Under the pieces are notes generated by a model that saw only the letters and a list, made by a program, of their open reading frames with translations, ran no database searches and was not told the DNA's origin. Shown in pieces: positions 1-64,000 of a DNA stretch of 64,000 nt; within the stretch, counting starts at the first letter, position 1; the number at the start of each line of letters is the position of its first letter. Position numbers and translations under genes: made by a program. Source of the stretch: Paludibacteraceae bacterium (GTDB lineage: Bacteria > Bacteroidota > Bacteroidia > Bacteroidales > Paludibacteraceae); NCBI GenBank assembly GCA_017556705.1, contig JAFYMG010000014.1, forward strand, positions 62,001 through 126,000, in the 5' to 3' direction.

Positions 1-927
1 GGTGACCCTGAATTGATGGCACAGTTGATGCCCGATGCTTCTAAGAGTCGCCCCACATGGAAGTTCTGTCTACTGATGGTGGCCTTGGTGCTGCTGATAG
101 TGACTGCAGCGCGTCCGCAGTTTGGTCAAAAAGAGAAGACCATTAAGCGTCAAGGTATAGAGGTGATGGTGGCATTGGATATCTCCAATTCGATGCTTGC
201 TGAGGATGTTGCACCTAATCGCTTGGATCGCGCAAAACAGATGCTCAGCAAGATGATGGATAATATGGTGGACGACAAGGTGGGATTGGTTGTATTTGCA
301 GGCGAAGCGTTTACACAACTACCCATCACGTGTGACTATGTGTCGGCAAAGATGTTTCTCAACACCACTTCTCCTGCACTTATTCAGTCGCAGGGTACGG
401 CTATTGGCGCGGCATTGCGAACAGCGATGGCATCGTTTGGTACGGCGGAGAGTGAGGCTGGGCGTGCTATTGTACTCATCACCGATGGTGAGAATCACGA
501 GGATGATGCCGTGGCGATGGCTAAGCAAGCGCATGAGCATGGTATTCAAGTGTTTGTGATAGGTATCGGTAAGCCAGAAGGATCGCCTATTCCTAAAGCG
601 GGTACCAATGAGTACATGAAAGATCGCAGTGGACAAGTGGTGGTCAGTAAACTCAATGAGGAAATGTGTCAGCAGATTGCTGCGGCAGGGCATGGTGTGT
701 ATGTGCGCTGCGATAATACCAATACTGCGATGCGTGCATTGCAAAAGGAATTAGACGAATTAGCAACGGCAGAATTGGAAACTACCGTATATGCCGATTA
801 TAATGAGCAATATCAATCTTTTGTATTGGTGGCATTGCTATTGCTTGTGATAGAGTTTTTTATCATGATGCGCAAGAACCATCGTCTAGCACGCATGGAT
901 CTCTTCAAAGAAAAATCCGATAACTAA
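1..927 (+). CDS. batB: BatB, von Willebrand factor A membrane protein (5' end outside window)
   Basis: The frame is open from base 1 and its first residues, GDPELMAQLMPD, match the interior of BatB, so the true start lies upstream and the ATG/TTG codons near base 13 are internal. Visible features: a membrane segment around residues 25-42, a vWA domain with the MIDAS motif DISNS near residue 60, a second MIDAS part in LITDGEN, and a C-terminal hydrophobic segment near residue 275. Bat proteins are inner-membrane and periplasmic proteins linked to aerotolerance in Bacteroides; vWA domains bind divalent metal and mediate protein contacts. It is the first of four tandem bat genes. Its last codons and stop are made from a 7-bp repeat (ATAACTA ATAACTG) at 920-936. 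Confidence 0.93.
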   Translation, partial: GDPELMAQLMPDASKSRPTWKFCLLMVALVLLIVTAARPQFGQKEKTIKRQGIEVMVALDISNSMLAEDVAPNRLDRAKQMLSKMMDNMVDDKVGLVVFAGEAFTQLPITCDYVSAKMFLNTTSPALIQSQGTAIGAALRTAMASFGTAESEAGRAIVLITDGENHEDDAVAMAKQAHEHGIQVFVIGIGKPEGSPIPKAGTNEYMKDRSGQVVVSKLNEEMCQQIAAAGHGVYVRCDNTNTAMRALQKELDELATAELETTVYADYNEQYQSFVLVALLLLVIEFFIMMRKNHRLARMDLFKEKSDN

Positions 928-942
928 TAACTGATATTCGCA

Positions 943-1641
943 ATGAAACGTAGCCTATTCACAATCATATTACTGACCACTTTCTCGCTGCTCTTTGCGC
1001 AGAAAGAGGCACCCGATGTGCGTAAAGGTAATCGTGCCTACCACAAGGAAGATTATACAGAGGCAGAGGTGAACTACCACCGTGCTTTAGATAAAAATGA
1101 TAACTCGTTTGAGTCGTACTTTAATCTTGGCGATGCCCTTTTTCGTCAGGAAAAATACTCTGAGGCGCTTGAGAACTATGCCAAGGCAGAGCAACTGCTC
1201 AAGAATGATGATAAAACCCATAAGGAGAAGATCGACAATCGTTTAGCTTCGACCTACCACAATATGGGTAATGCCTTTTATGCACAGCAGCAATACGATA
1301 AAGCTGTTGCCGCATACCAACAATCATTGCGCCGTAATCCGAAGGATAACGACACACGATACAATCTGGTGAAGGCCATGCAACAGTTGCAGCAACAACA
1401 AGATCAACAGCAAAACCAAGACCAAAATCAACAACAGCCTCAACAACAGCAGCAACAACAGCAAGATCAACAACAAAATCAGCAAGATCAACAGCAGCAA
1501 CAAGAGCAACAGCAACAAAATCAGATGGATAAAGAGACCGCTGAACAGATATTGCAAGCTTTAGAACAAGACGAACAAGAAACGCAAGAAAAACTACAAC
1601 GCCAACAAGGCAAGAAGCGTCGCGTAGAGAAGGAATGGTAA
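943..1641 (+). CDS. batC: BatC, TPR protein with glutamine-rich tail
   Basis: A signal peptide (MKRSLFTIILLTTFSLLFA) is followed by three to four tetratricopeptide repeats over about residues 25-145 (motifs such as YNLGDALFRQEKYSEALENY and YHNMGNAFYAQQQYDKAV). Residues about 147-200 are almost entirely Gln with some Asn and Asp, encoded by mixed CAA and CAG codons, and the C-terminus is charged. It is probably periplasmic and acts as a scaffold for the vWA proteins BatA and BatB. The start is the ATG 15 nt after the batB stop; batD begins 4 nt after its own stop, so it is translated within the bat operon. The poly-Gln run is longer than I expect for the family but low complexity there is normal. 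Confidence 0.9.
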   Translation: MKRSLFTIILLTTFSLLFAQKEAPDVRKGNRAYHKEDYTEAEVNYHRALDKNDNSFESYFNLGDALFRQEKYSEALENYAKAEQLLKNDDKTHKEKIDNRLASTYHNMGNAFYAQQQYDKAVAAYQQSLRRNPKDNDTRYNLVKAMQQLQQQQDQQQNQDQNQQQPQQQQQQQQDQQQNQQDQQQQQEQQQQNQMDKETAEQILQALEQDEQETQEKLQRQQGKKRRVEKEW

Positions 1642-1645
1642 GGTT

Positions 1646-3475
1646 ATGAAAAAGATACTATCGATATTATTTGTTTGTACAATGGCTGTCATAGCCGTTG
1701 CTCAGGAGGTGGAGTTTAAGGCTTCGGCTCCTGCGCAAGTGATTATGGGTAAGCCATTTCAACTCGTTTATCAGGTCAATCAACGCGCGAAAGATTTGCG
1801 TGCACCCGAGTTTACTGACTTTGACTATATTGCAGGTCCATACACTTCGCAATCGTCGTCTACGTCTTTTGTCAATGGCAAGCGTACTTCGACCTTTACG
1901 CTCACCTACACTTATACCCTTATGGCGAACAAAGAGGGTAGTTTCACTATCCAACCTGCTACTATCAAGGTGGATGGCGAACAGTATAACTCTAATGGTG
2001 TACGAATCACGGTATTGCCACCGGATCAACCTACAAGTGCGCCAAATAATACCAGTGCAACGAGTCAAGCGCAATCTCAGAATACGAATGTAGCGACAGA
2101 AAATCTCTTCCTTCGTACGCTTGTTAGCAAGACCAAGGTGCACGAACAGGAGGTTATCTTGCTGACATATAAATTGTATTTTGCGAATGTAGATGTGGCG
2201 CAGTTTACTAATAACACCCACTTGCCAGAGTTTAAGGGCTTCCTGAAGCAAGAACTTGAGATGGGTGAGATACAAACTGAATTGGAGCATTACAATGGTC
2301 GCAATTATCAAACGGCAGTGCTCTACCGCACACTATTGTTCCCACAGCGCAGTGGAGATATTGTGATCGAACCTGCACAATTTGAGGCAGTTTTGCGCGT
2401 GCGCAACCGAGCACAAGTGCGTAGTATCTTCGATGACTTTTTTGATAGCTATACTACGGCTACCAAAGCGCTCACAGCACCAGGCGTAACGATAGAAGTA
2501 TCTCCATTGCCAACGGGTAAGCCTGCAGGGTTTAGCGGTGGAGTTGGACAATTCTCTATATCAAGCGATATCTCTAACACCCAGCTTCAGGCTAATGAGG
2601 CGGTAACCTTGACCCTCGTGATTCAGGGTGCGGGTAATATGAAACTCCTTAAGACTCCTGCTGTGGATTGGCCAGAGGGATTCGAGGTGTACGATCCTAA
2701 GGTGACTAACAACTTTAAAAATACTACCGCGGGCGTTAGCGGTACGAAGGTGGTTGAGTATTTGGCTATTCCTCGTGCTGGAGGTACGTATGTGATACCA
2801 CCTGTGCAATTCTCCTACTACGATGTAGAGGAGGAGGCTTATCGCACGCTTACTACTGAGGAATATACGCTTACTATCGCTCGTGGAGCAGGCGAAGAGT
2901 CTAATGCGACAGTCGTCAATACCTATGTACAAAAGGAAGATATTCAGCAACTTGGCAACGATATTCGTTATATCCAAACCAACGAACTTTCGCATCTTGC
3001 TTCGTCCCCTCGTCGCATGATCACATTTGGTTCCGTTGCTTTTTGGCTTTGCTACATCCTGCCAGCAATTTTGGCGGCTGTGTTGTTTATCATCTTCCGC
3101 AAGCAGATCAAGGAGAATGCTGATATCACTCGTGTGCGCTATAAAAAGGCCAATAAGGTAGCACAACGTCGCCTTAAAGCGGCAGAGCAACTGCTCCGTC
3201 AAAATAAGAAAGAGGCCTTCTTTGAGGAGATTGAACGCGCAGCATGGACATACCTCAGCGATCGCCTCTCTATTCCTACTGCGCAACTCAATAAGGAGAA
3301 TATTGCACAGATATTGAGCAATAAGGGTGTGTCAGAGGATATTGTCAAAGAGGTACTACATGTACTTACAACTGCTGAGTTTGCTCGTTATGCACCTACA
3401 TCCGATCATGCGATGCAAGATATCTACAATGACACGACGAAGATTATTAACCAATTAGAGAGTAACAAGTTATGA
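1646..3475 (+). CDS. batD: BatD, oxygen-tolerance membrane protein
   Basis: 609 residues. It has an N-terminal signal peptide (MKKILSILFVCTMAVIAVAQ), a long periplasmic region of beta-sandwich character containing the BatD hallmark YTLMANKEGSFTIQPATIKVDG, one transmembrane helix at about residues 459-483, and a basic cytoplasmic tail with a helical domain (YLSDRLSIPTAQLNKENI). The length is typical of Bacteroidetes BatD. It acts in the inner membrane with BatA, B, C and E; the molecular role is unknown. The gene follows batC by 4 nt and its stop overlaps the batE start. Confidence 0.92.
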   Translation: MKKILSILFVCTMAVIAVAQEVEFKASAPAQVIMGKPFQLVYQVNQRAKDLRAPEFTDFDYIAGPYTSQSSSTSFVNGKRTSTFTLTYTYTLMANKEGSFTIQPATIKVDGEQYNSNGVRITVLPPDQPTSAPNNTSATSQAQSQNTNVATENLFLRTLVSKTKVHEQEVILLTYKLYFANVDVAQFTNNTHLPEFKGFLKQELEMGEIQTELEHYNGRNYQTAVLYRTLLFPQRSGDIVIEPAQFEAVLRVRNRAQVRSIFDDFFDSYTTATKALTAPGVTIEVSPLPTGKPAGFSGGVGQFSISSDISNTQLQANEAVTLTLVIQGAGNMKLLKTPAVDWPEGFEVYDPKVTNNFKNTTAGVSGTKVVEYLAIPRAGGTYVIPPVQFSYYDVEEEAYRTLTTEEYTLTIARGAGEESNATVVNTYVQKEDIQQLGNDIRYIQTNELSHLASSPRRMITFGSVAFWLCYILPAILAAVLFIIFRKQIKENADITRVRYKKANKVAQRRLKAAEQLLRQNKKEAFFEEIERAAWTYLSDRLSIPTAQLNKENIAQILSNKGVSEDIVKEVLHVLTTAEFARYAPTSDHAMQDIYNDTTKIINQLESNKL

Positions 3476-4197
3476 AGCTTCTATTGATATTACTTACATC
3501 CCTTTTCTCTCAGGCTAATACTTATTATGCCGAGGGTAATTATGCCGAAGCAGCGGCGCAATACGAACAAATTATTGCCTCTACGTCGGATGAAATATCA
3601 TCTGACTATGCAATGGTCTATTATAATCTTGGAAATGCCTATTTCAAACAAGGTGAATTGGCACAATCTATCCTTGCGTACGAGCGCGCACTGCGCTTGC
3701 AACCATCTCTCAAGGATGCTAAGCATAATCTACAGTTTGCGCAATCGCGTATTGTGGATAATATTGAGGATACGCACTCATTCTTCTTGTCAAACTGGCT
3801 CAAAGCGGTACGCAATGCTCTCAGTGAACGCACATGGGTAATGTTGTCGATCTCGCTATTCTTATTAACGTTGGTAGGATTCTTTTTCTTTGCGTTTAGC
3901 CGCACTATCTGGTTGCGTAAGACGGCGTTCTATACAAGTCTTGTGGCATTGCTAATCTCTGTGGGCGCATGTGCGAATGCAGGTAGCCTGCATCAGCGTG
4001 ATACTGAGCGCGCTGAAGCAATCATAACGCAAGGAATAGTCAATGCCAAGGCATCGCCCGACCGCTCTGGTACTGAATTGTTTACGATTCACGAAGGTAC
4101 CAAAGTAAAGATTACCGAAACTATCGGCGAATGGTGCTGCATCGAGGTGGGCAATAATATCGGTTGGATGCAGCTCACACATTTGGAGCGTATTTGA
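3472..4197 (+). CDS. batE: BatE, TPR and SH3-domain membrane protein
   Basis: 241 residues. A short signal or anchor is followed by TPR repeats (YYAEGNYAEAAAQYEQII, YYNLGNAYFKQGELAQSILAYERAL), two adjacent membrane helices at about residues 120-140 and 147-167, and a C-terminal bacterial SH3-like domain (IVNAKASPDRSGTELFTIHEG, ending GWMQLTHLERI). This order is the usual BatE architecture. The ATG overlaps the batD stop by 4 nt, indicating translational coupling. It is the last gene of the operon and is followed by a strong inverted repeat. Confidence 0.92.
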   Translation: MKLLLILLTSLFSQANTYYAEGNYAEAAAQYEQIIASTSDEISSDYAMVYYNLGNAYFKQGELAQSILAYERALRLQPSLKDAKHNLQFAQSRIVDNIEDTHSFFLSNWLKAVRNALSERTWVMLSISLFLLTLVGFFFFAFSRTIWLRKTAFYTSLVALLISVGACANAGSLHQRDTERAEAIITQGIVNAKASPDRSGTELFTIHEGTKVKITETIGEWCCIEVGNNIGWMQLTHLERI

Positions 4198-4218
4198 TAT
4201 ATAGATTGCATCTCTAAT

Positions 4219-4256
4219 AACATAGGCATGCGCAGAGCATGCCTATGTTGTTTGTT
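4219..4256 (+). terminator. Terminator after batE
   Basis: A perfect 13-bp inverted repeat, AACATAGGCATGC and GCATGCCTATGTT, with a 5-nt loop, ends in GTTTGTTG. It separates the bat operon from the metY promoter 20 bp downstream. Confidence 0.8.
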
Positions 4257-4276
4257 GATGTACAATAACTTAAAAT

Positions 4277-4307
4277 TTGCATATATCACTTTTTTTTCAT
4301 ACCTTTG
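4277..4307 (+). promoter_or_regulatory. Bacteroidetes-type promoter for metY
   Basis: TTG (4277-4279) and TACCTTTG (4300-4307) are separated by 20 nt, matching the Bacteroidetes primary sigma consensus at -33 and -7. Transcription should begin near 4315, which places the metY ATG at 4329 in a short leader and rules out the in-frame upstream start codon at 4305. Confidence 0.85.
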
Positions 4308-4328
4308 CAGCCAAATTGGCTAATAGTT

Positions 4329-5621
4329 ATGACAAAGAAGTTACATATTGATACGCTCTGCGTACAAGCAGGATACAATCCTGGCAAAGGTGAGCCACGC
4401 CAAGTGCCTATCATTCAGAGCACTACATTCAAGTATGAGACCAGCGAACAGATGGGCAAACTCTTTGATCTAGAAGATAGTGGCTACTTCTATACCCGCT
4501 TGCAAAACCCCACCAATGACACCACTGCTGCTCAAATTGCAGCTATGGAGGGAGGTGTCGCTGCTATGCTAACTAGCTCAGGTCAAGCAGCCAACTTTTT
4601 TGCATGCTTTAATATCTGCCAAGCAGGCGACCATATGATCACTACCACCAGTATCTATGGTGGCACATACAATCTTTTTGGAGTTACCTTCCCTAAGATG
4701 GGACTCGAGATTACTTTCATTGACCAAGATGCCAGCGATGAGGAGTGGGCGGCAGCTTTCCGCCCCAACACGAAGCTCGTGTTTGGTGAGACGCTCTCTA
4801 ACCCCAATGTGCGTATTTTGGACGTCGAGCGCATCGCTAAGATTGCGCACGATCATGGGGTGCCACTGATTGTGGATAACACCTTTCCTACGCCTGTCAA
4901 CTGCCGCCCATTTGAGTTTGGTGCGGACATAGTGACACACTCTACCACCAAGTATATGGATGGTCATGGCGTGCAGGTAGGTGGTGTGATCATCGATAGC
5001 GGTAATTTTGATTGGGAGGCGCAGCACGATAAGTTTGCTTGTTTGACCGAGCCAGATGCCTCATACCACGGATTGCGCTATACGGAGGCCTTTGGCAAAT
5101 TGGCTTATATCACCAAGGCAACCGCGCAACTGATGCGCGACTTGGGCTCAATTCAGAGTCCACAAAATGCCTTCTATCTCCATTTGGGTTTGCAGACCTT
5201 GCATGTGCGTATGCCTCGCCACTGCGAGAGTGCGCTCAAGGTGGCTAGATACTTGAAGAATCACTCCGATGTGGCATGGGTTCGCTACCCCGAACTGGAG
5301 AACGATCCTGAGCATGCACGCCAGCAGAAATATATGCCCAATGGCTCATGCGGCGTGATGGCGTTTGCTGTGAAAGGCGACCGCGCATTTGCCAACCGCT
5401 TTATGGATAGCCTCCGATTGGTGACCATCGAAACCCATGTGGCAGACTGCCATACATGTATCCTCCACCCTGCATCGCACACCCATCGCCAGTTGAGCGA
5501 TGAGGCTTTGTTGGCTGCCGGGATCGACCCTAACCTCATGCGCCTCAGTATCGGTTTGGAGCATGCTGACGACTTAATAGCGGATATTGAAAATGCACTT
5601 ACACAAGCTCACAACGTATAA
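4329..5621 (+). CDS. metY: O-acetylhomoserine sulfhydrylase (O-acetylhomoserine aminocarboxypropyltransferase)
   Basis: 430 residues from the ATG inside the leader. It is a PLP enzyme of the Cys/Met metabolism fold type I family; MetY-type features are the long C-terminal half and the sequences YTRLQNPTNDT, SSGQAANFF and the PLP-lysine motif HSTTKYMDGHG (Lys208). It converts O-acetylhomoserine plus sulfide to homocysteine in the cytoplasm. The next gene, metX, makes its substrate and starts inside its last 29 nt, so the two form a sulfhydrylation pathway pair. Its own promoter lies just upstream. An internal-substrate difference from MetB/MetC cannot be proven, but the metX neighbour makes MetY the best call. 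Confidence 0.93.
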   Translation: MTKKLHIDTLCVQAGYNPGKGEPRQVPIIQSTTFKYETSEQMGKLFDLEDSGYFYTRLQNPTNDTTAAQIAAMEGGVAAMLTSSGQAANFFACFNICQAGDHMITTTSIYGGTYNLFGVTFPKMGLEITFIDQDASDEEWAAAFRPNTKLVFGETLSNPNVRILDVERIAKIAHDHGVPLIVDNTFPTPVNCRPFEFGADIVTHSTTKYMDGHGVQVGGVIIDSGNFDWEAQHDKFACLTEPDASYHGLRYTEAFGKLAYITKATAQLMRDLGSIQSPQNAFYLHLGLQTLHVRMPRHCESALKVARYLKNHSDVAWVRYPELENDPEHARQQKYMPNGSCGVMAFAVKGDRAFANRFMDSLRLVTIETHVADCHTCILHPASHTHRQLSDEALLAAGIDPNLMRLSIGLEHADDLIADIENALTQAHNV

Positions 5622-6651
5622 TTTTGCTTTCGAAGCGGGTGGCAATCTTCCTCAGTTGGAGATTGTCTATCACACTTCGCCACGCGACTATCAATCTGGT
5701 GACCGGGTTGTATGGCTATGCCATGCTCTGACTGCTAACTCCGATCCGCTGGATTGGTGGCCTGAAATGGTGGGCGAGAATTGCTGGGTAGACCCCGATA
5801 AGGATTTCGTCGTATGCGTCAATATCTTTGGCTCAGCCTACGGAACCACGGGACCGAGGTCAATTAAGAATGAAGAATTAAGAATTAAGAATTGCTCCGA
5901 CGAGCCAACTCAAAATTCAAAATTCAAAATTCAAAATTATCTAGATTTCCCTAAGTTTACCGTTCGCGATACAGCGCGACTTTTCACCCTGGTGCGCGAG
6001 CATTTGGGTATTCAGCGCGTGGACCTCTTGGTGGGTAGCTCCATTGGCGGCTTCCATGCCTTGGAGTGGGCGATCATGGAGGGCGATGTGATTGAGCGGG
6101 CCGCTTTTATCGCTACGGCACCTCGCGTGTCGCCATGGCTAAGTGCATGGATGGAGGTGCAGCGCATGGCTCTAGAGGCCGACCCCACATTCCGCGAAGC
6201 GCAGAGCCTCGAAGGTGGACGAAAGGGGCTGGAGACAGCTCGTGCCATTTCCCTCATCTCATACCGCAGCTTTGATGGCTACAACCTCACGCAATATGAG
6301 ACGGATGAGGATTGCCTCTTCGCTTCGCGTGCGGCTAGCTATGAGCGTTATCAAGGTGAGAAACTTGTCAAACGCGGTTTTGATGCGTATTCCTATTATT
6401 ATTTGCTATGGTGCGTCGATAGCCAGAATGTGGGTCGTGGTCGCGGTGGCGTGGCAGCAGCTTTGGCGGCCATCCAAGCGAAAACCATTGTGATAGCAAT
6501 CACTTCTGATGGCCTCTTCCCTCCATGCGAGAGCAGCGAATGGGCCAAGCATATCCCTCACGCAAAATACTACGAGATTGAGTCGCGCTTCGGACATGAT
6601 GGCTTCTTGCTGGAGACCGAGCAGATCACTCAAATCCTTAATGAATTGTAG
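5593..6651 (+). CDS. metX: Homoserine O-acetyltransferase with an in-frame repeat insertion
   Basis: 352 residues, alpha/beta hydrolase fold. The nucleophile elbow GSSIGG places the catalytic serine at Ser150, with Asp in TSDGLFP (about 305) and His in RFGHDGF (about 334) completing the triad. It acetylates homoserine for the overlapping upstream metY. The ATG at 5593 is chosen over an in-frame TTG two codons earlier. Residues about 89-118, between TTGP and DFPKFTVRD, are not family sequence: they are encoded by two 7-bp tandem arrays flanking a small GC hairpin (5855-5938). The flanking conserved blocks are intact and in frame, so the enzyme is probably active with a surface loop added. Confidence 0.92.
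   Translation: MHLHKLTTYNFAFEAGGNLPQLEIVYHTSPRDYQSGDRVVWLCHALTANSDPLDWWPEMVGENCWVDPDKDFVVCVNIFGSAYGTTGPRSIKNEELRIKNCSDEPTQNSKFKIQNYLDFPKFTVRDTARLFTLVREHLGIQRVDLLVGSSIGGFHALEWAIMEGDVIERAAFIATAPRVSPWLSAWMEVQRMALEADPTFREAQSLEGGRKGLETARAISLISYRSFDGYNLTQYETDEDCLFASRAASYERYQGEKLVKRGFDAYSYYYLLWCVDSQNVGRGRGGVAAALAAIQAKTIVIAITSDGLFPPCESSEWAKHIPHAKYYEIESRFGHDGFLLETEQITQILNEL
5855..5938 (+). repeat. Paired 7-bp arrays inside metX
   Basis: Left array: ATTAAGA ATGAAGA, then ATTAAGA twice. Then a GCTC-CGAC-GAGC hairpin. Right array: CTCAAAA followed by three TTCAAAA. Both arms contain GAATT/AATTC at 7-bp spacing, so the whole block can fold back. It is read in frame as part of metX. Confidence 0.85.
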
Positions 6652-6659
6652 CAGATAAT

Positions 6660-6691
6660 AAAAACGGAGCACCAATCGGTACTCCGTTTTT
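6660..6691. terminator. Bidirectional terminator between metX and trxB
   Basis: AAAAACGGAG (6660-6669) and CTCCGTTTTT (6682-6691) form a 10-bp stem with T-runs on both strands, placed between the convergent metX and trxB genes. Confidence 0.9.
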
Positions 6692-6715
6692 ATTATTATT
6701 TTATCCACAAAGGTA

Positions 6716-7642
6716 TTATGCCAATGCTGCCAAATATTTCTCGGCTTCCATGGCCGCTTTGCAGCCGCTGGCCGCTGCCACGATAGCTTGGCGGTAGTGT
6801 GGGTCAGCGCAGTCGCCAGCAGCGAACACACCAGCAACATTGGTGCATGGGCTATGTCCTTCTACCTTGATATATCCCTCTGCATCACGCTCAAGGTACT
6901 CGGCAAAGAGATCGGTGTTTGGCTTGTGACCTATAGCCAAGAAGAATCCGTCAATGGCGATATGGCGAATCTCCTCCTCTGGAGTGCCTTTCTTATATAC
7001 AAGGTCAGCACCCTCTACCTTGGTTTCGCCAGTTAGATTCAGGGTGTTGTGCTCGAAGAGAATCTCAATCTTTGGATTATCAAACACGCGCTTTTGCATG
7101 ATGTCAGAAGCACGGAGATATGGTTTACGCACGATCATGTATACCTTTTCGCAAAGTCCAGCCAAGTAGTTAGCTTCTTCGCAAGCGGTATCACCTCCAC
7201 CTACTACAGCCACGGTCTTTTTGCGGTAGAAGAATCCATCGCAAGTGGCACAAGCCGATACGCCACGACCCTTGTAGTCTTCCTCGGATTGGATGCCGAG
7301 GAACTTAGCGCTAGCACCTGTAGCGATAATCACGGTGTCTGCTTCATAGAGTTGGTCGTCCTCTACCCATACTTTCTTAGGTGAGCAAGAGAAATCGACT
7401 TTTGTTACCATGCCTGACACAAACTCGGTGCCGAAGCGTTTTGCTTGACGACGCATGTCGTCCATCATTTGATAAGGCTCTACGCCCTCTGGATAGCCTG
7501 GGAAGTTTTCCACCTCGGTGGTAATCATTAGTTGTCCACCCACTTGCATACCCTCGATGAGTACAGGTTGGAGATTAGCGCGAGAAGCGTAGATGGCTGC
7601 TGTATAGCCCGCTGGGCCTGAGCCGATAATAAGACATTTCAT
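6716..7642 (-). CDS. trxB: Thioredoxin-disulfide reductase
   Basis: 308 residues. N-terminal FAD-binding GSGPAGYTAAIYASR, redox-active CATC at residues 131-134, NADPH-binding VVGGGDTACEEA, and the C-terminal FAD motif GVFAAGDCAD are all intact. It is a soluble flavoprotein that reduces thioredoxin with NADPH and is a main oxidative-stress and disulfide housekeeping enzyme. It lies 46 nt downstream of the lolA-like gene on the same strand, with only a 9-bp tandem array between them, so it probably shares the ftsK-lolA transcript or a weak promoter in that gap. Confidence 0.95.
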   Translation of the reverse strand: MKCLIIGSGPAGYTAAIYASRANLQPVLIEGMQVGGQLMITTEVENFPGYPEGVEPYQMMDDMRRQAKRFGTEFVSGMVTKVDFSCSPKKVWVEDDQLYEADTVIIATGASAKFLGIQSEEDYKGRGVSACATCDGFFYRKKTVAVVGGGDTACEEANYLAGLCEKVYMIVRKPYLRASDIMQKRVFDNPKIEILFEHNTLNLTGETKVEGADLVYKKGTPEEEIRHIAIDGFFLAIGHKPNTDLFAEYLERDAEGYIKVEGHSPCTNVAGVFAAGDCADPHYRQAIVAAASGCKAAMEAEKYLAALA

Positions 7643-7650
7643 GTTATAGT

Positions 7651-7695
7651 AGTTTTAAAAGTTTCAAGAGTTTTAAAAGTTCTAAAGGTTATCTC
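7651..7695 (-). repeat. 9-bp tandem array between lolA and trxB
   Basis: On the plus strand: AGTTTTAAA AGTTTCAAG, then AGTTTTAAA AGTTCTAAA, then GGTTATCTC. Units keep a strict 9-bp spacing. The last unit contains the stop codon of the minus-strand lolA-like gene, and the array forms the leader of trxB. Confidence 0.75.
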
Positions 7696-8252
7696 AAATC
7701 ATTGATGAATGCGCCTTCTTTCTCAATGGTGAAAGAGGGTGTTTCATCGGTGTAATGAGCATTGGTGAGGCGCAGGGTAGTCACCTTGCCGCCGTCCTCA
7801 TGTATCTCTACTGTGTTGGGGAGTAGGCTGGCGGTTGTCACACGCAAAATGAACTTGGTAATAACCGCCATGTTGTTGACAGGCGAGTTAGGTGTGAGGG
7901 TGATCTGCGTCTTGTCGCCTACTGCATTCTCTGCGTATTTGCACACAGGCAAGAGCGCTTGCGCGTAGAGGAAAGGATTGGTTTGCACGAGTTCTTCCTC
8001 CGTAGGGGTGGATAGTGTAAGTTCTTCTACATCATCGCTATAGGTATACAAAGTGTTGCCATCGTAGGCAGCATCCATCGAAAACATACTAAGGCGAAAC
8101 TGCTTGCCGTGCATGGCAAGATCGCCCGTATAGGTCATGGGTTGCGTCTGTTGGTCAGCGATGCTGAGGGAGAAGTCCGAAACCAATGTTTTTTGTTCTA
8201 GTGTCGCGAGTAGCGATTGGAGAACAGTGAGTGTGATGAAGAGTAGTTTCAT
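7689..8252 (-). CDS. LolA-like outer-membrane lipoprotein carrier
   Basis: 187 residues with an N-terminal signal-like segment (MKLLFITLTVLQSLLA) and the LolA-type beta pattern: MHGKQFRLSMFSMDAAYDGNTLYTY followed in the same strand order by VEELTLSTPTEEE. LolA proteins ferry lipoproteins across the periplasm to the outer membrane. In Bacteroidetes, as I recall, a LolA-like gene sits next to ftsK and trxB, which supports the call; here a caspase-like gene separates it from ftsK. No good promoter was found in the 38 nt upstream. Sequence divergence from proteobacterial LolA keeps the function at family level. Confidence 0.75.
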   Translation of the reverse strand: MKLLFITLTVLQSLLATLEQKTLVSDFSLSIADQQTQPMTYTGDLAMHGKQFRLSMFSMDAAYDGNTLYTYSDDVEELTLSTPTEEELVQTNPFLYAQALLPVCKYAENAVGDKTQITLTPNSPVNNMAVITKFILRVTTASLLPNTVEIHEDGGKVTTLRLTNAHYTDETPSFTIEKEGAFINDLR

Positions 8253-8290
8253 AGTCTTTTATCTCGGGTCAAATAGCAAAAATAGGTACG

Positions 8291-11200
8291 TTATAAGAAT
8301 GTACGTTCTTTCCAATTGCTTGCTTTAGCACCAGCAACAATTGTTGGTGTTTGTGATTTCTTAATTTTTGTATTGGTAAGAGAAGTACGTGCTACTTCTT
8401 TTCTAATGTAGTCAAATAATTGACCATATGAAATTTCACCTTTGCTATCTTGAAGACCTTTTAAAAGGTAGTATGTGAACAAACCATGTGCTTTCTCTTC
8501 ATATTGATGTGCGACCTCATTGCTTGATGATGCAGAGAAGATAACGCTATTTCCTTGAGGTATTCGGTCGTTTACTTTTATTGCAACTCCTTTGGTAGAA
8601 GCCAATGCACCACCTGATTTGGTTAATCCGCTAAAACATGCATCTAGGAATACAACGCTTTCGGATGATATTTCTGCTAACATGGCGTACAAATCACTGA
8701 CTTTGTAACCAGTATTTGCAATATCGACTGCTACACCGTCTTTTGGCAATAGGTAGGTGCTTTTGGTTAATTCATCAGGAATTCCATGCCCTGAATAATA
8801 GAATATAATCTTTTTCTCCTCAGTTAATACTTCATTGTTTGCAACTTCGCGAAGCCAGTTTACAGATTGTTTGATATTACTATATGTAGCATCTGCCTTA
8901 AATTGTATATTCTCCTCTGGTATCCCCAATGTTTTGATGCAATAATCTTTAAAGATAATGCCATCATTATAAGCATATTGAACCATTGGTGCTTCGTCGT
9001 AATTCGTGTTAGCAATAATAACAACAAATGTATTTTCTTGTTTCTTGCTAGTCAATGGAATACTTATATCTACATCAGATTTACCAATAGATATACTAGA
9101 AGTAGAAAATGTTTGTTTACCTTTTTTTGTAGATGATAGATTAGTGTCAATTGAAATCTCATCAAAGTCATAGTTGACTTGGGCAATATTATATTTCAGT
9201 GATGCTTCGTTGCTATATTTGTACACTCGATCTGCAGATAGATAAAATTTGTATTCTGCCAAACCGACTTCATCGTTTTCTACGTAGAATGTAGGTTCTT
9301 TTTTCAAAGACGCAAACATAGTTTTGAACTCTTGTGCATCATCAGCAGGTACAGGTACCAAAATATCTTCTTTGCTATATTTGGTTTTGATACGATATGT
9401 TTCGTTATCTGGGTCATAATTTCCTACAATCTCAAGATCGTCTTGTACCAATGCTTCTTGGAATCTGTCGAGATATGCTTTTTGTGCATCTTTGGTTAAT
9501 GCGTAAACCATTTGTTTGCGGGTTTCGACATTCACTCGTTTTTTCCAATCATCAATCTTTTCAAACTCTCCTTTTTTTTGCCAATCATTGATGATGCGTT
9601 CTACATAGTTTTGTGCAAAGAAACTGAATTTCATTTTATTGGCAAGCATTTGAGGATATTGTGTATAGAATGTACTTCCTGCGGCATTCGTTTGTGTTAT
9701 AGTAGGTAAATTTTCTTGCTCCAAATCATGCTTTTTATTTTTGGCATATACTTCTACTTTGTTGTTAACTTGTTCGCGTTTGATTTTGATGGGAACGATT
9801 ATTTCACCAGCATAATTCATTGCTCCATATTTTGTGCCAGATTGTACGAGGATGTGATCCTCAAACAAATCTACAATTTGAATGTTTGGGATAGGTTGAA
9901 ATAACTCTTGTCCGTTAAAATCGACTAATGTAGTACCTTGTGTATTTGAAACAACAAACGCATGATGCTGTGCAAAAAAGCGGATATCGCGTTTGTACTT
10001 GCATGGAACGATTTCTTTTCCATAAGTCGCATAGATGCCATATAGTCCCTTTTGGCATACTTGAAGGAATGGAGAATTGACAAAATAGGATGAGTATTTA
10101 TTGATAGGCATGATTGCAACTCCATCTCCATCATATAAGCCAATGGTATTATCTTTTTTGAGTTGGAAGGCGAAGATGTTCAAAGCCTCAAGTTTTCCAT
10201 ATTCTATATCGCTATATTCACATGGGAAGATAAGTACTCCATTATTTGTATATAAACCTATCTTTTCATCTTTGATTGTTTTAATATATTCGCCATTAGG
10301 TCCAAATGCTTCCATTTTAGAGAAATTTGTAGGTAGCAATTCCTTTCCTGAACGAAAATCAGTTAGTCCCCAAAGTCCCTTTTGCTGTGTGAACAAACAA
10401 AGTTTTCCACAAATCCGATCTAATCTAACGTTTTGATATTGGCAAGGGTACAATTCTTTGGCCTGTGCGGTAAATACGCCCCATCTATTGTCCTTTTTGC
10501 ACAATAAATATCCTTCTGAAAGTTTAATATCTGAATATTCACAAGGGAGTAATTTCTTTCCAATAGGTGATAATACACCATATTTGGCATTCACACAAAT
10601 TAAGATGTTTTTGTTAGGAAATACTTCCTTCTTTACGCGCGTGCTACTGGTACAGGGAATGATTACTTCCATCCTAGCATTAACCAAACCATTTTTTTCA
10701 TCTTTCTTTACATCAGCAAATCCATCTTTTGTTGAAATAGCCTTATAATCAATCTCGGTATAAGGGCATGGCTGTTGAAATGAGAAAGCCTTCCAATAAT
10801 ATCCATTTTCAGGTTCCGTAGGTTTGTTAGGTATTGGGTTGTAAGGCTCAATAGGTGGAGTTAATAGATTATTTTCTGCTAACACCTCTTTTTCTATAGC
10901 GTCATAGTTGACACTACTCGCAGCTACGGCTTGTGATACTCCTGATGCGATACCCCCAAGAATGCTACCAAGAATTCCCGCATTGTTATAATTAGCAGCG
11001 TTCTTCTGAGATTCGTATTGAGCTTGACGTTGTGCATGTGCTACTTGCTTTTTATACCGTTCTCTAGCAACTGTCTTTGCGTATTCTACTTGCTTATTGT
11101 ATGCATTTAAGTGTCCTTCATATTCGGCTTTGATTTGTTTGTATTTTTGATATGCGATTTGATAATCTTTCATGCTTTGTTGCCACATGTCATGTGCTGC

Positions 11201-11482
11201 TTTTTTTTGCATATCAATTAGATTAAATTCTACAAAACCATCGTATAATTTGTATGACAAAGCCTCGGAAACAATAACATTACCTTTTATATCACCCATT
11301 CCATAATACGTTTGCCCATTTTTTGTGTATTTTAGGAGATACCATCCCCCATTGTTGGGATAATATTGCACATACGAAAATTTGGATTTGAAATAATTTT
11401 CAACTGCAGCATCCTGTGCCAAAGCAATGGAACCAATAGAGTAATGCACAACAAATGAAATAAATAGGAGTATTTTTTTCAT
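8291..11482 (-). CDS. Secreted caspase-family (C14) protein with WG repeats
   Basis: 1063 residues. Order: signal peptide (about 1-22); a helical, Lys/Gln-rich coiled region (about 95-165) with a Gly/Ala-rich hydrophobic patch near 170; seven or more WG/beta-type repeats (about 240-590), for example YGVLSPIGKKLLPCEY, WGVFTAQAKELYPCQY, IGLYTNNGVLIFPCEY and YGIYATYGKEIVPCKY; a linker; and a C-terminal caspase-like peptidase domain from about residue 815 with FYYSGHG (His about 897) and VFLDACFSG (Cys about 947), the catalytic dyad. It is exported, so it likely acts in the periplasm or at the surface. The gene is more AT-rich than ftsK and trxB and splits a neighbourhood normally tight, suggesting later acquisition. 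Substrate unknown. Confidence 0.85.
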   Translation of the reverse strand: MKKILLFISFVVHYSIGSIALAQDAAVENYFKSKFSYVQYYPNNGGWYLLKYTKNGQTYYGMGDIKGNVIVSEALSYKLYDGFVEFNLIDMQKKAAHDMWQQSMKDYQIAYQKYKQIKAEYEGHLNAYNKQVEYAKTVARERYKKQVAHAQRQAQYESQKNAANYNNAGILGSILGGIASGVSQAVAASSVNYDAIEKEVLAENNLLTPPIEPYNPIPNKPTEPENGYYWKAFSFQQPCPYTEIDYKAISTKDGFADVKKDEKNGLVNARMEVIIPCTSSTRVKKEVFPNKNILICVNAKYGVLSPIGKKLLPCEYSDIKLSEGYLLCKKDNRWGVFTAQAKELYPCQYQNVRLDRICGKLCLFTQQKGLWGLTDFRSGKELLPTNFSKMEAFGPNGEYIKTIKDEKIGLYTNNGVLIFPCEYSDIEYGKLEALNIFAFQLKKDNTIGLYDGDGVAIMPINKYSSYFVNSPFLQVCQKGLYGIYATYGKEIVPCKYKRDIRFFAQHHAFVVSNTQGTTLVDFNGQELFQPIPNIQIVDLFEDHILVQSGTKYGAMNYAGEIIVPIKIKREQVNNKVEVYAKNKKHDLEQENLPTITQTNAAGSTFYTQYPQMLANKMKFSFFAQNYVERIINDWQKKGEFEKIDDWKKRVNVETRKQMVYALTKDAQKAYLDRFQEALVQDDLEIVGNYDPDNETYRIKTKYSKEDILVPVPADDAQEFKTMFASLKKEPTFYVENDEVGLAEYKFYLSADRVYKYSNEASLKYNIAQVNYDFDEISIDTNLSSTKKGKQTFSTSSISIGKSDVDISIPLTSKKQENTFVVIIANTNYDEAPMVQYAYNDGIIFKDYCIKTLGIPEENIQFKADATYSNIKQSVNWLREVANNEVLTEEKKIIFYYSGHGIPDELTKSTYLLPKDGVAVDIANTGYKVSDLYAMLAEISSESVVFLDACFSGLTKSGGALASTKGVAIKVNDRIPQGNSVIFSASSSNEVAHQYEEKAHGLFTYYLLKGLQDSKGEISYGQLFDYIRKEVARTSLTNTKIKKSQTPTIVAGAKASNWKERTFL

Positions 11483-11568
11483 ACAATATTGATAGATTAA
11501 TTTAAGGGTTTGTTAGAGTGCTTGTTATATTTACATGTTATATGTTATAAGCAAATTTGCATAACTAA

Positions 11569-14073
11569 TTAGCAACCGAGTTCTTGTAGTTTTTTGTCAA
11601 GTTCGTCGAGACTTTGGATCAGTACATCACGGCCTTTAGGACCTTTGTTTGGACCTACAATACCTGCTGCTTCGAGTTGGTCAGAGAGCTTGCCTGCACG
11701 GTTGTACCCTATCTCGAAGGCACGTTGCAGACGCGAGGTAGAACCTTCTTGTTTAGTTACTACATAGCGCGCTACATCCGCAAACATTGGATCTAGGCGC
11801 TTTAAATCCACCGCGCCAGGTGCCAATGCTTCGCCGTCGCTACCCTCTGGGATATATTCAGGCAATTGGTATGGCTCGAAATAGTGCTGTTGCTTCTCAA
11901 TATGCTCGACAATAGCATCTACTTCTGGGGTATCTACAAAAGCACATTGCACACGAGTGACGTTAGCATTGCCCGAATAGAGCGAGTCACCGCGTCCAAT
12001 GAGTTGCTCAGCACCTTTGCCATCCAGCACCGTACGCGAGTCAATAACAGATTGTGTGCGTAGCGCGATACGCGTTGGGATATTCGCCTTGATAACACCC
12101 GTAACGATATTCACAGAAGGACGTTGCGTAGCAAGGATCATGTGCATACCTACGGCACGCGCTTTCTGCGTGATACGGGCGATAGGAGTCTCTACTTGCT
12201 TGCCTGCTTGCATGATAAAGTCGCCATACTCGTCGATGATAATCACAATATAAGGCAAGAATTGGTGATGGAGCGAATCTGCCACCAGTTTTTCTGGATT
12301 GAGGCGGCGGGCAACAAACTTTTCGTTGTAGTCCTCGAGGTTACGCACACCTGCATCCATGAGCAGTTTGTAGCGGTTCTCCATCTCAATTACGAGCGAA
12401 TTAAGGGTATTGACCACTTTGTCGCAGTCAGTAATAACGATATTCTCGTCCTCAGTGTCAGGGGTGGCAGCGAGGTAGTGGCGAAGTAGCGGTTTGTAGG
12501 GTGCAAACTCAACCATCTTAGGGTCAACCATTACTAGTTTGAGCTCGGCAGGGTGCTTCTTGTAGAGCAGAGAAGTAATAATAGCATTGATAGCTACGGA
12601 CTTACCTGTACCTGTGGCACCCGCTACGAGCAGGTGAGGGGTCTTTGCCAAGTCGAACATAAAGACCTCGTTGGTGATAGTGCGACCGTAGGCAATAGGC
12701 AGACGCATCTTCTTCTCTTCTTGGAACCGCTTGGAGGCGATGACTGAGTGCATAGATACCGTTTGCGGATTTTCGTTTGGCACCTCAATACCGATGGTTC
12801 CCTTACCTGGAATAGGGGCTATGATACGGATACCCATCGCAGAAAGTGAAAGCATGATATCGCTCTCAAGGTTCTGAATCTTGGAGATACGCACGCCTGC
12901 TTGCGGTACGATCTCATAAAGGGTAACGGTAGGACCAACAGTAGCTTTGATGGACTCAATCTCAATACCATAGTTGCGCAAGGTTGTCACAATGCGGTTA
13001 GCATTGGCTTGCTGCTCCTCCTGGTTGATGACGGGAGCTGTCTCGTTGTCGTATACCTTCAAGAGATTGAGTGAAGGGAACTTGTATAGTTCAAGATCTT
13101 TGCGTGGGTCGTACGGACCAAGTTTGCGAAGCAAATACTCAGGGTCATCCTCCGAGAGTTCTACCTCTTTGACCTCTTCAACGGATACTTCTACATTCTC
13201 CTCAATGTCTATGTCTTCTTCCACCTCTTCTGCTACAATCTCCTCCTCTGTCTTTGCCACCTCTACATCTACTACAATCGCAGGTTCCTCTGGCATAGTA
13301 GTATCTGCTGTGGTGTTTTCTAGTACGATCTTGATAGGTTCAGATGGTTGCTCCTCTTCGATCTCTGACTCATCAATCTCCTCTTCTGTCTTGGGTTTGG
13401 TAAATAGTCTCTTAATCCAATCGCCTATTCGTTGGCAATGCTCCACAAAATGCTTATCAATCACAATCAAGAAGACAATCATGGTCGCCAATAATATGAT
13501 CAGCAATCCAAACCATTGTACATAGGACATAGCCCATTTGGATACAACCTCACCTACTGTGCCTCCCCAACGGAAGAAAGAGCCCATACCGATGATCTGT
13601 TGTGCAAAGCCTAATGCCACCGCACTCCATACAAGCAAAAATAAGCTAATGAATAGCAATCGCCAGCGGCGGAGTGGAAACTCCACGATTAACCGTGCTG
13701 CGTATAATCCTAGAGCGATAAGAGCAATAATGGACATCACTCCAAAGGTGCCATCTACTAGCCAATCGGCTACGATAGCTCCAGGCAATCCAAGAGTATT
13801 TTGTATCTCGCCACGCATTTCGCTGCGATCACCTGCGTATTTAACGATTGAATAGTCTTCAGCTCCTGTGAGGAAAAAACTGAAATATGCTACCACCAAC
13901 ATCAATACAACAGCAGCCATGATGACTCCTGTCGCGATACGGAAGCGGTCGCTCATTACGACATCACGCACGGAAAGGAAAAACTCCTTGATTCCTGTAT
14001 TCTCTACAGTGATAGGTTTTTGTCTGCCCGTTGTGGTGGGCGCAGCTGTTGGTCTTGTTACTCTTCTTGCCAT
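11569..14073 (-). CDS. ftsK: DNA translocase FtsK/SpoIIIE
   Basis: 834 residues from the ATG at 14073 (an upstream in-frame ATG lies near the -7 box and is rejected). It has four or five membrane helices in the first 200 residues, an acidic linker rich in Glu and Val (about 240-330), and the motor domain with Walker A GATGTGKS near residue 487 and Walker B VIIIDEYGDF. The C-terminal winged-helix gamma domain follows (TSRLQRAFEIGYNRAGKL). It pumps chromosomal DNA through the closing septum and supports dimer resolution. A well-formed promoter sits directly upstream on the minus strand. Confidence 0.95.
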   Translation of the reverse strand: MARRVTRPTAAPTTTGRQKPITVENTGIKEFFLSVRDVVMSDRFRIATGVIMAAVVLMLVVAYFSFFLTGAEDYSIVKYAGDRSEMRGEIQNTLGLPGAIVADWLVDGTFGVMSIIALIALGLYAARLIVEFPLRRWRLLFISLFLLVWSAVALGFAQQIIGMGSFFRWGGTVGEVVSKWAMSYVQWFGLLIILLATMIVFLIVIDKHFVEHCQRIGDWIKRLFTKPKTEEEIDESEIEEEQPSEPIKIVLENTTADTTMPEEPAIVVDVEVAKTEEEIVAEEVEEDIDIEENVEVSVEEVKEVELSEDDPEYLLRKLGPYDPRKDLELYKFPSLNLLKVYDNETAPVINQEEQQANANRIVTTLRNYGIEIESIKATVGPTVTLYEIVPQAGVRISKIQNLESDIMLSLSAMGIRIIAPIPGKGTIGIEVPNENPQTVSMHSVIASKRFQEEKKMRLPIAYGRTITNEVFMFDLAKTPHLLVAGATGTGKSVAINAIITSLLYKKHPAELKLVMVDPKMVEFAPYKPLLRHYLAATPDTEDENIVITDCDKVVNTLNSLVIEMENRYKLLMDAGVRNLEDYNEKFVARRLNPEKLVADSLHHQFLPYIVIIIDEYGDFIMQAGKQVETPIARITQKARAVGMHMILATQRPSVNIVTGVIKANIPTRIALRTQSVIDSRTVLDGKGAEQLIGRGDSLYSGNANVTRVQCAFVDTPEVDAIVEHIEKQQHYFEPYQLPEYIPEGSDGEALAPGAVDLKRLDPMFADVARYVVTKQEGSTSRLQRAFEIGYNRAGKLSDQLEAAGIVGPNKGPKGRDVLIQSLDELDKKLQELGC

Positions 14074-14127
14074 AAGTTTTAATAGAAATTCATAGTTATT
14101 ATTAGGATAATTTTGTGTTTCAGCCTG

Positions 14128-14158
14128 CAAAGGTACAAAAAATATACGATTTTACCAA
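14128..14158 (-). promoter_or_regulatory. Promoter for ftsK
   Basis: On the minus strand TTG (14156-14158) and TACCTTTG (14128-14135) are 20 nt apart. The -33 element lies just 9 bp beyond the stop of the upstream nuclease gene. Confidence 0.85.
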
Positions 14159-14166
14159 AAAAATAT

Positions 14167-15453
14167 TTATTTATCGCCTAATTGTAAGCTAATCAGTATC
14201 GGGTCGTGGTCCGCGCAGCGGAACATCGTTTTGTCGAGACGACGTTTATATCCACGCGAGTAAAAGTAGTCTGCATTGAGGTGATAGGGGTGCACTGCTT
14301 TCACCTGCGCAGCCATCGTTGGAGAGGCAAACGCGCGATCCAAATAGCCTGCCTCGCTATGATAAACATAGGAGTAGCCCGTTGAATCATATTGCATTAG
14401 GATGTCCTCGTATCCTGCCCCAATGATGGTTTGGATAGGTTGCTCTTGGGTATAGCAGTTGTAGTCGCCTACGAGCAGGATATCCGCGTCACCAAACAAT
14501 TGCTCTTGCTCTATTCTGTTGAGCATAACAAGCAGGCTATCCACATTCACCATACGCTTGGCATTCGATTCATCGCCTGTACCCCGTTTGGATCGCAAGT
14601 GGTTAATATTCAGCACAAAGCGTTCGCCGCTCTTTACCTCTTCGAAGCCGCATGCCACCATGCGATAGTGGTAATGATTGCTTGGGTCATGATAACCATA
14701 TTGTAGGTCACCATATGGTCGCACACGGTCGCTGCGGTAGATATACCCACAAGAAATCGTATCGCCATTGCTCCAGCCCTGTGACACATAGGCATAGCGC
14801 ACTTTTTTTGCTTTGGCATTCATCGCATCCACTAGCATCTGGGCGGCACTATCACCTTTTTGTATTTCGCAGATAGCATAGATATCGGCATTGATATGGG
14901 TGAGGGCTTTACAGATTTTCTCTGTTTGAATAGCTTGTTGCTCTTTGGTGGTTTTGCGATGCGCATAGCCGCCCAAATCATAAAAATAATTTTGGATATT
15001 GGCGGCACAAACGAGCAATCCTTTTGGCATTTTTGGTTTTGGGTCAGGCTTGTTATTCTGGAATTTAGGAGTAGCGCCAGTCACAAGTTTTCCTGGTGCA
15101 ACCACACGCGCGGTCAGGTTCTTCAGCACAGCACCCGTGCGCACTTCGTAGTTGCGGATATTGCATGTTAATCGGATGATTTGTGCCCTATTTGCTTGTT
15201 TTATCGCCCAATAATTGGTGCTGTCGCCCTCCGCCAAACCTATGGCACGCTCTTCTGGAACGTACAAACGCTCGGGAGCTAGAATCAGCGAATCGTAGTA
15301 GTTACCACATACATAGAGTGGAGTAGTGATTTGCACCATTTTGCCTACGTATGGCTCCCAACCATCGGCAAATGATTCTGGAAATTGCACTTTCTCCAAG
15401 GCAAACAGCGAAATGGAGAACAACATAGTCAATATAAAAACGATTCTGCGCAT
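14167..15453 (-). CDS. Secreted endonuclease/exonuclease/phosphatase family protein
   Basis: 428 residues from MRRIVFILTMLFSISLFA, a signal peptide; an in-frame ATG 27 nt earlier lies too close to the -7 box. The N-terminal part has an OB-like region. The EEP domain follows, with AANIQNYF (metal-site Asn), AICEIQKGD (Glu), LVGDYNCYTQE (catalytic Asp and Asn) and a C-terminal FRCADHDPILISL (Asp-His pair). It is an Mg-dependent phosphoesterase, probably a periplasmic or surface nuclease related to the BACON/lamin-tail nuclease group of Bacteroidetes. It is a single gene, divergent from the next lipoprotein and with its own promoter. Substrate not determined. Confidence 0.85.
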   Translation of the reverse strand: MRRIVFILTMLFSISLFALEKVQFPESFADGWEPYVGKMVQITTPLYVCGNYYDSLILAPERLYVPEERAIGLAEGDSTNYWAIKQANRAQIIRLTCNIRNYEVRTGAVLKNLTARVVAPGKLVTGATPKFQNNKPDPKPKMPKGLLVCAANIQNYFYDLGGYAHRKTTKEQQAIQTEKICKALTHINADIYAICEIQKGDSAAQMLVDAMNAKAKKVRYAYVSQGWSNGDTISCGYIYRSDRVRPYGDLQYGYHDPSNHYHYRMVACGFEEVKSGERFVLNINHLRSKRGTGDESNAKRMVNVDSLLVMLNRIEQEQLFGDADILLVGDYNCYTQEQPIQTIIGAGYEDILMQYDSTGYSYVYHSEAGYLDRAFASPTMAAQVKAVHPYHLNADYFYSRGYKRRLDKTMFRCADHDPILISLQLGDK

Positions 15454-15479
15454 TGGATACTCATTTTGCAAATATGCCA

Positions 15480-15510
15480 CAAAGGTACTACTTTTTTACG
15501 AGATATGCAA
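15480..15510 (-). promoter_or_regulatory. Promoter for the EEP-family gene
   Basis: Minus-strand TTG (15508-15510) and TACCTTTG (15480-15487) with 20-nt spacing; transcription should begin near 15473, placing the ATG at 15453 in a short leader. Confidence 0.85.
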
Positions 15511-15547
15511 GAATTCCTGCAAAATAGCCATAATTCTTTTTTTTTAT

Positions 15548-15578
15548 TTGCGTATATGCTTTTTTTGTAGTACTTTTG
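15548..15578 (+). promoter_or_regulatory. Promoter for the DUF6973-like lipoprotein
   Basis: TTG (15548-15550) and TACTTTTG (15571-15578) with 20-nt spacing, divergent from the promoter at 15480-15510. It makes the ATG at 15600 the start, not the in-frame codon at 15576. Confidence 0.8.
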
Positions 15579-15599
15579 CACAAAATTTTGGATAAAACC

Positions 15600-16628
15600 A
15601 TGCGTAAGTATTTCGTATTTTTGATAGGATTAGCATGTGGGATGCTTGTTAGTTGCCGTACGCAGAAGACACTACATCAACCTGTTGTACTACAGGCTGA
15701 TACGACTGTCATTCCAGATTTCCCCGCTGAGGTACTATACGTGTTAGGAGCACGTTGGGAAGCAGATACTGCATTGCAAGATCATACGATCGCAGAGTAT
15801 ATAGAGGGAGAACTGATGCGTTTGTATCCAGAAAAAGCTTATGCGGGATATATCGATCGATTGTGTGCGCTGACCGATGGGTTATTGGTGTCTTCGCAAC
15901 GAAAACCAATCTTATTTAATCCGCACAGACAAGAAATCAATTTTTTGTCAACAGCATCGCTAAGGGCTGATTTTTATGAGGTGTTAGACTCATTATCGCT
16001 GGAGGAGGAGATGGAGGTGCTTGAACTGACACCGCAGGAGCAAGCAGATTGGGATGTCTTGCAATCGCTTGTGCACAGCGAACAACCGATTACGCGTGCT
16101 GCATTTGATACCCTTAACATTGAGTTCTTTGACGAAGAAAACGTCCTTCTTACCTTGCTACTATGGCGTGGTCCAAGGTTGTTTTATCGTGTGTTGCAGA
16201 GCAAAGCTCGTGCCGAGAAATTGGCTCGCTATTATTATGGTGAAGCTACCAACAATGGCCGTCCTGGCGATGCGTTTAAACACATTTACGTCAATGTCCT
16301 ATTGCGGACGTATGTAGGTGAGTGGCTTTCGCATGCCATCATGGATATTTTCTGGGAGTGGAAGAGCCCTAATGCACCCTGCGATCACTATATGGACTTG
16401 CACAACAATATCATTGGTCGTCAAACGCGTTACGATGATTTTACTACCATTGACGCACAATGTTCCGACATGCGTCATTGGTTGCAATGGGCTGAAAATG
16501 TGCAACATTTTGTACAGGATTCTGTCAATGGCGACTATCAGGTGTGGAACAAAGAGACGCCTACTTTCGTAGTCGAATCTGCTGCCCAAAAAATTAGCGA
16601 TACACAGTATATTTATTGGGATAAATAA
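15600..16628 (+). CDS. Lipoprotein with DUF6973-like domain
   Basis: 342 residues. The signal peptide ends in the lipobox LVSC, so the mature protein starts at a lipidated Cys near residue 19. The C-terminal half carries NNGRPGDAFKHIYVNVLL and YMDLHNNIIGRQTRYD, which match the GDAFRHAYWNAL...MDLHNNxxGR pattern I know from DUF6973 proteins; conserved His, Asp and Asn suggest a hydrolase-like metal or catalytic centre but no activity is established. Membrane-anchored, probably periplasmic or surface. It stands alone behind its own promoter and converges on the patatin gene with only 7 nt between stops. Confidence 0.7.
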   Translation: MRKYFVFLIGLACGMLVSCRTQKTLHQPVVLQADTTVIPDFPAEVLYVLGARWEADTALQDHTIAEYIEGELMRLYPEKAYAGYIDRLCALTDGLLVSSQRKPILFNPHRQEINFLSTASLRADFYEVLDSLSLEEEMEVLELTPQEQADWDVLQSLVHSEQPITRAAFDTLNIEFFDEENVLLTLLLWRGPRLFYRVLQSKARAEKLARYYYGEATNNGRPGDAFKHIYVNVLLRTYVGEWLSHAIMDIFWEWKSPNAPCDHYMDLHNNIIGRQTRYDDFTTIDAQCSDMRHWLQWAENVQHFVQDSVNGDYQVWNKETPTFVVESAAQKISDTQYIYWDK

Positions 16629-16635
16629 ACCAAAA

Positions 16636-17478
16636 TTATTCCTTCAAGTATTCCAACAGCAATGGCCATTGTTCTGTGGCATCTTGCATGCCCAAGGCGT
16701 GCAAGGCTTTCAACTTCTCTGCGTCTTTCTCCAGGCGGGCGACGGTAATGTTCTCCGACGGACGAATCACAAACACTTTGCCCTCTTTCTCCAACTCTTT
16801 AATCTGCTGAATACGAGCATTATAGTGGTCATTTCGTTGCTCAATCGTGCGCAACAATTCCTTGTGCTGCGGGAACGCCAAACGGCACATTGGAGCGATA
16901 TTGTCGTTGCGCACATAATCCATTGGGCGAGTCAGTACGATAATCACCTTGTCGCAACCAAGCTCCAGACACTTGTCCAGCGGGATATTGTCCGCCAGTC
17001 CGCCGTCAAGGTACTTTTCGCCCTGCCACTCCACAGGCTGACAGATGATTGGCAGCGATGCCGAAGCACGAATCACATCCATCTGCGCCCATGTGTCGGT
17101 AATACGTACATACTCCGCCTTGCCAGTGCGCATATTGGTGATGGTGGCATAAAACTCGGCTTTCGATTGCTCAAAGGTCTCTTCATCAAACGGATCCAGT
17201 TCGCGAGGTAGCAGCCCGTAGGCAAAATCCTTGTTGATCATATTGCCTGTGGTCAGCCATGAGTGCATACTAATATAGCGGCGTTCGCCTACATAGCGGC
17301 AGTTGTAGCGCAACACACGCCCACGCTGCTGCGACAATAGGTTCACACCAAAGGTCACACCTGCCGAAGTACCACACACCACGTCTGGCATAAAATAATT
17401 ATCCATCATCACATCCAGCACACCTGCGGTATATAAGCCCCGCATGCCGCCACCTTCCAAGACAAGTCCGACTTTCAT
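16636..17478 (-). CDS. Patatin-like phospholipase
   Basis: 280 residues. Family motifs are intact: oxyanion GGGMRG at the start, the nucleophile elbow GTSAG (Ser near residue 39), and DGG (Asp near residue 158) in KYLDGGLADNIP. Patatins are Ser-Asp dyad lipid acyl hydrolases; there is no signal peptide, so it is probably cytoplasmic, like the RssA/YjjU-type bacterial patatins. The C-terminal helical tail (RTIEQRNDHYNARIQQIKE) fits YjjU-type proteins. Own promoter upstream. Confidence 0.9.
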   Translation of the reverse strand: MKVGLVLEGGGMRGLYTAGVLDVMMDNYFMPDVVCGTSAGVTFGVNLLSQQRGRVLRYNCRYVGERRYISMHSWLTTGNMINKDFAYGLLPRELDPFDEETFEQSKAEFYATITNMRTGKAEYVRITDTWAQMDVIRASASLPIICQPVEWQGEKYLDGGLADNIPLDKCLELGCDKVIIVLTRPMDYVRNDNIAPMCRLAFPQHKELLRTIEQRNDHYNARIQQIKELEKEGKVFVIRPSENITVARLEKDAEKLKALHALGMQDATEQWPLLLEYLKE

Positions 17479-17504
17479 TCTTTTGCCTTATGATTTTTCG
17501 CCTG

Positions 17505-17535
17505 CAAAGATACGACTTTTTTCTGACATACGCAA
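17505..17535 (-). promoter_or_regulatory. Promoter for the patatin gene
   Basis: Minus-strand TTG (17533-17535) and TATCTTTG (17505-17512), 20-nt spacing. Confidence 0.85.
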
Positions 17536-17575
17536 GGGAAGTTTGTGTTTGTATGTTTTTTTCTTCTCTGAACAT

Positions 17576-17606
17576 TTGGAGTTATAAGATTTTTTTTGTA
17601 TCTTTG
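17576..17606 (+). promoter_or_regulatory. Promoter for the 119-residue protein gene
   Basis: TTG (17576-17578) and TATCTTTG (17599-17606), 20-nt spacing, divergent from the patatin promoter 40 bp away. Confidence 0.85.
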
Positions 17607-17640
17607 CAGTCGAATTATTAACCTTTAAACATTGAGAACT

Positions 17641-18000
17641 ATGATAGTACATGTAGCATCGTTTTTAGAAAGTATCGGCGGGTCAATTGACAAAGATCAT
17701 TACCTCCGTTCTATCCCTGGCAGGTTGGGTTATGCTGCCTATTGTCACAAACCAGATTACTCCAAGAAAAAGCGCCAAGAAATGTCGCAACGCCCTATGG
17801 TCAAGGCATTTAGTCAAGTGTCAGCCGCGGCAAGTGCTATCCTTCGCGACCCTATCCAACGCGAAGAATGGGCTATGAAACACCGTGCTGCTTTGCGTGA
17901 GGCAAGCAAGCATCAGCGCATGCCAAAAGATGGCAAACCTGCCGTACCTGCACGCCTCTGCGATTTCGTAAGAAAAGAACTGAGCAAATCCACTTCTTAA
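17641..18000 (+). CDS. Unrecognised small basic protein
   Basis: 119 residues starting at the ATG about 27 nt after the predicted transcription start. I do not recognise a family. It is basic (many Lys and Arg, e.g. KPDYSKKKRQEMSQRPMVK), has no signal peptide or membrane segment, and reads as mostly helical with a hydrophobic N-terminus (IVHVASFLESIGGSI). A strong promoter, good codon use and an isolated position support a real gene. The stop codon is the first triplet of a TAATTCA 7-bp array, which is directly followed by two 11-bp arrays. A nucleic-acid-binding or structural role is possible but unsupported. Confidence 0.7.
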   Translation: MIVHVASFLESIGGSIDKDHYLRSIPGRLGYAAYCHKPDYSKKKRQEMSQRPMVKAFSQVSAAASAILRDPIQREEWAMKHRAALREASKHQRMPKDGKPAVPARLCDFVRKELSKSTS

Positions 18001-18020
18001 TTCATAATTCATAATTCTTA
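17998..18020 (+). repeat. 7-bp array at a stop codon
   Basis: TAATTCA twice then TAATTCT and TA. The first TAA is the stop of the preceding gene. Confidence 0.75.
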
Positions 18021-18124
18021 ACTGCCAATTGTTTGCCCTTTGTTTGCCTTCTATCTGCCACCAATCCACATTGGAACCTCATTGGAACCTAATTAGAATC
18101 TGATTGGAACCTCATTGGAACTTC
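18013..18124 (+). repeat. Two consecutive 11-bp tandem arrays
   Basis: First array: TGCC recurs at 18023, 18034, 18045 and 18056, exactly 11 bp apart (consensus about ATTGTTTGCCC). Second array: five contiguous 11-mers from 18070, consensus ATTGGAACCTC, with unit three diverged (ATTAGAATCTG). No open frame crosses them. Confidence 0.9.
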
Positions 18125-18191
18125 GCCGTATGATCACCGAGAGACAAAGCACCTATCTCCGTAAGAAAAAACTGAAAATCTCTGATTATAC

Positions 18192-18222
18192 TTGCGTATA
18201 TCAAGAAAATGTAGTACCTTTG
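18192..18222 (+). promoter_or_regulatory. Promoter for the 153-residue protein gene
   Basis: TTG (18192-18194) and TACCTTTG (18215-18222), 20-nt spacing. Confidence 0.85.
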
Positions 18223-18264
18223 CAGCGCAAAGGTTGAAACAACCCATTTTTACAAGCAGCAACT

Positions 18265-18726
18265 ATGACAACTTTAACACAAGAACAGAAAGAGGCTCAA
18301 ATGGCGAGCATGAAGTCCTTTGATGAGGAGATGCCTTCTGTGGGTATCTTTTGGTATGACGCACAGGAGCATGAGTTCTTTGGTGTGTACAAGAAAGAAC
18401 TTACTCCCAAGATGATTGAGGAGGCTGCTGATAAAGGTTTGCCTTTTATCAATTATCCTAAATTGCATCGACAAATTTGGAAAGAGCAGTATTTCAAGGC
18501 TTTAGCATCGCATAAGCCCACTCGTTTTACAGGCGACTATACAATGATTCCTCGCGGTCGTGTGGCATGGAATATTGATAAGTTCATCGTCTTTGTTGGC
18601 AAATGGGCGGAGGACATACAAGACGAATTAACCGAGTTAATCAATCAACACTTTGCTTTGCCGTTTTTTGAATTTGTCTATGACGAGCATTGGGATCTTG
18701 GACATGGCTGGTCAGGTGACTTTTAA
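18265..18726 (+). CDS. Unrecognised conserved-looking cytoplasmic protein
   Basis: 153 residues with a classical promoter upstream. I do not recognise the family. It lacks a signal peptide or membrane helix, is acidic, and shows dense aromatic residues (FWYDAQEHEFFGVY, FFEFVYDEHWDLGHGW). The body has the look of a compact alpha/beta protein with a C-terminal His/Asp/Trp-rich motif. No operon partners: the 380 bp downstream hold a long palindrome and no gene. Confidence 0.75.
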   Translation: MTTLTQEQKEAQMASMKSFDEEMPSVGIFWYDAQEHEFFGVYKKELTPKMIEEAADKGLPFINYPKLHRQIWKEQYFKALASHKPTRFTGDYTMIPRGRVAWNIDKFIVFVGKWAEDIQDELTELINQHFALPFFEFVYDEHWDLGHGWSGDF

Positions 18727-18835
18727 TAACAAAATACGAACCCACTAAATTGTATATTGTAAATCAGTAAATTGTAAATTATTTTGCAACGCATACCGTT
18801 GCCCGACATATTTAATATAGCGTTATAAGCCAAAC

Positions 18836-18973
18836 TTGAGTTTTTGAAACTTCGACACTTTTGAAAACTTATTATTTGTTCAAGTCACGGTTTATGCACG
18901 CTCACGTTATCAGCGTGAGTTTTCTGTGCGTAAATTTGAACAAATAAGGTAGTCGAAGACCTCAAAAACTCAA
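18836..18973. repeat. 138-bp nested imperfect palindrome, possible structured RNA
   Basis: Arms from outside in: TTGAGTTTTTGA (18836-18847) with TCAAAAACTCAA (18962-18973), perfect; TTCGAC (18851) with GTCGAA (18952); CTTATTATTTGTTCAA (18868-18883) with TTGAACAAATAAG (18936-18948), 3-nt bulge; TTTATGCAC with GTGCGTAAA; and CTCACG with CGTGAG around the tip. The gap 18727-19106 holds no credible gene, and I found no convincing promoter next to it. Confidence 0.8.
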
Positions 18974-19106
18974 ATGAAGCGAACGAAAGTTCACGCTTTT
19001 TGTATGCATATACGAAATCAAATCAACAAACAACAACTCAAATAATTAACCAGCGGAGTGTGCCGAAAATCCGACAAAGAGTAGGCAGAAATAAAATTAT
19101 AACAAA

Positions 19107-19487
19107 ATGAAAAAACTAATGTATTTTTTTGCCATTGTGGCATTAACAGTTCTCGCTCAATCTTGTGAACTAGAACCTAATTTGGAAGCTAAATCTTATG
19201 TATCTGGTGTCGTCACAGATGTTGCGACTGGAAAGCCTATTGTGGGATGTGCTGTCTATCTATCACGCCATACTCCTGCCGCACACATCTCAGCTCGCGA
19301 AGCGGAGCCTGTGACACCCGAGATGGTTCTCACAGATAGTGTAGGATTTTATGAATTTAGCCGTCTTTATATGGGAACTTATAATTTGAGTGCTATCGCA
19401 GATGGTTATTTGCCATCAGATAATCAAGAAGTTACTCTAATGGAACATGAAGTAGAAGTAAATTTCCAATTAGTCAAAGGCGAGTAA
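19107..19487 (+). CDS. Small lipoprotein with carboxypeptidase-regulatory-like domain
   Basis: 126 residues. Signal peptide with lipobox LAQSC; the mature part is a single beta-sandwich of the CarboxypepD_reg type (VSGVVTDVATGKPIVGCAVYL, then TDSVGFYEFSRLYMGTYNLSAIADGY). Such domains serve as binding or structural modules on surface proteins and SusC receptors; here it stands alone as an outer-membrane or surface lipoprotein of unknown ligand. The 130 bp upstream show no standard promoter, and a GC-rich hairpin terminator follows. Confidence 0.8.
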   Translation: MKKLMYFFAIVALTVLAQSCELEPNLEAKSYVSGVVTDVATGKPIVGCAVYLSRHTPAAHISAREAEPVTPEMVLTDSVGFYEFSRLYMGTYNLSAIADGYLPSDNQEVTLMEHEVEVNFQLVKGE

Positions 19488-19516
19488 TAAATTAGGAACA
19501 ATACCATTATATCAAT

Positions 19517-19557
19517 CACCCTCCCCTTGCGCAGAATATTGCCCAAGGGGAGGGGTG
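19517..19557 (+). terminator. Hairpin terminator
   Basis: CACCCTCCCCTTG (19517-19529) pairs with CAAGGGGAGGGGTG (19544-19557), one bulged base. The T-run is poor. Confidence 0.65.
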
Positions 19558-19626
19558 TATTTATAAGATCGTAATTTGACAAACTACAACTAAAACCAAC
19601 ATTTCTGCAAATATGTCTAATTTTAT

Positions 19627-19657
19627 TTGCAGATATAAGAAAAAATTACTACCTTTG
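19627..19657 (+). promoter_or_regulatory. Promoter of the rseC-rnf operon
   Basis: TTG (19627-19629) and TACCTTTG (19650-19657), 20-nt spacing; the only such promoter found before the six rnf genes. Confidence 0.85.
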
Positions 19658-19684
19658 CACGTTTTTTTGCAAAGCAAAAGGAAA

Positions 19685-20191
19685 ATGATCAAACATGACG
19701 GCATAATAATCGCGTTGAATGAGGACGGTACCGCCCTTGTGCGTATCGTGCAAACGAGTGCGTGTGCAGCGTGCAAAGCCAAAGCCATGTGCGCCAGTGC
19801 AGAAAGCGCTGAGAAAGAGATGACGGTGACCCTCTTAATGGATAATGGACGCCCTATGGGCTATGGGGTATTGGACGCGGACAAGCCGCTATTGGAGTAT
19901 AAAGTTGGCGATAGCGTAGAAGTGATGGTGCAGCAGAAGATGGGATGGAAAGCTGTGGTATTGGCATACTTGTTACCATTCTTTGTAATGCTGGCAGTGA
20001 TGTTTATAGGCAATGGGCTATTGGCAATAGGCGATGGGGCGACAGGGCTATTAGGTGATGAGGCAAAGAGAGAAGCTGTGCTTGGTACAGTAGCACTCTG
20101 CGCCATGGCACTCTACTACCTCGTGCTAGGCATGTTCAAAGATAAACTGCAAAAAGAGTTTAGCTTTACCGCAAAGAAGAAAAATAACTAA
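19685..20191 (+). CDS. rseC: SoxR-reducing system protein RseC
   Basis: 168 residues from MIKHDG; the earlier in-frame ATG lies upstream of the promoter. An N-terminal Cys-rich segment (TSACAACKAKAMC) and two membrane helices (AVVLAYLLPFFVMLAVMF and a second near residue 135) are the RseC/MucC layout. In Proteobacteria RseC works with the Rsx/Rnf complex in reducing SoxR; in Bacteroidetes it is regularly the first gene of the rnf operon and its role there is not established. It sits 18 nt before rnfB. Confidence 0.88.
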   Translation: MIKHDGIIIALNEDGTALVRIVQTSACAACKAKAMCASAESAEKEMTVTLLMDNGRPMGYGVLDADKPLLEYKVGDSVEVMVQQKMGWKAVVLAYLLPFFVMLAVMFIGNGLLAIGDGATGLLGDEAKREAVLGTVALCAMALYYLVLGMFKDKLQKEFSFTAKKKNN

Positions 20192-20209
20192 CAAAATTAT
20201 AAAAACACA

Positions 20210-21166
20210 ATGAATTTAATTCTAATTTCTTTAGCCGTTTTGGGCGTGACAGGATTGGTAGCAGCGGTGCTGCTCTACCTGGTTGCCCAAAAGTTCAAGG
20301 TAGAAGAAGATCCACGCATCGATGAGGTGCAAGAGGCGTTGCCAGGTGCCAACTGCGGTGGTTGCGGTTTCGCTGGCTGTCGTGCTTTTGCCGAAGGCTG
20401 CGTCAAAGCAGACTCACTCGATGGACTTCTTTGCCCTGTAGGCGGTGCACCTACGATGAAAACAGTAGGTGAGATCCTGGGAATGGCGGTCGGAAACATC
20501 GACCCCAAAGTAGCAGTAGTACGCTGCAACGGTACGTGCGAGGCACGACCAAAAACAAGCATCTACGACGGTGCTAAGAGCTGTCAAATCCTGCATAACT
20601 GCTATGTGGGTGAGTCGGCTTGTCCGTTCGGTTGTTTGGGTTGTGGCGACTGTGTGGCAGCTTGCGAGTTTGACGCTATCCACATGAACCCTGAGACTGG
20701 TTTGCCAGAGGTGGATGACGAGAAGTGTACCAGCTGCGGCAAGTGCGTAAGCGCATGTCCAAGAAACATCATCGAGCTCCGCAAGAAAGGTCCTAAGAGC
20801 CGTCGCATGGTAGTGATGTGCGTAAACAAAGACAAAGGCGCTGTAGCCCGCAAGGCATGTACCAACGCTTGTATCGGTTGCAGCAAATGCCAAAAAGTAT
20901 GCGAATTCGATGCAATCACCATTGAGAACAACTTGGCATACATCGACTACAACAAGTGCCGCCTCTGCCGCAAGTGCGAGGATGCGTGTCCAACAGGAGC
21001 GATCCATGCAGTGAACTTCCCACCGCGCAAGCCAAAGGCAGAAGCGCCAGCGGCTGCACCAGCAGCACCAAAGGCTGCACCTGTGGCTAAACCTGCGGTT
21101 GAGAAACCTGCAGCAGAAGCACCAGTAGCTAATGTGGAACCAAAACAAGAGGAGGCAAAGGCATGA
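20210..21166 (+). CDS. rnfB: Rnf complex subunit RnfB, polyferredoxin
   Basis: 318 residues. One N-terminal membrane helix, the Fe-S motif CGGCGFAGC near residue 49, then further CxxCxxC(x)nC ferredoxin motifs (CLGCGDCVAAC, CTSCGKCVSACP, CIGCSKCQKVC, CRLCRKCEDACP), i.e. about five clusters. The C-terminus is a flexible Ala/Pro/Lys tail. RnfB takes electrons from reduced ferredoxin into the Na+ or H+ pumping Rnf complex in the inner membrane. It overlaps rnfC by 4 nt. Confidence 0.95.
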   Translation: MNLILISLAVLGVTGLVAAVLLYLVAQKFKVEEDPRIDEVQEALPGANCGGCGFAGCRAFAEGCVKADSLDGLLCPVGGAPTMKTVGEILGMAVGNIDPKVAVVRCNGTCEARPKTSIYDGAKSCQILHNCYVGESACPFGCLGCGDCVAACEFDAIHMNPETGLPEVDDEKCTSCGKCVSACPRNIIELRKKGPKSRRMVVMCVNKDKGAVARKACTNACIGCSKCQKVCEFDAITIENNLAYIDYNKCRLCRKCEDACPTGAIHAVNFPPRKPKAEAPAAAPAAPKAAPVAKPAVEKPAAEAPVANVEPKQEEAKA

Positions 21167-22506
21167 AATCGACATTCCGTATAGGTGGAGTACATCCACA
21201 TGATAATAAGCAATACTCTGTTCATCAACCTATCACCGAGTGTGCTTTGCCAACCAAGGCCATCATTCCTTTGGTACAACATATCGGTGCGCCTGCACAG
21301 GCAGTCGTAGAGAAAGGACAGAAAGTGAAAGTAGGTGAACTCATCGCGAAAGCAGGTGGCTTCGTAAGTGCGAATATTCACGCGCCTTTCAGCGGTACCA
21401 TCACCAAGATTGACACTACCATCGACGCATGGGGCATGAAAATGCCAGCCATCTTCATGGATGTGGAGGGCGACGAGTGGCTTGAGACCATCGATCGCAG
21501 CAATGATATCGTTCGCAAATTAGACTACGAACCAAAAGCCATCATCGATAAAGTGCAAGAGGCAGGTATCGTAGGTTTGGGTGGCGCATGTTTCCCAACC
21601 CACGTGAAACTGATGCCTCCTCCAGGCAAGACCGCTGAGGTGCTCATCGTGAACGGTGTAGAGTGCGAGCCATACTTGACTTGCGACCACCAATTGATGC
21701 TGGAGAAGGGCGAGGAGATTATCATCGGTATCCAACTGCTGATGCGTGCGCTCAATATCCCAAAAGCCATCATCGGTATCGAGGCTAACAAACCAGATGC
21801 TATCAAGCATATGACTGCCCTTGCAAGCAAGGTACTCGGTATCGAGGTAAAAGCCCTCAAACTCAAATACCCACAAGGTGGTGAGAAACAGCTCATCGAC
21901 GCATGTATCCGTCGCCAAGTGCCAAGCGGTGCACTGCCAATCGAGGTAGGCGCTGTGGTGGACAACGTGGCAACTATCTATGCCGTATATGAGGCAGTAC
22001 AAAAGAATAAACCACTGATTTCTCGCGTGATGACTGTAACTGGTAAGAGCGTGGCTAAACCAGGCAACTACGACGTGCGTTTTGGTACGCCATTGACCGA
22101 CGTAGTAGCATTGGCAGGCGGTGTGCCAGAGGATACTGGTAAAGTGATCGGTGGTGGTCCTATGATGGGTCGCGCGATGAGCAATATCGATATGCCAAGC
22201 AACAAGCGCGTGAGCGGTCTGCTATTCTTGCCAGAGGCAGAGAGTATGCGCCAAGAGATTACCAACTGCGTACGCTGCGGTAAGTGCGTAGGCGCTTGTC
22301 CAATGGGTCTCGAACCATGGCTCCTCAGCAAACAAGCATGGCACAGCATGTGGGACGAGATGGAGGATCACAACATCATGGACTGCATCGAGTGCGGTTG
22401 CTGCCAATTCACTTGCCCAAGTCACTTGCCATTGCTCGACTATGTACGCATGGGTAAAGCGAAAGTAGGAGGACTTATTCGCGCTCGTCAAATGGCGAAT
22501 AAGTAG
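21163..22506 (+). CDS. rnfC: Rnf complex subunit RnfC
   Basis: 447 residues. N-terminal RnfC barrel-sandwich domain (STFRIGGVHPHDNK), the NADH/FMN-binding part resembling NuoF (GGACFPTHVK, NGVECEPYLTCD), an SLBB domain, and two 4Fe-4S motifs (CVRCGKCVGACP, CIECGCCQFTCP). It is the NAD(H)-side peripheral subunit. Its start overlaps rnfB and its stop TAG is the start of a 7-bp AGTTTAA array leading into rnfD. Confidence 0.95.
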   Translation: MKSTFRIGGVHPHDNKQYSVHQPITECALPTKAIIPLVQHIGAPAQAVVEKGQKVKVGELIAKAGGFVSANIHAPFSGTITKIDTTIDAWGMKMPAIFMDVEGDEWLETIDRSNDIVRKLDYEPKAIIDKVQEAGIVGLGGACFPTHVKLMPPPGKTAEVLIVNGVECEPYLTCDHQLMLEKGEEIIIGIQLLMRALNIPKAIIGIEANKPDAIKHMTALASKVLGIEVKALKLKYPQGGEKQLIDACIRRQVPSGALPIEVGAVVDNVATIYAVYEAVQKNKPLISRVMTVTGKSVAKPGNYDVRFGTPLTDVVALAGGVPEDTGKVIGGGPMMGRAMSNIDMPSNKRVSGLLFLPEAESMRQEITNCVRCGKCVGACPMGLEPWLLSKQAWHSMWDEMEDHNIMDCIECGCCQFTCPSHLPLLDYVRMGKAKVGGLIRARQMANK

Positions 22507-22539
22507 TTTAAAGTATAGAGTTTAAAGTTTAAAGGCTAG
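22505..22539 (+). repeat. 7-bp array at the rnfC stop codon
   Basis: AGTTTAA AGTATAG, then AGTTTAA twice, then AGGCTAG: five 7-mers, the first overlapping the rnfC stop TAG and the last ending just before the rnfD leader AATAATG. Confidence 0.85.
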
Positions 22540-22543
22540 AATA

Positions 22544-23560
22544 ATGAAACAACTTATAGTATCTCCCGCACCACACTTCCATAGCGGTGATAGCGTGCGG
22601 AAAAATATGCTGTTGGTGATTATCGCCCTGTTGCCAGCTTACGCAGTCAGCGTATGGCAATTTGGTTGGGGTGCATTGATCACCACCGCTATCAGCGTGG
22701 CAGCCTGCGTGCTGTTTGAGTGGCTGATTGCGAAATATATCTTGAAACAAAAATCTACTATCGGCGATCTCTCTGCTGTATTGACGGGTCTGTTGTTGGC
22801 ATTCAACTTGCCAAGCAACTTGCCTTGGTGGATTGTTATTATCGGTGCCTTGGTGGCTATCGGCGTAGCGAAAATGAGTTTCGGTGGATTGGGACAAAAC
22901 ATCTTCAACCCTGCTCTTGTGGGTCGTGTGTTCATGCTCATCTCTTTCCCTGCTCAGATGACTACATGGCCTGAGGCGAAAGGTTTCGCGACCTCGTATG
23001 TGGATGCTACCACAGGCGCAACTCCATTGGCAGCATTGAAGACTTTACTCGATAAGGGTGCTACTGATGACAAAGTGAGTGACGCACTCTCTGCTTTGCC
23101 AGAGATGTGGGATATCCTCATCGGTAAGATGGGTGGTAGTCTTGGCGAGGTTAGCGCATTGCTTCTCCTTGCTGGTGGTATCTTCCTCATCGCTACCCGC
23201 GTTATTACATGGCATATCCCAGTGAGCATCATGGCTACAGTAGCGCTCTTTGCTGCGGTAACTGGTTGGGCAGGTCTATTACCAGAGAGCGTGGCTACAG
23301 GTGAGTATGTAATGATGACCCTCTGCACCGGTGGTATGATGTTGGGTGCATGGTTTATGGCTACTGACTATGTGACCTCGCCTATGAGCAACTGCGGTAA
23401 GCTGATCTTCGGTGTAGGTATCGGTGTGATTGTGATGGTGATTCGTACTTGGGGCGCTTACCCAGAAGGTATGTCATTCGCTATTCTCATTATGAATGCC
23501 TGCGCACCATTGTTGAACCTCATTCGTCCAAAACGTTTTGGCGAGAAAAAGAAAGCATAA
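22544..23560 (+). CDS. rnfD: Rnf complex subunit RnfD
   Basis: 338 residues with nine or ten membrane helices. The covalent FMN site is recognisable as DATTGATPLA around residue 150. RnfD is part of the membrane ion-translocating core, homologous to NqrB. It is separated from rnfC only by the 7-bp array and followed 13 nt later by rnfG. Confidence 0.95.
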   Translation: MKQLIVSPAPHFHSGDSVRKNMLLVIIALLPAYAVSVWQFGWGALITTAISVAACVLFEWLIAKYILKQKSTIGDLSAVLTGLLLAFNLPSNLPWWIVIIGALVAIGVAKMSFGGLGQNIFNPALVGRVFMLISFPAQMTTWPEAKGFATSYVDATTGATPLAALKTLLDKGATDDKVSDALSALPEMWDILIGKMGGSLGEVSALLLLAGGIFLIATRVITWHIPVSIMATVALFAAVTGWAGLLPESVATGEYVMMTLCTGGMMLGAWFMATDYVTSPMSNCGKLIFGVGIGVIVMVIRTWGAYPEGMSFAILIMNACAPLLNLIRPKRFGEKKKA

Positions 23561-23573
23561 GGAGGGAAAAACT

Positions 23574-24311
23574 ATGGCAAAATTACAAAGTTCATTTAAG
23601 AATATGTTACTATCGCTGACGCTCATCGCGTTGGTGGCTGCGGCTGCTTTGGCTGGTGTGTACACGTTAACGGAGGATCCTATCTCCAATGCAAGTGCGA
23701 AGAAACAAAAAGAAGCTAAAGAGAAAGTGCTTCCAAAGGTGGAGGGCATGACTTTTGCAGATGCAGAAAAAGTGTATATAGTGAAGAAATCCGATACAGT
23801 TAGTACTATCATTCTGCACAAGGCGTATGTAGGCGAAGAGTGGATCGGTACGGCCGTAGAGGCAAGCACCGAGGGTAACCAAAACATGCCTTTCGGTGGT
23901 ACTTTCCGCCTGATGGTAGGTTTCAATAATGTAGGCGATGTGGTTCGCTATGTGGTATTAGAGCAAGCTGAGACCCCAGGTCTGGGTGCACTGATGAGCA
24001 CATGGTTCTGCAATCCTGATAAACCAAAGTCCAACATCCTTGGCAAGAATCCCGCTACTACCAATTTCAGCGTAAGCAAAGATGGTGGCGATGTAGATGC
24101 TATCACCGCTTCTACTATTACATCTCGTGCATTCTTAGAGGTTGTGGTGAGAGCCTATAATGCAATTGCTCAACAACCTATGCTGATTGAGAAAGTAGAG
24201 GTGGAGCCAGCAGAAGTATTTGTTTGTCCAAATGGCAATGATCCATTGGAGTGTGCTGGCAGAGGATGTGCTGAGCAATATTGTCTAAAACAGAAAGGAG
24301 GCCAACAATGA
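23574..24311 (+). CDS. rnfG: Rnf complex subunit RnfG
   Basis: 245 residues. One N-terminal membrane helix, then a periplasmic FMN-binding domain with the covalent-flavin motif ASTITSRA (Thr near residue 180). It ends in a Cys-rich tail (FVCPNGNDPLECAGRGCAEQYC). The start at 23574 has a GGAGGG Shine-Dalgarno 8 nt upstream, a rarity in Bacteroidetes, and it is preferred over an in-frame upstream codon inside rnfD. It overlaps rnfE by ATGA. Confidence 0.94.
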   Translation: MAKLQSSFKNMLLSLTLIALVAAAALAGVYTLTEDPISNASAKKQKEAKEKVLPKVEGMTFADAEKVYIVKKSDTVSTIILHKAYVGEEWIGTAVEASTEGNQNMPFGGTFRLMVGFNNVGDVVRYVVLEQAETPGLGALMSTWFCNPDKPKSNILGKNPATTNFSVSKDGGDVDAITASTITSRAFLEVVVRAYNAIAQQPMLIEKVEVEPAEVFVCPNGNDPLECAGRGCAEQYCLKQKGGQQ

Positions 24312-24898
24312 AAAATAAAGCATTAAACACCGTTCTTAACGGTATCTTGCGCGAGAACCCAGTATTCGCTCTCGTGCTCGGTATGTGTCCTACCTTGGCG
24401 ACTACTACTTCTGCTATCAATGGTATGTCCATGGGACTCGCTACCACTTTCGTGCTTATCTGCTCGAACGTGGTGATTTCACTCTTGAAGAATTTGATTC
24501 CTGATAAAGTGCGTATCCCTGCGTTTATCGTGGTGATTGCTACTTTTGTGACCATGGTACAACTCTTGATACAAGCATATGTACCAGCTGTTTATGACAA
24601 GTTGGGTTTATTTATTCCGCTGATTGTGGTGAACTGTATTGTACTCGGTCGTGCAGAGGCCTTTGCCGCTAAGAACACCGTTGGCTTGTCTGCATTGGAC
24701 GGTCTGGGTATGGGTCTTGGCTTCTCATTGGCATTGACTTTGATTGGTGCAGTGCGCGAGTTGCTCGGTACGGGTAGTTTGTTTGGCATGAACCTCTACA
24801 GCGAGACCTATGGTATGTTGATTTTCGTGCTTGCTCCTGGTGCGTTCATCGTATTGGGCTACTTGATGGCATTGGTACAAAAACTTTTGAAGAAATAA
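24308..24898 (+). CDS. rnfE: Rnf complex subunit RnfE
   Basis: 196 residues with six membrane helices. Family sequences NPVFALVLGMCPTLATTT and LPxxxxNCIVLGRAEAFAAKN are present, including the conserved Cys residues that hold an intramembrane Fe-S centre with RnfA. It overlaps rnfG; the next gene, rnfA, is 161 nt away beyond a 143-bp modular hairpin element. Confidence 0.95.
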   Translation: MKNKALNTVLNGILRENPVFALVLGMCPTLATTTSAINGMSMGLATTFVLICSNVVISLLKNLIPDKVRIPAFIVVIATFVTMVQLLIQAYVPAVYDKLGLFIPLIVVNCIVLGRAEAFAAKNTVGLSALDGLGMGLGFSLALTLIGAVRELLGTGSLFGMNLYSETYGMLIFVLAPGAFIVLGYLMALVQKLLKK

Positions 24899-24901
24899 TT
24901 A

Positions 24902-25044
24902 TTAGATCGGCTTCGCCTGTAGATGGTAGATCGGGCTAAAGCCCTTGTAGTTCGCCACTTCGTGGCTGTAGAAAATAGACTACAACGAGCGCAGCGAGTG
25001 AACTACAGCGAGCATCGCGAGCGATCTACAACGAAGTGATCTAA
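24902..25044. repeat. Modular multi-hairpin element (TGTAGATC type) between rnfE and rnfA
   Basis: It is bounded by TTAGATC (24902) and GATCTAA (25038). Small stem-loops (GGCTTCGCC, GGGCTAAAGCCC, GCCACTTCGTGGC, then CGAGCGCAGCGAG, CGAGCATCGCGAG) alternate with TGTAGATC-like spacers in the left half and GATCTACA-like spacers in the right half. The whole can fold as one branched cruciform or RNA. Confidence 0.9.
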
Positions 25045-25059
25045 AAAAATAAAAGAATT

Positions 25060-25653
25060 ATGGTATATTTCTTGATATTTATCTCTGCGATATTCGTGAA
25101 TAATATCGTATTGAGCCAGTTCTTGGGTATTTGTCCATTCTTGGGCGTAAGTAAGAAAATCAATACTGCGCTGGGTATGGGTGCAGCCGTGTTGTTTGTC
25201 ATGACATTGGCAACATTGGTGACCTACCTCTTGCAACAACTCTTGAATACATGGAATTTGGGCTTTTTGCAAACCATCTTGTTTATCTTGGTGATCGCAG
25301 CCCTCGTGCAGATGATTGAGATTATTCTCAAGAAGATCTCTCCATCGTTGTACCAAGCATTAGGTGTGTTCTTGCCATTGATCACAACGAACTGCTGTTT
25401 GTTGGGTGTGGCTATCATGGTAGCTAGCGGCACATATAAGTTGCCTATGGGCGCAGAGCCAGGCTTGTTGACAGGTATGTTGTTTGCTATCGCAACAGCT
25501 ATTGGTTTTGCATTGGCATTGGTATTGTTCGCAGGTATGCGCGAGCAATTGGCATTAGCTAAAGTGCCTAAGGCACTGCAAGGTACCCCTATTGCCCTCC
25601 TGACCGCCGGCCTCTTGGCTATGGCATTCATGGGCTTTAGCGGAGTAGTATAA
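25060..25653 (+). CDS. rnfA: Rnf complex subunit RnfA
   Basis: 197 residues, six membrane helices, with VNNIVLSQFLGICPFLGVS and LPLITTNCCLLGVAI typical of RnfA/NqrE, including the Cys residues of the intramembrane Fe-S centre. Paired with RnfE in the membrane. It depends on the same operon promoter as rseC unless the intervening repeat supplies one; no TAnnTTTG box was found directly upstream. Confidence 0.95.
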   Translation: MVYFLIFISAIFVNNIVLSQFLGICPFLGVSKKINTALGMGAAVLFVMTLATLVTYLLQQLLNTWNLGFLQTILFILVIAALVQMIEIILKKISPSLYQALGVFLPLITTNCCLLGVAIMVASGTYKLPMGAEPGLLTGMLFAIATAIGFALALVLFAGMREQLALAKVPKALQGTPIALLTAGLLAMAFMGFSGVV

Positions 25654-25680
25654 AAATAGCGCTGCGCGCTGTTTAGAATA

Positions 25681-25771
25681 GTGTCGTATCGTTTAGGGGG
25701 GTGTAGCATTGTTTTCAAAAGATACAACGCTACACAACTTTATACCATACTGCACAACTCTACACAAAATA
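25681..25771 (+). repeat. 10-bp periodic array with hairpin after rnfA
   Basis: Right part: five 10-mers from 25722 (ATACAACGCT ACACAACTTT, then ATACCATACT GCACAACTCT, then ACACAAAATA). Left part: GTGT-G-AT-GTTT recurs at 25681 and 25701, 20 bp apart. GTGTAGCATTGT (25701-25712) pairs with ACAACGCTACAC (25724-25735), one mismatch, so it may end the rnf transcript, though no T-run follows. Confidence 0.75.
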
Positions 25772-25780
25772 TTAAATACA

Positions 25781-28369
25781 ATGAAGCAATTTGATTGGAA
25801 AAAAATTCTGCCATACGCTGTGGCTATTGTAGCCTTTGTGGCAGTAGCAATGATTTATTGCGCTCCTGCGTTGGAGGGCAAGGTGCTAGTACAGGGTGAT
25901 GTTAACAATTGGAAAGGTGCAGCACAAGAGGCACGCGCGTACTATGATGCCAATGGTACACGCACATGGTGGACCAACTCCATGTTTGGCGGTATGCCAA
26001 CTTACCAGATCACAGGTAGTCTGCCATCAGGCGAAGTACGCAATGGTATGGCCAAGATAGCTCACCTAGGTATGGAAGGTGGTTGGGAAGCTATTGGTAT
26101 TATCTTTGCATACTTCTTTGGATTCTTCCTAATGCTTCGTTGTTTCAAGGTTAATCCATGGCTGAGCATTATAGGTGGCTTAGCCATAGGTTTTTCGACA
26201 TACTTTTTCTTGATCATCCCCGCAGGACACGTTACTAAAGCAGTTGCGTTGGGCTTTTTAGCACCTGTGATAGGTGGATTCTATGCTATCTTCCGCAAGC
26301 AATATTGGCTAGGTGCACCGCTCATAATGCTTTACGGAATCATGAGCATTAACCTCCATCCACAGATGACCTTTTATATTTTTATGCTGATAGGGGTGTT
26401 AGCGTGTGCTGAACTCTATATCCATATTAAAGACAAAGCTTGGAAAGATTTAGGTATATCACTTGGCGTGTTGGCATTGAGTCTGCTGCTGGTGGTGGGC
26501 ACAAAGGTCAGCTGGTTGGAGATGAATCAGTCCTACCTCAAGGAAACCATGCGAGGTGGACATTCAGAACTAACCTCCAACAGCGATAGCGGTCCAACTT
26601 CTCACAGCAATAGCGGTCTCAGTCTTGACTATGCTACCGCATGGAGTTATGGTGTAGATGAGACCATGACTTTCCTTATCCCTAACTGGGAAGGTGGTGC
26701 AAGCGGCTATAACGTGGGTGCGAAGTCAGATCTTTGTGAGACAATGATCAAGAATCGTGTGCCTAAACGATCGGCGGAGCAGTTCTGTGAGCAAGTACCT
26801 ACCTATCGCGGAGAGAAAGCTTTCACGAGTGGTCCTGTGTATATGGGAGCGATCATCTGCTTCCTTTTTGTTTTGGGATTATTGATTGTACCAGGACCTT
26901 ACAAGTGGGCACTATTGGTGGCTACACTCTTTTCTGTAGCATTGGCGTGGGGTAGAAATATGATGTGGCTGACAGAGTTGTTCTTCAACTACTTCCCGAT
27001 GTACAATAAGTTCCGTGCGGTGGAGAGTATACTCGTGGTAGCTGAAATAACAATGCCATTGCTGGGTATCCTCGCTTTGCAACAGATAGTGGATAAGAAG
27101 ATTGCATGGGAGAAACTGCGTGTTAATATGTTTATAGCAGCTGGTATTACTGCGGGTTTATGTCTTTTCTTTGCTCTCTTTACGGGCATAGTGGATGTAA
27201 CAAGCAGTTATGATGCACAATGGGTGAACCAAGTGCCCGCTTGGCTAAGAGATGCCATCTACGACGAGCGAATAGCCATGATTAAGGCCGATGCTTGGCG
27301 TTCATTTATCTTCATCGCATTGGGCTTTGCAATTATTTTCTGGTACGCATGGAAATCTCAATCTCTAAACACTAAACACTCAACTCTAAACTACGCACTA
27401 TATGCTGCCCTAGCAGCATTAGTATTAGCAGACATGCTACCCGTGAATAAGCGCTTCTTCGGCAATAACCATTTTGTAAAGGCAAAGGATGCGGAGGCGT
27501 ATTTTGCAATGCAGCCATATGAGCAGGAGATATTGCAAGATAAAGACCCTAACTTCCGCGTGTTGAATCTCGCTACCAATACCTTCAACGATGCGCGCAC
27601 GAGTTACCGACTCAAATCCATTGGAGGTTATTCTGCTGCAAAATTGCGCCGTTATCAAGACTTGATTGATGAGCATATCTCTGAGGAGATGAATCCGCTG
27701 ATGCAAACGGTGATGCGCACACAAGGATTTATGTTGCCAGATGCGAACGAAGGCAAGGACTTCCCTGTGCTGAATATGCTAAATATGAAGTACGCCATTG
27801 TGCCATTGCAAGGAGGTAAGCAAGCACCAGTATATAATCCATATGCGATGGGGAATTGTTGGTTTGTGGATGAGGTAATCATGGTAGATACGCCAGACGA
27901 GGAGTGTGCAGTATTAAGCACATTGGACTTGCATAAGCAAGCTGTGGCAGACAAGAAGTTTGCAGAGGCATTGGATATTACCAAACCAGAAGTGACACCA
28001 TTGATGGCATTTGATACAACACTCATAGAGTTGACTTCGTATGCACCTAATTGCTTGAAATACGAGGCAATAACTGAGCGAAATAAGGTAGCAGTCTTTT
28101 CTGAGATTTACTACCCATACGATTGGCACTTATATGTGGTGAATACGAATGGCGAAAAAATGGAGATACCTCTCGCTCGCGTGAATTATACATTGCGTGC
28201 TGCGGTGATTCCTGCCGGTCATCATCAACTCATCATGGAGTTTACTCCTCATGCCGTTAAGACGGATAGATGGTGCATGGTCTTGATGGTCTTAGCTCTG
28301 TTGCTCAGTATGGGCGGTTTGACCTATCCATTATGGAAAAACAAACTATATTTTAATAGAAAAAGATAA
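25781..28369 (+). CDS. YfhO-like multi-pass membrane protein
   Basis: 862 residues from MKQFDWKK; the longer frame runs back through the 10-bp array and is rejected. About twelve membrane helices, a large extracytoplasmic part, and a C-terminal beta-rich region ending in a last helix (YTLRAAVIPAGHHQLIMEFTP). This matches the YfhO family (GT-C-like fold, a possible glycosyltransferase of envelope polymers); the conserved early motifs GDVNNWKG and FGGMPTYQ are seen. Residues 260-285 (SNSDSGPTSHSNSG) are coded by an eroded modular hairpin element and residues 528-538 (SLNTKHSTLNY) by a 7-bp array, both in frame. Confidence 0.85.
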   Translation: MKQFDWKKILPYAVAIVAFVAVAMIYCAPALEGKVLVQGDVNNWKGAAQEARAYYDANGTRTWWTNSMFGGMPTYQITGSLPSGEVRNGMAKIAHLGMEGGWEAIGIIFAYFFGFFLMLRCFKVNPWLSIIGGLAIGFSTYFFLIIPAGHVTKAVALGFLAPVIGGFYAIFRKQYWLGAPLIMLYGIMSINLHPQMTFYIFMLIGVLACAELYIHIKDKAWKDLGISLGVLALSLLLVVGTKVSWLEMNQSYLKETMRGGHSELTSNSDSGPTSHSNSGLSLDYATAWSYGVDETMTFLIPNWEGGASGYNVGAKSDLCETMIKNRVPKRSAEQFCEQVPTYRGEKAFTSGPVYMGAIICFLFVLGLLIVPGPYKWALLVATLFSVALAWGRNMMWLTELFFNYFPMYNKFRAVESILVVAEITMPLLGILALQQIVDKKIAWEKLRVNMFIAAGITAGLCLFFALFTGIVDVTSSYDAQWVNQVPAWLRDAIYDERIAMIKADAWRSFIFIALGFAIIFWYAWKSQSLNTKHSTLNYALYAALAALVLADMLPVNKRFFGNNHFVKAKDAEAYFAMQPYEQEILQDKDPNFRVLNLATNTFNDARTSYRLKSIGGYSAAKLRRYQDLIDEHISEEMNPLMQTVMRTQGFMLPDANEGKDFPVLNMLNMKYAIVPLQGGKQAPVYNPYAMGNCWFVDEVIMVDTPDEECAVLSTLDLHKQAVADKKFAEALDITKPEVTPLMAFDTTLIELTSYAPNCLKYEAITERNKVAVFSEIYYPYDWHLYVVNTNGEKMEIPLARVNYTLRAAVIPAGHHQLIMEFTPHAVKTDRWCMVLMVLALLLSMGGLTYPLWKNKLYFNRKR
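26570..26623 (+). repeat. Eroded modular hairpin element inside the YfhO-like gene
   Basis: Two copies of ACAGCRATAGCGGTCY, 28 bp apart, resemble the right arm of the arg-cluster elements (AACAGCGACATAGTCGCG, GGTCCAACA). Read in frame. Confidence 0.6.
27365..27392 (+). repeat. 7-bp array inside the YfhO-like gene
   Basis: CTAAACA twice, then CTCAACT and CTAAACT: four 7-mers read in frame. The third unit has C where the others have A (TAA to TCA), and in this frame the consensus would be a stop codon. Confidence 0.8.
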
Positions 28370-28435
28370 CCGACAACCAACAAAATAATGCCTAATGGGC
28401 AAATTTAAAGTAAACAATAACAAATCATAAATACA

Positions 28436-30163
28436 ATGATTCATTTTAACATTGAGGTAGCTTCGGAGAAGCACATTCCTTATGTAGCAGAGATTCTGCA
28501 AACAATAGAAGAAGCTGCTAAAGACCGCGGTACAGGTATCGCAAAGCGTAATCCAGAATATGTTGCGCAGAAGATGCGTGAGGGCAAAGCAGTTATCGCT
28601 ATGGATGGCGATAAGTTTGCTGGTTTTAGTTATGTAGAGTGCTGGGACCATGGACACTTTGTAGCGAACTCTGGTCTTATCGTTAAGCCAGAATACCGTC
28701 ACATGGGACTCGCTAAGCAAATCAAAACCCGCATCGTAGAACTCTCACAAGAGTTGTTTCCTAATGCAAAAATCTTCTCCCTCACTACCGGCGCAGCCGT
28801 AATGAAGATGAATACCGAATTGGGCTTCAAACCAGTCACCTTCCAAGATCTAACGAATGATCCTAAGTTTTGGAAGGGTTGCGAAAGCTGTGTAAACTAC
28901 GATGTGCTTTGCCGCAATAATTTTGAGCGTTGCCTTTGCACTGGTCTATTGTTTGAGCCACCTCATAAGAAGCGTGTGGTAGTAGCTTATAGTGGTGGTT
29001 TGGATACCTCCTACACCGTGATGTATCTCGCCAAAGAGCTTGGCTACGAAGTACACGCCGTATGTGCTAATACGGGCGGTTTCAGTGCGGAGCAACTTCG
29101 CCAAAACGAGGAGAACGCCTATAAACTTGGTGCTGTACGCTACGAGACCCTTGATGTACAACAAGAATACTACGACAAGAGTATCCGCTATATGGTATAT
29201 GGTAATGTGCTCCGCAATGGCACTTACCCTATCTCTGTATCTTCTGAACGTATCTTCCAGGCCCTTGCTATTGCTCGCTACGCTCGCGAAGTAGAAGCAG
29301 ACGCTATTGCACACGGCTCTACAGGTGCTGGTAATGATCAAGTACGCTTTGACATGACCTTCCTCGTAGCTGCTCCTGGCGTAGAGATTATCACTCTCAC
29401 TCGCGACAAGGCTCTCACCCGTCAAGAGGAGATTGATTATCTCAACGAGCACGGTTTTGCAGCAGACTTCGAGAAACTCAAATACTCTTACAACGTAGGC
29501 CTCTGGGGCACCAGTATCTGCGGTGGCGAGATCCTCGATAGCAAACAAGGCTTGCCAGAGAGCGCATACCTCAAGCAAGTGACCAAAGACGGCGAGGAGG
29601 ATATCGTACTCGAGTTCAAGAATGGCGAATTGGTTGGCGTCAACGGCACAACCTACGAGGACGGTGTGAAGGCTATCCAAGCAGTGGAAGAGATTGCTGC
29701 ACCTTATGGCATTGGTCGTGATATGCACGTGGGCGATACCATCATCGGTATCAAAGGTCGTGTGGGCTTTGAGGCTGCTGCGCCTATGCTCATTATCTCT
29801 GCGCATAAGTTCCTCGAGAAGTTCACTCTCTCTAAATGGCAACAATACTGGAAAGACCAAGTGGCGAACTGGTACGGTATGTTCCTCCACGAGAGCCAAT
29901 ACAAGGAGCCTGTCATGCGTGATATCGAGGCGATGCTCGAATCTAGCCAACGCAATGTGAACGGCAAAGTGACCATGCACTTGCGTCCATATATGTTTGA
30001 GACCGTAGGCGTAGATTCCAAAGACGACCTCGTAAAAACCAAACTCGGCGAGTACGGCGAGATGCAAAAGGGTTGGACCTCAGAGGAAGCTAAGGGCTTC
30101 ATCAAAGTCCTCTCAACCCCTCTCCGCGTATATTACGCTAACCACGACGACGAAACATTATGA
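28436..30163 (+). CDS. argG: GNAT acyltransferase fused to argininosuccinate synthase
   Basis: 575 residues in one uninterrupted frame. Residues 1-160 form a GNAT domain (IVKPEYRHMGLAKQIKTRI is the acetyl-CoA loop) ending in a Cys-rich tail (GCESCVNYDVLC, CLCTGLLF). From about residue 178 a full-length ArgG follows, with the ATP-pyrophosphatase loop AYSGGLDTS near 184-192 and the ArgG motifs GNDQVRFD and GRVGFEAAAP. ArgG joins citrulline and aspartate. In Bacteroides, as I recall, the GNAT and argG are adjacent separate genes; here they are one polypeptide. The GNAT partner could be the glutamate N-acyltransferase missing from the pathway (inference). argC overlaps its stop by 4 nt. Confidence 0.93.
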   Translation: MIHFNIEVASEKHIPYVAEILQTIEEAAKDRGTGIAKRNPEYVAQKMREGKAVIAMDGDKFAGFSYVECWDHGHFVANSGLIVKPEYRHMGLAKQIKTRIVELSQELFPNAKIFSLTTGAAVMKMNTELGFKPVTFQDLTNDPKFWKGCESCVNYDVLCRNNFERCLCTGLLFEPPHKKRVVVAYSGGLDTSYTVMYLAKELGYEVHAVCANTGGFSAEQLRQNEENAYKLGAVRYETLDVQQEYYDKSIRYMVYGNVLRNGTYPISVSSERIFQALAIARYAREVEADAIAHGSTGAGNDQVRFDMTFLVAAPGVEIITLTRDKALTRQEEIDYLNEHGFAADFEKLKYSYNVGLWGTSICGGEILDSKQGLPESAYLKQVTKDGEEDIVLEFKNGELVGVNGTTYEDGVKAIQAVEEIAAPYGIGRDMHVGDTIIGIKGRVGFEAAAPMLIISAHKFLEKFTLSKWQQYWKDQVANWYGMFLHESQYKEPVMRDIEAMLESSQRNVNGKVTMHLRPYMFETVGVDSKDDLVKTKLGEYGEMQKGWTSEEAKGFIKVLSTPLRVYYANHDDETL

Positions 30164-31092
30164 TTCGAGTAGGTATAATAGGCGCAGCGGGCTATACAGC
30201 AGGCGAACTCATCCGTCTCTTGGTCAATCATCCAGAGGTGGAGATCACCTTTGCGCACTCCACTAGCAATGCAGGGCAACCATTTCATGCTGTACATACT
30301 GGTCTGATTGGCGACACCGAGCAATGCTTCTCTGATACATACGACCTCCACGCCATCGACGTGCTCTTCCTTTGCTCTGGTCACGGCAAGAGTACTGCTT
30401 TCTGGGCAGAGAACGAGTGTCCTGACACCTTGAAGATCATCGACCTAGCGCAAGACTATCGCGACGAACACGATGGTTATGTATATGGTTTGCCAGAACT
30501 CCAACGTAAGAAAATTTGTGGATGTACCAAACTCGCCAACCCAGGCTGCTTTGCTACCGCTATCCAACTGGCATTGCTGCCAATGATTGGTCGTACCACA
30601 GAGGCTAGTGTGACCGCGATTACAGGTTCTACGGGTGCTGGACAGAAGCCAACGGCTACCACCCACTTCTCTTGGCGCAACGATAATATGTCTGTTTATA
30701 AGGCCTTTACCCACCAGCATTTGTTGGAGATCGGCAGAAACACAGGCATGAAAGTGGAGTTCATCCCTATGCGTGGTGATTTCTCTCGTGGTATCATTGC
30801 GGCGGTAACAATGCCATTCGACGGCACTGCAGAACAGGCATACGAGCTCTATCGCCAATACTACAAGGATGCGGCTTTTACCCATGTCATCAACCGCGAA
30901 GTCAACCTCAAGGATGTGGTAAATACCAACAAGTGCGTGCTGCAAACACAAGTGCATGAGGGTAGGTTGCTTGTCACTTCTGTGATAGACAACCTGCTGA
31001 AAGGTGCCAGCGGCCAAGCATTGCAAAACATGAACCTGATGTTCGGATTGGATGAAAAAATGGGTTTGAACCTAAAAGCACTAGCTTTCTAA
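30160..31092 (+). CDS. argC: N-acyl-gamma-glutamyl-phosphate reductase
   Basis: 310 residues. NADP-binding GIIGAAGYTAGELIRLL at the N-terminus, catalytic Cys in LANPGCFATAIQLAL (near residue 129), and the FIPMRGDFSRGI segment with the C-terminal DNLLKGASGQALQNMNLM all match ArgC. It reduces the acyl-glutamyl phosphate made by ArgB to the semialdehyde. The start overlaps argG (ATGA). A 154-bp modular repeat separates it from argD. Confidence 0.95.
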   Translation: MIRVGIIGAAGYTAGELIRLLVNHPEVEITFAHSTSNAGQPFHAVHTGLIGDTEQCFSDTYDLHAIDVLFLCSGHGKSTAFWAENECPDTLKIIDLAQDYRDEHDGYVYGLPELQRKKICGCTKLANPGCFATAIQLALLPMIGRTTEASVTAITGSTGAGQKPTATTHFSWRNDNMSVYKAFTHQHLLEIGRNTGMKVEFIPMRGDFSRGIIAAVTMPFDGTAEQAYELYRQYYKDAAFTHVINREVNLKDVVNTNKCVLQTQVHEGRLLVTSVIDNLLKGASGQALQNMNLMFGLDEKMGLNLKALAF

Positions 31093-31096
31093 AAAA

Positions 31097-31250
31097 GATC
31101 GCCTTTGGCTGTTAGACCATTTCATTGTTAGATCACTTTGTTGCTAGAACGCCCTACGGGCTGATAGACTCAAGCAATCTAACAGGCGGAGCCGGTCCAA
31201 CAGAGAGCAAAGCGAACGGTCTAACATCTAACAGCGACATAGTCGCGATC
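31097..31250. repeat. Modular multi-hairpin element (TGTTAGAYC type) between argC and argD
   Basis: Ends are GATCGC (31097) and GCGATC (31245-31250), inverted. Left arm: stem-loops (GCCTTTGGC, ATTTCAT, ACTTTGT, GCCCTACGGGC) each followed by TGTTAGACC-like 9-mers. Right arm: GGTCYAACA-like 9-mers separated by GGCGGAGCC, GAGAGCAAAGC and GCGACATAGTCGC. The left and right spacers are reverse complements. Four bases downstream comes the argD start region. Confidence 0.92.
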
Positions 31251-31259
31251 GATAATATT

Positions 31260-32381
31260 ATGAAACTATTCGACGTATATTCACTCTTTGATGTGACACC
31301 AGTCAAGGCACAGGGCTGTCGCATTTGGGACGACAAAGGCCAAGAGTACCTTGACCTCTATGGCGGTCACGCCGTAATCAGTATCGGTCACACTCACCCA
31401 CACTATGTGGAGGTGCTTTCCGACCAGCTTAACAAAATCGGCTTCTACTCCAACTCCGTTCAAAATCCGCTTCAGGAACAATTGGCAGAGCGCCTCGGCA
31501 AACTCTGCGGTTACGAGGATTACACCCTTTTCCTCGATAACTCGGGTGCAGAGAGCAACGAGAACGCCCTCAAGTTGGCTTCTTTCCATACGGGCAAGAG
31601 CCGTGTGATAGCTTTTCGTCGCAGTTTCCACGGTCGCACTAGCGGAGCAGTGGCAGTGACGGATAATCCGAAGATCCAAGCGCCATTCAACCAATGCCAC
31701 CCAGTTACTTTCCTTGACCTCAACGATACGACAGCCGTAGAGCAAGAATTGGCGAAAGGCGATGTGGCAGCGGTGATTATCGAGGGTATTCAAGGTTGTG
31801 GCGGTATCCATGTGCCTATGACTGAGTTTATGCAATCGCTTCGCCAGCTTACCGAGCAATATGGTGCGGTGCTGATTTTGGATGAGATACAGAGTGGTTA
31901 TGGCCGAACAGGTAAATTCTTTGCCCACCAGTGGTATGGCATCCGTCCGGATATCATTACTATGGCAAAAGGTATGGCGAACGGTTTCCCATGTGGCGGT
32001 ATATTGATTTCTCCTATGTTTCAAGCCACGAAAGGTATGTTAGGAACTACCTTTGGTGGTAACTACCTAGCGATGGCAGCGGCATTGGCCGTATTGGATG
32101 TGATGGAGCAAGAGAACTTGGTAGAGAACGCTCACCAAGTCGGCGAATATATCTTGACCAACTTGCCCAAGAGCGATAAGATCAAGGAGGTTCGTGGCCG
32201 CGGTATGATGATCGGCATCGAGTTCCATGACAGCGTAGCTCCTATCCGCCAATCGCTATTGAAGGACTACCATATCTTCACCGGTGTCGCTGGCACGAAT
32301 ATGGTCCGCATTCTTGCACCACTGTGCTTGACCCAAGAGCAAGCCGACCGATTTATTAACGCACTAAAAGAAATCCTATGA
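31260..32381 (+). CDS. argD: N-acylornithine (acetyl or succinyl) aminotransferase
   Basis: 373 residues from the ATG at 31260; the frame is open backwards through the modular repeat, but alignment with ArgD begins at MKLFDVYSLFDVTPVKAQG. PLP class III fold: DNSGAESNENALKLA, the Asp of LILDEIQSG, the PLP lysine in ITMAKGMANGFPCGG, and FGGNYLAMAAALAV. It transaminates the acyl-glutamate semialdehyde. It overlaps argF' by ATGA. Confidence 0.94.
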   Translation: MKLFDVYSLFDVTPVKAQGCRIWDDKGQEYLDLYGGHAVISIGHTHPHYVEVLSDQLNKIGFYSNSVQNPLQEQLAERLGKLCGYEDYTLFLDNSGAESNENALKLASFHTGKSRVIAFRRSFHGRTSGAVAVTDNPKIQAPFNQCHPVTFLDLNDTTAVEQELAKGDVAAVIIEGIQGCGGIHVPMTEFMQSLRQLTEQYGAVLILDEIQSGYGRTGKFFAHQWYGIRPDIITMAKGMANGFPCGGILISPMFQATKGMLGTTFGGNYLAMAAALAVLDVMEQENLVENAHQVGEYILTNLPKSDKIKEVRGRGMMIGIEFHDSVAPIRQSLLKDYHIFTGVAGTNMVRILAPLCLTQEQADRFINALKEIL

Positions 32382-33343
32382 AATCATTCTTTCATGTACA
32401 AGATATAGGCGACTTGAACCTCGCACTAGAGGAAGCTCGCCAAGTGAAAGCCAATCCATACGCGTGGAAGCATTTGGGCGAGAACAAGACGATCATGCTC
32501 GTGTTCTTCAATTCATCGCTTCGCACTCGTCTCTCCTCACAAAAAGCAGCGCTCAACCTCGGCATGTCGCCTATCGTGCTCAATATCGGGCAAGATAGTT
32601 GGCAACTCGAAACCGAACTCGGCGTCATCATGGACGGCACCAAGAGCGAGCACTTGCGTGAGGCCATTCCTGTGATGGCAAGCTATTGCGACATCATCGG
32701 TGTGCGCTCGTTTGCAGGACTTACCGACCGCGAGTTTGACTATCAGGAGACTATCTTGCAGCAGTTTGTTCAATATGCAGGCAAGCCAGTTATCTCGCTT
32801 GAGTCAGCTACCGTGCACCCTTGCCAAGCCTTTGCTGATCTTATCACGATTGATGAGTATAAGGAAACCAAACGACCAAAGGTCGTTCTCACTTGGGCAC
32901 CTCACCCTAAGGCTTTGCCACAAGCAGTGCCTAACTCTTTTTCCGAGTGGATGAACGCCGCCGATGTGGACTTTGTCATCACCCATCCTAAGGGCTACGA
33001 ACTTGATCCACGCTTTGCGGGTAATGCTCGTGTAGAGTACGACCAGATGAAAGCATTGGAAGGCGCAGACTTCGTCTATGCCAAGAACTGGTCATGCCCT
33101 GGTGTAACAGAGCCTGAGAACTATGGTAAGATCCTCTCTAACGACCGTAGTTGGATGGTGGATGAGGCGCATATGGCAGTAACCAATAACGCACGTTTTA
33201 TGCACTGTCTGCCTGTTCGCCGCAATGTCATCGTAAGCGATGGTGTGATCGATTCTGAACGCTCTATCGTCATCCCCGAGGCAGCCAATCGTGTGACTAG
33301 TATCCAAGTCGTAATGAAACGTATGCTGGAGAGTTTGAAGTAA
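32378..33343 (+). CDS. N-acylornithine carbamoyltransferase (ArgF')
   Basis: 321 residues. Carbamoyl-phosphate loop FFNSSLRTRLSSQKAA (residues 43-58), the long DIIGVRSFAGL segment, and HCLPVRRN near the C-terminus are the hallmarks of the acyl-ornithine carbamoyltransferases of Bacteroidetes and Xanthomonas. Compared from memory with the Bacteroides fragilis succinylornithine enzyme, position 90 (Pro there, Glu at the matching site of the acetyl enzyme) is Ser here in MDGTKSEHL, so acyl specificity is open. The pathway needs ArgE to remove the acyl group after carbamoylation; argE lies 5 kb downstream. Followed by a good terminator. Confidence 0.9.
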   Translation: MKSFFHVQDIGDLNLALEEARQVKANPYAWKHLGENKTIMLVFFNSSLRTRLSSQKAALNLGMSPIVLNIGQDSWQLETELGVIMDGTKSEHLREAIPVMASYCDIIGVRSFAGLTDREFDYQETILQQFVQYAGKPVISLESATVHPCQAFADLITIDEYKETKRPKVVLTWAPHPKALPQAVPNSFSEWMNAADVDFVITHPKGYELDPRFAGNARVEYDQMKALEGADFVYAKNWSCPGVTEPENYGKILSNDRSWMVDEAHMAVTNNARFMHCLPVRRNVIVSDGVIDSERSIVIPEAANRVTSIQVVMKRMLESLK

Positions 33344-33371
33344 TTCTCTCTTTTGATATATCCCAACAATT

Positions 33372-33405
33372 CGCCATTTCTTCAGAGAGATGGCGTTTGT
33401 TTTTG
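33372..33405 (+). terminator. Terminator after argF'
   Basis: CGCCAT (33372-33377) and ATGGCG (33390-33395) followed by TTTGTTTTTG. It ends the first half of the arginine cluster. Confidence 0.8.
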
Positions 33406-33464
33406 TATTATTGGATAGTGCCGTACAGGGTAGGTACGACCGCCAGATGAATGAGTATTGGCAA

Positions 33465-33832
33465 AAGTGCTTTTTGTTAAGATTTCCTTCCTTTATTCCT
33501 TGTATATATGCTCCGTGTAAAAGACCAAGGAGAAACCAAAGAAGAACCAAGAAACGACCAAAGAACTCCAAATCATTAAAAAGTGCTTTTTATTAAGATT
33601 GCCGTCTCTTTTACCTCTCTTATACCTTGCCTATTTCCACCGAGAGAACACCGACAGACGACCGAGAAAACTCCGACTCAACTCTCTGCCTCTCCAAAAG
33701 CACTTTTCTTAAGATTGGCTTCCTAAAAAAGTTGACTGAGATCCTGAATAGGTTGCCTCTGTTCCTGAAAAAGTTGCCTTATATTCCTCGCCTCTACATC
33801 TTACACTTTACACCCTACACCAGAAAAATCGC
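33465..33832 (+). repeat. Three 116-bp units: constant head plus variable 11-bp arrays
   Basis: TTAAGATT lies at 33477, 33593 and 33709, exactly 116 bp apart twice. The first two heads are AAGTGCTTTTTGTTAAGATT and AAGTGCTTTTTATTAAGATT; the third is AAGCACTTTTCTTAAGATT. After each head come 11-bp arrays with unit-specific consensus: pyrimidine-rich then CCAAAGAAGAA-like (33524-33567); ACCTCTCTTAT-like then ACCGAGAGAAC-like (33638-33692); and CCTGAAAAAGT/TGCCTCTGTT-like (33722-33787). A 7-bp array (CTACATC TTACACT, then TTACACC CTACACC) follows at 33794-33821. No gene crosses the block. Confidence 0.9.
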
Positions 33833-33850
33833 TCCATAAAGCGATTTTAT

Positions 33851-33881
33851 TTGTTCAATCCAAAATAATTCACTACCTTTG
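33851..33881 (+). promoter_or_regulatory. Promoter for the structured RNA candidate
   Basis: TTG (33851-33853) and TACCTTTG (33874-33881), 20-nt spacing; no protein gene starts for 350 bp downstream. Confidence 0.85.
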
Positions 33882-33888
33882 CAGTCGA

Positions 33889-34180
33889 AATGATTCACGC
33901 TGGGGAATGTGGGCGGGTATGTCAGCCCTCCATCCTAACAAGAATCGTTCAAAGACATAATAAAAGGCGTTTATTAGCGCTTGTTTTGGAACTACGAAAT
34001 CCGGAAAATTTCACATACCCGAAGCAAGAGAGCGATAAATGCCCCTTGGTGTGTTTAATTCGTTGTGTCCTTACGACGATTAACATATCGGCGTGGGCAT
34101 TCATTGTTTATTCTTGTATGTAGGGTCATTCCGGAACCTCGTAGTTGAGAATAAGCAAAAAGAGGTTCCACGCTTTTTCT
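33889..34180 (+). ncRNA. Structured small RNA candidate of about 290 nt
   Basis: A promoter upstream and a terminator hairpin with T-run at the end frame a gene-free stretch with long-range pairing: GGAATG (33904) with CATTCC (34127); CGGGTATGT (33914-33922) with ACATACCCG (34013-34021), 9 bp perfect; AATGCCC (34038) with GGGCATT (34095); and the terminal GGAACCTC (34133) with GAGGTTCC (34162). It has no tRNA, tmRNA, RNase P or SRP hallmarks that I can see. The pattern reminds me of a conserved Bacteroidales small RNA (possibly the Rfam Bacteroidales-1 or 6S-like group), but this is memory, not a search. Confidence 0.6.
34133..34178 (+). terminator. Terminator of the small RNA candidate
   Basis: GGAACCTC (34133-34140) and GAGGTTCC (34162-34169), then ACGCTTTTT. 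Confidence 0.7.
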
Positions 34181-34233
34181 ATATTTATAATTGGGTCGTT
34201 TGGAGCCAACTTCCCACAAAGTTTTATAACATA

Positions 34234-34707
34234 ATGAAAAAAGTGATGTTGTTATGTGCTCTTGTATGTATGGCTATATACACACAAGCACAGTATGTTG
34301 CGCCTATCCAATTAGATAAGGCGAGTGATCCTCAGAAGGTGGTAGGAGAAGCATTAACCAAAACGGGTGTTATCTCTTTATCCACAGGTGTGCCATGCTT
34401 AGCTATCGGAGCGGCAACTCTCATGTGTGCTAATTTCCTTCCCAACCCAATGGTGGGATATACAACATCAGCCACTAAAGCAAATGCGAATAAGGACTTG
34501 CAACTCATTTCGGTAGAAGAGTACAATACCAAACTCCGTGAATATACCGACCTAACGCATGCACTAGAAATGACAGGTTATATTCTAACACCTATGGGAG
34601 CAGCATTAACGATTGTGGGTATTCCGTTGTATGTACATGGTAAGAAAATGCTACAATTAGATATACAATATACTGTCAATGGTGCGGGTGTCGCTTTGAA
34701 CTTTTAA
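34234..34707 (+). CDS. Unrecognised exported membrane protein
   Basis: 157 residues from MKKVMLLCALVCMAIYTQA, a signal peptide ending near residue 19. Two further hydrophobic segments (TGVISLSTGVPCLAIGAATLM and the one around TGYILTPMGAALTIVGIPLYV) suggest a small membrane protein with a polar loop of about 45 residues between them. I recognise no family. It lies 25 nt before the collagen-like lipoprotein gene and may share its transcript and compartment. Confidence 0.7.
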   Translation: MKKVMLLCALVCMAIYTQAQYVAPIQLDKASDPQKVVGEALTKTGVISLSTGVPCLAIGAATLMCANFLPNPMVGYTTSATKANANKDLQLISVEEYNTKLREYTDLTHALEMTGYILTPMGAALTIVGIPLYVHGKKMLQLDIQYTVNGAGVALNF

Positions 34708-34731
34708 CTAACACTTTAATATCGACAGAAT

Positions 34732-36876
34732 ATGAAAAAGATATTTTTATATATAGCTATTACTTTAGGCTTGTTAAGTTGCAACCATAAAGATTCATTA
34801 TGGCAAGAGGTTGTAGAAGACTTAGATGAGCGCGTAGAGACTCTTGAGATGCTATGTGCAGAGATGAACACCAACATCACATCACTCCAAACGATTGTGG
34901 ATGTACTACAATCCAATGACTTTATTACAAGCATTGTAGAAATCAAAAAAGACGGCAAAGTAGTGGGTTATACTATCACTTTCGGTAAACACGACCCAAT
35001 CACCATTTATCATGGACAAGACGGTAAGGATGGACAAAATGGTACAAATGGTAAAGACGGTCAAGACGGAGCAGATGGAAAAGATGGTCAAAATGGTGCT
35101 GACGGCAAAGATGGCATAACTCCTGTGATTGGCGTAGCACAAGACACCGACGGTGTGTATTATTGGACTTTGAATGGCGAATGGCTATTGGATGACAATG
35201 GCAACAAACTCCCCGTCTCGGGCAAGGATGGTAAAGATGGCGTAGATGGCGCAAACGGAAAAGATGGTCAAGACGGTACCGATGGCAAAGACGGTATAAC
35301 TCCTCTATTAAAAATAGAAAATGGCTATTGGTATATATCCTATGACAATGGCGCTACTTGGACTGAATCGGGTAAAGCTACAGGCGATAACGGTCAAAAC
35401 GGTCAGAATGGAACAGACGGTAAGGACGGACAAGATGGAACTAATGGACAAGACGGCGTAACACCACTATTAAAAATAGACAATGGTTATTGGTATATAT
35501 CCTATGACAATGGTGCCACTTGGGCGCAATTGGGCAAAGCTACAGGCGAAGACGGTAAAGACGGAGCGAACGGCACCAATGGTACTGATGGCAAAGATGG
35601 ACAAGATGGTGCAGATGGAAGCAATGGTCAAGACGGAATAACCCCACAATTGAAAATAGAAAATGGTTATTGGTACGTATCATACGATAACGGTACTACA
35701 TGGACGCAATTTGGTAAGGCGACTGGAGCAGACGGACAAGATGGTCAAAATGGTACTGACGGCAAGGATGGACAAGATGGAAAGGACGGTGTTACTCCTC
35801 AATTGAAGATAGAGGAGGGTTATTGGTTTATCTCTTATGACAATGGTACTACTTGGACGCAACTCGGCAAAGCCACAGGCGAAGACGGCAAAGATGGAGT
35901 TGATGGCGAGGACGGTAAAGATGGACAAAATGGTGCCGATGGAAAGGATGGACAAGATGGCGATTCTATGTTCCAATCTGTGACACAAGATGAAAACTAT
36001 GTTTATTTCACACTCGCTGATGGTACAGTAATTAAGATTGCCAAAGCTTCTGAAGAAGAACAACCCAATTCGGAGTTTATGTTTATCGTTACATATCATG
36101 CGAATGGTGGCGAGGGTACAATGAAACCTGATACATTCTATTACGGAGTTTCTAAGCAATTGTCAGAGATTACATATACCAAAGATTCTCATACATTTAC
36201 AAGTTGGAATACCAAAGCAGATGGGAAAGGTATTTCCTATTATACTAAACAAGAGTTGATGATCAGTAAAAATATTACACTATATGCTCAATGGGAAGAA
36301 TTGACAGAGCATGTAGATTTGGGATTATCTGTCAAATGGGCTACTTGTAATCTAGGTGCAGAACAACCATGGGAATATGGTGATTATTATGCATGGGGAG
36401 AAGTAAATACTAAAAGTAGTTACACTCAAGATAATTATAAATATGGGAAAGAATCTAAAATGACTAAATACTGCGGTTCATACACGTTCGGTTATCAAAT
36501 GTTTACAGATGATTTGAAAACTTTAGAAAAAGAAGATGATGCTGCTTATCAAAACAAAGGGGATGCATGGCGTATTCCTACATGTGCAGAAATCCAAGAG
36601 TTGATAAGTAGTTGTACATGGACATATACAACACTTAATGGCAGAAATGGATATAAAGTAACATCGAATAAAACAGGATTTACAGACAGGAGCATTTTCT
36701 TACCATGTGAACGCACGTCTAATACAGTAGGTTATTATTGGTCTAGTGAGAATCAAATGGGAAATAATAATGCAGATTGCGCAAGTTGCTTGCATTTTAA
36801 TAATAGTACTATTGAAATTACTTGGAAGGTTCAATATAGATACCATGGGTATAGTATTCGCCCTGTTTGTCCATAA
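34732..36876 (+). CDS. Collagen-like surface lipoprotein with InlB-type and FISUMP domains
   Basis: 714 residues. Lipobox LLSC (lipidated Cys near 17); a helical segment with heptads (about 25-60, DUF4988-like); then Gly-X-Y collagen-like stretches (GQDGKDGQNG type) alternating four times with a 30-residue beta module of the kind LKIENGYWYISYDNG; a Listeria-Bacteroides InlB B-repeat (VTYHANGGEGTMKPD, YAQW, about 455-520); and a C-terminal FISUMP-like domain (VDLGLSVKWATCNLG, WRIPTCAEIQELI, YYWSS, ending SIRPVCP). Probably an outer-membrane stalked adhesin. The GXY triplets are almost all G-(Q/K/A/N)-(D/N). Cell-surface location is inferred from the lipid anchor. Confidence 0.9.
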   Translation: MKKIFLYIAITLGLLSCNHKDSLWQEVVEDLDERVETLEMLCAEMNTNITSLQTIVDVLQSNDFITSIVEIKKDGKVVGYTITFGKHDPITIYHGQDGKDGQNGTNGKDGQDGADGKDGQNGADGKDGITPVIGVAQDTDGVYYWTLNGEWLLDDNGNKLPVSGKDGKDGVDGANGKDGQDGTDGKDGITPLLKIENGYWYISYDNGATWTESGKATGDNGQNGQNGTDGKDGQDGTNGQDGVTPLLKIDNGYWYISYDNGATWAQLGKATGEDGKDGANGTNGTDGKDGQDGADGSNGQDGITPQLKIENGYWYVSYDNGTTWTQFGKATGADGQDGQNGTDGKDGQDGKDGVTPQLKIEEGYWFISYDNGTTWTQLGKATGEDGKDGVDGEDGKDGQNGADGKDGQDGDSMFQSVTQDENYVYFTLADGTVIKIAKASEEEQPNSEFMFIVTYHANGGEGTMKPDTFYYGVSKQLSEITYTKDSHTFTSWNTKADGKGISYYTKQELMISKNITLYAQWEELTEHVDLGLSVKWATCNLGAEQPWEYGDYYAWGEVNTKSSYTQDNYKYGKESKMTKYCGSYTFGYQMFTDDLKTLEKEDDAAYQNKGDAWRIPTCAEIQELISSCTWTYTTLNGRNGYKVTSNKTGFTDRSIFLPCERTSNTVGYYWSSENQMGNNNADCASCLHFNNSTIEITWKVQYRYHGYSIRPVCP

Positions 36877-36880
36877 ATTT

Positions 36881-36897
36881 ATAACTAATAACTGATA
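36881..36897 (+). repeat. 7-bp array copy shared with the batB stop region
   Basis: ATAACTAATAACTGATA here is identical to 920-936; both lie at or just after a stop codon. Confidence 0.7.
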
Positions 36898-36910
36898 CAA
36901 CTTATATATT

Positions 36911-37417
36911 ATGAAAACTTTTATAACAATCAAGGGACCAGAAAACTCAGGAAAAACAACATTAATGTGGACGGTTTATGAAAAATTAGTTGCCGCTAAT
37001 AACACCCCGCACACAATATGGGTTGCAAATGGTTGCCATGAACTGACAGCTCCACATTCTCGTGTTTATAAACCATCGGGAGATTTATGTGATTTTAATG
37101 CTTTAATAAATATCAATGGTGTTAAACTTTATATCTCTAGTGTTGGAGATGCAATAAGATATATTAAAATTACCATTAAAGTGGTATTTTCAATTGATGC
37201 TGATATTGTATTTACCGCAATAAGAACTAGAACAAGAAGTAAAATTATTCTAACTGAAGAATTTTATAACACAGAGATAAAACCAAAGTATTCGCCAATA
37301 GAATTTGTATCATGCAAATATAAGGATCCCAAAAAGATTAGCGAACAAAATGATCAACTTGCTGATGAAATAGTGTCAGCAATCATGAAAGAAGTTCAGA
37401 AAATTACAAATCTTTAA
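36911..37417 (+). CDS. P-loop NTPase of unknown role
   Basis: 168 residues. A Walker A motif GPENSGKTT at residues 9-17 and an early FITIKG beta strand indicate a P-loop NTPase, perhaps of the kinase or thymidylate-kinase-like class, but no Walker B or family signature is clear. It has no signal peptide. Codon use is strongly A/T-ending and the gene is visibly more AT-rich than the arg genes on either side, consistent with transfer. It follows the collagen-like gene by 34 nt and ends at a terminator. Confidence 0.8.
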   Translation: MKTFITIKGPENSGKTTLMWTVYEKLVAANNTPHTIWVANGCHELTAPHSRVYKPSGDLCDFNALININGVKLYISSVGDAIRYIKITIKVVFSIDADIVFTAIRTRTRSKIILTEEFYNTEIKPKYSPIEFVSCKYKDPKKISEQNDQLADEIVSAIMKEVQKITNL

Positions 37418-37424
37418 TTCTAAT

Positions 37425-37456
37425 TCATCCCTTGCTGATAGCAGGGGATGAGTTTT
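37425..37456 (+). terminator. Terminator after the P-loop gene
   Basis: TCATCCC (37425-37431) with GGGATGA (37445-37451), an inner TTGC/GCAG pairing, then GTTTTTAT. Confidence 0.8.
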
Positions 37457-37564
37457 TATATTATCATTCTTCTTGCTCGTTTCGATGCTTGTGTTCAAGC
37501 ACTCCTTCGGCAAGGGTTCGGTATCCCTTCGGAAAACAAAAAGATGAAAACGTGAAACTAAAAG

Positions 37565-37608
37565 CCACCGAAAGCCCAGAGATGTCCCACAGATGTGCTA
37601 CAGTGGTC
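37565..37608 (+). repeat. 11-bp tandem array
   Basis: Four contiguous 11-mers: CCACCGAAAGC, CCAGAGATGTC, CCACAGATGTG, CTACAGTGGTC. Confidence 0.8.
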
Positions 37609-37667
37609 GCCTAATTTGTTCTATGCTTGCGCTGATTCCTCAAAGTGGGGACTTTTCGGGCGCTGCG

Positions 37668-37711
37668 CTCGGAGTGCGTTCCGTCGCACTCCTTCAGGTC
37701 GCCTACCTGCC
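37668..37711. repeat. Tandem small hairpins before argB
   Basis: GGAGTGCG (37671) with CGCACTCC (37685-37692), then CAGGT (37695) with ACCTG (37705). Two further small hairpins lie near 37480-37530. Together with the 11-bp array they fill the 419-bp gap 37418-37836, which holds no credible gene. Confidence 0.7.
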
Positions 37712-37761
37712 GGTAACTTGCTATATGATTACGGTTGAAAAAACAAAATAAGAAGAAATAT

Positions 37762-37792
37762 TTGTACAAATCATCCTTTTTTTGTACCTTTG
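37762..37792 (+). promoter_or_regulatory. Promoter for argB-argE-argH
   Basis: TTG (37762-37764) and TACCTTTG (37785-37792), 20-nt spacing. It starts a second arginine transcript separate from argG-C-D-F'. Confidence 0.85.
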
Positions 37793-37836
37793 CAGCATAA
37801 TTCAGTCTAACCGCAAAGGGAAGACTCTCATCAACT

Positions 37837-38613
37837 ATGATACAAGTAATCAAAATAGGCGGTGGCGTGCTGGAGAACGAAGCGCAAAGAGATGCGTTTC
37901 TGCGTCAGTTTGCTGCTATAGAAGGTCCCAAAGTATTGGTACATGGCGGTGGCAGATTAGCTACAACTATGGCAGAACGTTTGGGCGTAGAGACACAGAT
38001 GATTGATGGTCGCCGTGTGACCGATAAAGAGACCCTCGATATCGTCACCATGGTGTACGGCGGATTAGTCAATAAACAAGTGGTGGCACAATTGCAAACC
38101 ATGGGTGTGAATGCCATTGGATTGACGGGCGTAGATGGCGGATGGATGAAATCGGTGAAGCGTCCTATTAAAAACGGTATCGACTATGGCTATGTCGGCG
38201 ATGTGGTAGATGTGAACGGGCAGCATCTTCGTACACTACTAGATAACGGTTTGACACCTGTGATTGCTCCAATCACCTATAGCGCCGAAGGAGCATTACT
38301 CAATACGAATGCCGATACTGTAGCATCGCAAACAGCTATCGCTTTAGCACCCGATGTACAACTGACTTTCTGCTTTGAGAAAGCAGGTGTATTGAGCAAC
38401 CCAGATGACGAATCATCGCTCATCGCTCGTATCACCCCCGAATCATACACCCAACTCAAAGCAGATGGTATTGTATCGGGCGGTATGATACCTAAGATAG
38501 ATAATGCTTTTGCAGCTATTGAGCACGGCGTACAATCCGTACGCATCACCCACGCAAGCAACTTGCAAGGGGGAACAATAATCGAAGAAAGATGGAAGAC
38601 CGCCTTTGGCTGA
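37837..38613 (+). CDS. argB: N-acylglutamate kinase
   Basis: 258 residues. Amino-acid kinase fold: VIKIGGGVLEN, VHGGGRLAT, and the C-terminal GGMIPKIDNAFAAIEHGVQSVRITHA with the ATP-site Lys. It phosphorylates N-acetyl- or N-succinylglutamate. The last codons (KTAFG and stop) lie inside the first hairpin of the following modular repeat, so the element supplies the C-terminus. Confidence 0.94.
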   Translation: MIQVIKIGGGVLENEAQRDAFLRQFAAIEGPKVLVHGGGRLATTMAERLGVETQMIDGRRVTDKETLDIVTMVYGGLVNKQVVAQLQTMGVNAIGLTGVDGGWMKSVKRPIKNGIDYGYVGDVVDVNGQHLRTLLDNGLTPVIAPITYSAEGALLNTNADTVASQTAIALAPDVQLTFCFEKAGVLSNPDDESSLIARITPESYTQLKADGIVSGGMIPKIDNAFAAIEHGVQSVRITHASNLQGGTIIEERWKTAFG

Positions 38614-38764
38614 GAGACCACTTCGTTGAGAGACCACTTCGTTGTTAGACCGCACCAAAGGTGCTGAGAGACTCTAGAATCTAACAGGCGAAGCCGATCT
38701 AACAGAGAGTGTAAGCGAGCGGTCTAACAGAGTAACGATCTAACAGCGACACAGTCGCGATCTA
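38598..38764. repeat. Modular multi-hairpin element (TGTTAGAYC type) between argB and argE
   Basis: Left arm: GACC, GCCTTTGGC, TGAGAGACC, ACTTCGT, TGAGAGACC, ACTTCGT, TGTTAGACC, GCACCAAAGGTGC. Right arm: ATCTAACA, GGCGAAGCC, GATCTAACA, a 16-nt module, GGTCTAACA, GAGTAAC, GATCTAACA, GCGACACAGTCGC, GATC. It has the same plan as the argC-argD element but different hairpins, and overlaps the argB stop codon. Confidence 0.92.
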
Positions 38765-38771
38765 TAGATAT

Positions 38772-39800
38772 ATGGACAACAAATACATCACACTACTGCA
38801 ACGCATGATTCAAACTCCCTCTATTTCAGGGCAGGAGGATGCGGTATGCACGTTGCTGGAGCAATGGATGACGGCAGAGGGCATTGCCGTTCGTCGCGTA
38901 GGAAATAACCTATGGGCGGAATGTGGAGAAGGGCAAGAAACAGTGCTACTCAACGCACATGTCGACACAGTCAAACCAGCGGTATCTTACACCCGTGACC
39001 CTTTCTCGGGAGAGTGTGATGGCAAAACAATATACGGATTAGGAGCTAATGATTGCGGTGGTAGTGTGATAGCCATGTTGGCGACTTTCCTAGATATCTA
39101 TCGTCACCCAATAGCTGGTAAACGCATTGTGCTTACCCTCACGGCCGAAGAAGAGAATAGCGGCAGACATGGCATCGAAATGCTGTTGCCACACATCGGA
39201 AAGATTGATTATGCCATCGTGGGCGAACCTACCTCGTTGGAGATGGCAGTAGCCGAACGCGGACTAATGGTGCTAGACGGCGAAGCCAAAGGAAAAGCTG
39301 GACATGCTGCACGCGAAGAAGGTGTGAATGCACTGTATATTGCGCTAGATGATATACAAACATTGCGCAACTACGAATTTGAGAAGGTGTCGCCATTCTT
39401 GGGGACAGTAAAGATGACCACTACAATGATCGAGGCAGGTACGCAGCATAATGTAGTGCCTGATACATGTCAATTCGTCGTAGATATTCGCTCCAATGGA
39501 TTGTACTCTAATGAGGAGATACATGCACTTTTGCAGCCAATGGTGCAATCAACACTGACCCCACGCTCTACGCGACTCAATGCCACATCTACGCCAATTG
39601 AGACTGCTATCGTGCAACGAGCAAAAGCATTGGGCATCCCACTCTATGGCTCGCCTACACTGAGCAATATGGCATTGTTGAGTTGTCCTAAGGTTAAGTT
39701 TGGCCCTGGCGACTCCGCCCGCTCACACACTGCAGACGAATATATTCATATCCACGAAATAGAACAAGCAATTAAATTACTGAAAATACTGATAGAATAA
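38772..39800 (+). CDS. argE: M20 N-acylornithine/acylcitrulline deacylase
   Basis: 342 residues. M20 metallopeptidase metal ligands appear in NAHVDTVKP (His, Asp), GANDCGGSV (Asp), EEENSGRHG (Glu-Glu catalytic pair) and a C-terminal Ser-rich SARSHTADEYIHI (His). Shorter dimerisation domain than DapE. Between argB and argH and with an acyl-ornithine carbamoyltransferase in the cluster, its likely substrate is the N-acylcitrulline. Specificity for acetyl or succinyl cannot be read. Confidence 0.88.
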   Translation: MDNKYITLLQRMIQTPSISGQEDAVCTLLEQWMTAEGIAVRRVGNNLWAECGEGQETVLLNAHVDTVKPAVSYTRDPFSGECDGKTIYGLGANDCGGSVIAMLATFLDIYRHPIAGKRIVLTLTAEEENSGRHGIEMLLPHIGKIDYAIVGEPTSLEMAVAERGLMVLDGEAKGKAGHAAREEGVNALYIALDDIQTLRNYEFEKVSPFLGTVKMTTTMIEAGTQHNVVPDTCQFVVDIRSNGLYSNEEIHALLQPMVQSTLTPRSTRLNATSTPIETAIVQRAKALGIPLYGSPTLSNMALLSCPKVKFGPGDSARSHTADEYIHIHEIEQAIKLLKILIE

Positions 39801-39827
39801 ATAATACCTCCTTGCCCTTATGGGCAG

Positions 39828-40061
39828 AAATCTTATAAAATCTTATAGCTCAATAACCTCCCATACGAGGTTCTCCGAAATAAATTGCCTACGCTCTTCG
39901 TTTTGGGAACATCCAAAACTCATCACTAATCTTATGGAATGTGGCGGTAAGCATTTCAGCGACCAATCAGAGTCAATACTTGCTTTTATTTACTTAAGAT
40001 TCAGCGACGAGCGTGCGAAGGAGCGGTGGCAATAAAATCAGAGATACGAAAAATAAGATTT
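39828..40061. repeat. 234-bp nested inverted-repeat element between argE and argH
   Basis: Ends AAATCTTAT (39828-39836) and ATAAGATTT (40053-40061) are perfect inverted repeats. Inside, CGCTCTTCG near 39891 opposes CGAAGGAGCG near 40017, and CTAATCTTATGG near 39927 opposes ACTTAAGATT near 39993. The 313-bp gap has one 71-codon open frame that does not look like protein. Confidence 0.6.
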
Positions 40062-40113
40062 ATTTAGATTTCTCGCGCTCCAGCGCGTAGGAGCTTTAAA
40101 TTAATTAAATACA

Positions 40114-41466
40114 ATGAAACTCTGGGATAAAGGTTACAAGATCGACGACGCCATAGAGCGTTTTACCGTAGGCAAAGACAAAGAACTGGATTTGCTACTT
40201 GCTACGCATGATATATTAGGTACCATGGCACATGTGACTATGTTGGAGCATGTGGGCTTGCTATCCAAAGAAGATTTGGATGTTCTCCTACCTGCGTTGC
40301 GAGAATTGTATAAGCAAGCAGAGGCGGGAAATTTCGTCATTGAAGAGGGTATCGAGGATGTACACTCGCAAGTGGAAGTCATGCTCACACACCAACTAGG
40401 TGAAGTGGGCAAAAAAGTGCATACGGGTCGCTCGCGCAATGACCAAGTGCTGGTGGATTTGAAACTCTTTACCCGTACTGAGATTGAAAAGACAATGGGA
40501 TTGGTAGAGCAACTCTTCCACACCCTACAAAAGCGTAGCGAGGAGACTAAAGCGCTTCTAATGCCAGGATATACCCATTTGCAAGTGGCTATGTCATCGT
40601 CTTTTGGATTGTGGTTAGGCGCTTATGCAGAGGCACTTACAGACGACATGCGTCTATTGGTAGCGGCTTTTGAGCAAGCAAATCTTAATCCGCTCGGTTC
40701 TGCCGCAGGTTATGGTTCGTCGGCTCCACTCAATCGCACAATGACTACGCAGTTGCTTGGTTTTGCTGATTTGGATTATAATGCTATCTATGCGCAAATG
40801 AATCGTGGACGCATGGAGCGTACTGTGGCTTTTGCGTATTCATCCGTGGCAGAGACATTGGGCAGATTGGCGATGGACTGCTGTATGTTCAATTCGCAGA
40901 ACTTTGGTTTTATCAAACTGCCTGATACGATGACTACAGGTTCGAGCATTATGCCGCACAAGAAGAACCCAGATGTGTTTGAATTGATTCGTGCGCACGC
41001 CAATCGTATCTGCGCTTTGCCTGACACCATTCGTCATATCACAACCAATCTGCCCGTTGGCTATTTCCGTGATATGCAGTTGATAAAGGAAGTATATTTC
41101 CCGCTATTTGATCAGCTTAACAATTTGTTGGAGATTACCACCTACGCCATAGAGAATATGGAGATGAAAGCGGACATCATGTCCAATCCATTATACGCGC
41201 CGGCTTTTTCGGTAGAAGAAGTCAATCGTCGTGCGGCGAATGGTGTAGCGTTCCGCGATGCATATCGCCAAGTGGCAGATGAGATCACCAATGGCACTTT
41301 CAAGCACGAAGCGACAGTAGAGGAAACATTATCTCACTACACCCACGAAGGATCTATCGGTAACTTGTGCAACGAACAAATTAAAGCCAAGATGGATGCG
41401 ATTGTAAACGCCCTTTCATTGGATGCGATTCATCAAACGATCAATCACTTGTTGAACACTAAGTAA
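40114..41466 (+). CDS. argH: Argininosuccinate lyase
   Basis: 450 residues. Signature GSSIMPHKKNP with the flexible catalytic loop, HTGRSRNDQV near residue 107, and TRAHVTML-like early motif (AHVTMLEHVGLL). It cleaves argininosuccinate to arginine and fumarate, the last pathway step. The leader holds a 5-bp hairpin (GCTCC/GGAGC) just before the start. Confidence 0.95.
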   Translation: MKLWDKGYKIDDAIERFTVGKDKELDLLLATHDILGTMAHVTMLEHVGLLSKEDLDVLLPALRELYKQAEAGNFVIEEGIEDVHSQVEVMLTHQLGEVGKKVHTGRSRNDQVLVDLKLFTRTEIEKTMGLVEQLFHTLQKRSEETKALLMPGYTHLQVAMSSSFGLWLGAYAEALTDDMRLLVAAFEQANLNPLGSAAGYGSSAPLNRTMTTQLLGFADLDYNAIYAQMNRGRMERTVAFAYSSVAETLGRLAMDCCMFNSQNFGFIKLPDTMTTGSSIMPHKKNPDVFELIRAHANRICALPDTIRHITTNLPVGYFRDMQLIKEVYFPLFDQLNNLLEITTYAIENMEMKADIMSNPLYAPAFSVEEVNRRAANGVAFRDAYRQVADEITNGTFKHEATVEETLSHYTHEGSIGNLCNEQIKAKMDAIVNALSLDAIHQTINHLLNTK

Positions 41467-41494
41467 ATAAATTATACATTTAAGGTTATATCCT

Positions 41495-43774
41495 ATGAGA
41501 AAAGTTCTATTATCGTTTGCGATAGCAGGTGTTAGTCTATCGCTTTATGCGCAAAACACGAGTGCACCAACAGTTGTATTAGAGGAAGATTTTTCACTCT
41601 GTACCGCGGGAACACCAGAAAAGCCAGACGCATTGAATATCGCACCGGGTACGAACTATGTGTATGAAGTGGATGCAGCCTATACCCACCAACCCCTTTG
41701 GTCAGGCTATTATGTATTCCAAGCCGGCGGTTGCGTAGCTATATCCGAATACGACTACTATGGTTACATGTACGGAGGACATATCTCTACTCCAGAGGCA
41801 GAACTATATGGTGAGGCTACCATCAGTTTCCGTGCTCGTCGTGCTGGTACAAGCCCTAATGCAGGCAAACTGGACTTATCCCTATGCGACAACACCTCTG
41901 GCCGTTTGGAGTCTGTGGAGTTTGATCTCACGACCGAATGGAAAGACTTCACATGGACTAGTAGCAAAGGCACCTTCAACAATAAGAACATCTTCCAGTT
42001 TTGCACAGTAGATGGCACTATCTTGATAGATGATATTAAGGTTACGCGCGTGCGCAATCGCACACCTGGCGTGGTAGCTAACATGCCAAAAAACAACTCT
42101 GCAACTGAGTTCGTAGCCAACTGGCAACGCAGCCAAGTGGCAGACATAGACGGATATTTGTTCACGGTATGGTATAAGGATATGCCTGAGGAAGAGATTA
42201 GCGGTACTCTGTCTTACGACTTTGAGAGCATCCAGGTGAAAGCGGATGGAAAGACCATCGACACCGATAATCCTGACTATCCAGCGGGTTGGAGCATAGA
42301 TGTGTCTAGCCAAGGTAGCCAAGACATGTGCACAACCAAAGGCAATTATAAATCGGGCAAACAAGCCATCCATTTTGATGCAGGAGGCGACTATATCTTG
42401 ACTCCAGAGACACCTGCACCTATCCATAAAATCAGTTTCTGGGTGAAGCCTAGCAGCATGGCTGAAGAGGAGTACAACTATTCGATGGTGGGTGTACATG
42501 TCAAGAATATGGATGGCAAGTGGGAAGCAATAGCTAATCTCCCTAACTATTGGATGGAAAAGAATGGCGGATACCTCACTTTTGAAGGAGATGAAATAGG
42601 CAATTACGTCACTCAAGTGAAATTAGAATGCGTAGGTTCGTATGGCATCACATTTGCCATAGATGATATCACATTGGAATACCAAACACAAGCCTTGCCT
42701 GTCCAATGGATCACCGATAGTCTGGTGGTAGATACCTTCTGCGTAGTCAGCGATATTGACCCAACGAAAGACTACTTCTACCATGTCAAGGTCAAAGAAG
42801 GCGATATGATATCCGAACAGAGTGAAGACATTTGGGTGGATGGTATCCAAGGGGTGACTCCTGTGGCATTGCCAGCATCGGAGGTAACAGAGAATAGTTT
42901 CACCGCTAATTGGGAGAAGAACTATCATGCAGATAGTTACACACTCAATATCCTACAGACTACCACGACCAAACGAGACAACGAAGAGGTCGTGATACTA
43001 GAAGAGGACTTCAGCGGTATCAAAGATGGTACCTTCGACAATCCAGGTTTCTCATGGGATTTGGTACATAGCCTGAGTGCGAATGGTCAAAGCGAGCACG
43101 ATTGGTTGCTTACCTACCCTCGTTGGGTTGTGGGTATGGCAGGTAGTCAAGGTCCTAACTACTACAGCGGCAAGGCAGGCTTGGTCGTAGGTCCTGAAAT
43201 GAAGTTTGGCAACAATGCAGTCAAAGTATCGTTCAAGGCCTACAACAAGGTGCCTGGCGACCGCCTTTGGGTGATGATCATCAAGGACCACGAAGCAGCA
43301 CAAGCGGAGATAGGTATGCCTGTAGCCTTTAGTGCAACAGCAAGTGGGTATATTACAGATTCGGTAGTATTGTCGGGTATGGACTTTGGCAACACTCCGC
43401 TACATGTGGCATTTATGAGCGAGCAAGGCGAGTACTATGTGGATGATATCAAGATATCCTTCATCGTACCACAAGCAGGAACATTGGTAGAGATTCCATA
43501 TAAGACGATTGATGTAACGGACACTTCATATACCTTTACTGACTTGCCAGAAGGCATTACAGATTATGCGTATAATGTAATGGTGAAACGCACCAAAGAC
43601 TTCTATACCTATACTTCTAACTATTCTAACACTATTGAAGTCAAACTAGTTAGTACAGATATAGAGGAGATTACAACCCAAGAAAGCAACACCCAGAAAC
43701 TCCTACATAATGGTCAAATCCTCATCCATCGTGATGGTAAGACATATAGCGTGATGGGAGTGGAGATAAAATAG
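41495..43774 (+). CDS. Secreted multidomain protein with fibronectin-like modules and a C-terminal sorting-type tail
   Basis: 759 residues: signal peptide (MRKVLLSFAIAGVSLSLYA), then two jelly-roll-like regions each starting VVLEEDFS or VILEEDFS (about 25 and 490), fibronectin type III-like linkers (FVANWQRSQVADIDGYLFTVWY; FTANWEKNYHADSYTLNI), and a C-terminal segment TDIEEITTQ...KLLHNGQILIHRDGKTYSVMGVEIK written here in parts: KLLHNGQILI, HRDGKTYSVMG. The same tail type ends the amylase at 55.5 kb. This looks like a Bacteroidales type 9-like sorting tail, so surface or secreted. Follows argH by 28 nt but is functionally unrelated. Confidence 0.8.
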   Translation: MRKVLLSFAIAGVSLSLYAQNTSAPTVVLEEDFSLCTAGTPEKPDALNIAPGTNYVYEVDAAYTHQPLWSGYYVFQAGGCVAISEYDYYGYMYGGHISTPEAELYGEATISFRARRAGTSPNAGKLDLSLCDNTSGRLESVEFDLTTEWKDFTWTSSKGTFNNKNIFQFCTVDGTILIDDIKVTRVRNRTPGVVANMPKNNSATEFVANWQRSQVADIDGYLFTVWYKDMPEEEISGTLSYDFESIQVKADGKTIDTDNPDYPAGWSIDVSSQGSQDMCTTKGNYKSGKQAIHFDAGGDYILTPETPAPIHKISFWVKPSSMAEEEYNYSMVGVHVKNMDGKWEAIANLPNYWMEKNGGYLTFEGDEIGNYVTQVKLECVGSYGITFAIDDITLEYQTQALPVQWITDSLVVDTFCVVSDIDPTKDYFYHVKVKEGDMISEQSEDIWVDGIQGVTPVALPASEVTENSFTANWEKNYHADSYTLNILQTTTTKRDNEEVVILEEDFSGIKDGTFDNPGFSWDLVHSLSANGQSEHDWLLTYPRWVVGMAGSQGPNYYSGKAGLVVGPEMKFGNNAVKVSFKAYNKVPGDRLWVMIIKDHEAAQAEIGMPVAFSATASGYITDSVVLSGMDFGNTPLHVAFMSEQGEYYVDDIKISFIVPQAGTLVEIPYKTIDVTDTSYTFTDLPEGITDYAYNVMVKRTKDFYTYTSNYSNTIEVKLVSTDIEEITTQESNTQKLLHNGQILIHRDGKTYSVMGVEIK

Positions 43775-43781
43775 TAGCCCA

Positions 43782-44684
43782 ATGATTACCCTAATCATTT
43801 GTACATATAATCGCGAGAAGTATATCGGTCCGCTGTTGGATAGTATCGCTAAGAATGACTATCCAACAACGGATTACGAAATTGTGTTGGTGGACAACAA
43901 CTGCACCGACAATACGCATGGAGTGTGCGAGCAGTTTACCGCAGCGCATCCTGAAGTGACATTACGCTATGTGATAGAATCCGAACAAGGATTGTCTGCG
44001 GCTCGCAATAAAGGTATCAAAGAGGCAAAAGGGGATATTATCATCTATATAGATGATGATGCGTTGGTGGATAGCGATTATATTCGTATCTATGCAGAGC
44101 ATTTTGCCGTGCATCCTGATACAATGGCGGCAGGTGGTCCGATAGAACCACTATATGAGACCAAAGAACCTTCATGGATGTCGCCTTATACAAAAGCCCT
44201 ATTGACGGCATGGATGAACTATGGCACTCAAGTAAGAGAGTACCCTAATGGTCGCTATCCGGGTGGTGGTAATGCGGCGTATCGGAAAGATGTATTTGAG
44301 AGAGTAGGGCTATTTAATACCGAATTGGGCAGAAAGGGCAATTTGCTTTTAGCTTCAGAAGAAAAAGATATCTTCGATAAGATGAAAGCATTGGGCATGA
44401 AGGTGCTCTACCTCCCTACTCCTGTACTCCACCATTGCATTCCTCAGACGAAATTAGAGGAAGACTATTTCAATCGCCTAACCCTACAGATTGGTCGTAG
44501 CGAGCGTATGCGCACACGCGCAATATCAAAAGGTAAATATCTCTCTCGATTGGCTTCAGAGGTAGTGAAGTGGGGAGGAACATTGGCATTGCTAAGTATC
44601 TACACCCTACAAGGCCACCCTATGAAAGGCTGGAAACTAGTCCTTTTTCGCAAAAATGTGACCGCTGGACTGCTTGGATGGTAG
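43782..44684 (+). CDS. Family 2 glycosyltransferase
   Basis: 300 residues. GT-A fold: LIICTYNREKYIGPLLDSI, VDNNCTDNT, AARNKGIKEAKGDIIIYIDDDALV with the DxD metal site, and acceptor-side EEKDIFDKM. One C-terminal amphipathic or membrane stretch (WGGTLALLSIYTL). It transfers a sugar from a nucleotide donor, probably on envelope glycans; donor and acceptor are unknown. It starts 7 nt after the surface protein. Immediately after its stop comes an 11-bp array; no hairpin terminator separates it from the convergent licD gene. Confidence 0.9.
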   Translation: MITLIICTYNREKYIGPLLDSIAKNDYPTTDYEIVLVDNNCTDNTHGVCEQFTAAHPEVTLRYVIESEQGLSAARNKGIKEAKGDIIIYIDDDALVDSDYIRIYAEHFAVHPDTMAAGGPIEPLYETKEPSWMSPYTKALLTAWMNYGTQVREYPNGRYPGGGNAAYRKDVFERVGLFNTELGRKGNLLLASEEKDIFDKMKALGMKVLYLPTPVLHHCIPQTKLEEDYFNRLTLQIGRSERMRTRAISKGKYLSRLASEVVKWGGTLALLSIYTLQGHPMKGWKLVLFRKNVTAGLLGW

Positions 44685-44688
44685 TCTA

Positions 44689-44743
44689 ATAGTGTGGTTA
44701 TTGTATGGTTATTGTGTGGTAATAGTGTGGTGCTGGTAGGGAA
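44689..44743 (+). repeat. 11-bp tandem array after the GT2 gene
   Basis: ATAGTGTGGTT, ATTGTATGGTT, ATTGTGTGGTA, ATAGTGTGGTG and a weaker CTGGTAGGGAA: strict 11-bp spacing, starting 5 nt after the stop codon. Confidence 0.85.
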
Positions 44744-44767
44744 TTTTACACAGCATATAGGTGGTTA

Positions 44768-45469
44768 CTAAAAGAACTTTCTATAACTGCGTTCTGCAGT
44801 ATGGATAATACGTGTCTTATAATCTTTTGCGTTCCAGTTTTTGATAGGTGTCATGTATGAGTCGGAATATATAGCACGCAACCACTCATCCGTTTTGATA
44901 GGCATATAGACTTGGAGTCCCAAGAAATCACGTTTCTCAAATTCCGAAATAGGAACATAACTTCGGTCACAAGGAAAACCATCTGTAGCATTGGCTTCTT
45001 TCCACTCTTTCGTTTCGTGTTTGCGGGCAATGATGCTATAGTAGTCTTCACCTTCTTGGAAATAGTAGAAGATGTCTAAGTGCAGTTTGCGGTAGATATA
45101 TGTCTCCTCAAAAACTTGATCATTACTCAACACGCTTTGGCGGTGCAGTTGGAAACCCGCTTTAGCCATCTGTTCGTGTAAGTCGGAGGGTATCTGATTA
45201 GCCAATACACCTAAGTCTATATCCGGGTCGTAGGAAATAAATCCCTTGTCGCGATAAGCACCCAAAAGTGCCCCGTAGGTGAGGAATGCTGGTATGTGCA
45301 TGGCTTCAAATACCTTAGTGGCTTCATCCAGCATCTGCAAACCATTCTTACGCATGCGTCGCGACTGAATGGCAAACTTGACACGATTGATGTATTCAAC
45401 AATCAGTTGATAAATACCTAATAGCAGGGCTATTTTAACGAGCAAGTCTCTCATAAATGTGATGCGCAA
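44768..45469 (-). CDS. licD: LicD-family phosphotransferase
   Basis: 233 residues; MRDLL five codons in is an alternative start. The LicD nucleotidyltransferase-like core is visible: FLTYGALLGAYRDKGFISYDPDIDLGVLA (metal DxD in DPDID) and HLDIFYYFQEGE. LicD proteins transfer phosphocholine, or other phospho-alcohols, from CDP-linked donors to glycans. The start overlaps the previous gene by 35 nt, and the cytidylyltransferase fusion upstream would make the donor. The C-terminus faces the GT2 gene. Acceptor and transferred group are unknown. Confidence 0.88.
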   Translation of the reverse strand: MRITFMRDLLVKIALLLGIYQLIVEYINRVKFAIQSRRMRKNGLQMLDEATKVFEAMHIPAFLTYGALLGAYRDKGFISYDPDIDLGVLANQIPSDLHEQMAKAGFQLHRQSVLSNDQVFEETYIYRKLHLDIFYYFQEGEDYYSIIARKHETKEWKEANATDGFPCDRSYVPISEFEKRDFLGLQVYMPIKTDEWLRAIYSDSYMTPIKNWNAKDYKTRIIHTAERSYRKFF

Positions 45470-46337
45470 AATAAATGTCGTGTAAACCTAAACCTATGTT
45501 GTATGCGATGATTCGCTCTTTATCTGAAAGGCGTGCAGGAATTTGATGAAGTAGTACCTCGCTGAGTTCGTTGAACTGTTTGAATTGATTAAAATACTTG
45601 AATCCAGACACATGAGCGGTATCATCAGCAAAGATATGGTCAAAGAACAAATCACAATTTTGGAATCCGCGCGTGTGAATAGGAACAAGGAGTACGCCTT
45701 CTTTGTATAGTTCATTGTTTTCGCAGAAGAGGGATGGCATCTCTGTTACAGCAGAAACGATGACATCGGAGTCTTGGATAAGTTCTTCGTGACTATCCAC
45801 TATCTCAAAGTGCACCTGGGTATGTGCAGCAAATAATTGGGTGAACTGCTCGGCCTGTTGTTTGTATCTCAGTAGTTTGCAGGTGATGGGTTTGGCTGTA
45901 GGAAGGATGGCTAATAGACATTGCATAGTGGCTATTGCTGTACTTCCTAATCCCACAAAGGCATAAGTGCTGGCTGTAGAGGATTGTAGTGTTTGAATGG
46001 CTAATGCGGCTACAGCGCCCGTCCGCATTTGCGTAATCCAGTCTGCATCCATAAATGATAACAATTCTCCTGTGGATGCTTGATATAATAATAAATCTGA
46101 GTGCAATGAAGGTTTCTTTCCTGCAATACGAGATACAATTTTTACACCAAATCGATCATAACTTTGGGGTAATAGACAAGGCATGGTGTTAAAGAAGTCA
46201 TTGCCTTGAGGATGCAAACTGATTTTAGGAGGCAGTTGTGCATCGTATTTCAGGCAAAAAGCCTCCTTGACCCAATCCACACATTCTGCAGGGGAAATAC
46301 CTAAGTGGATAATATCTTCGTTGGTGATATGTCTCAT
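45435..46337 (-). CDS. Ornithine cyclodeaminase / mu-crystallin family oxidoreductase
   Basis: 300 residues. A Rossmann motif VGLGSTAIATMQ near residue 123, the family start region with the catalytic Lys in GVKIVSRIAGKKP, and MDADWITQMRTGAVAALAIQ match the ornithine cyclodeaminase superfamily. Members act as NAD(P)-dependent dehydrogenases or imine reductases on amino acids (cyclodeaminase, alanine dehydrogenase, SbnB). The gene overlaps both neighbours, so it is coupled to the cytidylyltransferase fusion and licD and likely supplies or modifies the amino group of the decoration. Its substrate cannot be read from sequence. Confidence 0.8.
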   Translation of the reverse strand: MRHITNEDIIHLGISPAECVDWVKEAFCLKYDAQLPPKISLHPQGNDFFNTMPCLLPQSYDRFGVKIVSRIAGKKPSLHSDLLLYQASTGELLSFMDADWITQMRTGAVAALAIQTLQSSTASTYAFVGLGSTAIATMQCLLAILPTAKPITCKLLRYKQQAEQFTQLFAAHTQVHFEIVDSHEELIQDSDVIVSAVTEMPSLFCENNELYKEGVLLVPIHTRGFQNCDLFFDHIFADDTAHVSGFKYFNQFKQFNELSEVLLHQIPARLSDKERIIAYNIGLGLHDIYFAHHIYERLAR

Positions 46338-48121
46338 AATGTTCGGAGTGCAGCGATGAGTTGGTTGTTATCCTTTGTATCACGGACTGCTATGCGTATG
46401 TATGGAGCATGGCACTTTGAAGTGCAATCCTTGATGAGGATATTATGTTTCTTTAGCAGTTGGATCGCTAACTCTCTTGGTGTATATGGAGGTAATACCT
46501 CGCAGAGCAGATAGTTAGCCTCGGATGGCACAACACGCAAATAGTTAATACTTTGCAATTCGCTAACAAAGCGAGTCCGTTCGCTGCGGAAGTCGTTCAT
46601 CGCTTGCTGGTATGGACGCTCGTATTTGCCCAAAATCTGCAAGAAGAACTCGGCAAAAGAGTTGATATTCCATATCGAAACAGAGCGGCGGAGATTAGCC
46701 ATTAGCATCGCATTGGAGGTTGCCAATATGCCCAATCGCAGACCGGGTACGCCGTATGACTTGGATATGCTTTTGATGACTACTAGGTTGCTATATTGCT
46801 CCAATATTTCATTCGTTATGAAAGTAGGGTGCTCGGTAGAGAAGTCAATAAAACTCTCATCTAAGATGAAGATGATATTGCGCTGTTGGCACCATTCTGC
46901 CAAACGCAAGCAGTTGGCATATGGGATGTAGTTACCTGTTGGGTTGTCGGGATTAATAAGCACGAGCGACCAAATCTTCTTGTCCTCAAAATATGCCATC
47001 AAATCGTCTGCGGTGTATGAGAAATCAGGCGCTACAGTTTCATATGCTACAACCTGCTCGGGCATCATGCGATTGGGGTACTCTTCGAAAGTTGGGCGAA
47101 CGATTCCCACTTTGCCAAGTACTTGTTCGAAGAGTACCTTGATGAGTTCGGCAGCACCATTGCCTACCACCATGTAGTCTTGCTTAACACCAAAGTCTTT
47201 GGCTGCCAATAGACTATTTACTCGTTGCCCAGATGGGTATTCGGTCAATAAGCGATTGAAACTGGCGGCTAGTTCGTCGCGCATGCGTTGGTTAGGGAAA
47301 TAGGGATTGACCAAATAGCAGAAGTCCAACATATGTGGATAGCGCCAATAACCACCATAGCGTGAGCATAGTAGGTCATATTGGTGGTCGGTGAAGATAG
47401 ATTCTGCTATGTCAAGGTCTTGGATATCATCAATTTCGTACCATTGCTCTCCTGTGAGGGGCAATGCACGCATACTGGAATTATCCAGCATAGTGATAAC
47501 GCGAAGGACTTGTTCGTAGTATTCGTTTTTGCCTAATGCCGTACAATATGCCTCCATGAATGGAACGTACATGTTGGCAGAGAACTGCTGCGAGAATTTA
47601 TATACATTGACCGTCTTGTAATAGGACGGAATCTCTTCGTATTTGAATTGGCTATTTGGAATGAAGCGTTGGATGCGATTCTCTTCGTCGATAGTGACTA
47701 CTGTACCGTCCATCCAACTCTCGTATTTATCCACCAATGCTAAGTCTGGATAAGGGTGATTGAGCAGTTTCTCAATGACAGCATCTTCCATGATGAGGTC
47801 TGACTCAAAGAGCAATGTGTCTTCTGTTGTCAAGTAATCTTTGGCGAGATAGAGCGAATAGATATTGTTGGTTTGGTCATAAACCGTATTTTCTACAAAC
47901 TCAATCGGGGTGTTGAAGGACAATGTTGCAAGATAGTCTTTGAGTTCTTGCGCTTTGTAGCCTACTACGAGTACAATACGCGATATAGATTGTTTATCCA
48001 ACTGGTGCAACAAACGGCTGATGAGTGTCTCGTGACCCACTTGAATCATACATTTGGTATTGCCTTTGGTCAATTCACCAAGGCGCTTGCCCATTCCTGC
48101 TGCTAAAATGACTGCTTGCAT
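46334..48121 (-). CDS. Nucleotidyltransferase fused to a CobD/HisC-like PLP enzyme
   Basis: 595 residues. Residues 1-240: NTP transferase of the LicC/phosphocholine cytidylyltransferase type (VILAAGMGKRLGELTKGNTKCM; FVENTVYDQTNNIYSLYLA; YEIDDIQDLDIAE). Residues 245-595: fold-type I PLP domain; LDFCYLVNPYFPNQ at its start and SKSYGVPGLRLG (PLP Lys454) recall threonine-phosphate decarboxylase CobD more than typical HisC. Read together it could make an aminoalkyl phosphate from a phospho-amino acid and activate it with CTP for LicD. No phosphonate genes (pepM, ppd) are nearby, so phosphonate use is unsupported. Overlaps the next gene by 4 nt. Confidence 0.85.
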   Translation of the reverse strand: MQAVILAAGMGKRLGELTKGNTKCMIQVGHETLISRLLHQLDKQSISRIVLVVGYKAQELKDYLATLSFNTPIEFVENTVYDQTNNIYSLYLAKDYLTTEDTLLFESDLIMEDAVIEKLLNHPYPDLALVDKYESWMDGTVVTIDEENRIQRFIPNSQFKYEEIPSYYKTVNVYKFSQQFSANMYVPFMEAYCTALGKNEYYEQVLRVITMLDNSSMRALPLTGEQWYEIDDIQDLDIAESIFTDHQYDLLCSRYGGYWRYPHMLDFCYLVNPYFPNQRMRDELAASFNRLLTEYPSGQRVNSLLAAKDFGVKQDYMVVGNGAAELIKVLFEQVLGKVGIVRPTFEEYPNRMMPEQVVAYETVAPDFSYTADDLMAYFEDKKIWSLVLINPDNPTGNYIPYANCLRLAEWCQQRNIIFILDESFIDFSTEHPTFITNEILEQYSNLVVIKSISKSYGVPGLRLGILATSNAMLMANLRRSVSIWNINSFAEFFLQILGKYERPYQQAMNDFRSERTRFVSELQSINYLRVVPSEANYLLCEVLPPYTPRELAIQLLKKHNILIKDCTSKCHAPYIRIAVRDTKDNNQLIAALRTL

Positions 48122-48127
48122 AGTCGT

Positions 48128-48838
48128 TTATATATCTTCTTTGAATGTTATTTTCTTGTTTTGTTCTTCTCCTTCAACAATGCAGATTGGCACCTGAGGC
48201 ATATGCTCATGCACTATACCGCAATCGTCGGTTGCTGGCAAATGGCATGCAGAGCATGCCTGTACATCGTAAATATCGGCTCCAAGCGCCTTGGCATATG
48301 CCTCGGCTATTAGCTCCAAGCGGAAGGCTTGCGGTGTCTGTGCACGCATGATGGTGGAGCGTTGTGGAATACGGGCAACTTTACTATCTGCCATCTCATA
48401 GACCGTATCGGTACTTGGGATCGCTACCGTCACCGCTTCATGTTCTTCGAGCGCTTCGCATACACGAGCAATAATGTCTTGACTGACAAATGGACGCGCA
48501 GCATCGTGGAGAAGGAGGTTGGTTGTTGGTGTATGGTGTAAAGTGTAAGGTGTAAAGGCACGGATTGCATTTACACTAGATTCCCAACGCTCTTTGCCGC
48601 CAGGGATGATGTGGCGGACCTTTTGCCACGCGTTGGCAAGGAGCATTTGCTCGGCATGGACAATATAATCGGGGTGCATGACAATGCATACCTCGTCAAT
48701 ATGAGGCGATTGCTCGAAGGCACCAACTGCGTGCTCCAAGACACTCTTGCCATCTTGTAATGGCAACAACTGCTTAGGAGTATTACCTCCGACGCGTGCT
48801 CCTATACCTCCTGCTAATATGACTGCGATATTTCTCAT
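48128..48838 (-). CDS. ispD: IspD/TarI-type cytidylyltransferase with an in-frame repeat
   Basis: 236 residues. AVILAGGIGARVGGNTPKQLLPL, the LLLHDAARPFV segment, IPSTDTVY, and the C-terminal KKITFKEDI are IspD/TarI features. IspD makes CDP-methylerythritol in the MEP isoprenoid path, and ispG in the same transcript supports that; TarI-type ribitol-phosphate cytidylyltransferase is the alternative given licD nearby. Residues about 100-112 (AFTPYTLHHTPTTN) are encoded by a 7-bp array (48521-48555) and are extra to the family. Six nt upstream of the fusion gene. Confidence 0.85.
   Translation of the reverse strand: MRNIAVILAGGIGARVGGNTPKQLLPLQDGKSVLEHAVGAFEQSPHIDEVCIVMHPDYIVHAEQMLLANAWQKVRHIIPGGKERWESSVNAIRAFTPYTLHHTPTTNLLLHDAARPFVSQDIIARVCEALEEHEAVTVAIPSTDTVYEMADSKVARIPQRSTIMRAQTPQAFRLELIAEAYAKALGADIYDVQACSACHLPATDDCGIVHEHMPQVPICIVEGEEQNKKITFKEDI
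48521..48555 (-). repeat. 7-bp array inside ispD
   Basis: On the coding strand: TTACACC TTACACT, then TTACACC ATACACC, then AACAACC. Five 7-mers in frame; nearly the same array occurs between genes at 33794-33821. This unit has no stop in any frame. Confidence 0.85.
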
Positions 48839-48855
48839 TGCCTTTAACCTCTAAC

Positions 48856-49356
48856 CTATTCGCCTTTCGCTTCCAGAATCATCTCGCATAGTTCGCGGAT
48901 GGCGCCATCGCCGCCGTTTTTGGTGAGATGGATGATGCCAGGGACAGCTTTGACTACAGCTACGGCGTTGGCGGGGCATGCGGCTACGCCTGCATGTTGG
49001 AGGAGGTCGAGGTCATTGACATCGTCGCCTACAAAGCAGACATTCTCCAATGTGATACCCAACTCCTTGCAAATCTCGTTGGCTGCATCCAGTTTAGTCA
49101 TCTTTACACCATCTACTACGCGACCAACGCCTGTGTAAATATATTCCAACCCGAGTTTTTGTCCGCGTTTCTTGCCAATAGCAGTATTTTCACTGGTAAG
49201 AATACCGCAAGGAATCCCCGCCTTGCGTAAGAGGACAATACCCATGCCATCATATACGCAAAAACGCTTGAATTCATCGCCACTCTCGGTGTAGTACATA
49301 CCGCCATCGGTCATACAACCATCTACGTCGGTAAGGAATAGTTTGATATCTTTCAT
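48856..49356 (-). CDS. kdsC: KdsC-type HAD phosphatase
   Basis: 166 residues. HAD motif I DVDGCMTDG at residues 10-18, motif II TSEN, and motif III/IV GDDVNDLDLL. This size without a cap domain is typical of KdsC, which removes the phosphate from KDO-8-phosphate in lipid A core synthesis; similar phosphatases act on other sugar-acid phosphates. It lies 17 nt upstream of ispD and 43 nt downstream of ispG. Confidence 0.88.
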   Translation of the reverse strand: MKDIKLFLTDVDGCMTDGGMYYTESGDEFKRFCVYDGMGIVLLRKAGIPCGILTSENTAIGKKRGQKLGLEYIYTGVGRVVDGVKMTKLDAANEICKELGITLENVCFVGDDVNDLDLLQHAGVAACPANAVAVVKAVPGIIHLTKNGGDGAIRELCEMILEAKGE

Positions 49357-49399
49357 TTTATTCTATTGCTAACTCAATTAGTGTATGTTGAATTACTAA

Positions 49400-50842
49400 C
49401 TATTTATCGGAGTTGATTAGAGCAATAAGTTGATCTACAGCGTCCTCTTGTGGTATGTTTTTCAATACACATTCTTTACCGCGATAAAGACTGACTTTGC
49501 CGCGACCAGCTCCCACATAACCGTAATCGGCATCTGCCATCTCTCCTGGACCATTCACAATACAACCCATGATACCAATCTTAAGTCCTTGTAGGTGCGA
49601 GGTGGCTGCTTTGACTTGAGCGATCGTTTGTTCGAGATCAAACAAAGTGCGTCCGCAACCAGGACATGATATATACTCCGTCTTATACATACGCACGCGC
49701 GCAGCTTGGAGAATATCTTTGCTGAGGCGGAGCAAGTCTTCCGCTGCGAAGTGATCGTTGTTGAGTATCAGTTCTGTGCAATGGTGGTCCCACAATAGAC
49801 GTCCACATTCCGCAGCGGCGTGTAGTTGGAATAGTGCCCAATCACTATCCGAATTAGAGTAATGCACGGTATGCTCCTCTACACGGATATGTGTGTCGTT
49901 CGCATATCGAATGCTTTGCTCATCAGCAAAATAATCTATGAGTGCCTGAGCCACAGGTAGTTCTTTCTCGGGTGCTTCGCTAAGGCTAACGCGAATCGTG
50001 TCGCCAATGCCGTCAGCCAATAGAGCACCAATGCCTACTGCTGATTTGATGCGACCGTCTTCTCCTTCACCCGCTTCGGTAACACCTAAATGCAGAGGGA
50101 AGGCCATCTCCTCTTCCGCCATTTGCCATACGAGAAGGCGAACAGTAGTGACCATGACTAGGGTATTGCTAGCCTTGATAGACAAAACAATATCTTTGAA
50201 ATCTTCAGCAACTGCCACGCGGAGAAATTCCATACAACTCTCTACCATGCCTTCAGGTGTGTCGCCATAACGCGACATGATACGATCGCTCAGGCTGCCG
50301 TGATTGACACCAATACGTAGAGCAGTCTTGTGCTCTTTACAGATGTTAAGCAGTTGGATGAAGCGATTGCGAAGGCGTTGTAATTCAGATGCATATTCTT
50401 CGTCGGTATAATCAATTTGCTTGAATTTACGTGCAGGATCGATATAGTTACCAGGATTGATTCGCACTTTTTCTACCACCTTAGCTGCGGCATCCGCCAC
50501 GTCGGATTGGAAATGTACATCTGCCACGAGAGGGGTATTAGATCGCTTCGCTGTAGATCGGGCAGAGCCCTGTAGTTCGGCTTCGCCTGTAGATTGCTCC
50601 GCTTGAAGCAAGTGGCGTATCTGCGAGAGAGATTCTACTTCGCGTATGCCTTGGGTAGTGAAACGCAGAAGTTCTGTACCAGCGGCAATGCAGCGTTCGG
50701 CTTGTGCGACACTACCCTCGATATCATTGGTCGAAGTGTTCGCCATCGTTTGGATGCGAACGGGGAATTCGCTGCCTATGGATAGACCGCCAACTTGTGT
50801 GGTAGTCGTTTGTCGGCGATGGTATGTGAGTTGGATGTTCAT
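49400..50842 (-). CDS. ispG: 4-hydroxy-3-methylbut-2-enyl diphosphate synthase with an in-frame repeat
   Basis: 480 residues from MNIQLTYHRRQ; an earlier in-frame ATG is too near the -7 box. N-terminal TIM barrel (RIQTMANTSTND, NTPLVADVHF, VRINPGNY, GVTEAGEGEDGRIKSA), a shortened middle region, and the C-terminal 4Fe-4S domain (CPGCGRTLFDLE, GIMGCIVNGPGEMADADYGYVG). It makes HMBPP in the MEP path. Most Bacteroidetes IspG proteins carry a long inserted A* domain (about 600 residues total as I recall); here it is reduced. Residues about 79-99 (QSTGEAELQGSARSTAKRS) are encoded by a modular hairpin element in frame. Confidence 0.92.
   Translation of the reverse strand: MNIQLTYHRRQTTTTQVGGLSIGSEFPVRIQTMANTSTNDIEGSVAQAERCIAAGTELLRFTTQGIREVESLSQIRHLLQAEQSTGEAELQGSARSTAKRSNTPLVADVHFQSDVADAAAKVVEKVRINPGNYIDPARKFKQIDYTDEEYASELQRLRNRFIQLLNICKEHKTALRIGVNHGSLSDRIMSRYGDTPEGMVESCMEFLRVAVAEDFKDIVLSIKASNTLVMVTTVRLLVWQMAEEEMAFPLHLGVTEAGEGEDGRIKSAVGIGALLADGIGDTIRVSLSEAPEKELPVAQALIDYFADEQSIRYANDTHIRVEEHTVHYSNSDSDWALFQLHAAAECGRLLWDHHCTELILNNDHFAAEDLLRLSKDILQAARVRMYKTEYISCPGCGRTLFDLEQTIAQVKAATSHLQGLKIGIMGCIVNGPGEMADADYGYVGAGRGKVSLYRGKECVLKNIPQEDAVDQLIALINSDK
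50538..50612 (-). repeat. Modular hairpin element (TGTAGATC type) inside ispG
   Basis: Plus strand: TTAGATC, GCTTCGC, TGTAGATC, GGGCAGAGCCC, TGTAGTTC, GGCTTCGCC, TGTAGATT, then a GCTCCGCTTGAAGC module. It matches the left arm of the rnfE-rnfA element unit for unit, lacks the right arm, and is read in frame in ispG. Confidence 0.9.
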
Positions 50843-50860
50843 AAAAACCCGAATTTGGTG

Positions 50861-50891
50861 CAAAGTTACGTATTTTTTTTTGATTAAGCAA
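50861..50891 (-). promoter_or_regulatory. Promoter for the ispG-licD operon
   Basis: Minus-strand TTG (50889-50891) and TAACTTTG (50861-50868), 20-nt spacing. It is the only such promoter found for the six minus-strand genes down to licD. Confidence 0.85.
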
Positions 50892-50929
50892 TAAAAATAG
50901 CATATTTTGCACTTTTTTTATTGAAAAAT

Positions 50930-50960
50930 TTGGTCATGTCAAAAAAAAGCAGTACTTTTG
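50930..50960 (+). promoter_or_regulatory. Promoter for tRNA-Phe
   Basis: TTG (50930-50932) and TACTTTTG (50953-50960), 20-nt spacing, ending 33 bp before the tRNA. Confidence 0.85.
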
Positions 50961-50993
50961 CACTCGCTTTTGAGATTAATGCTCAATTCGCGG

Positions 50994-51066
50994 GGTGCCA
51001 TCGCTCAGTTGGTAGAGCAAAGGACTGAAAATCCTTGTGTCCCCGGTTCGATTCCTGGTGGCACCA
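50994..51066 (+). tRNA. tRNA-Phe (GAA)
   Basis: Acceptor GGTGCCA pairs with TGGCACC, D-stem GCTC/GAGC, anticodon stem AAGGA/TCCTT around CTGAAAA (anticodon GAA), T-arm CCCGG-TTCGATT-CCTGG, discriminator A. CCA is not encoded (next bases C and G). Confidence 0.96.
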
Positions 51067-51068
51067 CG

Positions 51069-51098
51069 AAGACTTCGGATTTCCGAAGTCTTTTTTTA
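51069..51098 (+). terminator. Terminator after tRNA-Phe
   Basis: AAGACTTCGGA and TCCGAAGTCTT, an 11-bp perfect stem, then TTTTT. Confidence 0.9.
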
Positions 51099-51116
51099 TT
51101 CGTGAGTGTGTATATA

Positions 51117-51151
51117 AACAAAAAAGAGCAGAGAACCATCTCTGCTCTTTT
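51117..51151 (-). terminator. Terminator after tRNA-Lys
   Basis: AAAAGAGCAGAGA (51122-51134) and TCTCTGCTCTTTT (51139-51151): a 13-bp perfect stem with T-run on the minus strand, just 3 nt beyond the tRNA. Confidence 0.9.
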
Positions 51152-51153
51152 CG

Positions 51154-51226
51154 TGATTCAGCTGGGGCTCGAACCCAGGACCCCATCCTTAAAAGGGATG
51201 TGCTCTACCTGCTGAGCTACTGAATC
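51154..51226 (-). tRNA. tRNA-Lys (TTT)
   Basis: Minus strand: acceptor GATTCAG/CTGAATC, D-stem GCTC/GAGC, anticodon loop CTTTTAA (anticodon TTT) in stem ATCCC/GGGAT-like, T-arm CTGGG-TTCGAGC-CCCAG, discriminator A, CCA not encoded. Confidence 0.95.
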
Positions 51227-51367
51227 TCGTGTTCGGCAATTTCGCGCAAAAAACGACTATCGTCGTTAGGGCGCTCAATGCCTCCACTCTAAAATCGAAA
51301 GTAACTTTCGATTTTGTGCCATTCGGATACACTTAAAAGATCACTTGGCATATACTTTCTTGCGAAA
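51227..51367 (-). promoter_or_regulatory. Structured 142-nt leader between the tRNA-Lys promoter and the tRNA
   Basis: Between the promoter and the tRNA lie a perfect 12-bp palindrome (AAAATCGAAAGT at 51291 and ACTTTCGATTTT at 51304-51315), an ACGAC-TATC-GTCGT hairpin (51252) and a long-range pairing of ATTTCGCGCAA (51238) with TTGCGAAAT (51361). It may be a separate small RNA or a processed 5' leader. Confidence 0.5.
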
Positions 51368-51374
51368 TCGGTCG

Positions 51375-51405
51375 CAAAGGTACTGCTTTTTTTTGAACTG
51401 ACCAA
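51375..51405 (-). promoter_or_regulatory. Promoter for tRNA-Lys
   Basis: Minus-strand TTG (51403-51405) and TACCTTTG (51375-51382), 20-nt spacing. Confidence 0.85.
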
Positions 51406-51454
51406 ATATTTTAATGATTTTTTTGTAAAAATACATAATTATTGGTAAAAAAGA

Positions 51455-51485
51455 ATGAAAATGTCAGAAAAAAGCAGTATCTTTG
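51455..51485 (+). promoter_or_regulatory. Promoter for trmO
   Basis: TATCTTTG (51478-51485) with ATG instead of TTG at the -33 place (51455-51457); the -7 box is standard, the -33 box weak. Predicted transcription start near 51492. Confidence 0.65.
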
Positions 51486-51514
51486 TGGCGTAAATGTTTC
51501 CGAATATAAATATT

Positions 51515-52240
51515 ATGGAATTACAAGTAATAGCACATGCTCGCAATGGTTTCTCGCAGAAGTTTGGTATTCCCCGTCAAAGTCGAGAAGACTCTTGTAT
51601 AGAGACACATATTGTATTTACGCCCGCGTATCGCGTGCGCGAAGCATTACGTGGAATAGAGGACTATTCACATTTGTGGTTGTTGTGGGGATTTAATGAA
51701 GCGATAAGGCGAAAAGGTGAAGCGGCTAGAGGTAATGAAGTGGATTGGAGTCCGACAGTGCGTCCACCACGATTAGGTGGAAATAAGCGTATGGGTGTCT
51801 TTGCCACTCGTTCGCCCTTTCGCCCTAATCCTATCGGATTGACTAGTGTGAAGTTGATGCGCGTGGAAGATAGCAAGGAGGATGGCTTGGTGCTAGTGGT
51901 AACAGGGGCAGACCTATTGGATGGAACCCCGATATACGATATCAAGCCCTATTTAGCGTTCTCAGATAGTCATCCAACTGCCCAAAATGGTTTTGCAGAG
52001 GCGACACGAGATTATCGCTTGCAGGTGGTTGTTGGGGATGAGTTGCGTGATGAAACTTTGCGCAAGGGTTGCCCATGGATAGCACTAGAGGAGATATTGA
52101 GTCAGGATCCTCGCCCAGCGTATCAGGATGATGCTGAGCGGGTGTATCATTTGGATTATGCAGGTTGGGAGGTGGATTTTGTGGTGGATAATGCAACCGT
52201 TTGCGTAAAAAATGTGCGCGAAAGTAGGTGTTTTTTGTGA
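51515..52240 (+). CDS. trmO: tRNA (N6-threonylcarbamoyladenosine37-N6) methyltransferase TrmO (TsaA-like)
   Basis: 241 residues from MELQVIAHARNG; an in-frame ATG at 51494 would be nearly leaderless. TsaA-like beta-barrel motifs: KFGIPRQSREDSCIETHIVF, YSHLWLLWGF, GVFATRSPFRPNPIGLTSV and LDGTPIYDIKPYL. TrmO methylates t6A37 of certain tRNAs with SAM. The C-terminal extension after residue 155 fits E. coli TrmO. It neighbours two tRNA genes by position only. Confidence 0.9.
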   Translation: MELQVIAHARNGFSQKFGIPRQSREDSCIETHIVFTPAYRVREALRGIEDYSHLWLLWGFNEAIRRKGEAARGNEVDWSPTVRPPRLGGNKRMGVFATRSPFRPNPIGLTSVKLMRVEDSKEDGLVLVVTGADLLDGTPIYDIKPYLAFSDSHPTAQNGFAEATRDYRLQVVVGDELRDETLRKGCPWIALEEILSQDPRPAYQDDAERVYHLDYAGWEVDFVVDNATVCVKNVRESRCFL

Positions 52241-52245
52241 AGGAC

Positions 52246-52276
52246 TTGCGTATGTGAATAAAAAATAGTAACTTTG
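52246..52276 (+). promoter_or_regulatory. Promoter for the amylase gene
   Basis: TTG (52246-52248) and TAACTTTG (52269-52276), 20-nt spacing; its -33 begins 6 bp past the trmO stop. Confidence 0.8.
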
Positions 52277-52324
52277 CAAGTTCAATGGAAATTGGCGAGA
52301 AATATATCTTTTAAATTCATAATA

Positions 52325-55300
52325 ATGAAAAAACTTTACACTCTTATTTGTGCAGTATTTTGCTGCAGTTTGTCATTAATGGCAGCGCCATATGGTTTGC
52401 TGATTAATGGAACGACCAAATTAGAAGCGACAGCTATGTCAGAAACCGATCATCAAGGTCGAGAGCAATTCCTAGTGTCCTGCGTGGCTTTGGCGCAAGG
52501 AGATAAGGTGCAGTTGCATGATTTTGGTAGTGGTGCATCTTGGATGTGCGCGATTGATCCATACGGCGAATATCAAAAATTCTCAGGTGGAAAGGCCGAA
52601 GGGTATTTGACATGTAATGCTGCGGGAAGTTATGATTTCTATATTAAGATGAAGTGGGAGGACGATATGCTATATATCGGCCCTGGACAAAACTGTGGAA
52701 ATGTGACTCCTCCAACACCCAATCCAGATGCAACCTATTATGTGACAGGAACTGCGGATTTGGTAGGTGCTGATAAAGCATGGAATGAGAAAGCAATCAC
52801 AATGACCAATAATGACGGTGTGTTTACGCATACTTTTGCTGGGTTGAAGTCTGGTTTGACATACAAGATGAAAATCACAGCTGGTACTTGGGATCAGAAC
52901 TGGGGCTATGCGGCTGTGCAAAATGCTCCAAAGGGTATTACAGGTGATACGGATGGTAATGTGGTCTTTGAGATGGCAACAGATGGGGATATGGTTGTTA
53001 CATTTAATGGTGTGAGTATTACGTTGAAAGGTGATTTTGCAGAGCCAGAACCAATCAACCCTGGACAAGGGAGCTCGGTGCCATCTGCATGTCCGGATGT
53101 GATGTTGCAAGCATTTTATTATGACTCTTATCAAGATGGTGCGCTAGGTGATGTCGTGTTGAGCGGAACGACTAAGTTGGGAAATACCAAATGGGCTACA
53201 TTGTTGAATCAATCTAGTGAAATAGGATCTTATTTTGATCTAGTATGGCTACCGCCATCAGGCAAGTCGGAAGGTGGAACAGGTTATCACCAGACGCAAT
53301 ACAGCAACCAAAATTCTGCATGGGGAACGCAAAATGAATTGTTAGAGTTTATTAGTCGCATGCATGCTGCTGATACCAAAGTGGTAGCTGATATTGTGAT
53401 TAATCATGCTGGTTGCAAATCTTCATGGTGTGATTTCTATACACAATACTTTGGCGAATATGGTACTTTTGAGCCAGATGCATCATGGATAGCTCAATCA
53501 GATGAGGTGAATTACAACTCTGAAGCAGGGGACTGCAAAGGCAGAGCTACAGGACCCGAAGATGGTGGCTATAATGGGCAAGATAACTACGCATCTGCTC
53601 GCGATTGGGCGCATGCAAAGCCTGAAGTGCAAGAAATGATGAAAGCATATCTCAAATGGATGAAGAATGTTATCGGATTTGACGGATGGCGCTACGACTA
53701 TGCGCAAGGCTTCAAGGGCAAATATATTGATATGTATAATACCGCTGCGGATAACTACTTCTCTGTTGTAGAGTTTTGGAATGGAGATATTAATAATATC
53801 AAAAGTTATCTCAATGATGTTAACTGGAATACATTGGCATTTGACTTTGGTACCAAGTATTCTGCGATTCAAGGTATTGCAGATGGTAACTATCAACGTT
53901 GTATGGGATCAGGTCTTTTGGGCGCAGGTCTGAGCAAGTTTGCTGTAACATTTGTGGATAACCATGACACCTATTTCGGTTGTCAAGGCGGGCGCAATAA
54001 CAACGACGAGATAGGCGGCTGCGGAAAATCCATGGAGGACTATAACAAGGACCGTGTTCTTGGTGCCAACGCCTTTATCTTGTCTATGCCAGGTGTACCT
54101 TGCGTATTCTATCCTCACTGGGCAAAATACAAAGACGCTATTGGCAAGATGGTATTAGCGCGTAAGGCAGCAGGTGTACACTCTGAATCTCAAGTGAGCG
54201 ACGAGGCTGGTAATGGTTATTACAAGGCTACCATCACTGGTAAGCATGGCTCTGTTCGTCTATTGCTAGGTCCTAACAGTGGTTTCGCAACCACTCCACA
54301 AGGCTACACATTGGCATACAAGGGTGGTAATTTTGCCATGTATTACACCAGCACTCAAGCAGAAGTACCCGTATTGAGTATCACGCCTTCAACTATCTAC
54401 AAAACAGAGACCTACGAAGTAGAGATGAGTGCTATCGCTCTCAGCGGAACTCCATCTATTTATTATACCTTAGACGGTTCTGATCCTAAGACATCAGAAA
54501 CTAAAGAAGAATATACTGGTGCATTCAGTATTAGTGGTACTGTAACTGTCAAAGCATATGCTACATTGAATGCTGTAGATTCTGAAGTACAAGAGGCAAC
54601 TTACACCTACCAAGAGCCACAAAAGACCCCTCTCACCGTTAAATTCCTCCCTCCTACCACTTGGGAGCAAGTATATCTATACTCTTGGGGTGGTGCCAAC
54701 CTAGGTCCTTGGCCAGGTATGGAGTGGACAACCAAAGATAGCGAAGGATGGCTCTATCAAGTATTCTCAAGCGATGTACAAGAAGTCAATATCATCTTCA
54801 GCAATGGTGCCGGAGAACAATCTAACGATATCCTCCTCGACCAAGATGCATGTTATGAGTGGGACGGCACACAAGAGAAACTCAGCCAAAACTGTTCACT
54901 GTCTGATATCCCATTCCAACTCATTGTTAACCCAGAGGGAAAAGTATATAAAACAGACTCACTCACTATCTCTATGAGCACTATCGGAGGTGGGGACAAT
55001 GTGACAATCTACTATACTTTAGATGAATCAGATCCAAAAGAGGCATCTGCTCCATTTATCTATACGCAACCTCTCACCATCTCTGGCGATGTTACTCTCA
55101 AGGCTTATGCCGAGAGCGGTGATAAGGAAACCGAAGTTCAAACACATGTTTATACATACGAGCTTCCTCAAGAGACTCCACTAACTGTTGCTTTCCAAAA
55201 ACCAGAAGACTGGAAAAAAGTTCACCTCTATGCTTGGAATGATGGTGGCAAAACCCTCTACAATGGAGACTGGCCAGGTGCGGAGATGACAAAAACCAAT

Positions 55301-55579
55301 GCACAAGGTCTCTACTACTTCATGTTTGATGCAACAGTTAAATCGGTTTACTTTATCTTCAACAATGGTAGTGGCACCCAATCTGCCGACCTTTGGACAG
55401 ATGAGGATGTATGCTATGGTTGGGAAAATAAAAAGGCAGTTATTATTGATTGCCATGGTACAACAGATATTGAAAATGTACAAGTAATATCAACCGCAAT
55501 CAAATTTATTCATGATGGTCAACTAGTGATCTTGCACGATGGTGTTCTGTACAATACACTTGGACAAGTAATACAGTGA
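52325..55579 (+). CDS. Secreted modular alpha-amylase (GH13) with starch-binding and chitobiase-type modules
   Basis: 1084 residues. Signal peptide; two N-terminal SusE/F-like beta modules (about 20-115 and 130-240); GH13 catalytic barrel with Asp458 (GWRYDYAQGF), Glu483 (VVEFWNGD) and Asp548 (FVDNHDT); then two CHB_HEX_C-type segments (YYTLDGSDPKTS, YYTLDESDPKEA) each followed by a CBM26-like starch-binding module (VYLYSWGGANLGPWPG and VHLYAWNDGGKT...GDWPG); and a C-terminal tail (KFIHDGQLVILHDG, YNTLGQVIQ). It hydrolyses starch outside the inner membrane. It has its own promoter and terminator and no susC/D genes nearby. Confidence 0.92.
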   Translation: MKKLYTLICAVFCCSLSLMAAPYGLLINGTTKLEATAMSETDHQGREQFLVSCVALAQGDKVQLHDFGSGASWMCAIDPYGEYQKFSGGKAEGYLTCNAAGSYDFYIKMKWEDDMLYIGPGQNCGNVTPPTPNPDATYYVTGTADLVGADKAWNEKAITMTNNDGVFTHTFAGLKSGLTYKMKITAGTWDQNWGYAAVQNAPKGITGDTDGNVVFEMATDGDMVVTFNGVSITLKGDFAEPEPINPGQGSSVPSACPDVMLQAFYYDSYQDGALGDVVLSGTTKLGNTKWATLLNQSSEIGSYFDLVWLPPSGKSEGGTGYHQTQYSNQNSAWGTQNELLEFISRMHAADTKVVADIVINHAGCKSSWCDFYTQYFGEYGTFEPDASWIAQSDEVNYNSEAGDCKGRATGPEDGGYNGQDNYASARDWAHAKPEVQEMMKAYLKWMKNVIGFDGWRYDYAQGFKGKYIDMYNTAADNYFSVVEFWNGDINNIKSYLNDVNWNTLAFDFGTKYSAIQGIADGNYQRCMGSGLLGAGLSKFAVTFVDNHDTYFGCQGGRNNNDEIGGCGKSMEDYNKDRVLGANAFILSMPGVPCVFYPHWAKYKDAIGKMVLARKAAGVHSESQVSDEAGNGYYKATITGKHGSVRLLLGPNSGFATTPQGYTLAYKGGNFAMYYTSTQAEVPVLSITPSTIYKTETYEVEMSAIALSGTPSIYYTLDGSDPKTSETKEEYTGAFSISGTVTVKAYATLNAVDSEVQEATYTYQEPQKTPLTVKFLPPTTWEQVYLYSWGGANLGPWPGMEWTTKDSEGWLYQVFSSDVQEVNIIFSNGAGEQSNDILLDQDACYEWDGTQEKLSQNCSLSDIPFQLIVNPEGKVYKTDSLTISMSTIGGGDNVTIYYTLDESDPKEASAPFIYTQPLTISGDVTLKAYAESGDKETEVQTHVYTYELPQETPLTVAFQKPEDWKKVHLYAWNDGGKTLYNGDWPGAEMTKTNAQGLYYFMFDATVKSVYFIFNNGSGTQSADLWTDEDVCYGWENKKAVIIDCHGTTDIENVQVISTAIKFIHDGQLVILHDGVLYNTLGQVIQ

Positions 55580-55601
55580 TCTGCTCAAGAAATCACAACA
55601 A

Positions 55602-55632
55602 AAGCACCTCCAATTGGAGGTGCTTATTTTTT
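55602..55632 (+). terminator. Terminator after the amylase gene
   Basis: AAGCACCTCC-AATT-GGAGGTGCTT followed by ATTTTTTG. Confidence 0.9.
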
Positions 55633-55668
55633 GTTCATGAGACTGATTGTTTAAAAAATGTAGCGGTA

Positions 55669-55725
55669 CTAGAGGGGCTAGGTATACTAGGAGTGCTATA
55701 GCACTAGTATCACTAGATCTTCTAG
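55669..55725. repeat. 9-bp array of CTAG tetramers
   Basis: CTAG (or CTAT once) starts at 55669, 55678, 55687, 55696, 55704, 55713 and 55722, spacings 9, 9, 9, 8, 9, 9. The array lies between the amylase terminator and the glyS stop, overlapping nothing. Confidence 0.85.
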
Positions 55726-55736
55726 TTATAAATAGC

Positions 55737-57281
55737 TTATTTCAGTTTCTTGAATGTCTCACGCATGTTGCATGCCTTGCTGAGAATTGTGTGCAAGTCT
55801 TCGATCTTCACACGCTCTTGAGCCATCGTGTCGCGGTGGCGGATAGTTACGCAGTTATCGTTCAAAGTATCATGATCCACCGTGATGCAGAATGGCGTAC
55901 CAATAGCATCTTGGCGACGGTAGCGCTTACCAATAGAGTCTTTCTCATCATAGTTGGTATGGAAGTCATACTTGAGCATGTCCATAATTTCGCGTGCCTT
56001 TTCTGGCAAACCATCTTTCTTCACGAGTGGCATCACGCATGCTTTCACAGGAGCTAATACAGCAGGGAGATTCAAAACCACGCGAGTATCACCACCTTCG
56101 AGTACCTCCTCCTTGTACGCGCCGCACATCACAGAGAGGAACATACGGTCCACACCGATAGATGTTTCAATTACATATGGAGTGTAGCTCTTGTTGAGTT
56201 CTGGATCGAAATACTCAATCTTCTTGCCACTATATTGAGCGTGTTGGCTAAGGTCGAAGTCTGTACGGCTGTGGATACCCTCTACCTCCTTGAATCCAAA
56301 TGGCATTTGGAACTCGATGTCGGTAGCCGCGTTAGCGTAGTGAGCGAGTTTGTCGTGATCGTGGTAGCGGTAGTTCTCGTCACCCATACCAAGGGCTTTG
56401 TGCCATTTGAGGCGGAACTCCTTCCAGTACTCAAACCACTTCATCTCCTCGCCTGGACGAACGAAGAATTGCATCTCCATCTGCTCGAACTCACGCATGC
56501 GGAATACGAATTGGCGTGCTACAATCTCGTTGCGGAAAGCCTTACCAATCTGTGCTATACCGAAAGGAATCTTCATGCGGCCCGTCTTTTGCACGTTGAG
56601 ATAGTTTACGAAGATACCTTGTGCAGTCTCTGGACGGAGATAGATCTTCATAGCACCATCCGCGGTAGAACCCATTTCGGTAGAGAACATGAGGTTGAAC
56701 TGACGAACATCGGTCCAGTTGCGTGTACCAGATATTGGGCAAACGATCTCTTCGTCGAGGATGATTTGCTTGAGTTCTTCCAGATTGCTATCGTTAAGCG
56801 CAGCAGCAAAACGCTCGTGGAGGGCATTGCGCTTCTCTACGTTGGCTTTTACACGCTCGTTGGTTTGCTTGAACATGTCCTCGTCGAAGCTCTCACCAAA
56901 GCGTTTGCGGGCTTTGGCAACTTCTTTTTCGATCTTCTCGTCGTATTTGGCGAGTTGATCCTCAATGAGTACGTCCGCGCGGTAGCGCTTCTTGCTATCT
57001 TTGTTGTCAATGAGTGGATCATTGAATGCGTCCACGTGACCCGATGCCTTCCATGTGGTAGGGTGCATGAAGATGCTGGCGTCGATACCGACAATGTTCT
57101 CGTGGAGCATAGTCATCGCGTCCCACCAGTATTTCTTGATGTTGTTTTTGATTTCTACACCGTTTTGACCATAGTCATACACGGCGCCGAGTCCGTCGTA
57201 AATCTCGCTGCTTGGGAATACAAAACCGTATTCTTTGCAGTGTGCGACGAGTTTTTTGAAGGTTTCTTCTTGTGTTGCCAT
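55737..57281 (-). CDS. glyS: Glycyl-tRNA synthetase, single-chain dimer type
   Basis: 514 residues from MATQEETFKKL; the longer frame back to 57452 runs through the promoter. Class II motif 2 region FRNEIVARQFVFRMREFEQMEMQFF, motif 3 GVDRMFLSVM, FPSSEIYDGLGAVYDYG at the N-terminus, RPETAQGIFVNY, and a C-terminal anticodon-binding domain (PVKACVMPLVKKDGLP). It charges tRNA-Gly. This is the alpha2 GRS1-type as in most Bacteroidetes, not the alpha2beta2 enzyme, so the symbol glyS here denotes the single-chain form. Confidence 0.96.
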   Translation of the reverse strand: MATQEETFKKLVAHCKEYGFVFPSSEIYDGLGAVYDYGQNGVEIKNNIKKYWWDAMTMLHENIVGIDASIFMHPTTWKASGHVDAFNDPLIDNKDSKKRYRADVLIEDQLAKYDEKIEKEVAKARKRFGESFDEDMFKQTNERVKANVEKRNALHERFAAALNDSNLEELKQIILDEEIVCPISGTRNWTDVRQFNLMFSTEMGSTADGAMKIYLRPETAQGIFVNYLNVQKTGRMKIPFGIAQIGKAFRNEIVARQFVFRMREFEQMEMQFFVRPGEEMKWFEYWKEFRLKWHKALGMGDENYRYHDHDKLAHYANAATDIEFQMPFGFKEVEGIHSRTDFDLSQHAQYSGKKIEYFDPELNKSYTPYVIETSIGVDRMFLSVMCGAYKEEVLEGGDTRVVLNLPAVLAPVKACVMPLVKKDGLPEKAREIMDMLKYDFHTNYDEKDSIGKRYRRQDAIGTPFCITVDHDTLNDNCVTIRHRDTMAQERVKIEDLHTILSKACNMRETFKKLK

Positions 57282-57377
57282 AAATGTATTGTATAGTATT
57301 CTTATTTCGCTTTCGCTCAAACGATCGCTTTGCGTACGTCTAGCATTGTATAGTGTTGTCGCTACGTAAATTTCGGG

Positions 57378-57408
57378 CAAAGGTACAACTTTTTTTGCAG
57401 ATATGCAA
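57378..57408 (-). promoter_or_regulatory. Promoter for glyS
   Basis: Minus-strand TTG (57406-57408) and TACCTTTG (57378-57385), 20-nt spacing. Confidence 0.85.
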
Positions 57409-57446
57409 ATTTTGATGCAATTGCCATGAAAAAAAACACAGTAAAG

Positions 57447-57477
57447 TTGCATATGTCAGAAAAAAGTTGTACCTTTG
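57447..57477 (+). promoter_or_regulatory. Promoter of the GT4-rpe-comEC-xseA-comEA run
   Basis: TTG (57447-57449) and TACCTTTG (57470-57477), 20-nt spacing, 25 nt before the GT4 ATG. Confidence 0.85.
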
Positions 57478-57502
57478 CGGGAGAAAGTGACAATAGAAAA
57501 CT

Positions 57503-58636
57503 ATGCGGATTGTAGTATTGGGTACAGCGTGGCCTTATAGAGGCGGATTGGCGGCGTTCAATGAACGTTTGGCTCGGCAGTTTGTGGCGGAGGGTCACGA
57601 GGTGGAGGTGGTGACATTTACGTTGCAATACCCTAGTTTTCTCTTTCCAGGTAAGACACAGTATAGCAACGAGAAAGCTCCCGAGGGTTTGAAGATAGTG
57701 CGCGAGATAAATTCGTGCAATCCATTGAGTTGGATGAAAGTAGGTAAGCGTTTGCAGAAAGAGGCACCAGACCTGCTGATTAGTTGCTATTGGATGGCAT
57801 TCTTTGCTCCATGTTACGGAGTGATTCAAAGCATCGTAAAACGCAATGGTAGGACAAAGTGTATCGGATTGGTACACAATATGATACCGCATGAACCAAG
57901 CATGTTAGACAACTGTTTGGCACCATTCTATGTGAAGAAAACCGATGGTTTTGTGGCATTGTCGGATAGTGTGGTACAGGATGTAGCATTGTTGGATAAG
58001 GATCAGAAACCGAAGACTTTCTCGCCTCATCCTGTGTATGACCACTATGGCGAGCAGATGGGCAAGGCAGAGGCATGTGCGGCATTGGGATTGGATGAGG
58101 AGAAACGATATATGCTTTTCTTTGGATTGGTACGTGCCTACAAGGGATTGGATTGGCTGTTGGATGCGTTTGGAAAAGTGAAGAATGAGCTGGATGATTT
58201 GCAGTTGATTGTAGCGGGTGAGTTTTATGAAGATGAGGAGAAATACCGCAAGCAGATAGTTGATAATGGATTGACAGATAGAGTGGTTGTGAGGAATGAG
58301 TTTGTGGCGGATGCAGATTTGCGTAAGTATTTCGGAGCAGCAGATTTGATCGTACAACCATATAAGACCGCCACGCAAAGCGGTGTGACGCAAGTGGCGT
58401 TTCATTTCGAAAAACCATGTTTGGTGACTAATGTGGGTGGATTGGGTGAGATTATTCATGACGGCAAGATGGGTTATGCTGTAGCGCCTCAGGTGGATGC
58501 GATAGCAGCGGCGTTAAGAGACTATTACCATCATGATAGGCAAGCGGTGTTCACGGAGTATCTGATTAAGGAAAAGAAGAAGTATGAGTGGGGTAGAATG
58601 ACGGAGGTTATTCTTGGATTAAGGTTTAATGTTTAA
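57503..58636 (+). CDS. Family 4 glycosyltransferase
   Basis: 377 residues, GT-B fold: N-terminal GTAWPYRGGLAAFNERLA, donor-domain FFGLVRAYKGLDWLL, and QPYKTATQSGVTQVAFHFEKP, the GT4 E-x7-E-type region. It transfers a sugar from a nucleotide donor in envelope or exopolysaccharide synthesis; specificity is unknown. The last residues and stop (LRFNV) are encoded by a 7-bp TTAAGGT array. The rpe gene starts 21 nt later. Confidence 0.92.
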   Translation: MRIVVLGTAWPYRGGLAAFNERLARQFVAEGHEVEVVTFTLQYPSFLFPGKTQYSNEKAPEGLKIVREINSCNPLSWMKVGKRLQKEAPDLLISCYWMAFFAPCYGVIQSIVKRNGRTKCIGLVHNMIPHEPSMLDNCLAPFYVKKTDGFVALSDSVVQDVALLDKDQKPKTFSPHPVYDHYGEQMGKAEACAALGLDEEKRYMLFFGLVRAYKGLDWLLDAFGKVKNELDDLQLIVAGEFYEDEEKYRKQIVDNGLTDRVVVRNEFVADADLRKYFGAADLIVQPYKTATQSGVTQVAFHFEKPCLVTNVGGLGEIIHDGKMGYAVAPQVDAIAAALRDYYHHDRQAVFTEYLIKEKKKYEWGRMTEVILGLRFNV

Positions 58637-58646
58637 GGTTTAAAGG
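58619..58646 (+). repeat. 7-bp array at the GT4 stop codon
   Basis: TTAAGGT TTAATGT, then TTAAGGT TTAAAGG. The stop TAA (58634-58636) lies in the third unit. Confidence 0.85.
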
Positions 58647-58657
58647 CAATAGTATAT

Positions 58658-59305
58658 ATGCGAGCAATTTCTCCTTCTCTTTTGGCAGCGGATTTTGGAA
58701 ATCTGCAGCGCGAGTGCGAAATGATCAATGCGAGTAGTGCGGAGTATCTGCACATAGATGTGATGGATGGCGTGTTTGTGCCGAACATCTCGTTTGGTTT
58801 TCCGATTATGGAAGCATGTAAGAAGCATTGTCAAAAACCTTTGGATGTGCATTTAATGATCACACAACCAGAGAAATATGTAGAGCGTTTTTGTGATGCT
58901 GGAGCTTGGAGCGTGGGCTTTCATATCGAGGCGGTGGATGATCCGATGCCTGCGATAGAGTTGATCCGCAAGAAAGGTGTGCGCACATGCTTGACGATTA
59001 ATCCGAAGACGGATATTCATAGTTTAGATCCTTATTTGGGCGAGGTGGATATGGTTCTCTTGATGTCGGTGCAAGCAGGATATGGAGGACAAGGATTTAT
59101 CTCAGAATCGTTGGATAGACTACGCTATTTGCGTGAGACAATTGATGCGCGCGGCTTGAAAACATGGATAGAGGTGGATGGTGGTGTGAATGCTAAGTGG
59201 GCACCTGAGCTATGGAAAGCGGGAGCAGATATATTGGTGGCAGGTAGTGCGGTGTTCAAAGCCAGTGATCCGATTGCTACAATCGACGAATTGAAGCAGG
59301 AATGA
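58658..59305 (+). CDS. rpe: Ribulose-phosphate 3-epimerase
   Basis: 215 residues, TIM barrel: ISPSLLAADFGNLQREC, HIDVMDGVFVPNISFG (metal His and Asp), VHLMITQP, MSVQAGYGGQGFI, EVDGGVN. It interconverts ribulose-5-phosphate and xylulose-5-phosphate in the pentose phosphate path. comEC overlaps its stop by ATGA. Confidence 0.96.
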   Translation: MRAISPSLLAADFGNLQRECEMINASSAEYLHIDVMDGVFVPNISFGFPIMEACKKHCQKPLDVHLMITQPEKYVERFCDAGAWSVGFHIEAVDDPMPAIELIRKKGVRTCLTINPKTDIHSLDPYLGEVDMVLLMSVQAGYGGQGFISESLDRLRYLRETIDARGLKTWIEVDGGVNAKWAPELWKAGADILVAGSAVFKASDPIATIDELKQE

Positions 59306-60717
59306 GATGGATAGCAGCACATACATGGCTGCTATTCTTATTATTGATAGTGGCAGTAGTGTGGGTGAGCGCCTTCATGGGCAAGCCGCTTAACTTGTTG
59401 AAAGATACAGAGGTCGATTATCTGGGGCGTGATACTGTGTTGGCAATGCATTTGCTGGGAGAGGGACAAGAGCGAGCCAAGACGGTGCGCTATAAAGCAG
59501 AGGTGGATGGTGGCAGCCGAGTGTTGCTGTATTTGCAGAATGACAGCATGGCAATGCCCGTGATGGGTGATGTGCTGATGGTGCAGACGAAGGTGAGGAG
59601 AGGCGGACGATTGGGTGATTTTGATTACGGATTATATCTGCGGCGGCAAGGGATTGTCGGTACGTGTTGGGCGCATCGGGGAAACTGGCAGTGGATAGGT
59701 CATGAGCAGAAGACGGGAGTACGCGCCGTGGCAAGACAATGTCAATATCGCTTGCATGAGCAGTATAAGAAGATGGGGATTGATGGTAAGGAATTGGGGA
59801 TTGTATCTGCCTTGACATTGGGTTATCGTGAAGATCTAGACAAGGATGTGCAGCGTGCTTTCTCTGCTTCGGGAGCGATGCATGTGTTAGCCGTCAGCGG
59901 ATTGCATACGGGTATTGTATGGGGAATCGTGATTTGGTTACTGACTTTAGGAGGTTGGTGCAAACCGCTATGGGAGGAGAAGGGCAAACGTTGGGTGCTC
60001 AGCATGACTGCGGTCGTGTTGATATGGGGATATGCTTTTGTGACGGGATTGAGTCCATCGGTGATGCGTAGTGCATTGATGTTGTCGTTTTGGTCATTGA
60101 GTGGGTTGCTCGAGCAGCATACTTCGCGTTGGAACCCATTGTTGGCTGCTGCGGTGGTGATATTGCTGATTAATCCGTTGGCGTTGTGGAGCGTGAGTTT
60201 TCAACTCAGTTTTGCTGCGGTAATTGGTATCATGTGGGTTGGCAATAAGATGCAGCATATGATAGTTTTGCGCGGAAGGGTGTGGCAAAATATAGGTAGT
60301 CTCATGATGATGTCTATTGCCGCGCAGATGGCGACGATGCCGTTGACGTTGCATTATTTTGGTCAGACGAGTAATTATTTTGCATTGACCAATCTGCTGG
60401 TGATACCGATGGCTGGGGTGATATTGTTGTTGGGTTTTGGCACATTGGCGCTATCGTGGTGCGTGGTTGGTGAATGGCTAGGAGTGGCGACCAAATGGTG
60501 CACTTGGTTGTTGCGTGAGGTGGTAGAGTGGGTGGATAGTTTGCCGTATGCTACAACACAAATGAGTTTATCGGAATGGGGCGTGATAGGATTGTATGGT
60601 GCCTTGGTGTGTGGAGTGTTAATGATGAGTGGTAAGAAGATGCGCTGGTGGTGGCTGGTAGGAGTGGTGATATGTTTGTTGGGAGTGTTGATCGTTGAGA
60701 TATATGGAAGTGTATAG
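59302..60717 (+). CDS. ComEC/Rec2-type competence membrane protein, short form
   Basis: 471 residues. An N-terminal membrane segment, an OB-like soluble region, then the Competence domain with SGAMHVLAVSGLHTGIV and SPSVMRSALM and about eight membrane helices. The C-terminal beta-lactamase-fold domain of long ComEC proteins is absent; the protein ends after the membrane part. ComEC forms the inner-membrane DNA channel in natural transformation. The start overlaps rpe and its end overlaps the xseA start by 14 nt. A ComEA-like gene lies two genes on, which strengthens the call. Confidence 0.88.
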   Translation: MRWIAAHTWLLFLLLIVAVVWVSAFMGKPLNLLKDTEVDYLGRDTVLAMHLLGEGQERAKTVRYKAEVDGGSRVLLYLQNDSMAMPVMGDVLMVQTKVRRGGRLGDFDYGLYLRRQGIVGTCWAHRGNWQWIGHEQKTGVRAVARQCQYRLHEQYKKMGIDGKELGIVSALTLGYREDLDKDVQRAFSASGAMHVLAVSGLHTGIVWGIVIWLLTLGGWCKPLWEEKGKRWVLSMTAVVLIWGYAFVTGLSPSVMRSALMLSFWSLSGLLEQHTSRWNPLLAAAVVILLINPLALWSVSFQLSFAAVIGIMWVGNKMQHMIVLRGRVWQNIGSLMMMSIAAQMATMPLTLHYFGQTSNYFALTNLLVIPMAGVILLLGFGTLALSWCVVGEWLGVATKWCTWLLREVVEWVDSLPYATTQMSLSEWGVIGLYGALVCGVLMMSGKKMRWWWLVGVVICLLGVLIVEIYGSV

Positions 60718-61858
60718 TCTAACAGAATTATGTGATTGGCTTCAGGATATCGTAGAAAACGAGATGCCTGATCGCTATTGGGTACGTGCGGAGATAGCCT
60801 CAATGAGCGTGCGTGGTCATTGCTATATGGAGTTGGTAGAGAAGGCCGAGAATGGTATTTTATCTGCCAAGGTACGTGCGACCTGTTGGAGCAATGTGTA
60901 TGGCATGTTGTCGGCATATTTTGCCCAAGAGACGGGACAAGCGTTGCATGTGGGTATGCAGGTGCTATTGGAGGTGAGTGTGACGTTTCATGCGGTGTAT
61001 GGATTGAGCTTGAATATTTGGAATATTGATCCAAGTTACACTCTAGGCGGATTGGCCAAGCAGCGACAAATAACGATCCAACAGTTGACAGAGGATGGGG
61101 TGATGGATTTGCAGAAGGCCTTGGAATTACCTAGTCTAGTGCGAAGAGTGGCTGTGGTATCATCGGCAGATGCTGCGGGCTATGGTGATTTTTGCGATCA
61201 ATTGCAACATAATCGATTTGGGTTTGTATTTCATACCCAGCTATATCCTGCTGTGATGCAGGGTGATATGGCTGCCCGTAGTGTGGTGCAATCCTTAGGG
61301 GCTATTGCGGAGCAAGCAGAGGAATGGGATGTGGTGGTGATTATCCGCGGTGGAGGTGCGAGCACGGATCTGAGTTGCTTCGACGACTATAATCTGGCGA
61401 GCCATTGTGCACAATTCCTATTGCCTATAGTGGCGGGTATTGGTCATACGCGGGATGTGAGTGTGGTGGATATGGTGGTACATACAAGTGTGAAAACACC
61501 TACTGCTGCTGCGGAGTGGCTAATCGAACGTGTAGCAGTGCAGGTGGACAGAGTGGGGGAACTGGTGTTACGTTTGCAACGGGCTGTTCGAGGCGCTGTG
61601 AATGGCGAGAAGAATCGTTTGTCGTATTATCAACAACGTTTATCTGGAGCGGTGTATCAGGCGGTGGCAAAGGAGAAGAGCAAACTGGTTTTGTGGGATA
61701 AAACGATTGATTTACACTCGCCAGAGCGAATCTATAAGATGGGATATAGTTTGACTACAGTGAATGGCAAAGTGCTTCGCTATCAAGCAGATGTACAAGC
61801 GGGTGATGTGCTGAAAACGCATTTGCAAGATGGGGTAGTGACTTCGATAGTAGAATGA
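60704..61858 (+). CDS. xseA: Exodeoxyribonuclease VII large subunit
   Basis: 384 residues from MEVYSLTELCDWL; an upstream TTG is in frame but less likely. N-terminal OB domain (YWVRAEIASMSVRGHCYMEL) then the catalytic region RVAVVSSADAAGYGDF, VVIIRGGGASTDLSCFDDYNLA and GIGHTRDVSVVDMVVHTSVKTPTAAAE. The coiled-coil tail is shorter than in E. coli (456 residues). ExoVII degrades single-stranded DNA. No xseB follows; the next gene is ComEA-like and overlaps by 4 nt. Confidence 0.94.
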   Translation: MEVYSLTELCDWLQDIVENEMPDRYWVRAEIASMSVRGHCYMELVEKAENGILSAKVRATCWSNVYGMLSAYFAQETGQALHVGMQVLLEVSVTFHAVYGLSLNIWNIDPSYTLGGLAKQRQITIQQLTEDGVMDLQKALELPSLVRRVAVVSSADAAGYGDFCDQLQHNRFGFVFHTQLYPAVMQGDMAARSVVQSLGAIAEQAEEWDVVVIIRGGGASTDLSCFDDYNLASHCAQFLLPIVAGIGHTRDVSVVDMVVHTSVKTPTAAAEWLIERVAVQVDRVGELVLRLQRAVRGAVNGEKNRLSYYQQRLSGAVYQAVAKEKSKLVLWDKTIDLHSPERIYKMGYSLTTVNGKVLRYQADVQAGDVLKTHLQDGVVTSIVE

Positions 61859-62778
61859 AGAAACAACGCAAGATAGTATTTCTTTTGACTGCTGAGCAGT
61901 GGATTGGTATGGCGATACTGGTGATTTTGATCATCGGTACGCTGATCATGGTGAAGCATTATAAACCGAAGAAGGAGATAACTTTGACATGGACCAATGA
62001 CTCGGTGCAGAGCGAGTTTGTTGAATACCAATCGCAGCAGGATAGCATCCGCAAAGTACTGTGGAAGAAAAAGTATAAGCGTGATACGATAGCGATTTGT
62101 ATGCACGAGTTTGATCCGAATACGGCCGATAGCAGCACGTTGGTGCACCTTGGATTGAAGCCTTGGCAGGCAAAGAATATGCTCAAATACCGTGCGGCGG
62201 GAGGTAAGTATCGCAAAGCGGAGGATATGCGAAAGTTGTATGGTATGACGGATAGTATGTATCGTGCTTTGGAGCCTTACATACGCATTGCGGTGGTAGA
62301 TACGGTGGATAGTGTGACGGTAGATACCATGCGTGTGGATTCATTGCCTCGTTGGAAGAGCGAGAAAAGAGATACGATTTTGAATATCCGTACGGCAGAT
62401 ACGACGGAACTGAAGATGATCCGTGGCATTGGCTCGTATCGTGCACGCCAGGTTGTTCGTTATCGTGAGCAGTTGGGTGGGTTTGTGTGTGTGGAGCAGG
62501 TGCTAGAAGTAAAAGGAATGGAGCAAGTGGCGGATAGTGTGCTGAAGAATTTTGTGTTGGATAGTGTGGTGGTTAATCCGATGAATATCAATAAGGTGGG
62601 TGTGCAGCGATTGTCAAAGCACCCTTATCTTCGTTTTGAACAAGCAAAAGCAATATACGAACTAAGACGCAAGTATGTGCGATTAGATTCTATCGAACAA
62701 CTATATGAGTTAGATTGTCTATCTGAAGAGGCAATCCAAAAAATAACTCCCTATTTAAATTTTGATAAAAATAATTAA
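61855..62778 (+). CDS. ComEA-like helix-hairpin-helix protein
   Basis: 307 residues. One N-terminal membrane anchor (about 15-33), then three helix-hairpin-helix units: FDPNTADSSTLVHLGLKPWQAKNML, IRTADTTELKMIRGIGSYRARQVV and a weaker one near the end (INKVGVQRLSKHPYLRFEQAKAI). This is the ComEA/HHH layout of Bacteroidetes: a periplasmic DNA-binding protein anchored in the inner membrane. Position after comEC and xseA supports a DNA-uptake role, though the proteins could serve general DNA processing. Confidence 0.85.
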   Translation: MKKQRKIVFLLTAEQWIGMAILVILIIGTLIMVKHYKPKKEITLTWTNDSVQSEFVEYQSQQDSIRKVLWKKKYKRDTIAICMHEFDPNTADSSTLVHLGLKPWQAKNMLKYRAAGGKYRKAEDMRKLYGMTDSMYRALEPYIRIAVVDTVDSVTVDTMRVDSLPRWKSEKRDTILNIRTADTTELKMIRGIGSYRARQVVRYREQLGGFVCVEQVLEVKGMEQVADSVLKNFVLDSVVVNPMNINKVGVQRLSKHPYLRFEQAKAIYELRRKYVRLDSIEQLYELDCLSEEAIQKITPYLNFDKNN

Positions 62779-62789
62779 AAAACATCTCT

Positions 62790-62806
62790 TTGGCACGGTA
62801 TTTGTA
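62790..62806 (+). promoter_or_regulatory. Sigma-54-like promoter before the response regulator
   Basis: TTGGCACG (62790-62797), four bases, then TTGTA (62802-62806) fit the sigma-54 -24/-12 pattern TTGGCACG-N4-TTGCW with one mismatch. No TAnnTTTG box lies in the 50 bp between the upstream stop and the gene. Confidence 0.6.
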
Positions 62807-62827
62807 TTGTAATATGTGTAAACAAAT

Positions 62828-63514
62828 ATGATTATGCGTATACAAACAAATATATTATTGGTTGAAGATGATGCGAATCTGAGTGCTGTTCTGGCTGATT
62901 ATCTGCATAGTAAAGATTATATAGTGGAGAAGTCGAATAATGGTGCAGAGGCATGGGATTTGATACAGATTAAGCATTATGATTTGGTAATTAGCGATAT
63001 CATGATGCCAAAGATGAATGGTTATGAGCTTCTAAAGTTGATTCGTCAGAGATATGATAAATTACCCGTTGTCATGCTGAGCGCCAAAACGGATCGTGAT
63101 GATATTATTCGTGCTTATGACTTGGGTTGCGATGATTATGTGACGAAGCCTTTCTCAATGGATATTTTGATATGTAAGATAGAGGCTATTGTACGCCGAT
63201 GTCGTGTGTCTTCCGACTCGGAGCAGACGGAGTGGCAATTGGGTGAATTGGTGTTTGACTCTGTGCGTCAGCAATTGGGTAGTAAACACCTTAGTACGCG
63301 TGAAAACGATCTGCTGAAGATGTTGTGCCAAAGCATGAATAATCTGGTGGAGCGTAATCGTATCTTGATGAGTATATGGGGTGAAGATACCTATTTCAAT
63401 GCGCGTTCGTTGAGTGTGTATGTGAATCATTTGCGTAATTATTTGGGCGAGAATAGCCCAATGCGTATCATGAGTGTGCATGGCAAGGGATACAAGCTAG
63501 TAGATATGCATTAG
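62828..63514 (+). CDS. OmpR-family response regulator
   Basis: 228 residues (ATG two codons on is an alternative start). Receiver domain with ILLVEDD (acidic pair), phospho-acceptor Asp in LVISDIMMPKMNGYELL, Thr/Ser and Lys in VMLSAKTDRDD and VTKPFS, then a C-terminal winged-helix DNA-binding domain (RENDLLKMLCQSMNN, RSLSVYVNHLRNYLG). Resembles Bacteroides RprY by domain plan, but no sensor kinase gene adjoins. A sigma-54-like site precedes it and a terminator follows. Confidence 0.92.
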   Translation: MIMRIQTNILLVEDDANLSAVLADYLHSKDYIVEKSNNGAEAWDLIQIKHYDLVISDIMMPKMNGYELLKLIRQRYDKLPVVMLSAKTDRDDIIRAYDLGCDDYVTKPFSMDILICKIEAIVRRCRVSSDSEQTEWQLGELVFDSVRQQLGSKHLSTRENDLLKMLCQSMNNLVERNRILMSIWGEDTYFNARSLSVYVNHLRNYLGENSPMRIMSVHGKGYKLVDMH

Positions 63515-63574
63515 ATAGACAGACAACACAATAATCAATTGTGTTTAAAATAGTGTTTTTCATAATAACGAAGT

Positions 63575-63606
63575 GAGCGCGATGGGATATCGAGCTCCCT
63601 TTTTTT
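63575..63606 (+). terminator. Terminator after the response regulator
   Basis: GAGC-G-CGAT (63575-63583) pairs with ATCG-A-GCTC (63589-63597), then CCTTTTTTTT. Confidence 0.8.
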
Positions 63607-63636
63607 GTACACATTTACATATATATATTGAAAAAT

Positions 63637-63667
63637 TTGGTAAAATAAGAAAATAGTTGTATCTTTG
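63637..63667 (+). promoter_or_regulatory. Promoter for ansA
   Basis: TTG (63637-63639) and TATCTTTG (63660-63667), 20-nt spacing. Confidence 0.85.
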
Positions 63668-63692
63668 CAGACAAATTAATTGCATACGAGAT

Positions 63693-64000
63693 ATGAAAGT
63701 ATTGCTTCTTTTTACTGGCGGAACGATTTCGATGGTGCGTGATGCGAAATCAGGAGCATTGCATCCAGCGGATATGGCTACGTTTCAATCCTTTGTACCT
63801 GAGTTGTTTGTAGGCGATGTGGAGGTAGATATGTTGCCTTTTGATCCGCTATTAGATTCTTCGGATATCAATCCAGAAAATTGGTCGAAGATGGCGCATA
63901 TGGTATATGATAACTATGATAAATATGATGGATTTGTCATATTGCATGGTACCGATACAATGTCCTATTCTGCTTCCGCTTTGAGTTTTATGCTTCACAA
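63693..64000 (+). CDS. ansA: Type I L-asparaginase (3' end outside window)
   Basis: The visible 102 residues start MKVLLLFTGGTISMVRD, with the first catalytic Thr in GGTI, and contain the second catalytic motif VILHGTDTMSYSASAL (Thr-Asp). The DINPENWSKMAH segment fits cytoplasmic asparaginase I. It hydrolyses asparagine to aspartate and ammonia. The start codon lies about 18 nt after the predicted transcription start; the rest is beyond the window. Confidence 0.92.
   Translation, partial: MKVLLLFTGGTISMVRDAKSGALHPADMATFQSFVPELFVGDVEVDMLPFDPLLDSSDINPENWSKMAHMVYDNYDKYDGFVILHGTDTMSYSASALSFMLH

Follow-up and report, generated by a model that had tools for sequence, protein, structure and literature searches.

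Modular arrays of small hairpins in fixed linkers in Paludibacteraceae genomes: candidate mosaic palindromic repeats of DNA mini-hairpins

What kind of element is built of small hairpins of free sequence set in a linker that hardly changes? An element of this type lies between argC and argD in a 64-kb stretch of DNA from a gut-type Bacteroidales bacterium of the Paludibacteraceae (the whole stretch analysed, here called the window). A sequence-only reading had proposed that two further elements, between argB and argE and between rnfE and rnfA, follow the same plan. All three are present as described, and the linkers of both arms and the GATCGC/GCGATC termini of the argC-argD array were confirmed. 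A related array lies inside ispG. There are two linker dialects: A is TGTTAGAYC and B is TGTAGATC. The right arm of an array carries the reverse complement. The arrays and the hairpins of the argC-argD array are as follows.

31097 to 31250, no strand assigned: argC-argD array, dialect A, double-armed, between argC (30160-31092) and argD, defined from the sequence and linker matches
31101-31109, 31119-31125, 31135-31141 and 31151-31161: its left-arm hairpins, GCCTTTGGC, ATTTCAT, ACTTTGT and GCCCTACGGGC
31185-31193, 31203-31217 and 31234-31246: its right-arm hairpins, GGCGGAGCC, GAGAGCAAAGCGAAC and GCGACATAGTCGC
38597 to 38764, no strand assigned: argB-argE array, dialect A, double-armed, between argB (37837-38613) and argE (38772-39800)
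24903 to 25045, no strand assigned: rnfE-rnfA array, dialect B, double-armed, between rnfE (24281-24898) and rnfA (25060-25653)
50536 to 50595, minus strand: ispG (gcpE) array, dialect B, single-armed, inside the gene at 49400-50863, in frame just before LVADVHF

The left linkers of the argC-argD array are TGTTAGACC (at 31110) and TGTTAGATC (at 31126), followed by the decayed copies TGCTAGAAC and TGATAGAC. The right linkers are AATCTAACA, GGTCCAACA and GGTCTAACA-TCTAACA. The first module of the argB-argE array is the end of the argB reading frame, comprising the last codons and the stop (window 38590-38613); in the sister species G158, argB ends earlier at its own stop and has no array. The ispG product was identified as GcpE by Pfam. 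At E 1e-20, argC was detected in just 6 of 101 genus genomes, which makes the distribution of the arginine genes in the genus patchy. The window also encodes a large repeat protein (34732-36876) with DGK/DGQ-type units in 162-180 bp repeats, which looks collagen-like by eye.

The linker could have been frequent by chance. Within the window, TGTTAGAYC with one mismatch allowed occurs 25 times against 24.3 expected, which is weak evidence alone, and the exact copies are confined to two elements. We therefore give the counts for the whole source genome (G000; 2.0 Mb, 98.7% complete) against reversed-pattern controls. Exact TGTTAGAYC occurs 57 times versus 23 in the control, TAGAYC-GC-N-GC-TGTTAGA 26 times versus 0, and TAGATC-N-TGTAGA 48 times versus 2. 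These controls rule out a chance origin, which had been named as one outcome that would overturn the sequence-only reading. About 34 strong arrays were found in the genome, well beyond the three window elements. A DNA uptake sequence was also rejected, since such sequences have hundreds to thousands of copies per genome.

The two dialects share a core, AGAYC-hairpin-TG, and differ in the word that follows, TTAGA in A and TAGA in B. A third wording, AAAGAC around the same AGACC-hairpin-TG core, occurs at locus L108 of a sister species. Arrays seldom combine dialects (48 are A, 34 are B and 2 are mixed), and one-armed forms are common alongside double-armed ones. One of the two mixed arrays, at locus L056 (about 1990-2035), joins a dialect B array to a perfect palindrome that resembles a terminator, AAAAAAGGAGCG TCA CGCTCCTTTTTT, and has dialect A linkers as its ends.

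The hairpins are 7 to about 17 nt long, with stems of 2-6 bp, mostly 2-3 bp. Both outer Watson-Crick pairs are present in 267 of 324 units, whereas permutation of the 3' ends gave a mean of 85.5 and a maximum of 111 in 2000 permutations. At the few loci from Flavobacteriales and Saprospirales, the figure was 37 of 46 against 20.3 permuted. The stems thus covary strongly, and the proposal of fixed spacers with variable hairpins holds. Neighbouring hairpins behave as independent draws, with 1 identical pair in 111 versus 1.7 expected. Because adjacent hairpins are no more similar than random ones, the arrays do not grow by tandem duplication, which we ruled out on this comparison.

The loops follow a rule that depends on the strand. 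Read on the TCTA(A)CA-hairpin-GRTCT strand, the 206 triloops comprise 136 GNA, 44 ANA, 12 TNT, 2 TNC (the complement of GNA) and 12 others, and most four-base loops are GNNA. In longer hairpins, a tandem TC/TC internal loop is frequent; on the GNA strand it reads GA/GA (24 versus 0 the opposite way). Work of Hirao and Yoshizawa on d(GCGAAGC) established that a DNA mini-hairpin is extraordinarily stable and nuclease-resistant when its loop is GNA or GNNA and its stem has two or more G-C pairs, with a Tm near 78 C for GCGAAGC (as described in PMC4686876). The commonest array modules are exactly GCGAAGC, GCGCAGC and GCGTAGC, and GNNA tetraloops occur too. The arrays thus carry GNA/GNNA loops on two or more stem pairs, on one strand, with stems that are mostly, not solely, G-C; the ANA loops (44 of 206) and the A-T stems fall outside the strict stability rule. 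The published mini-hairpins are known as an in vitro structure. A nearest-neighbour energy model leaves the 2-bp module unfolded both as DNA and as RNA, but it contains no special term for GNA stability. The DNA reading therefore draws on the loop rule and published work and makes no use of these energies. No genomic repeat family based on the GNA/GNNA rule turned up in the open-access literature; a description in a subscription journal is possible.

Where do the arrays sit? We merged the arrays in stretches fetched around matches in several species, with genes taken from simple open-reading-frame calls. The 83 arrays lie in co-directional gaps (43), divergent gaps (11), convergent gaps (7), inside genes (19) or at stretch edges (3), so operon gaps are not the only places where the plan occurs. 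Seven in-gene arrays of the source genome are in frame. The host genes are conserved and encode IspG/GcpE, a branched-chain aminotransferase (IlvE), glycogen synthase, a HAD hydrolase, a TonB receptor, a GH2 enzyme and a FemAB/GNAT-like protein. The IspG insert lies opposite a gap in a homologue of known structure, and the IlvE insert takes the place of a short turn. The coding strand is the GNA strand in 16 of 18 single in-gene arrays, largely because of stop codons; the bias in co-directional gaps (18:9) is not significant. We therefore make no claim about the replication strand.

Comparison of syntenic junctions between relatives, which had been suggested as a check, indicated gain and loss. 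The argC-argD and argB-argE junctions carry an array in the source genome and none in G158. The rnfE-rnfA array is present in the source genome, G053 and G158, the latter two having one module more, and is absent in G057 and G038. At the same junction, G060 and G061 have a 7-mer array instead, and G041 and G048 have AAAGAC-type arrays. Another array site, L069, is empty in G057. Four empty/filled sites showed no consistent target duplication. Protein loops behave similarly. Dialect B arrays occupy the IspG loop in the source genome and G038, whereas G024 has repeats of the 11-mer GTTTAGAGTGG there and G053 another word; in the other species compared the loop is plain. The glycogen synthase loop holds dialect A in the source genome and dialect B in G053 and G038. 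Particular junctions and protein loops are therefore re-occupied by different arrays.

Hairpin-free arrays of short words also occur at gene junctions of the window (22483-22540, 44692-44731, 55640-55720, 18069-18121 and 5862-5938). Their words are the 7-mers AGTTTAA, AATTAAG and TCAAAAT and the 11-mers GTGTGGTTATT and CATTGGAACCT, and there is an inverted CTAGAGGGG array. Some of these junctions have different word arrays in sister species.

Orthologous arrays differ by the gain, loss or exchange of entire modules. L070 and L297 differ by 28 nt, the pairs L054/L318 and L073/L338 have swapped hairpins and retained linkers, and one rnf hairpin of G053 shows a paired change from GC..GC to GT..AC. 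When hairpins were shuffled among arrays, real array pairs were not more similar than shuffled ones, except for two pairs, one of which has members just 1.3 kb apart. This test argues against a decaying single transposon. The arrays form a real modular family with fixed linkers and variable hairpins. Long hairpins are seldom common to different arrays of one genome, which gives little support to module copying within a genome. The donors may therefore be other genomes, or the stems may be written anew.

Orthologous arrays that can be aligned at 85% or more are about 96% identical over 751 positions; because these pairs were selected for similarity, they tell us no more than that some arrays have hardly changed or were shared recently. 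Third codon positions at the same loci are about 0.59-0.77 identical depending on distance, and 0.62 far away. In IlvE, a tract of about 240 bp that surrounds the array (L071, 2062-2301) has a third-position identity of about 0.8-0.9 between the source genome and G053, against about 0.4 outside it. It is possible that this tract reflects short-tract transfer or gene conversion. At other loci, the short-tract signal in third positions is not clear.

The arrays are patchily distributed. Among 90 genomes of the same genus, pattern counts reached 71 (G023), 31 (G053) and 27 (G057), and many were zero; 59 other families of the order were at control level. Most of the named records with the element pattern are Paludibacteraceae or Bacteroidales metagenome-assembled genomes. 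The strict pattern, with the same grammar in context, also occurs in some Kordia, Saprospiraceae, Crocinitomix and Aureispira genomes. It was found in 0 of 394 other Bacteroidota genomes in an even sample, so a broad distribution across the phylum was rejected. Transport on phages or plasmids was likewise set aside, as the strict patterns had 0 matches in viral contigs and phage and plasmid searches with one array each returned no match.

We suggest, with a probability of about 0.42, that the arrays are BIME/RPE-like mosaic palindromic repeats of DNA mini-hairpins that act at the DNA level and turn over by module. In this scenario, each module would be a mini-hairpin, with a 2-6 bp stem and a GNA/GNNA loop on one strand, set within a fixed linker. 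In a single-stranded state, such as during replication, the mini-hairpins may fold and then stall or prime synthesis. Template switching guided by linker microhomology may allow the insertion, deletion or replacement of whole modules. The arrays could spread and persist as nearly neutral repeats where the host sequence tolerates them, and a cellular role would not be needed. We counted in favor of this reading the genome-wide controls, the stem covariation, the one-strand GNA rule, the dialect purity, the independence of the hairpins, the shuffle test, the empty and filled sites, the module indels and swaps, the in-frame loop arrays and the IlvE tract. Counted against it were the 2-bp modules left unfolded by the nearest-neighbour model, the ANA loops and the A-T stems. 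The rarity of shared long hairpins also weighs against it, because the donors of new modules are not visible. The high array identity relative to third positions would fit purifying selection as well, and no writer enzyme for the arrays was found.

The likeness to known repeats is partial. Like REP/BIME sequences, the arrays are short palindromic units in mosaic arrays of alternating orientation, mostly intergenic, and the double-armed arrays have the palindromic mosaic with alternating orientation and linker motifs of a BIME. However, their units are much smaller, they have in-frame copies in genes, and the palindrome is free and the linker fixed, whereas a REP/RAYT family has a conserved palindrome of 20-40 bp. 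Rickettsia palindromic elements (RPE) are palindromic repeats that are tolerated in frame in protein genes, at loops, and the arrays share this insertion at tolerated protein loops. In RPE families a sequence of about 100-150 bp is conserved, but here just the linker and the loop rule are.

Intergenic direct repeats of a heptamer (TAACTGA) have been described in Beggiatoaceae, Cyanobacteria and Bacteroidetes (MacGregor 2015, PMC4679880). They are also short-word arrays, and they may be missing at the same junction in close relatives (PMC4679880). However, they are a plain tandem word, whereas the arrays alternate words with covarying mini-hairpins and invert between arms, and so do not belong to that class; plain 7-mer and 11-mer arrays do occur at array sites in sister species. 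In the 64-kb window, only tRNA and DUF805b matched Rfam at the gathering score, and no array did, in line with the earlier statement that no known family has this grammar. The DUF805b match, a cis-regulatory RNA above the gathering score, is at 19053-19087. We found no description of this linker/mini-hairpin kind of repeat in the open-access literature; an account in a subscription journal is possible.

Several other explanations were weighed. A DNA-writing process, either an enzyme or a replication pathway, might make arrays in which linker and loop rule are fixed and stems are free, and might rewrite particular junctions and protein loops with other words in other species; we consider this rather unlikely.

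It is unlikely that the arrays are RNA-level elements, that is, mRNA spacers that stabilize, insulate or terminate transcripts and are kept by selection on structure. About half of the arrays lie between co-directional genes, the stems covary, and the alignable orthologous arrays are strongly conserved. The suggested RNA folding check came out positive for two of the three window arrays, which beat shuffles (z of -2.5 and -6.0), but the argB-argE array was not clearly above them (z of -1.6). In addition, the same operon junctions lack arrays in sister species, and the modules mostly have 2-3 bp stems, the 2-bp module having no RNA fold. With arrays in coding sequences and divergent gaps, and a loop rule known from DNA mini-hairpins, the branched RNA in operon mRNA that was first proposed finds no support as a general explanation.

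It is improbable that the arrays belong to the REP/BIME type and that a RAYT-like Y1 (HUH) transposase, working in trans or lost in the meantime, moved them in single-stranded form. The likeness lies in the hairpins, the GTAG-containing dialect B linker, the inverted pairs and the intergenic placement (PMC3733652), and weak matches to Y1 were seen in 29 of 101 genus genomes. However, a Y1 search of the source genome gave no match, array-rich genomes mostly lack Y1, and array counts are no different in genomes with and without Y1 (Mann-Whitney p 0.27). None of the sequence flanking the 12 best Y1 genes contained an array. Y1/RAYT and the arrays are thus not associated.

Equally improbable is functional DNA under sequence constraint, with the linkers or folded hairpins bound, for instance, by a nucleoid or recombination protein. 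The fixed linkers, the strand-specific loop rule and the near identity of alignable orthologous arrays would fit such binding. However, arrays are gained and lost between close species, other words stand at the same sites, many same-genus genomes have no arrays, and the conservation figure comes from pairs selected for similarity. Diverged copies of a MITE are very improbable: the inverted arms, dispersed copies and empty sites recall one dispersed sequence with terminal inverted repeats and target duplications, but the shuffle test contradicts an element copied whole and largely refutes this origin, single-armed forms are common, and target duplication is not consistent.

Mosaic repeats of mini-hairpins would, as far as we know, be the first family of genomic repeats founded on the rule for stable DNA mini-hairpins. 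If instead a DNA-writing process is at work, the inherited entity would be a sequence-structure grammar and not a sequence. The combination of fixed linkers, independent hairpins and re-occupied sites is hard to fit into current ideas on bacterial repeats, and the arrays offer a natural experiment in how bacteria gain intergenic spacers and loops in essential enzymes.
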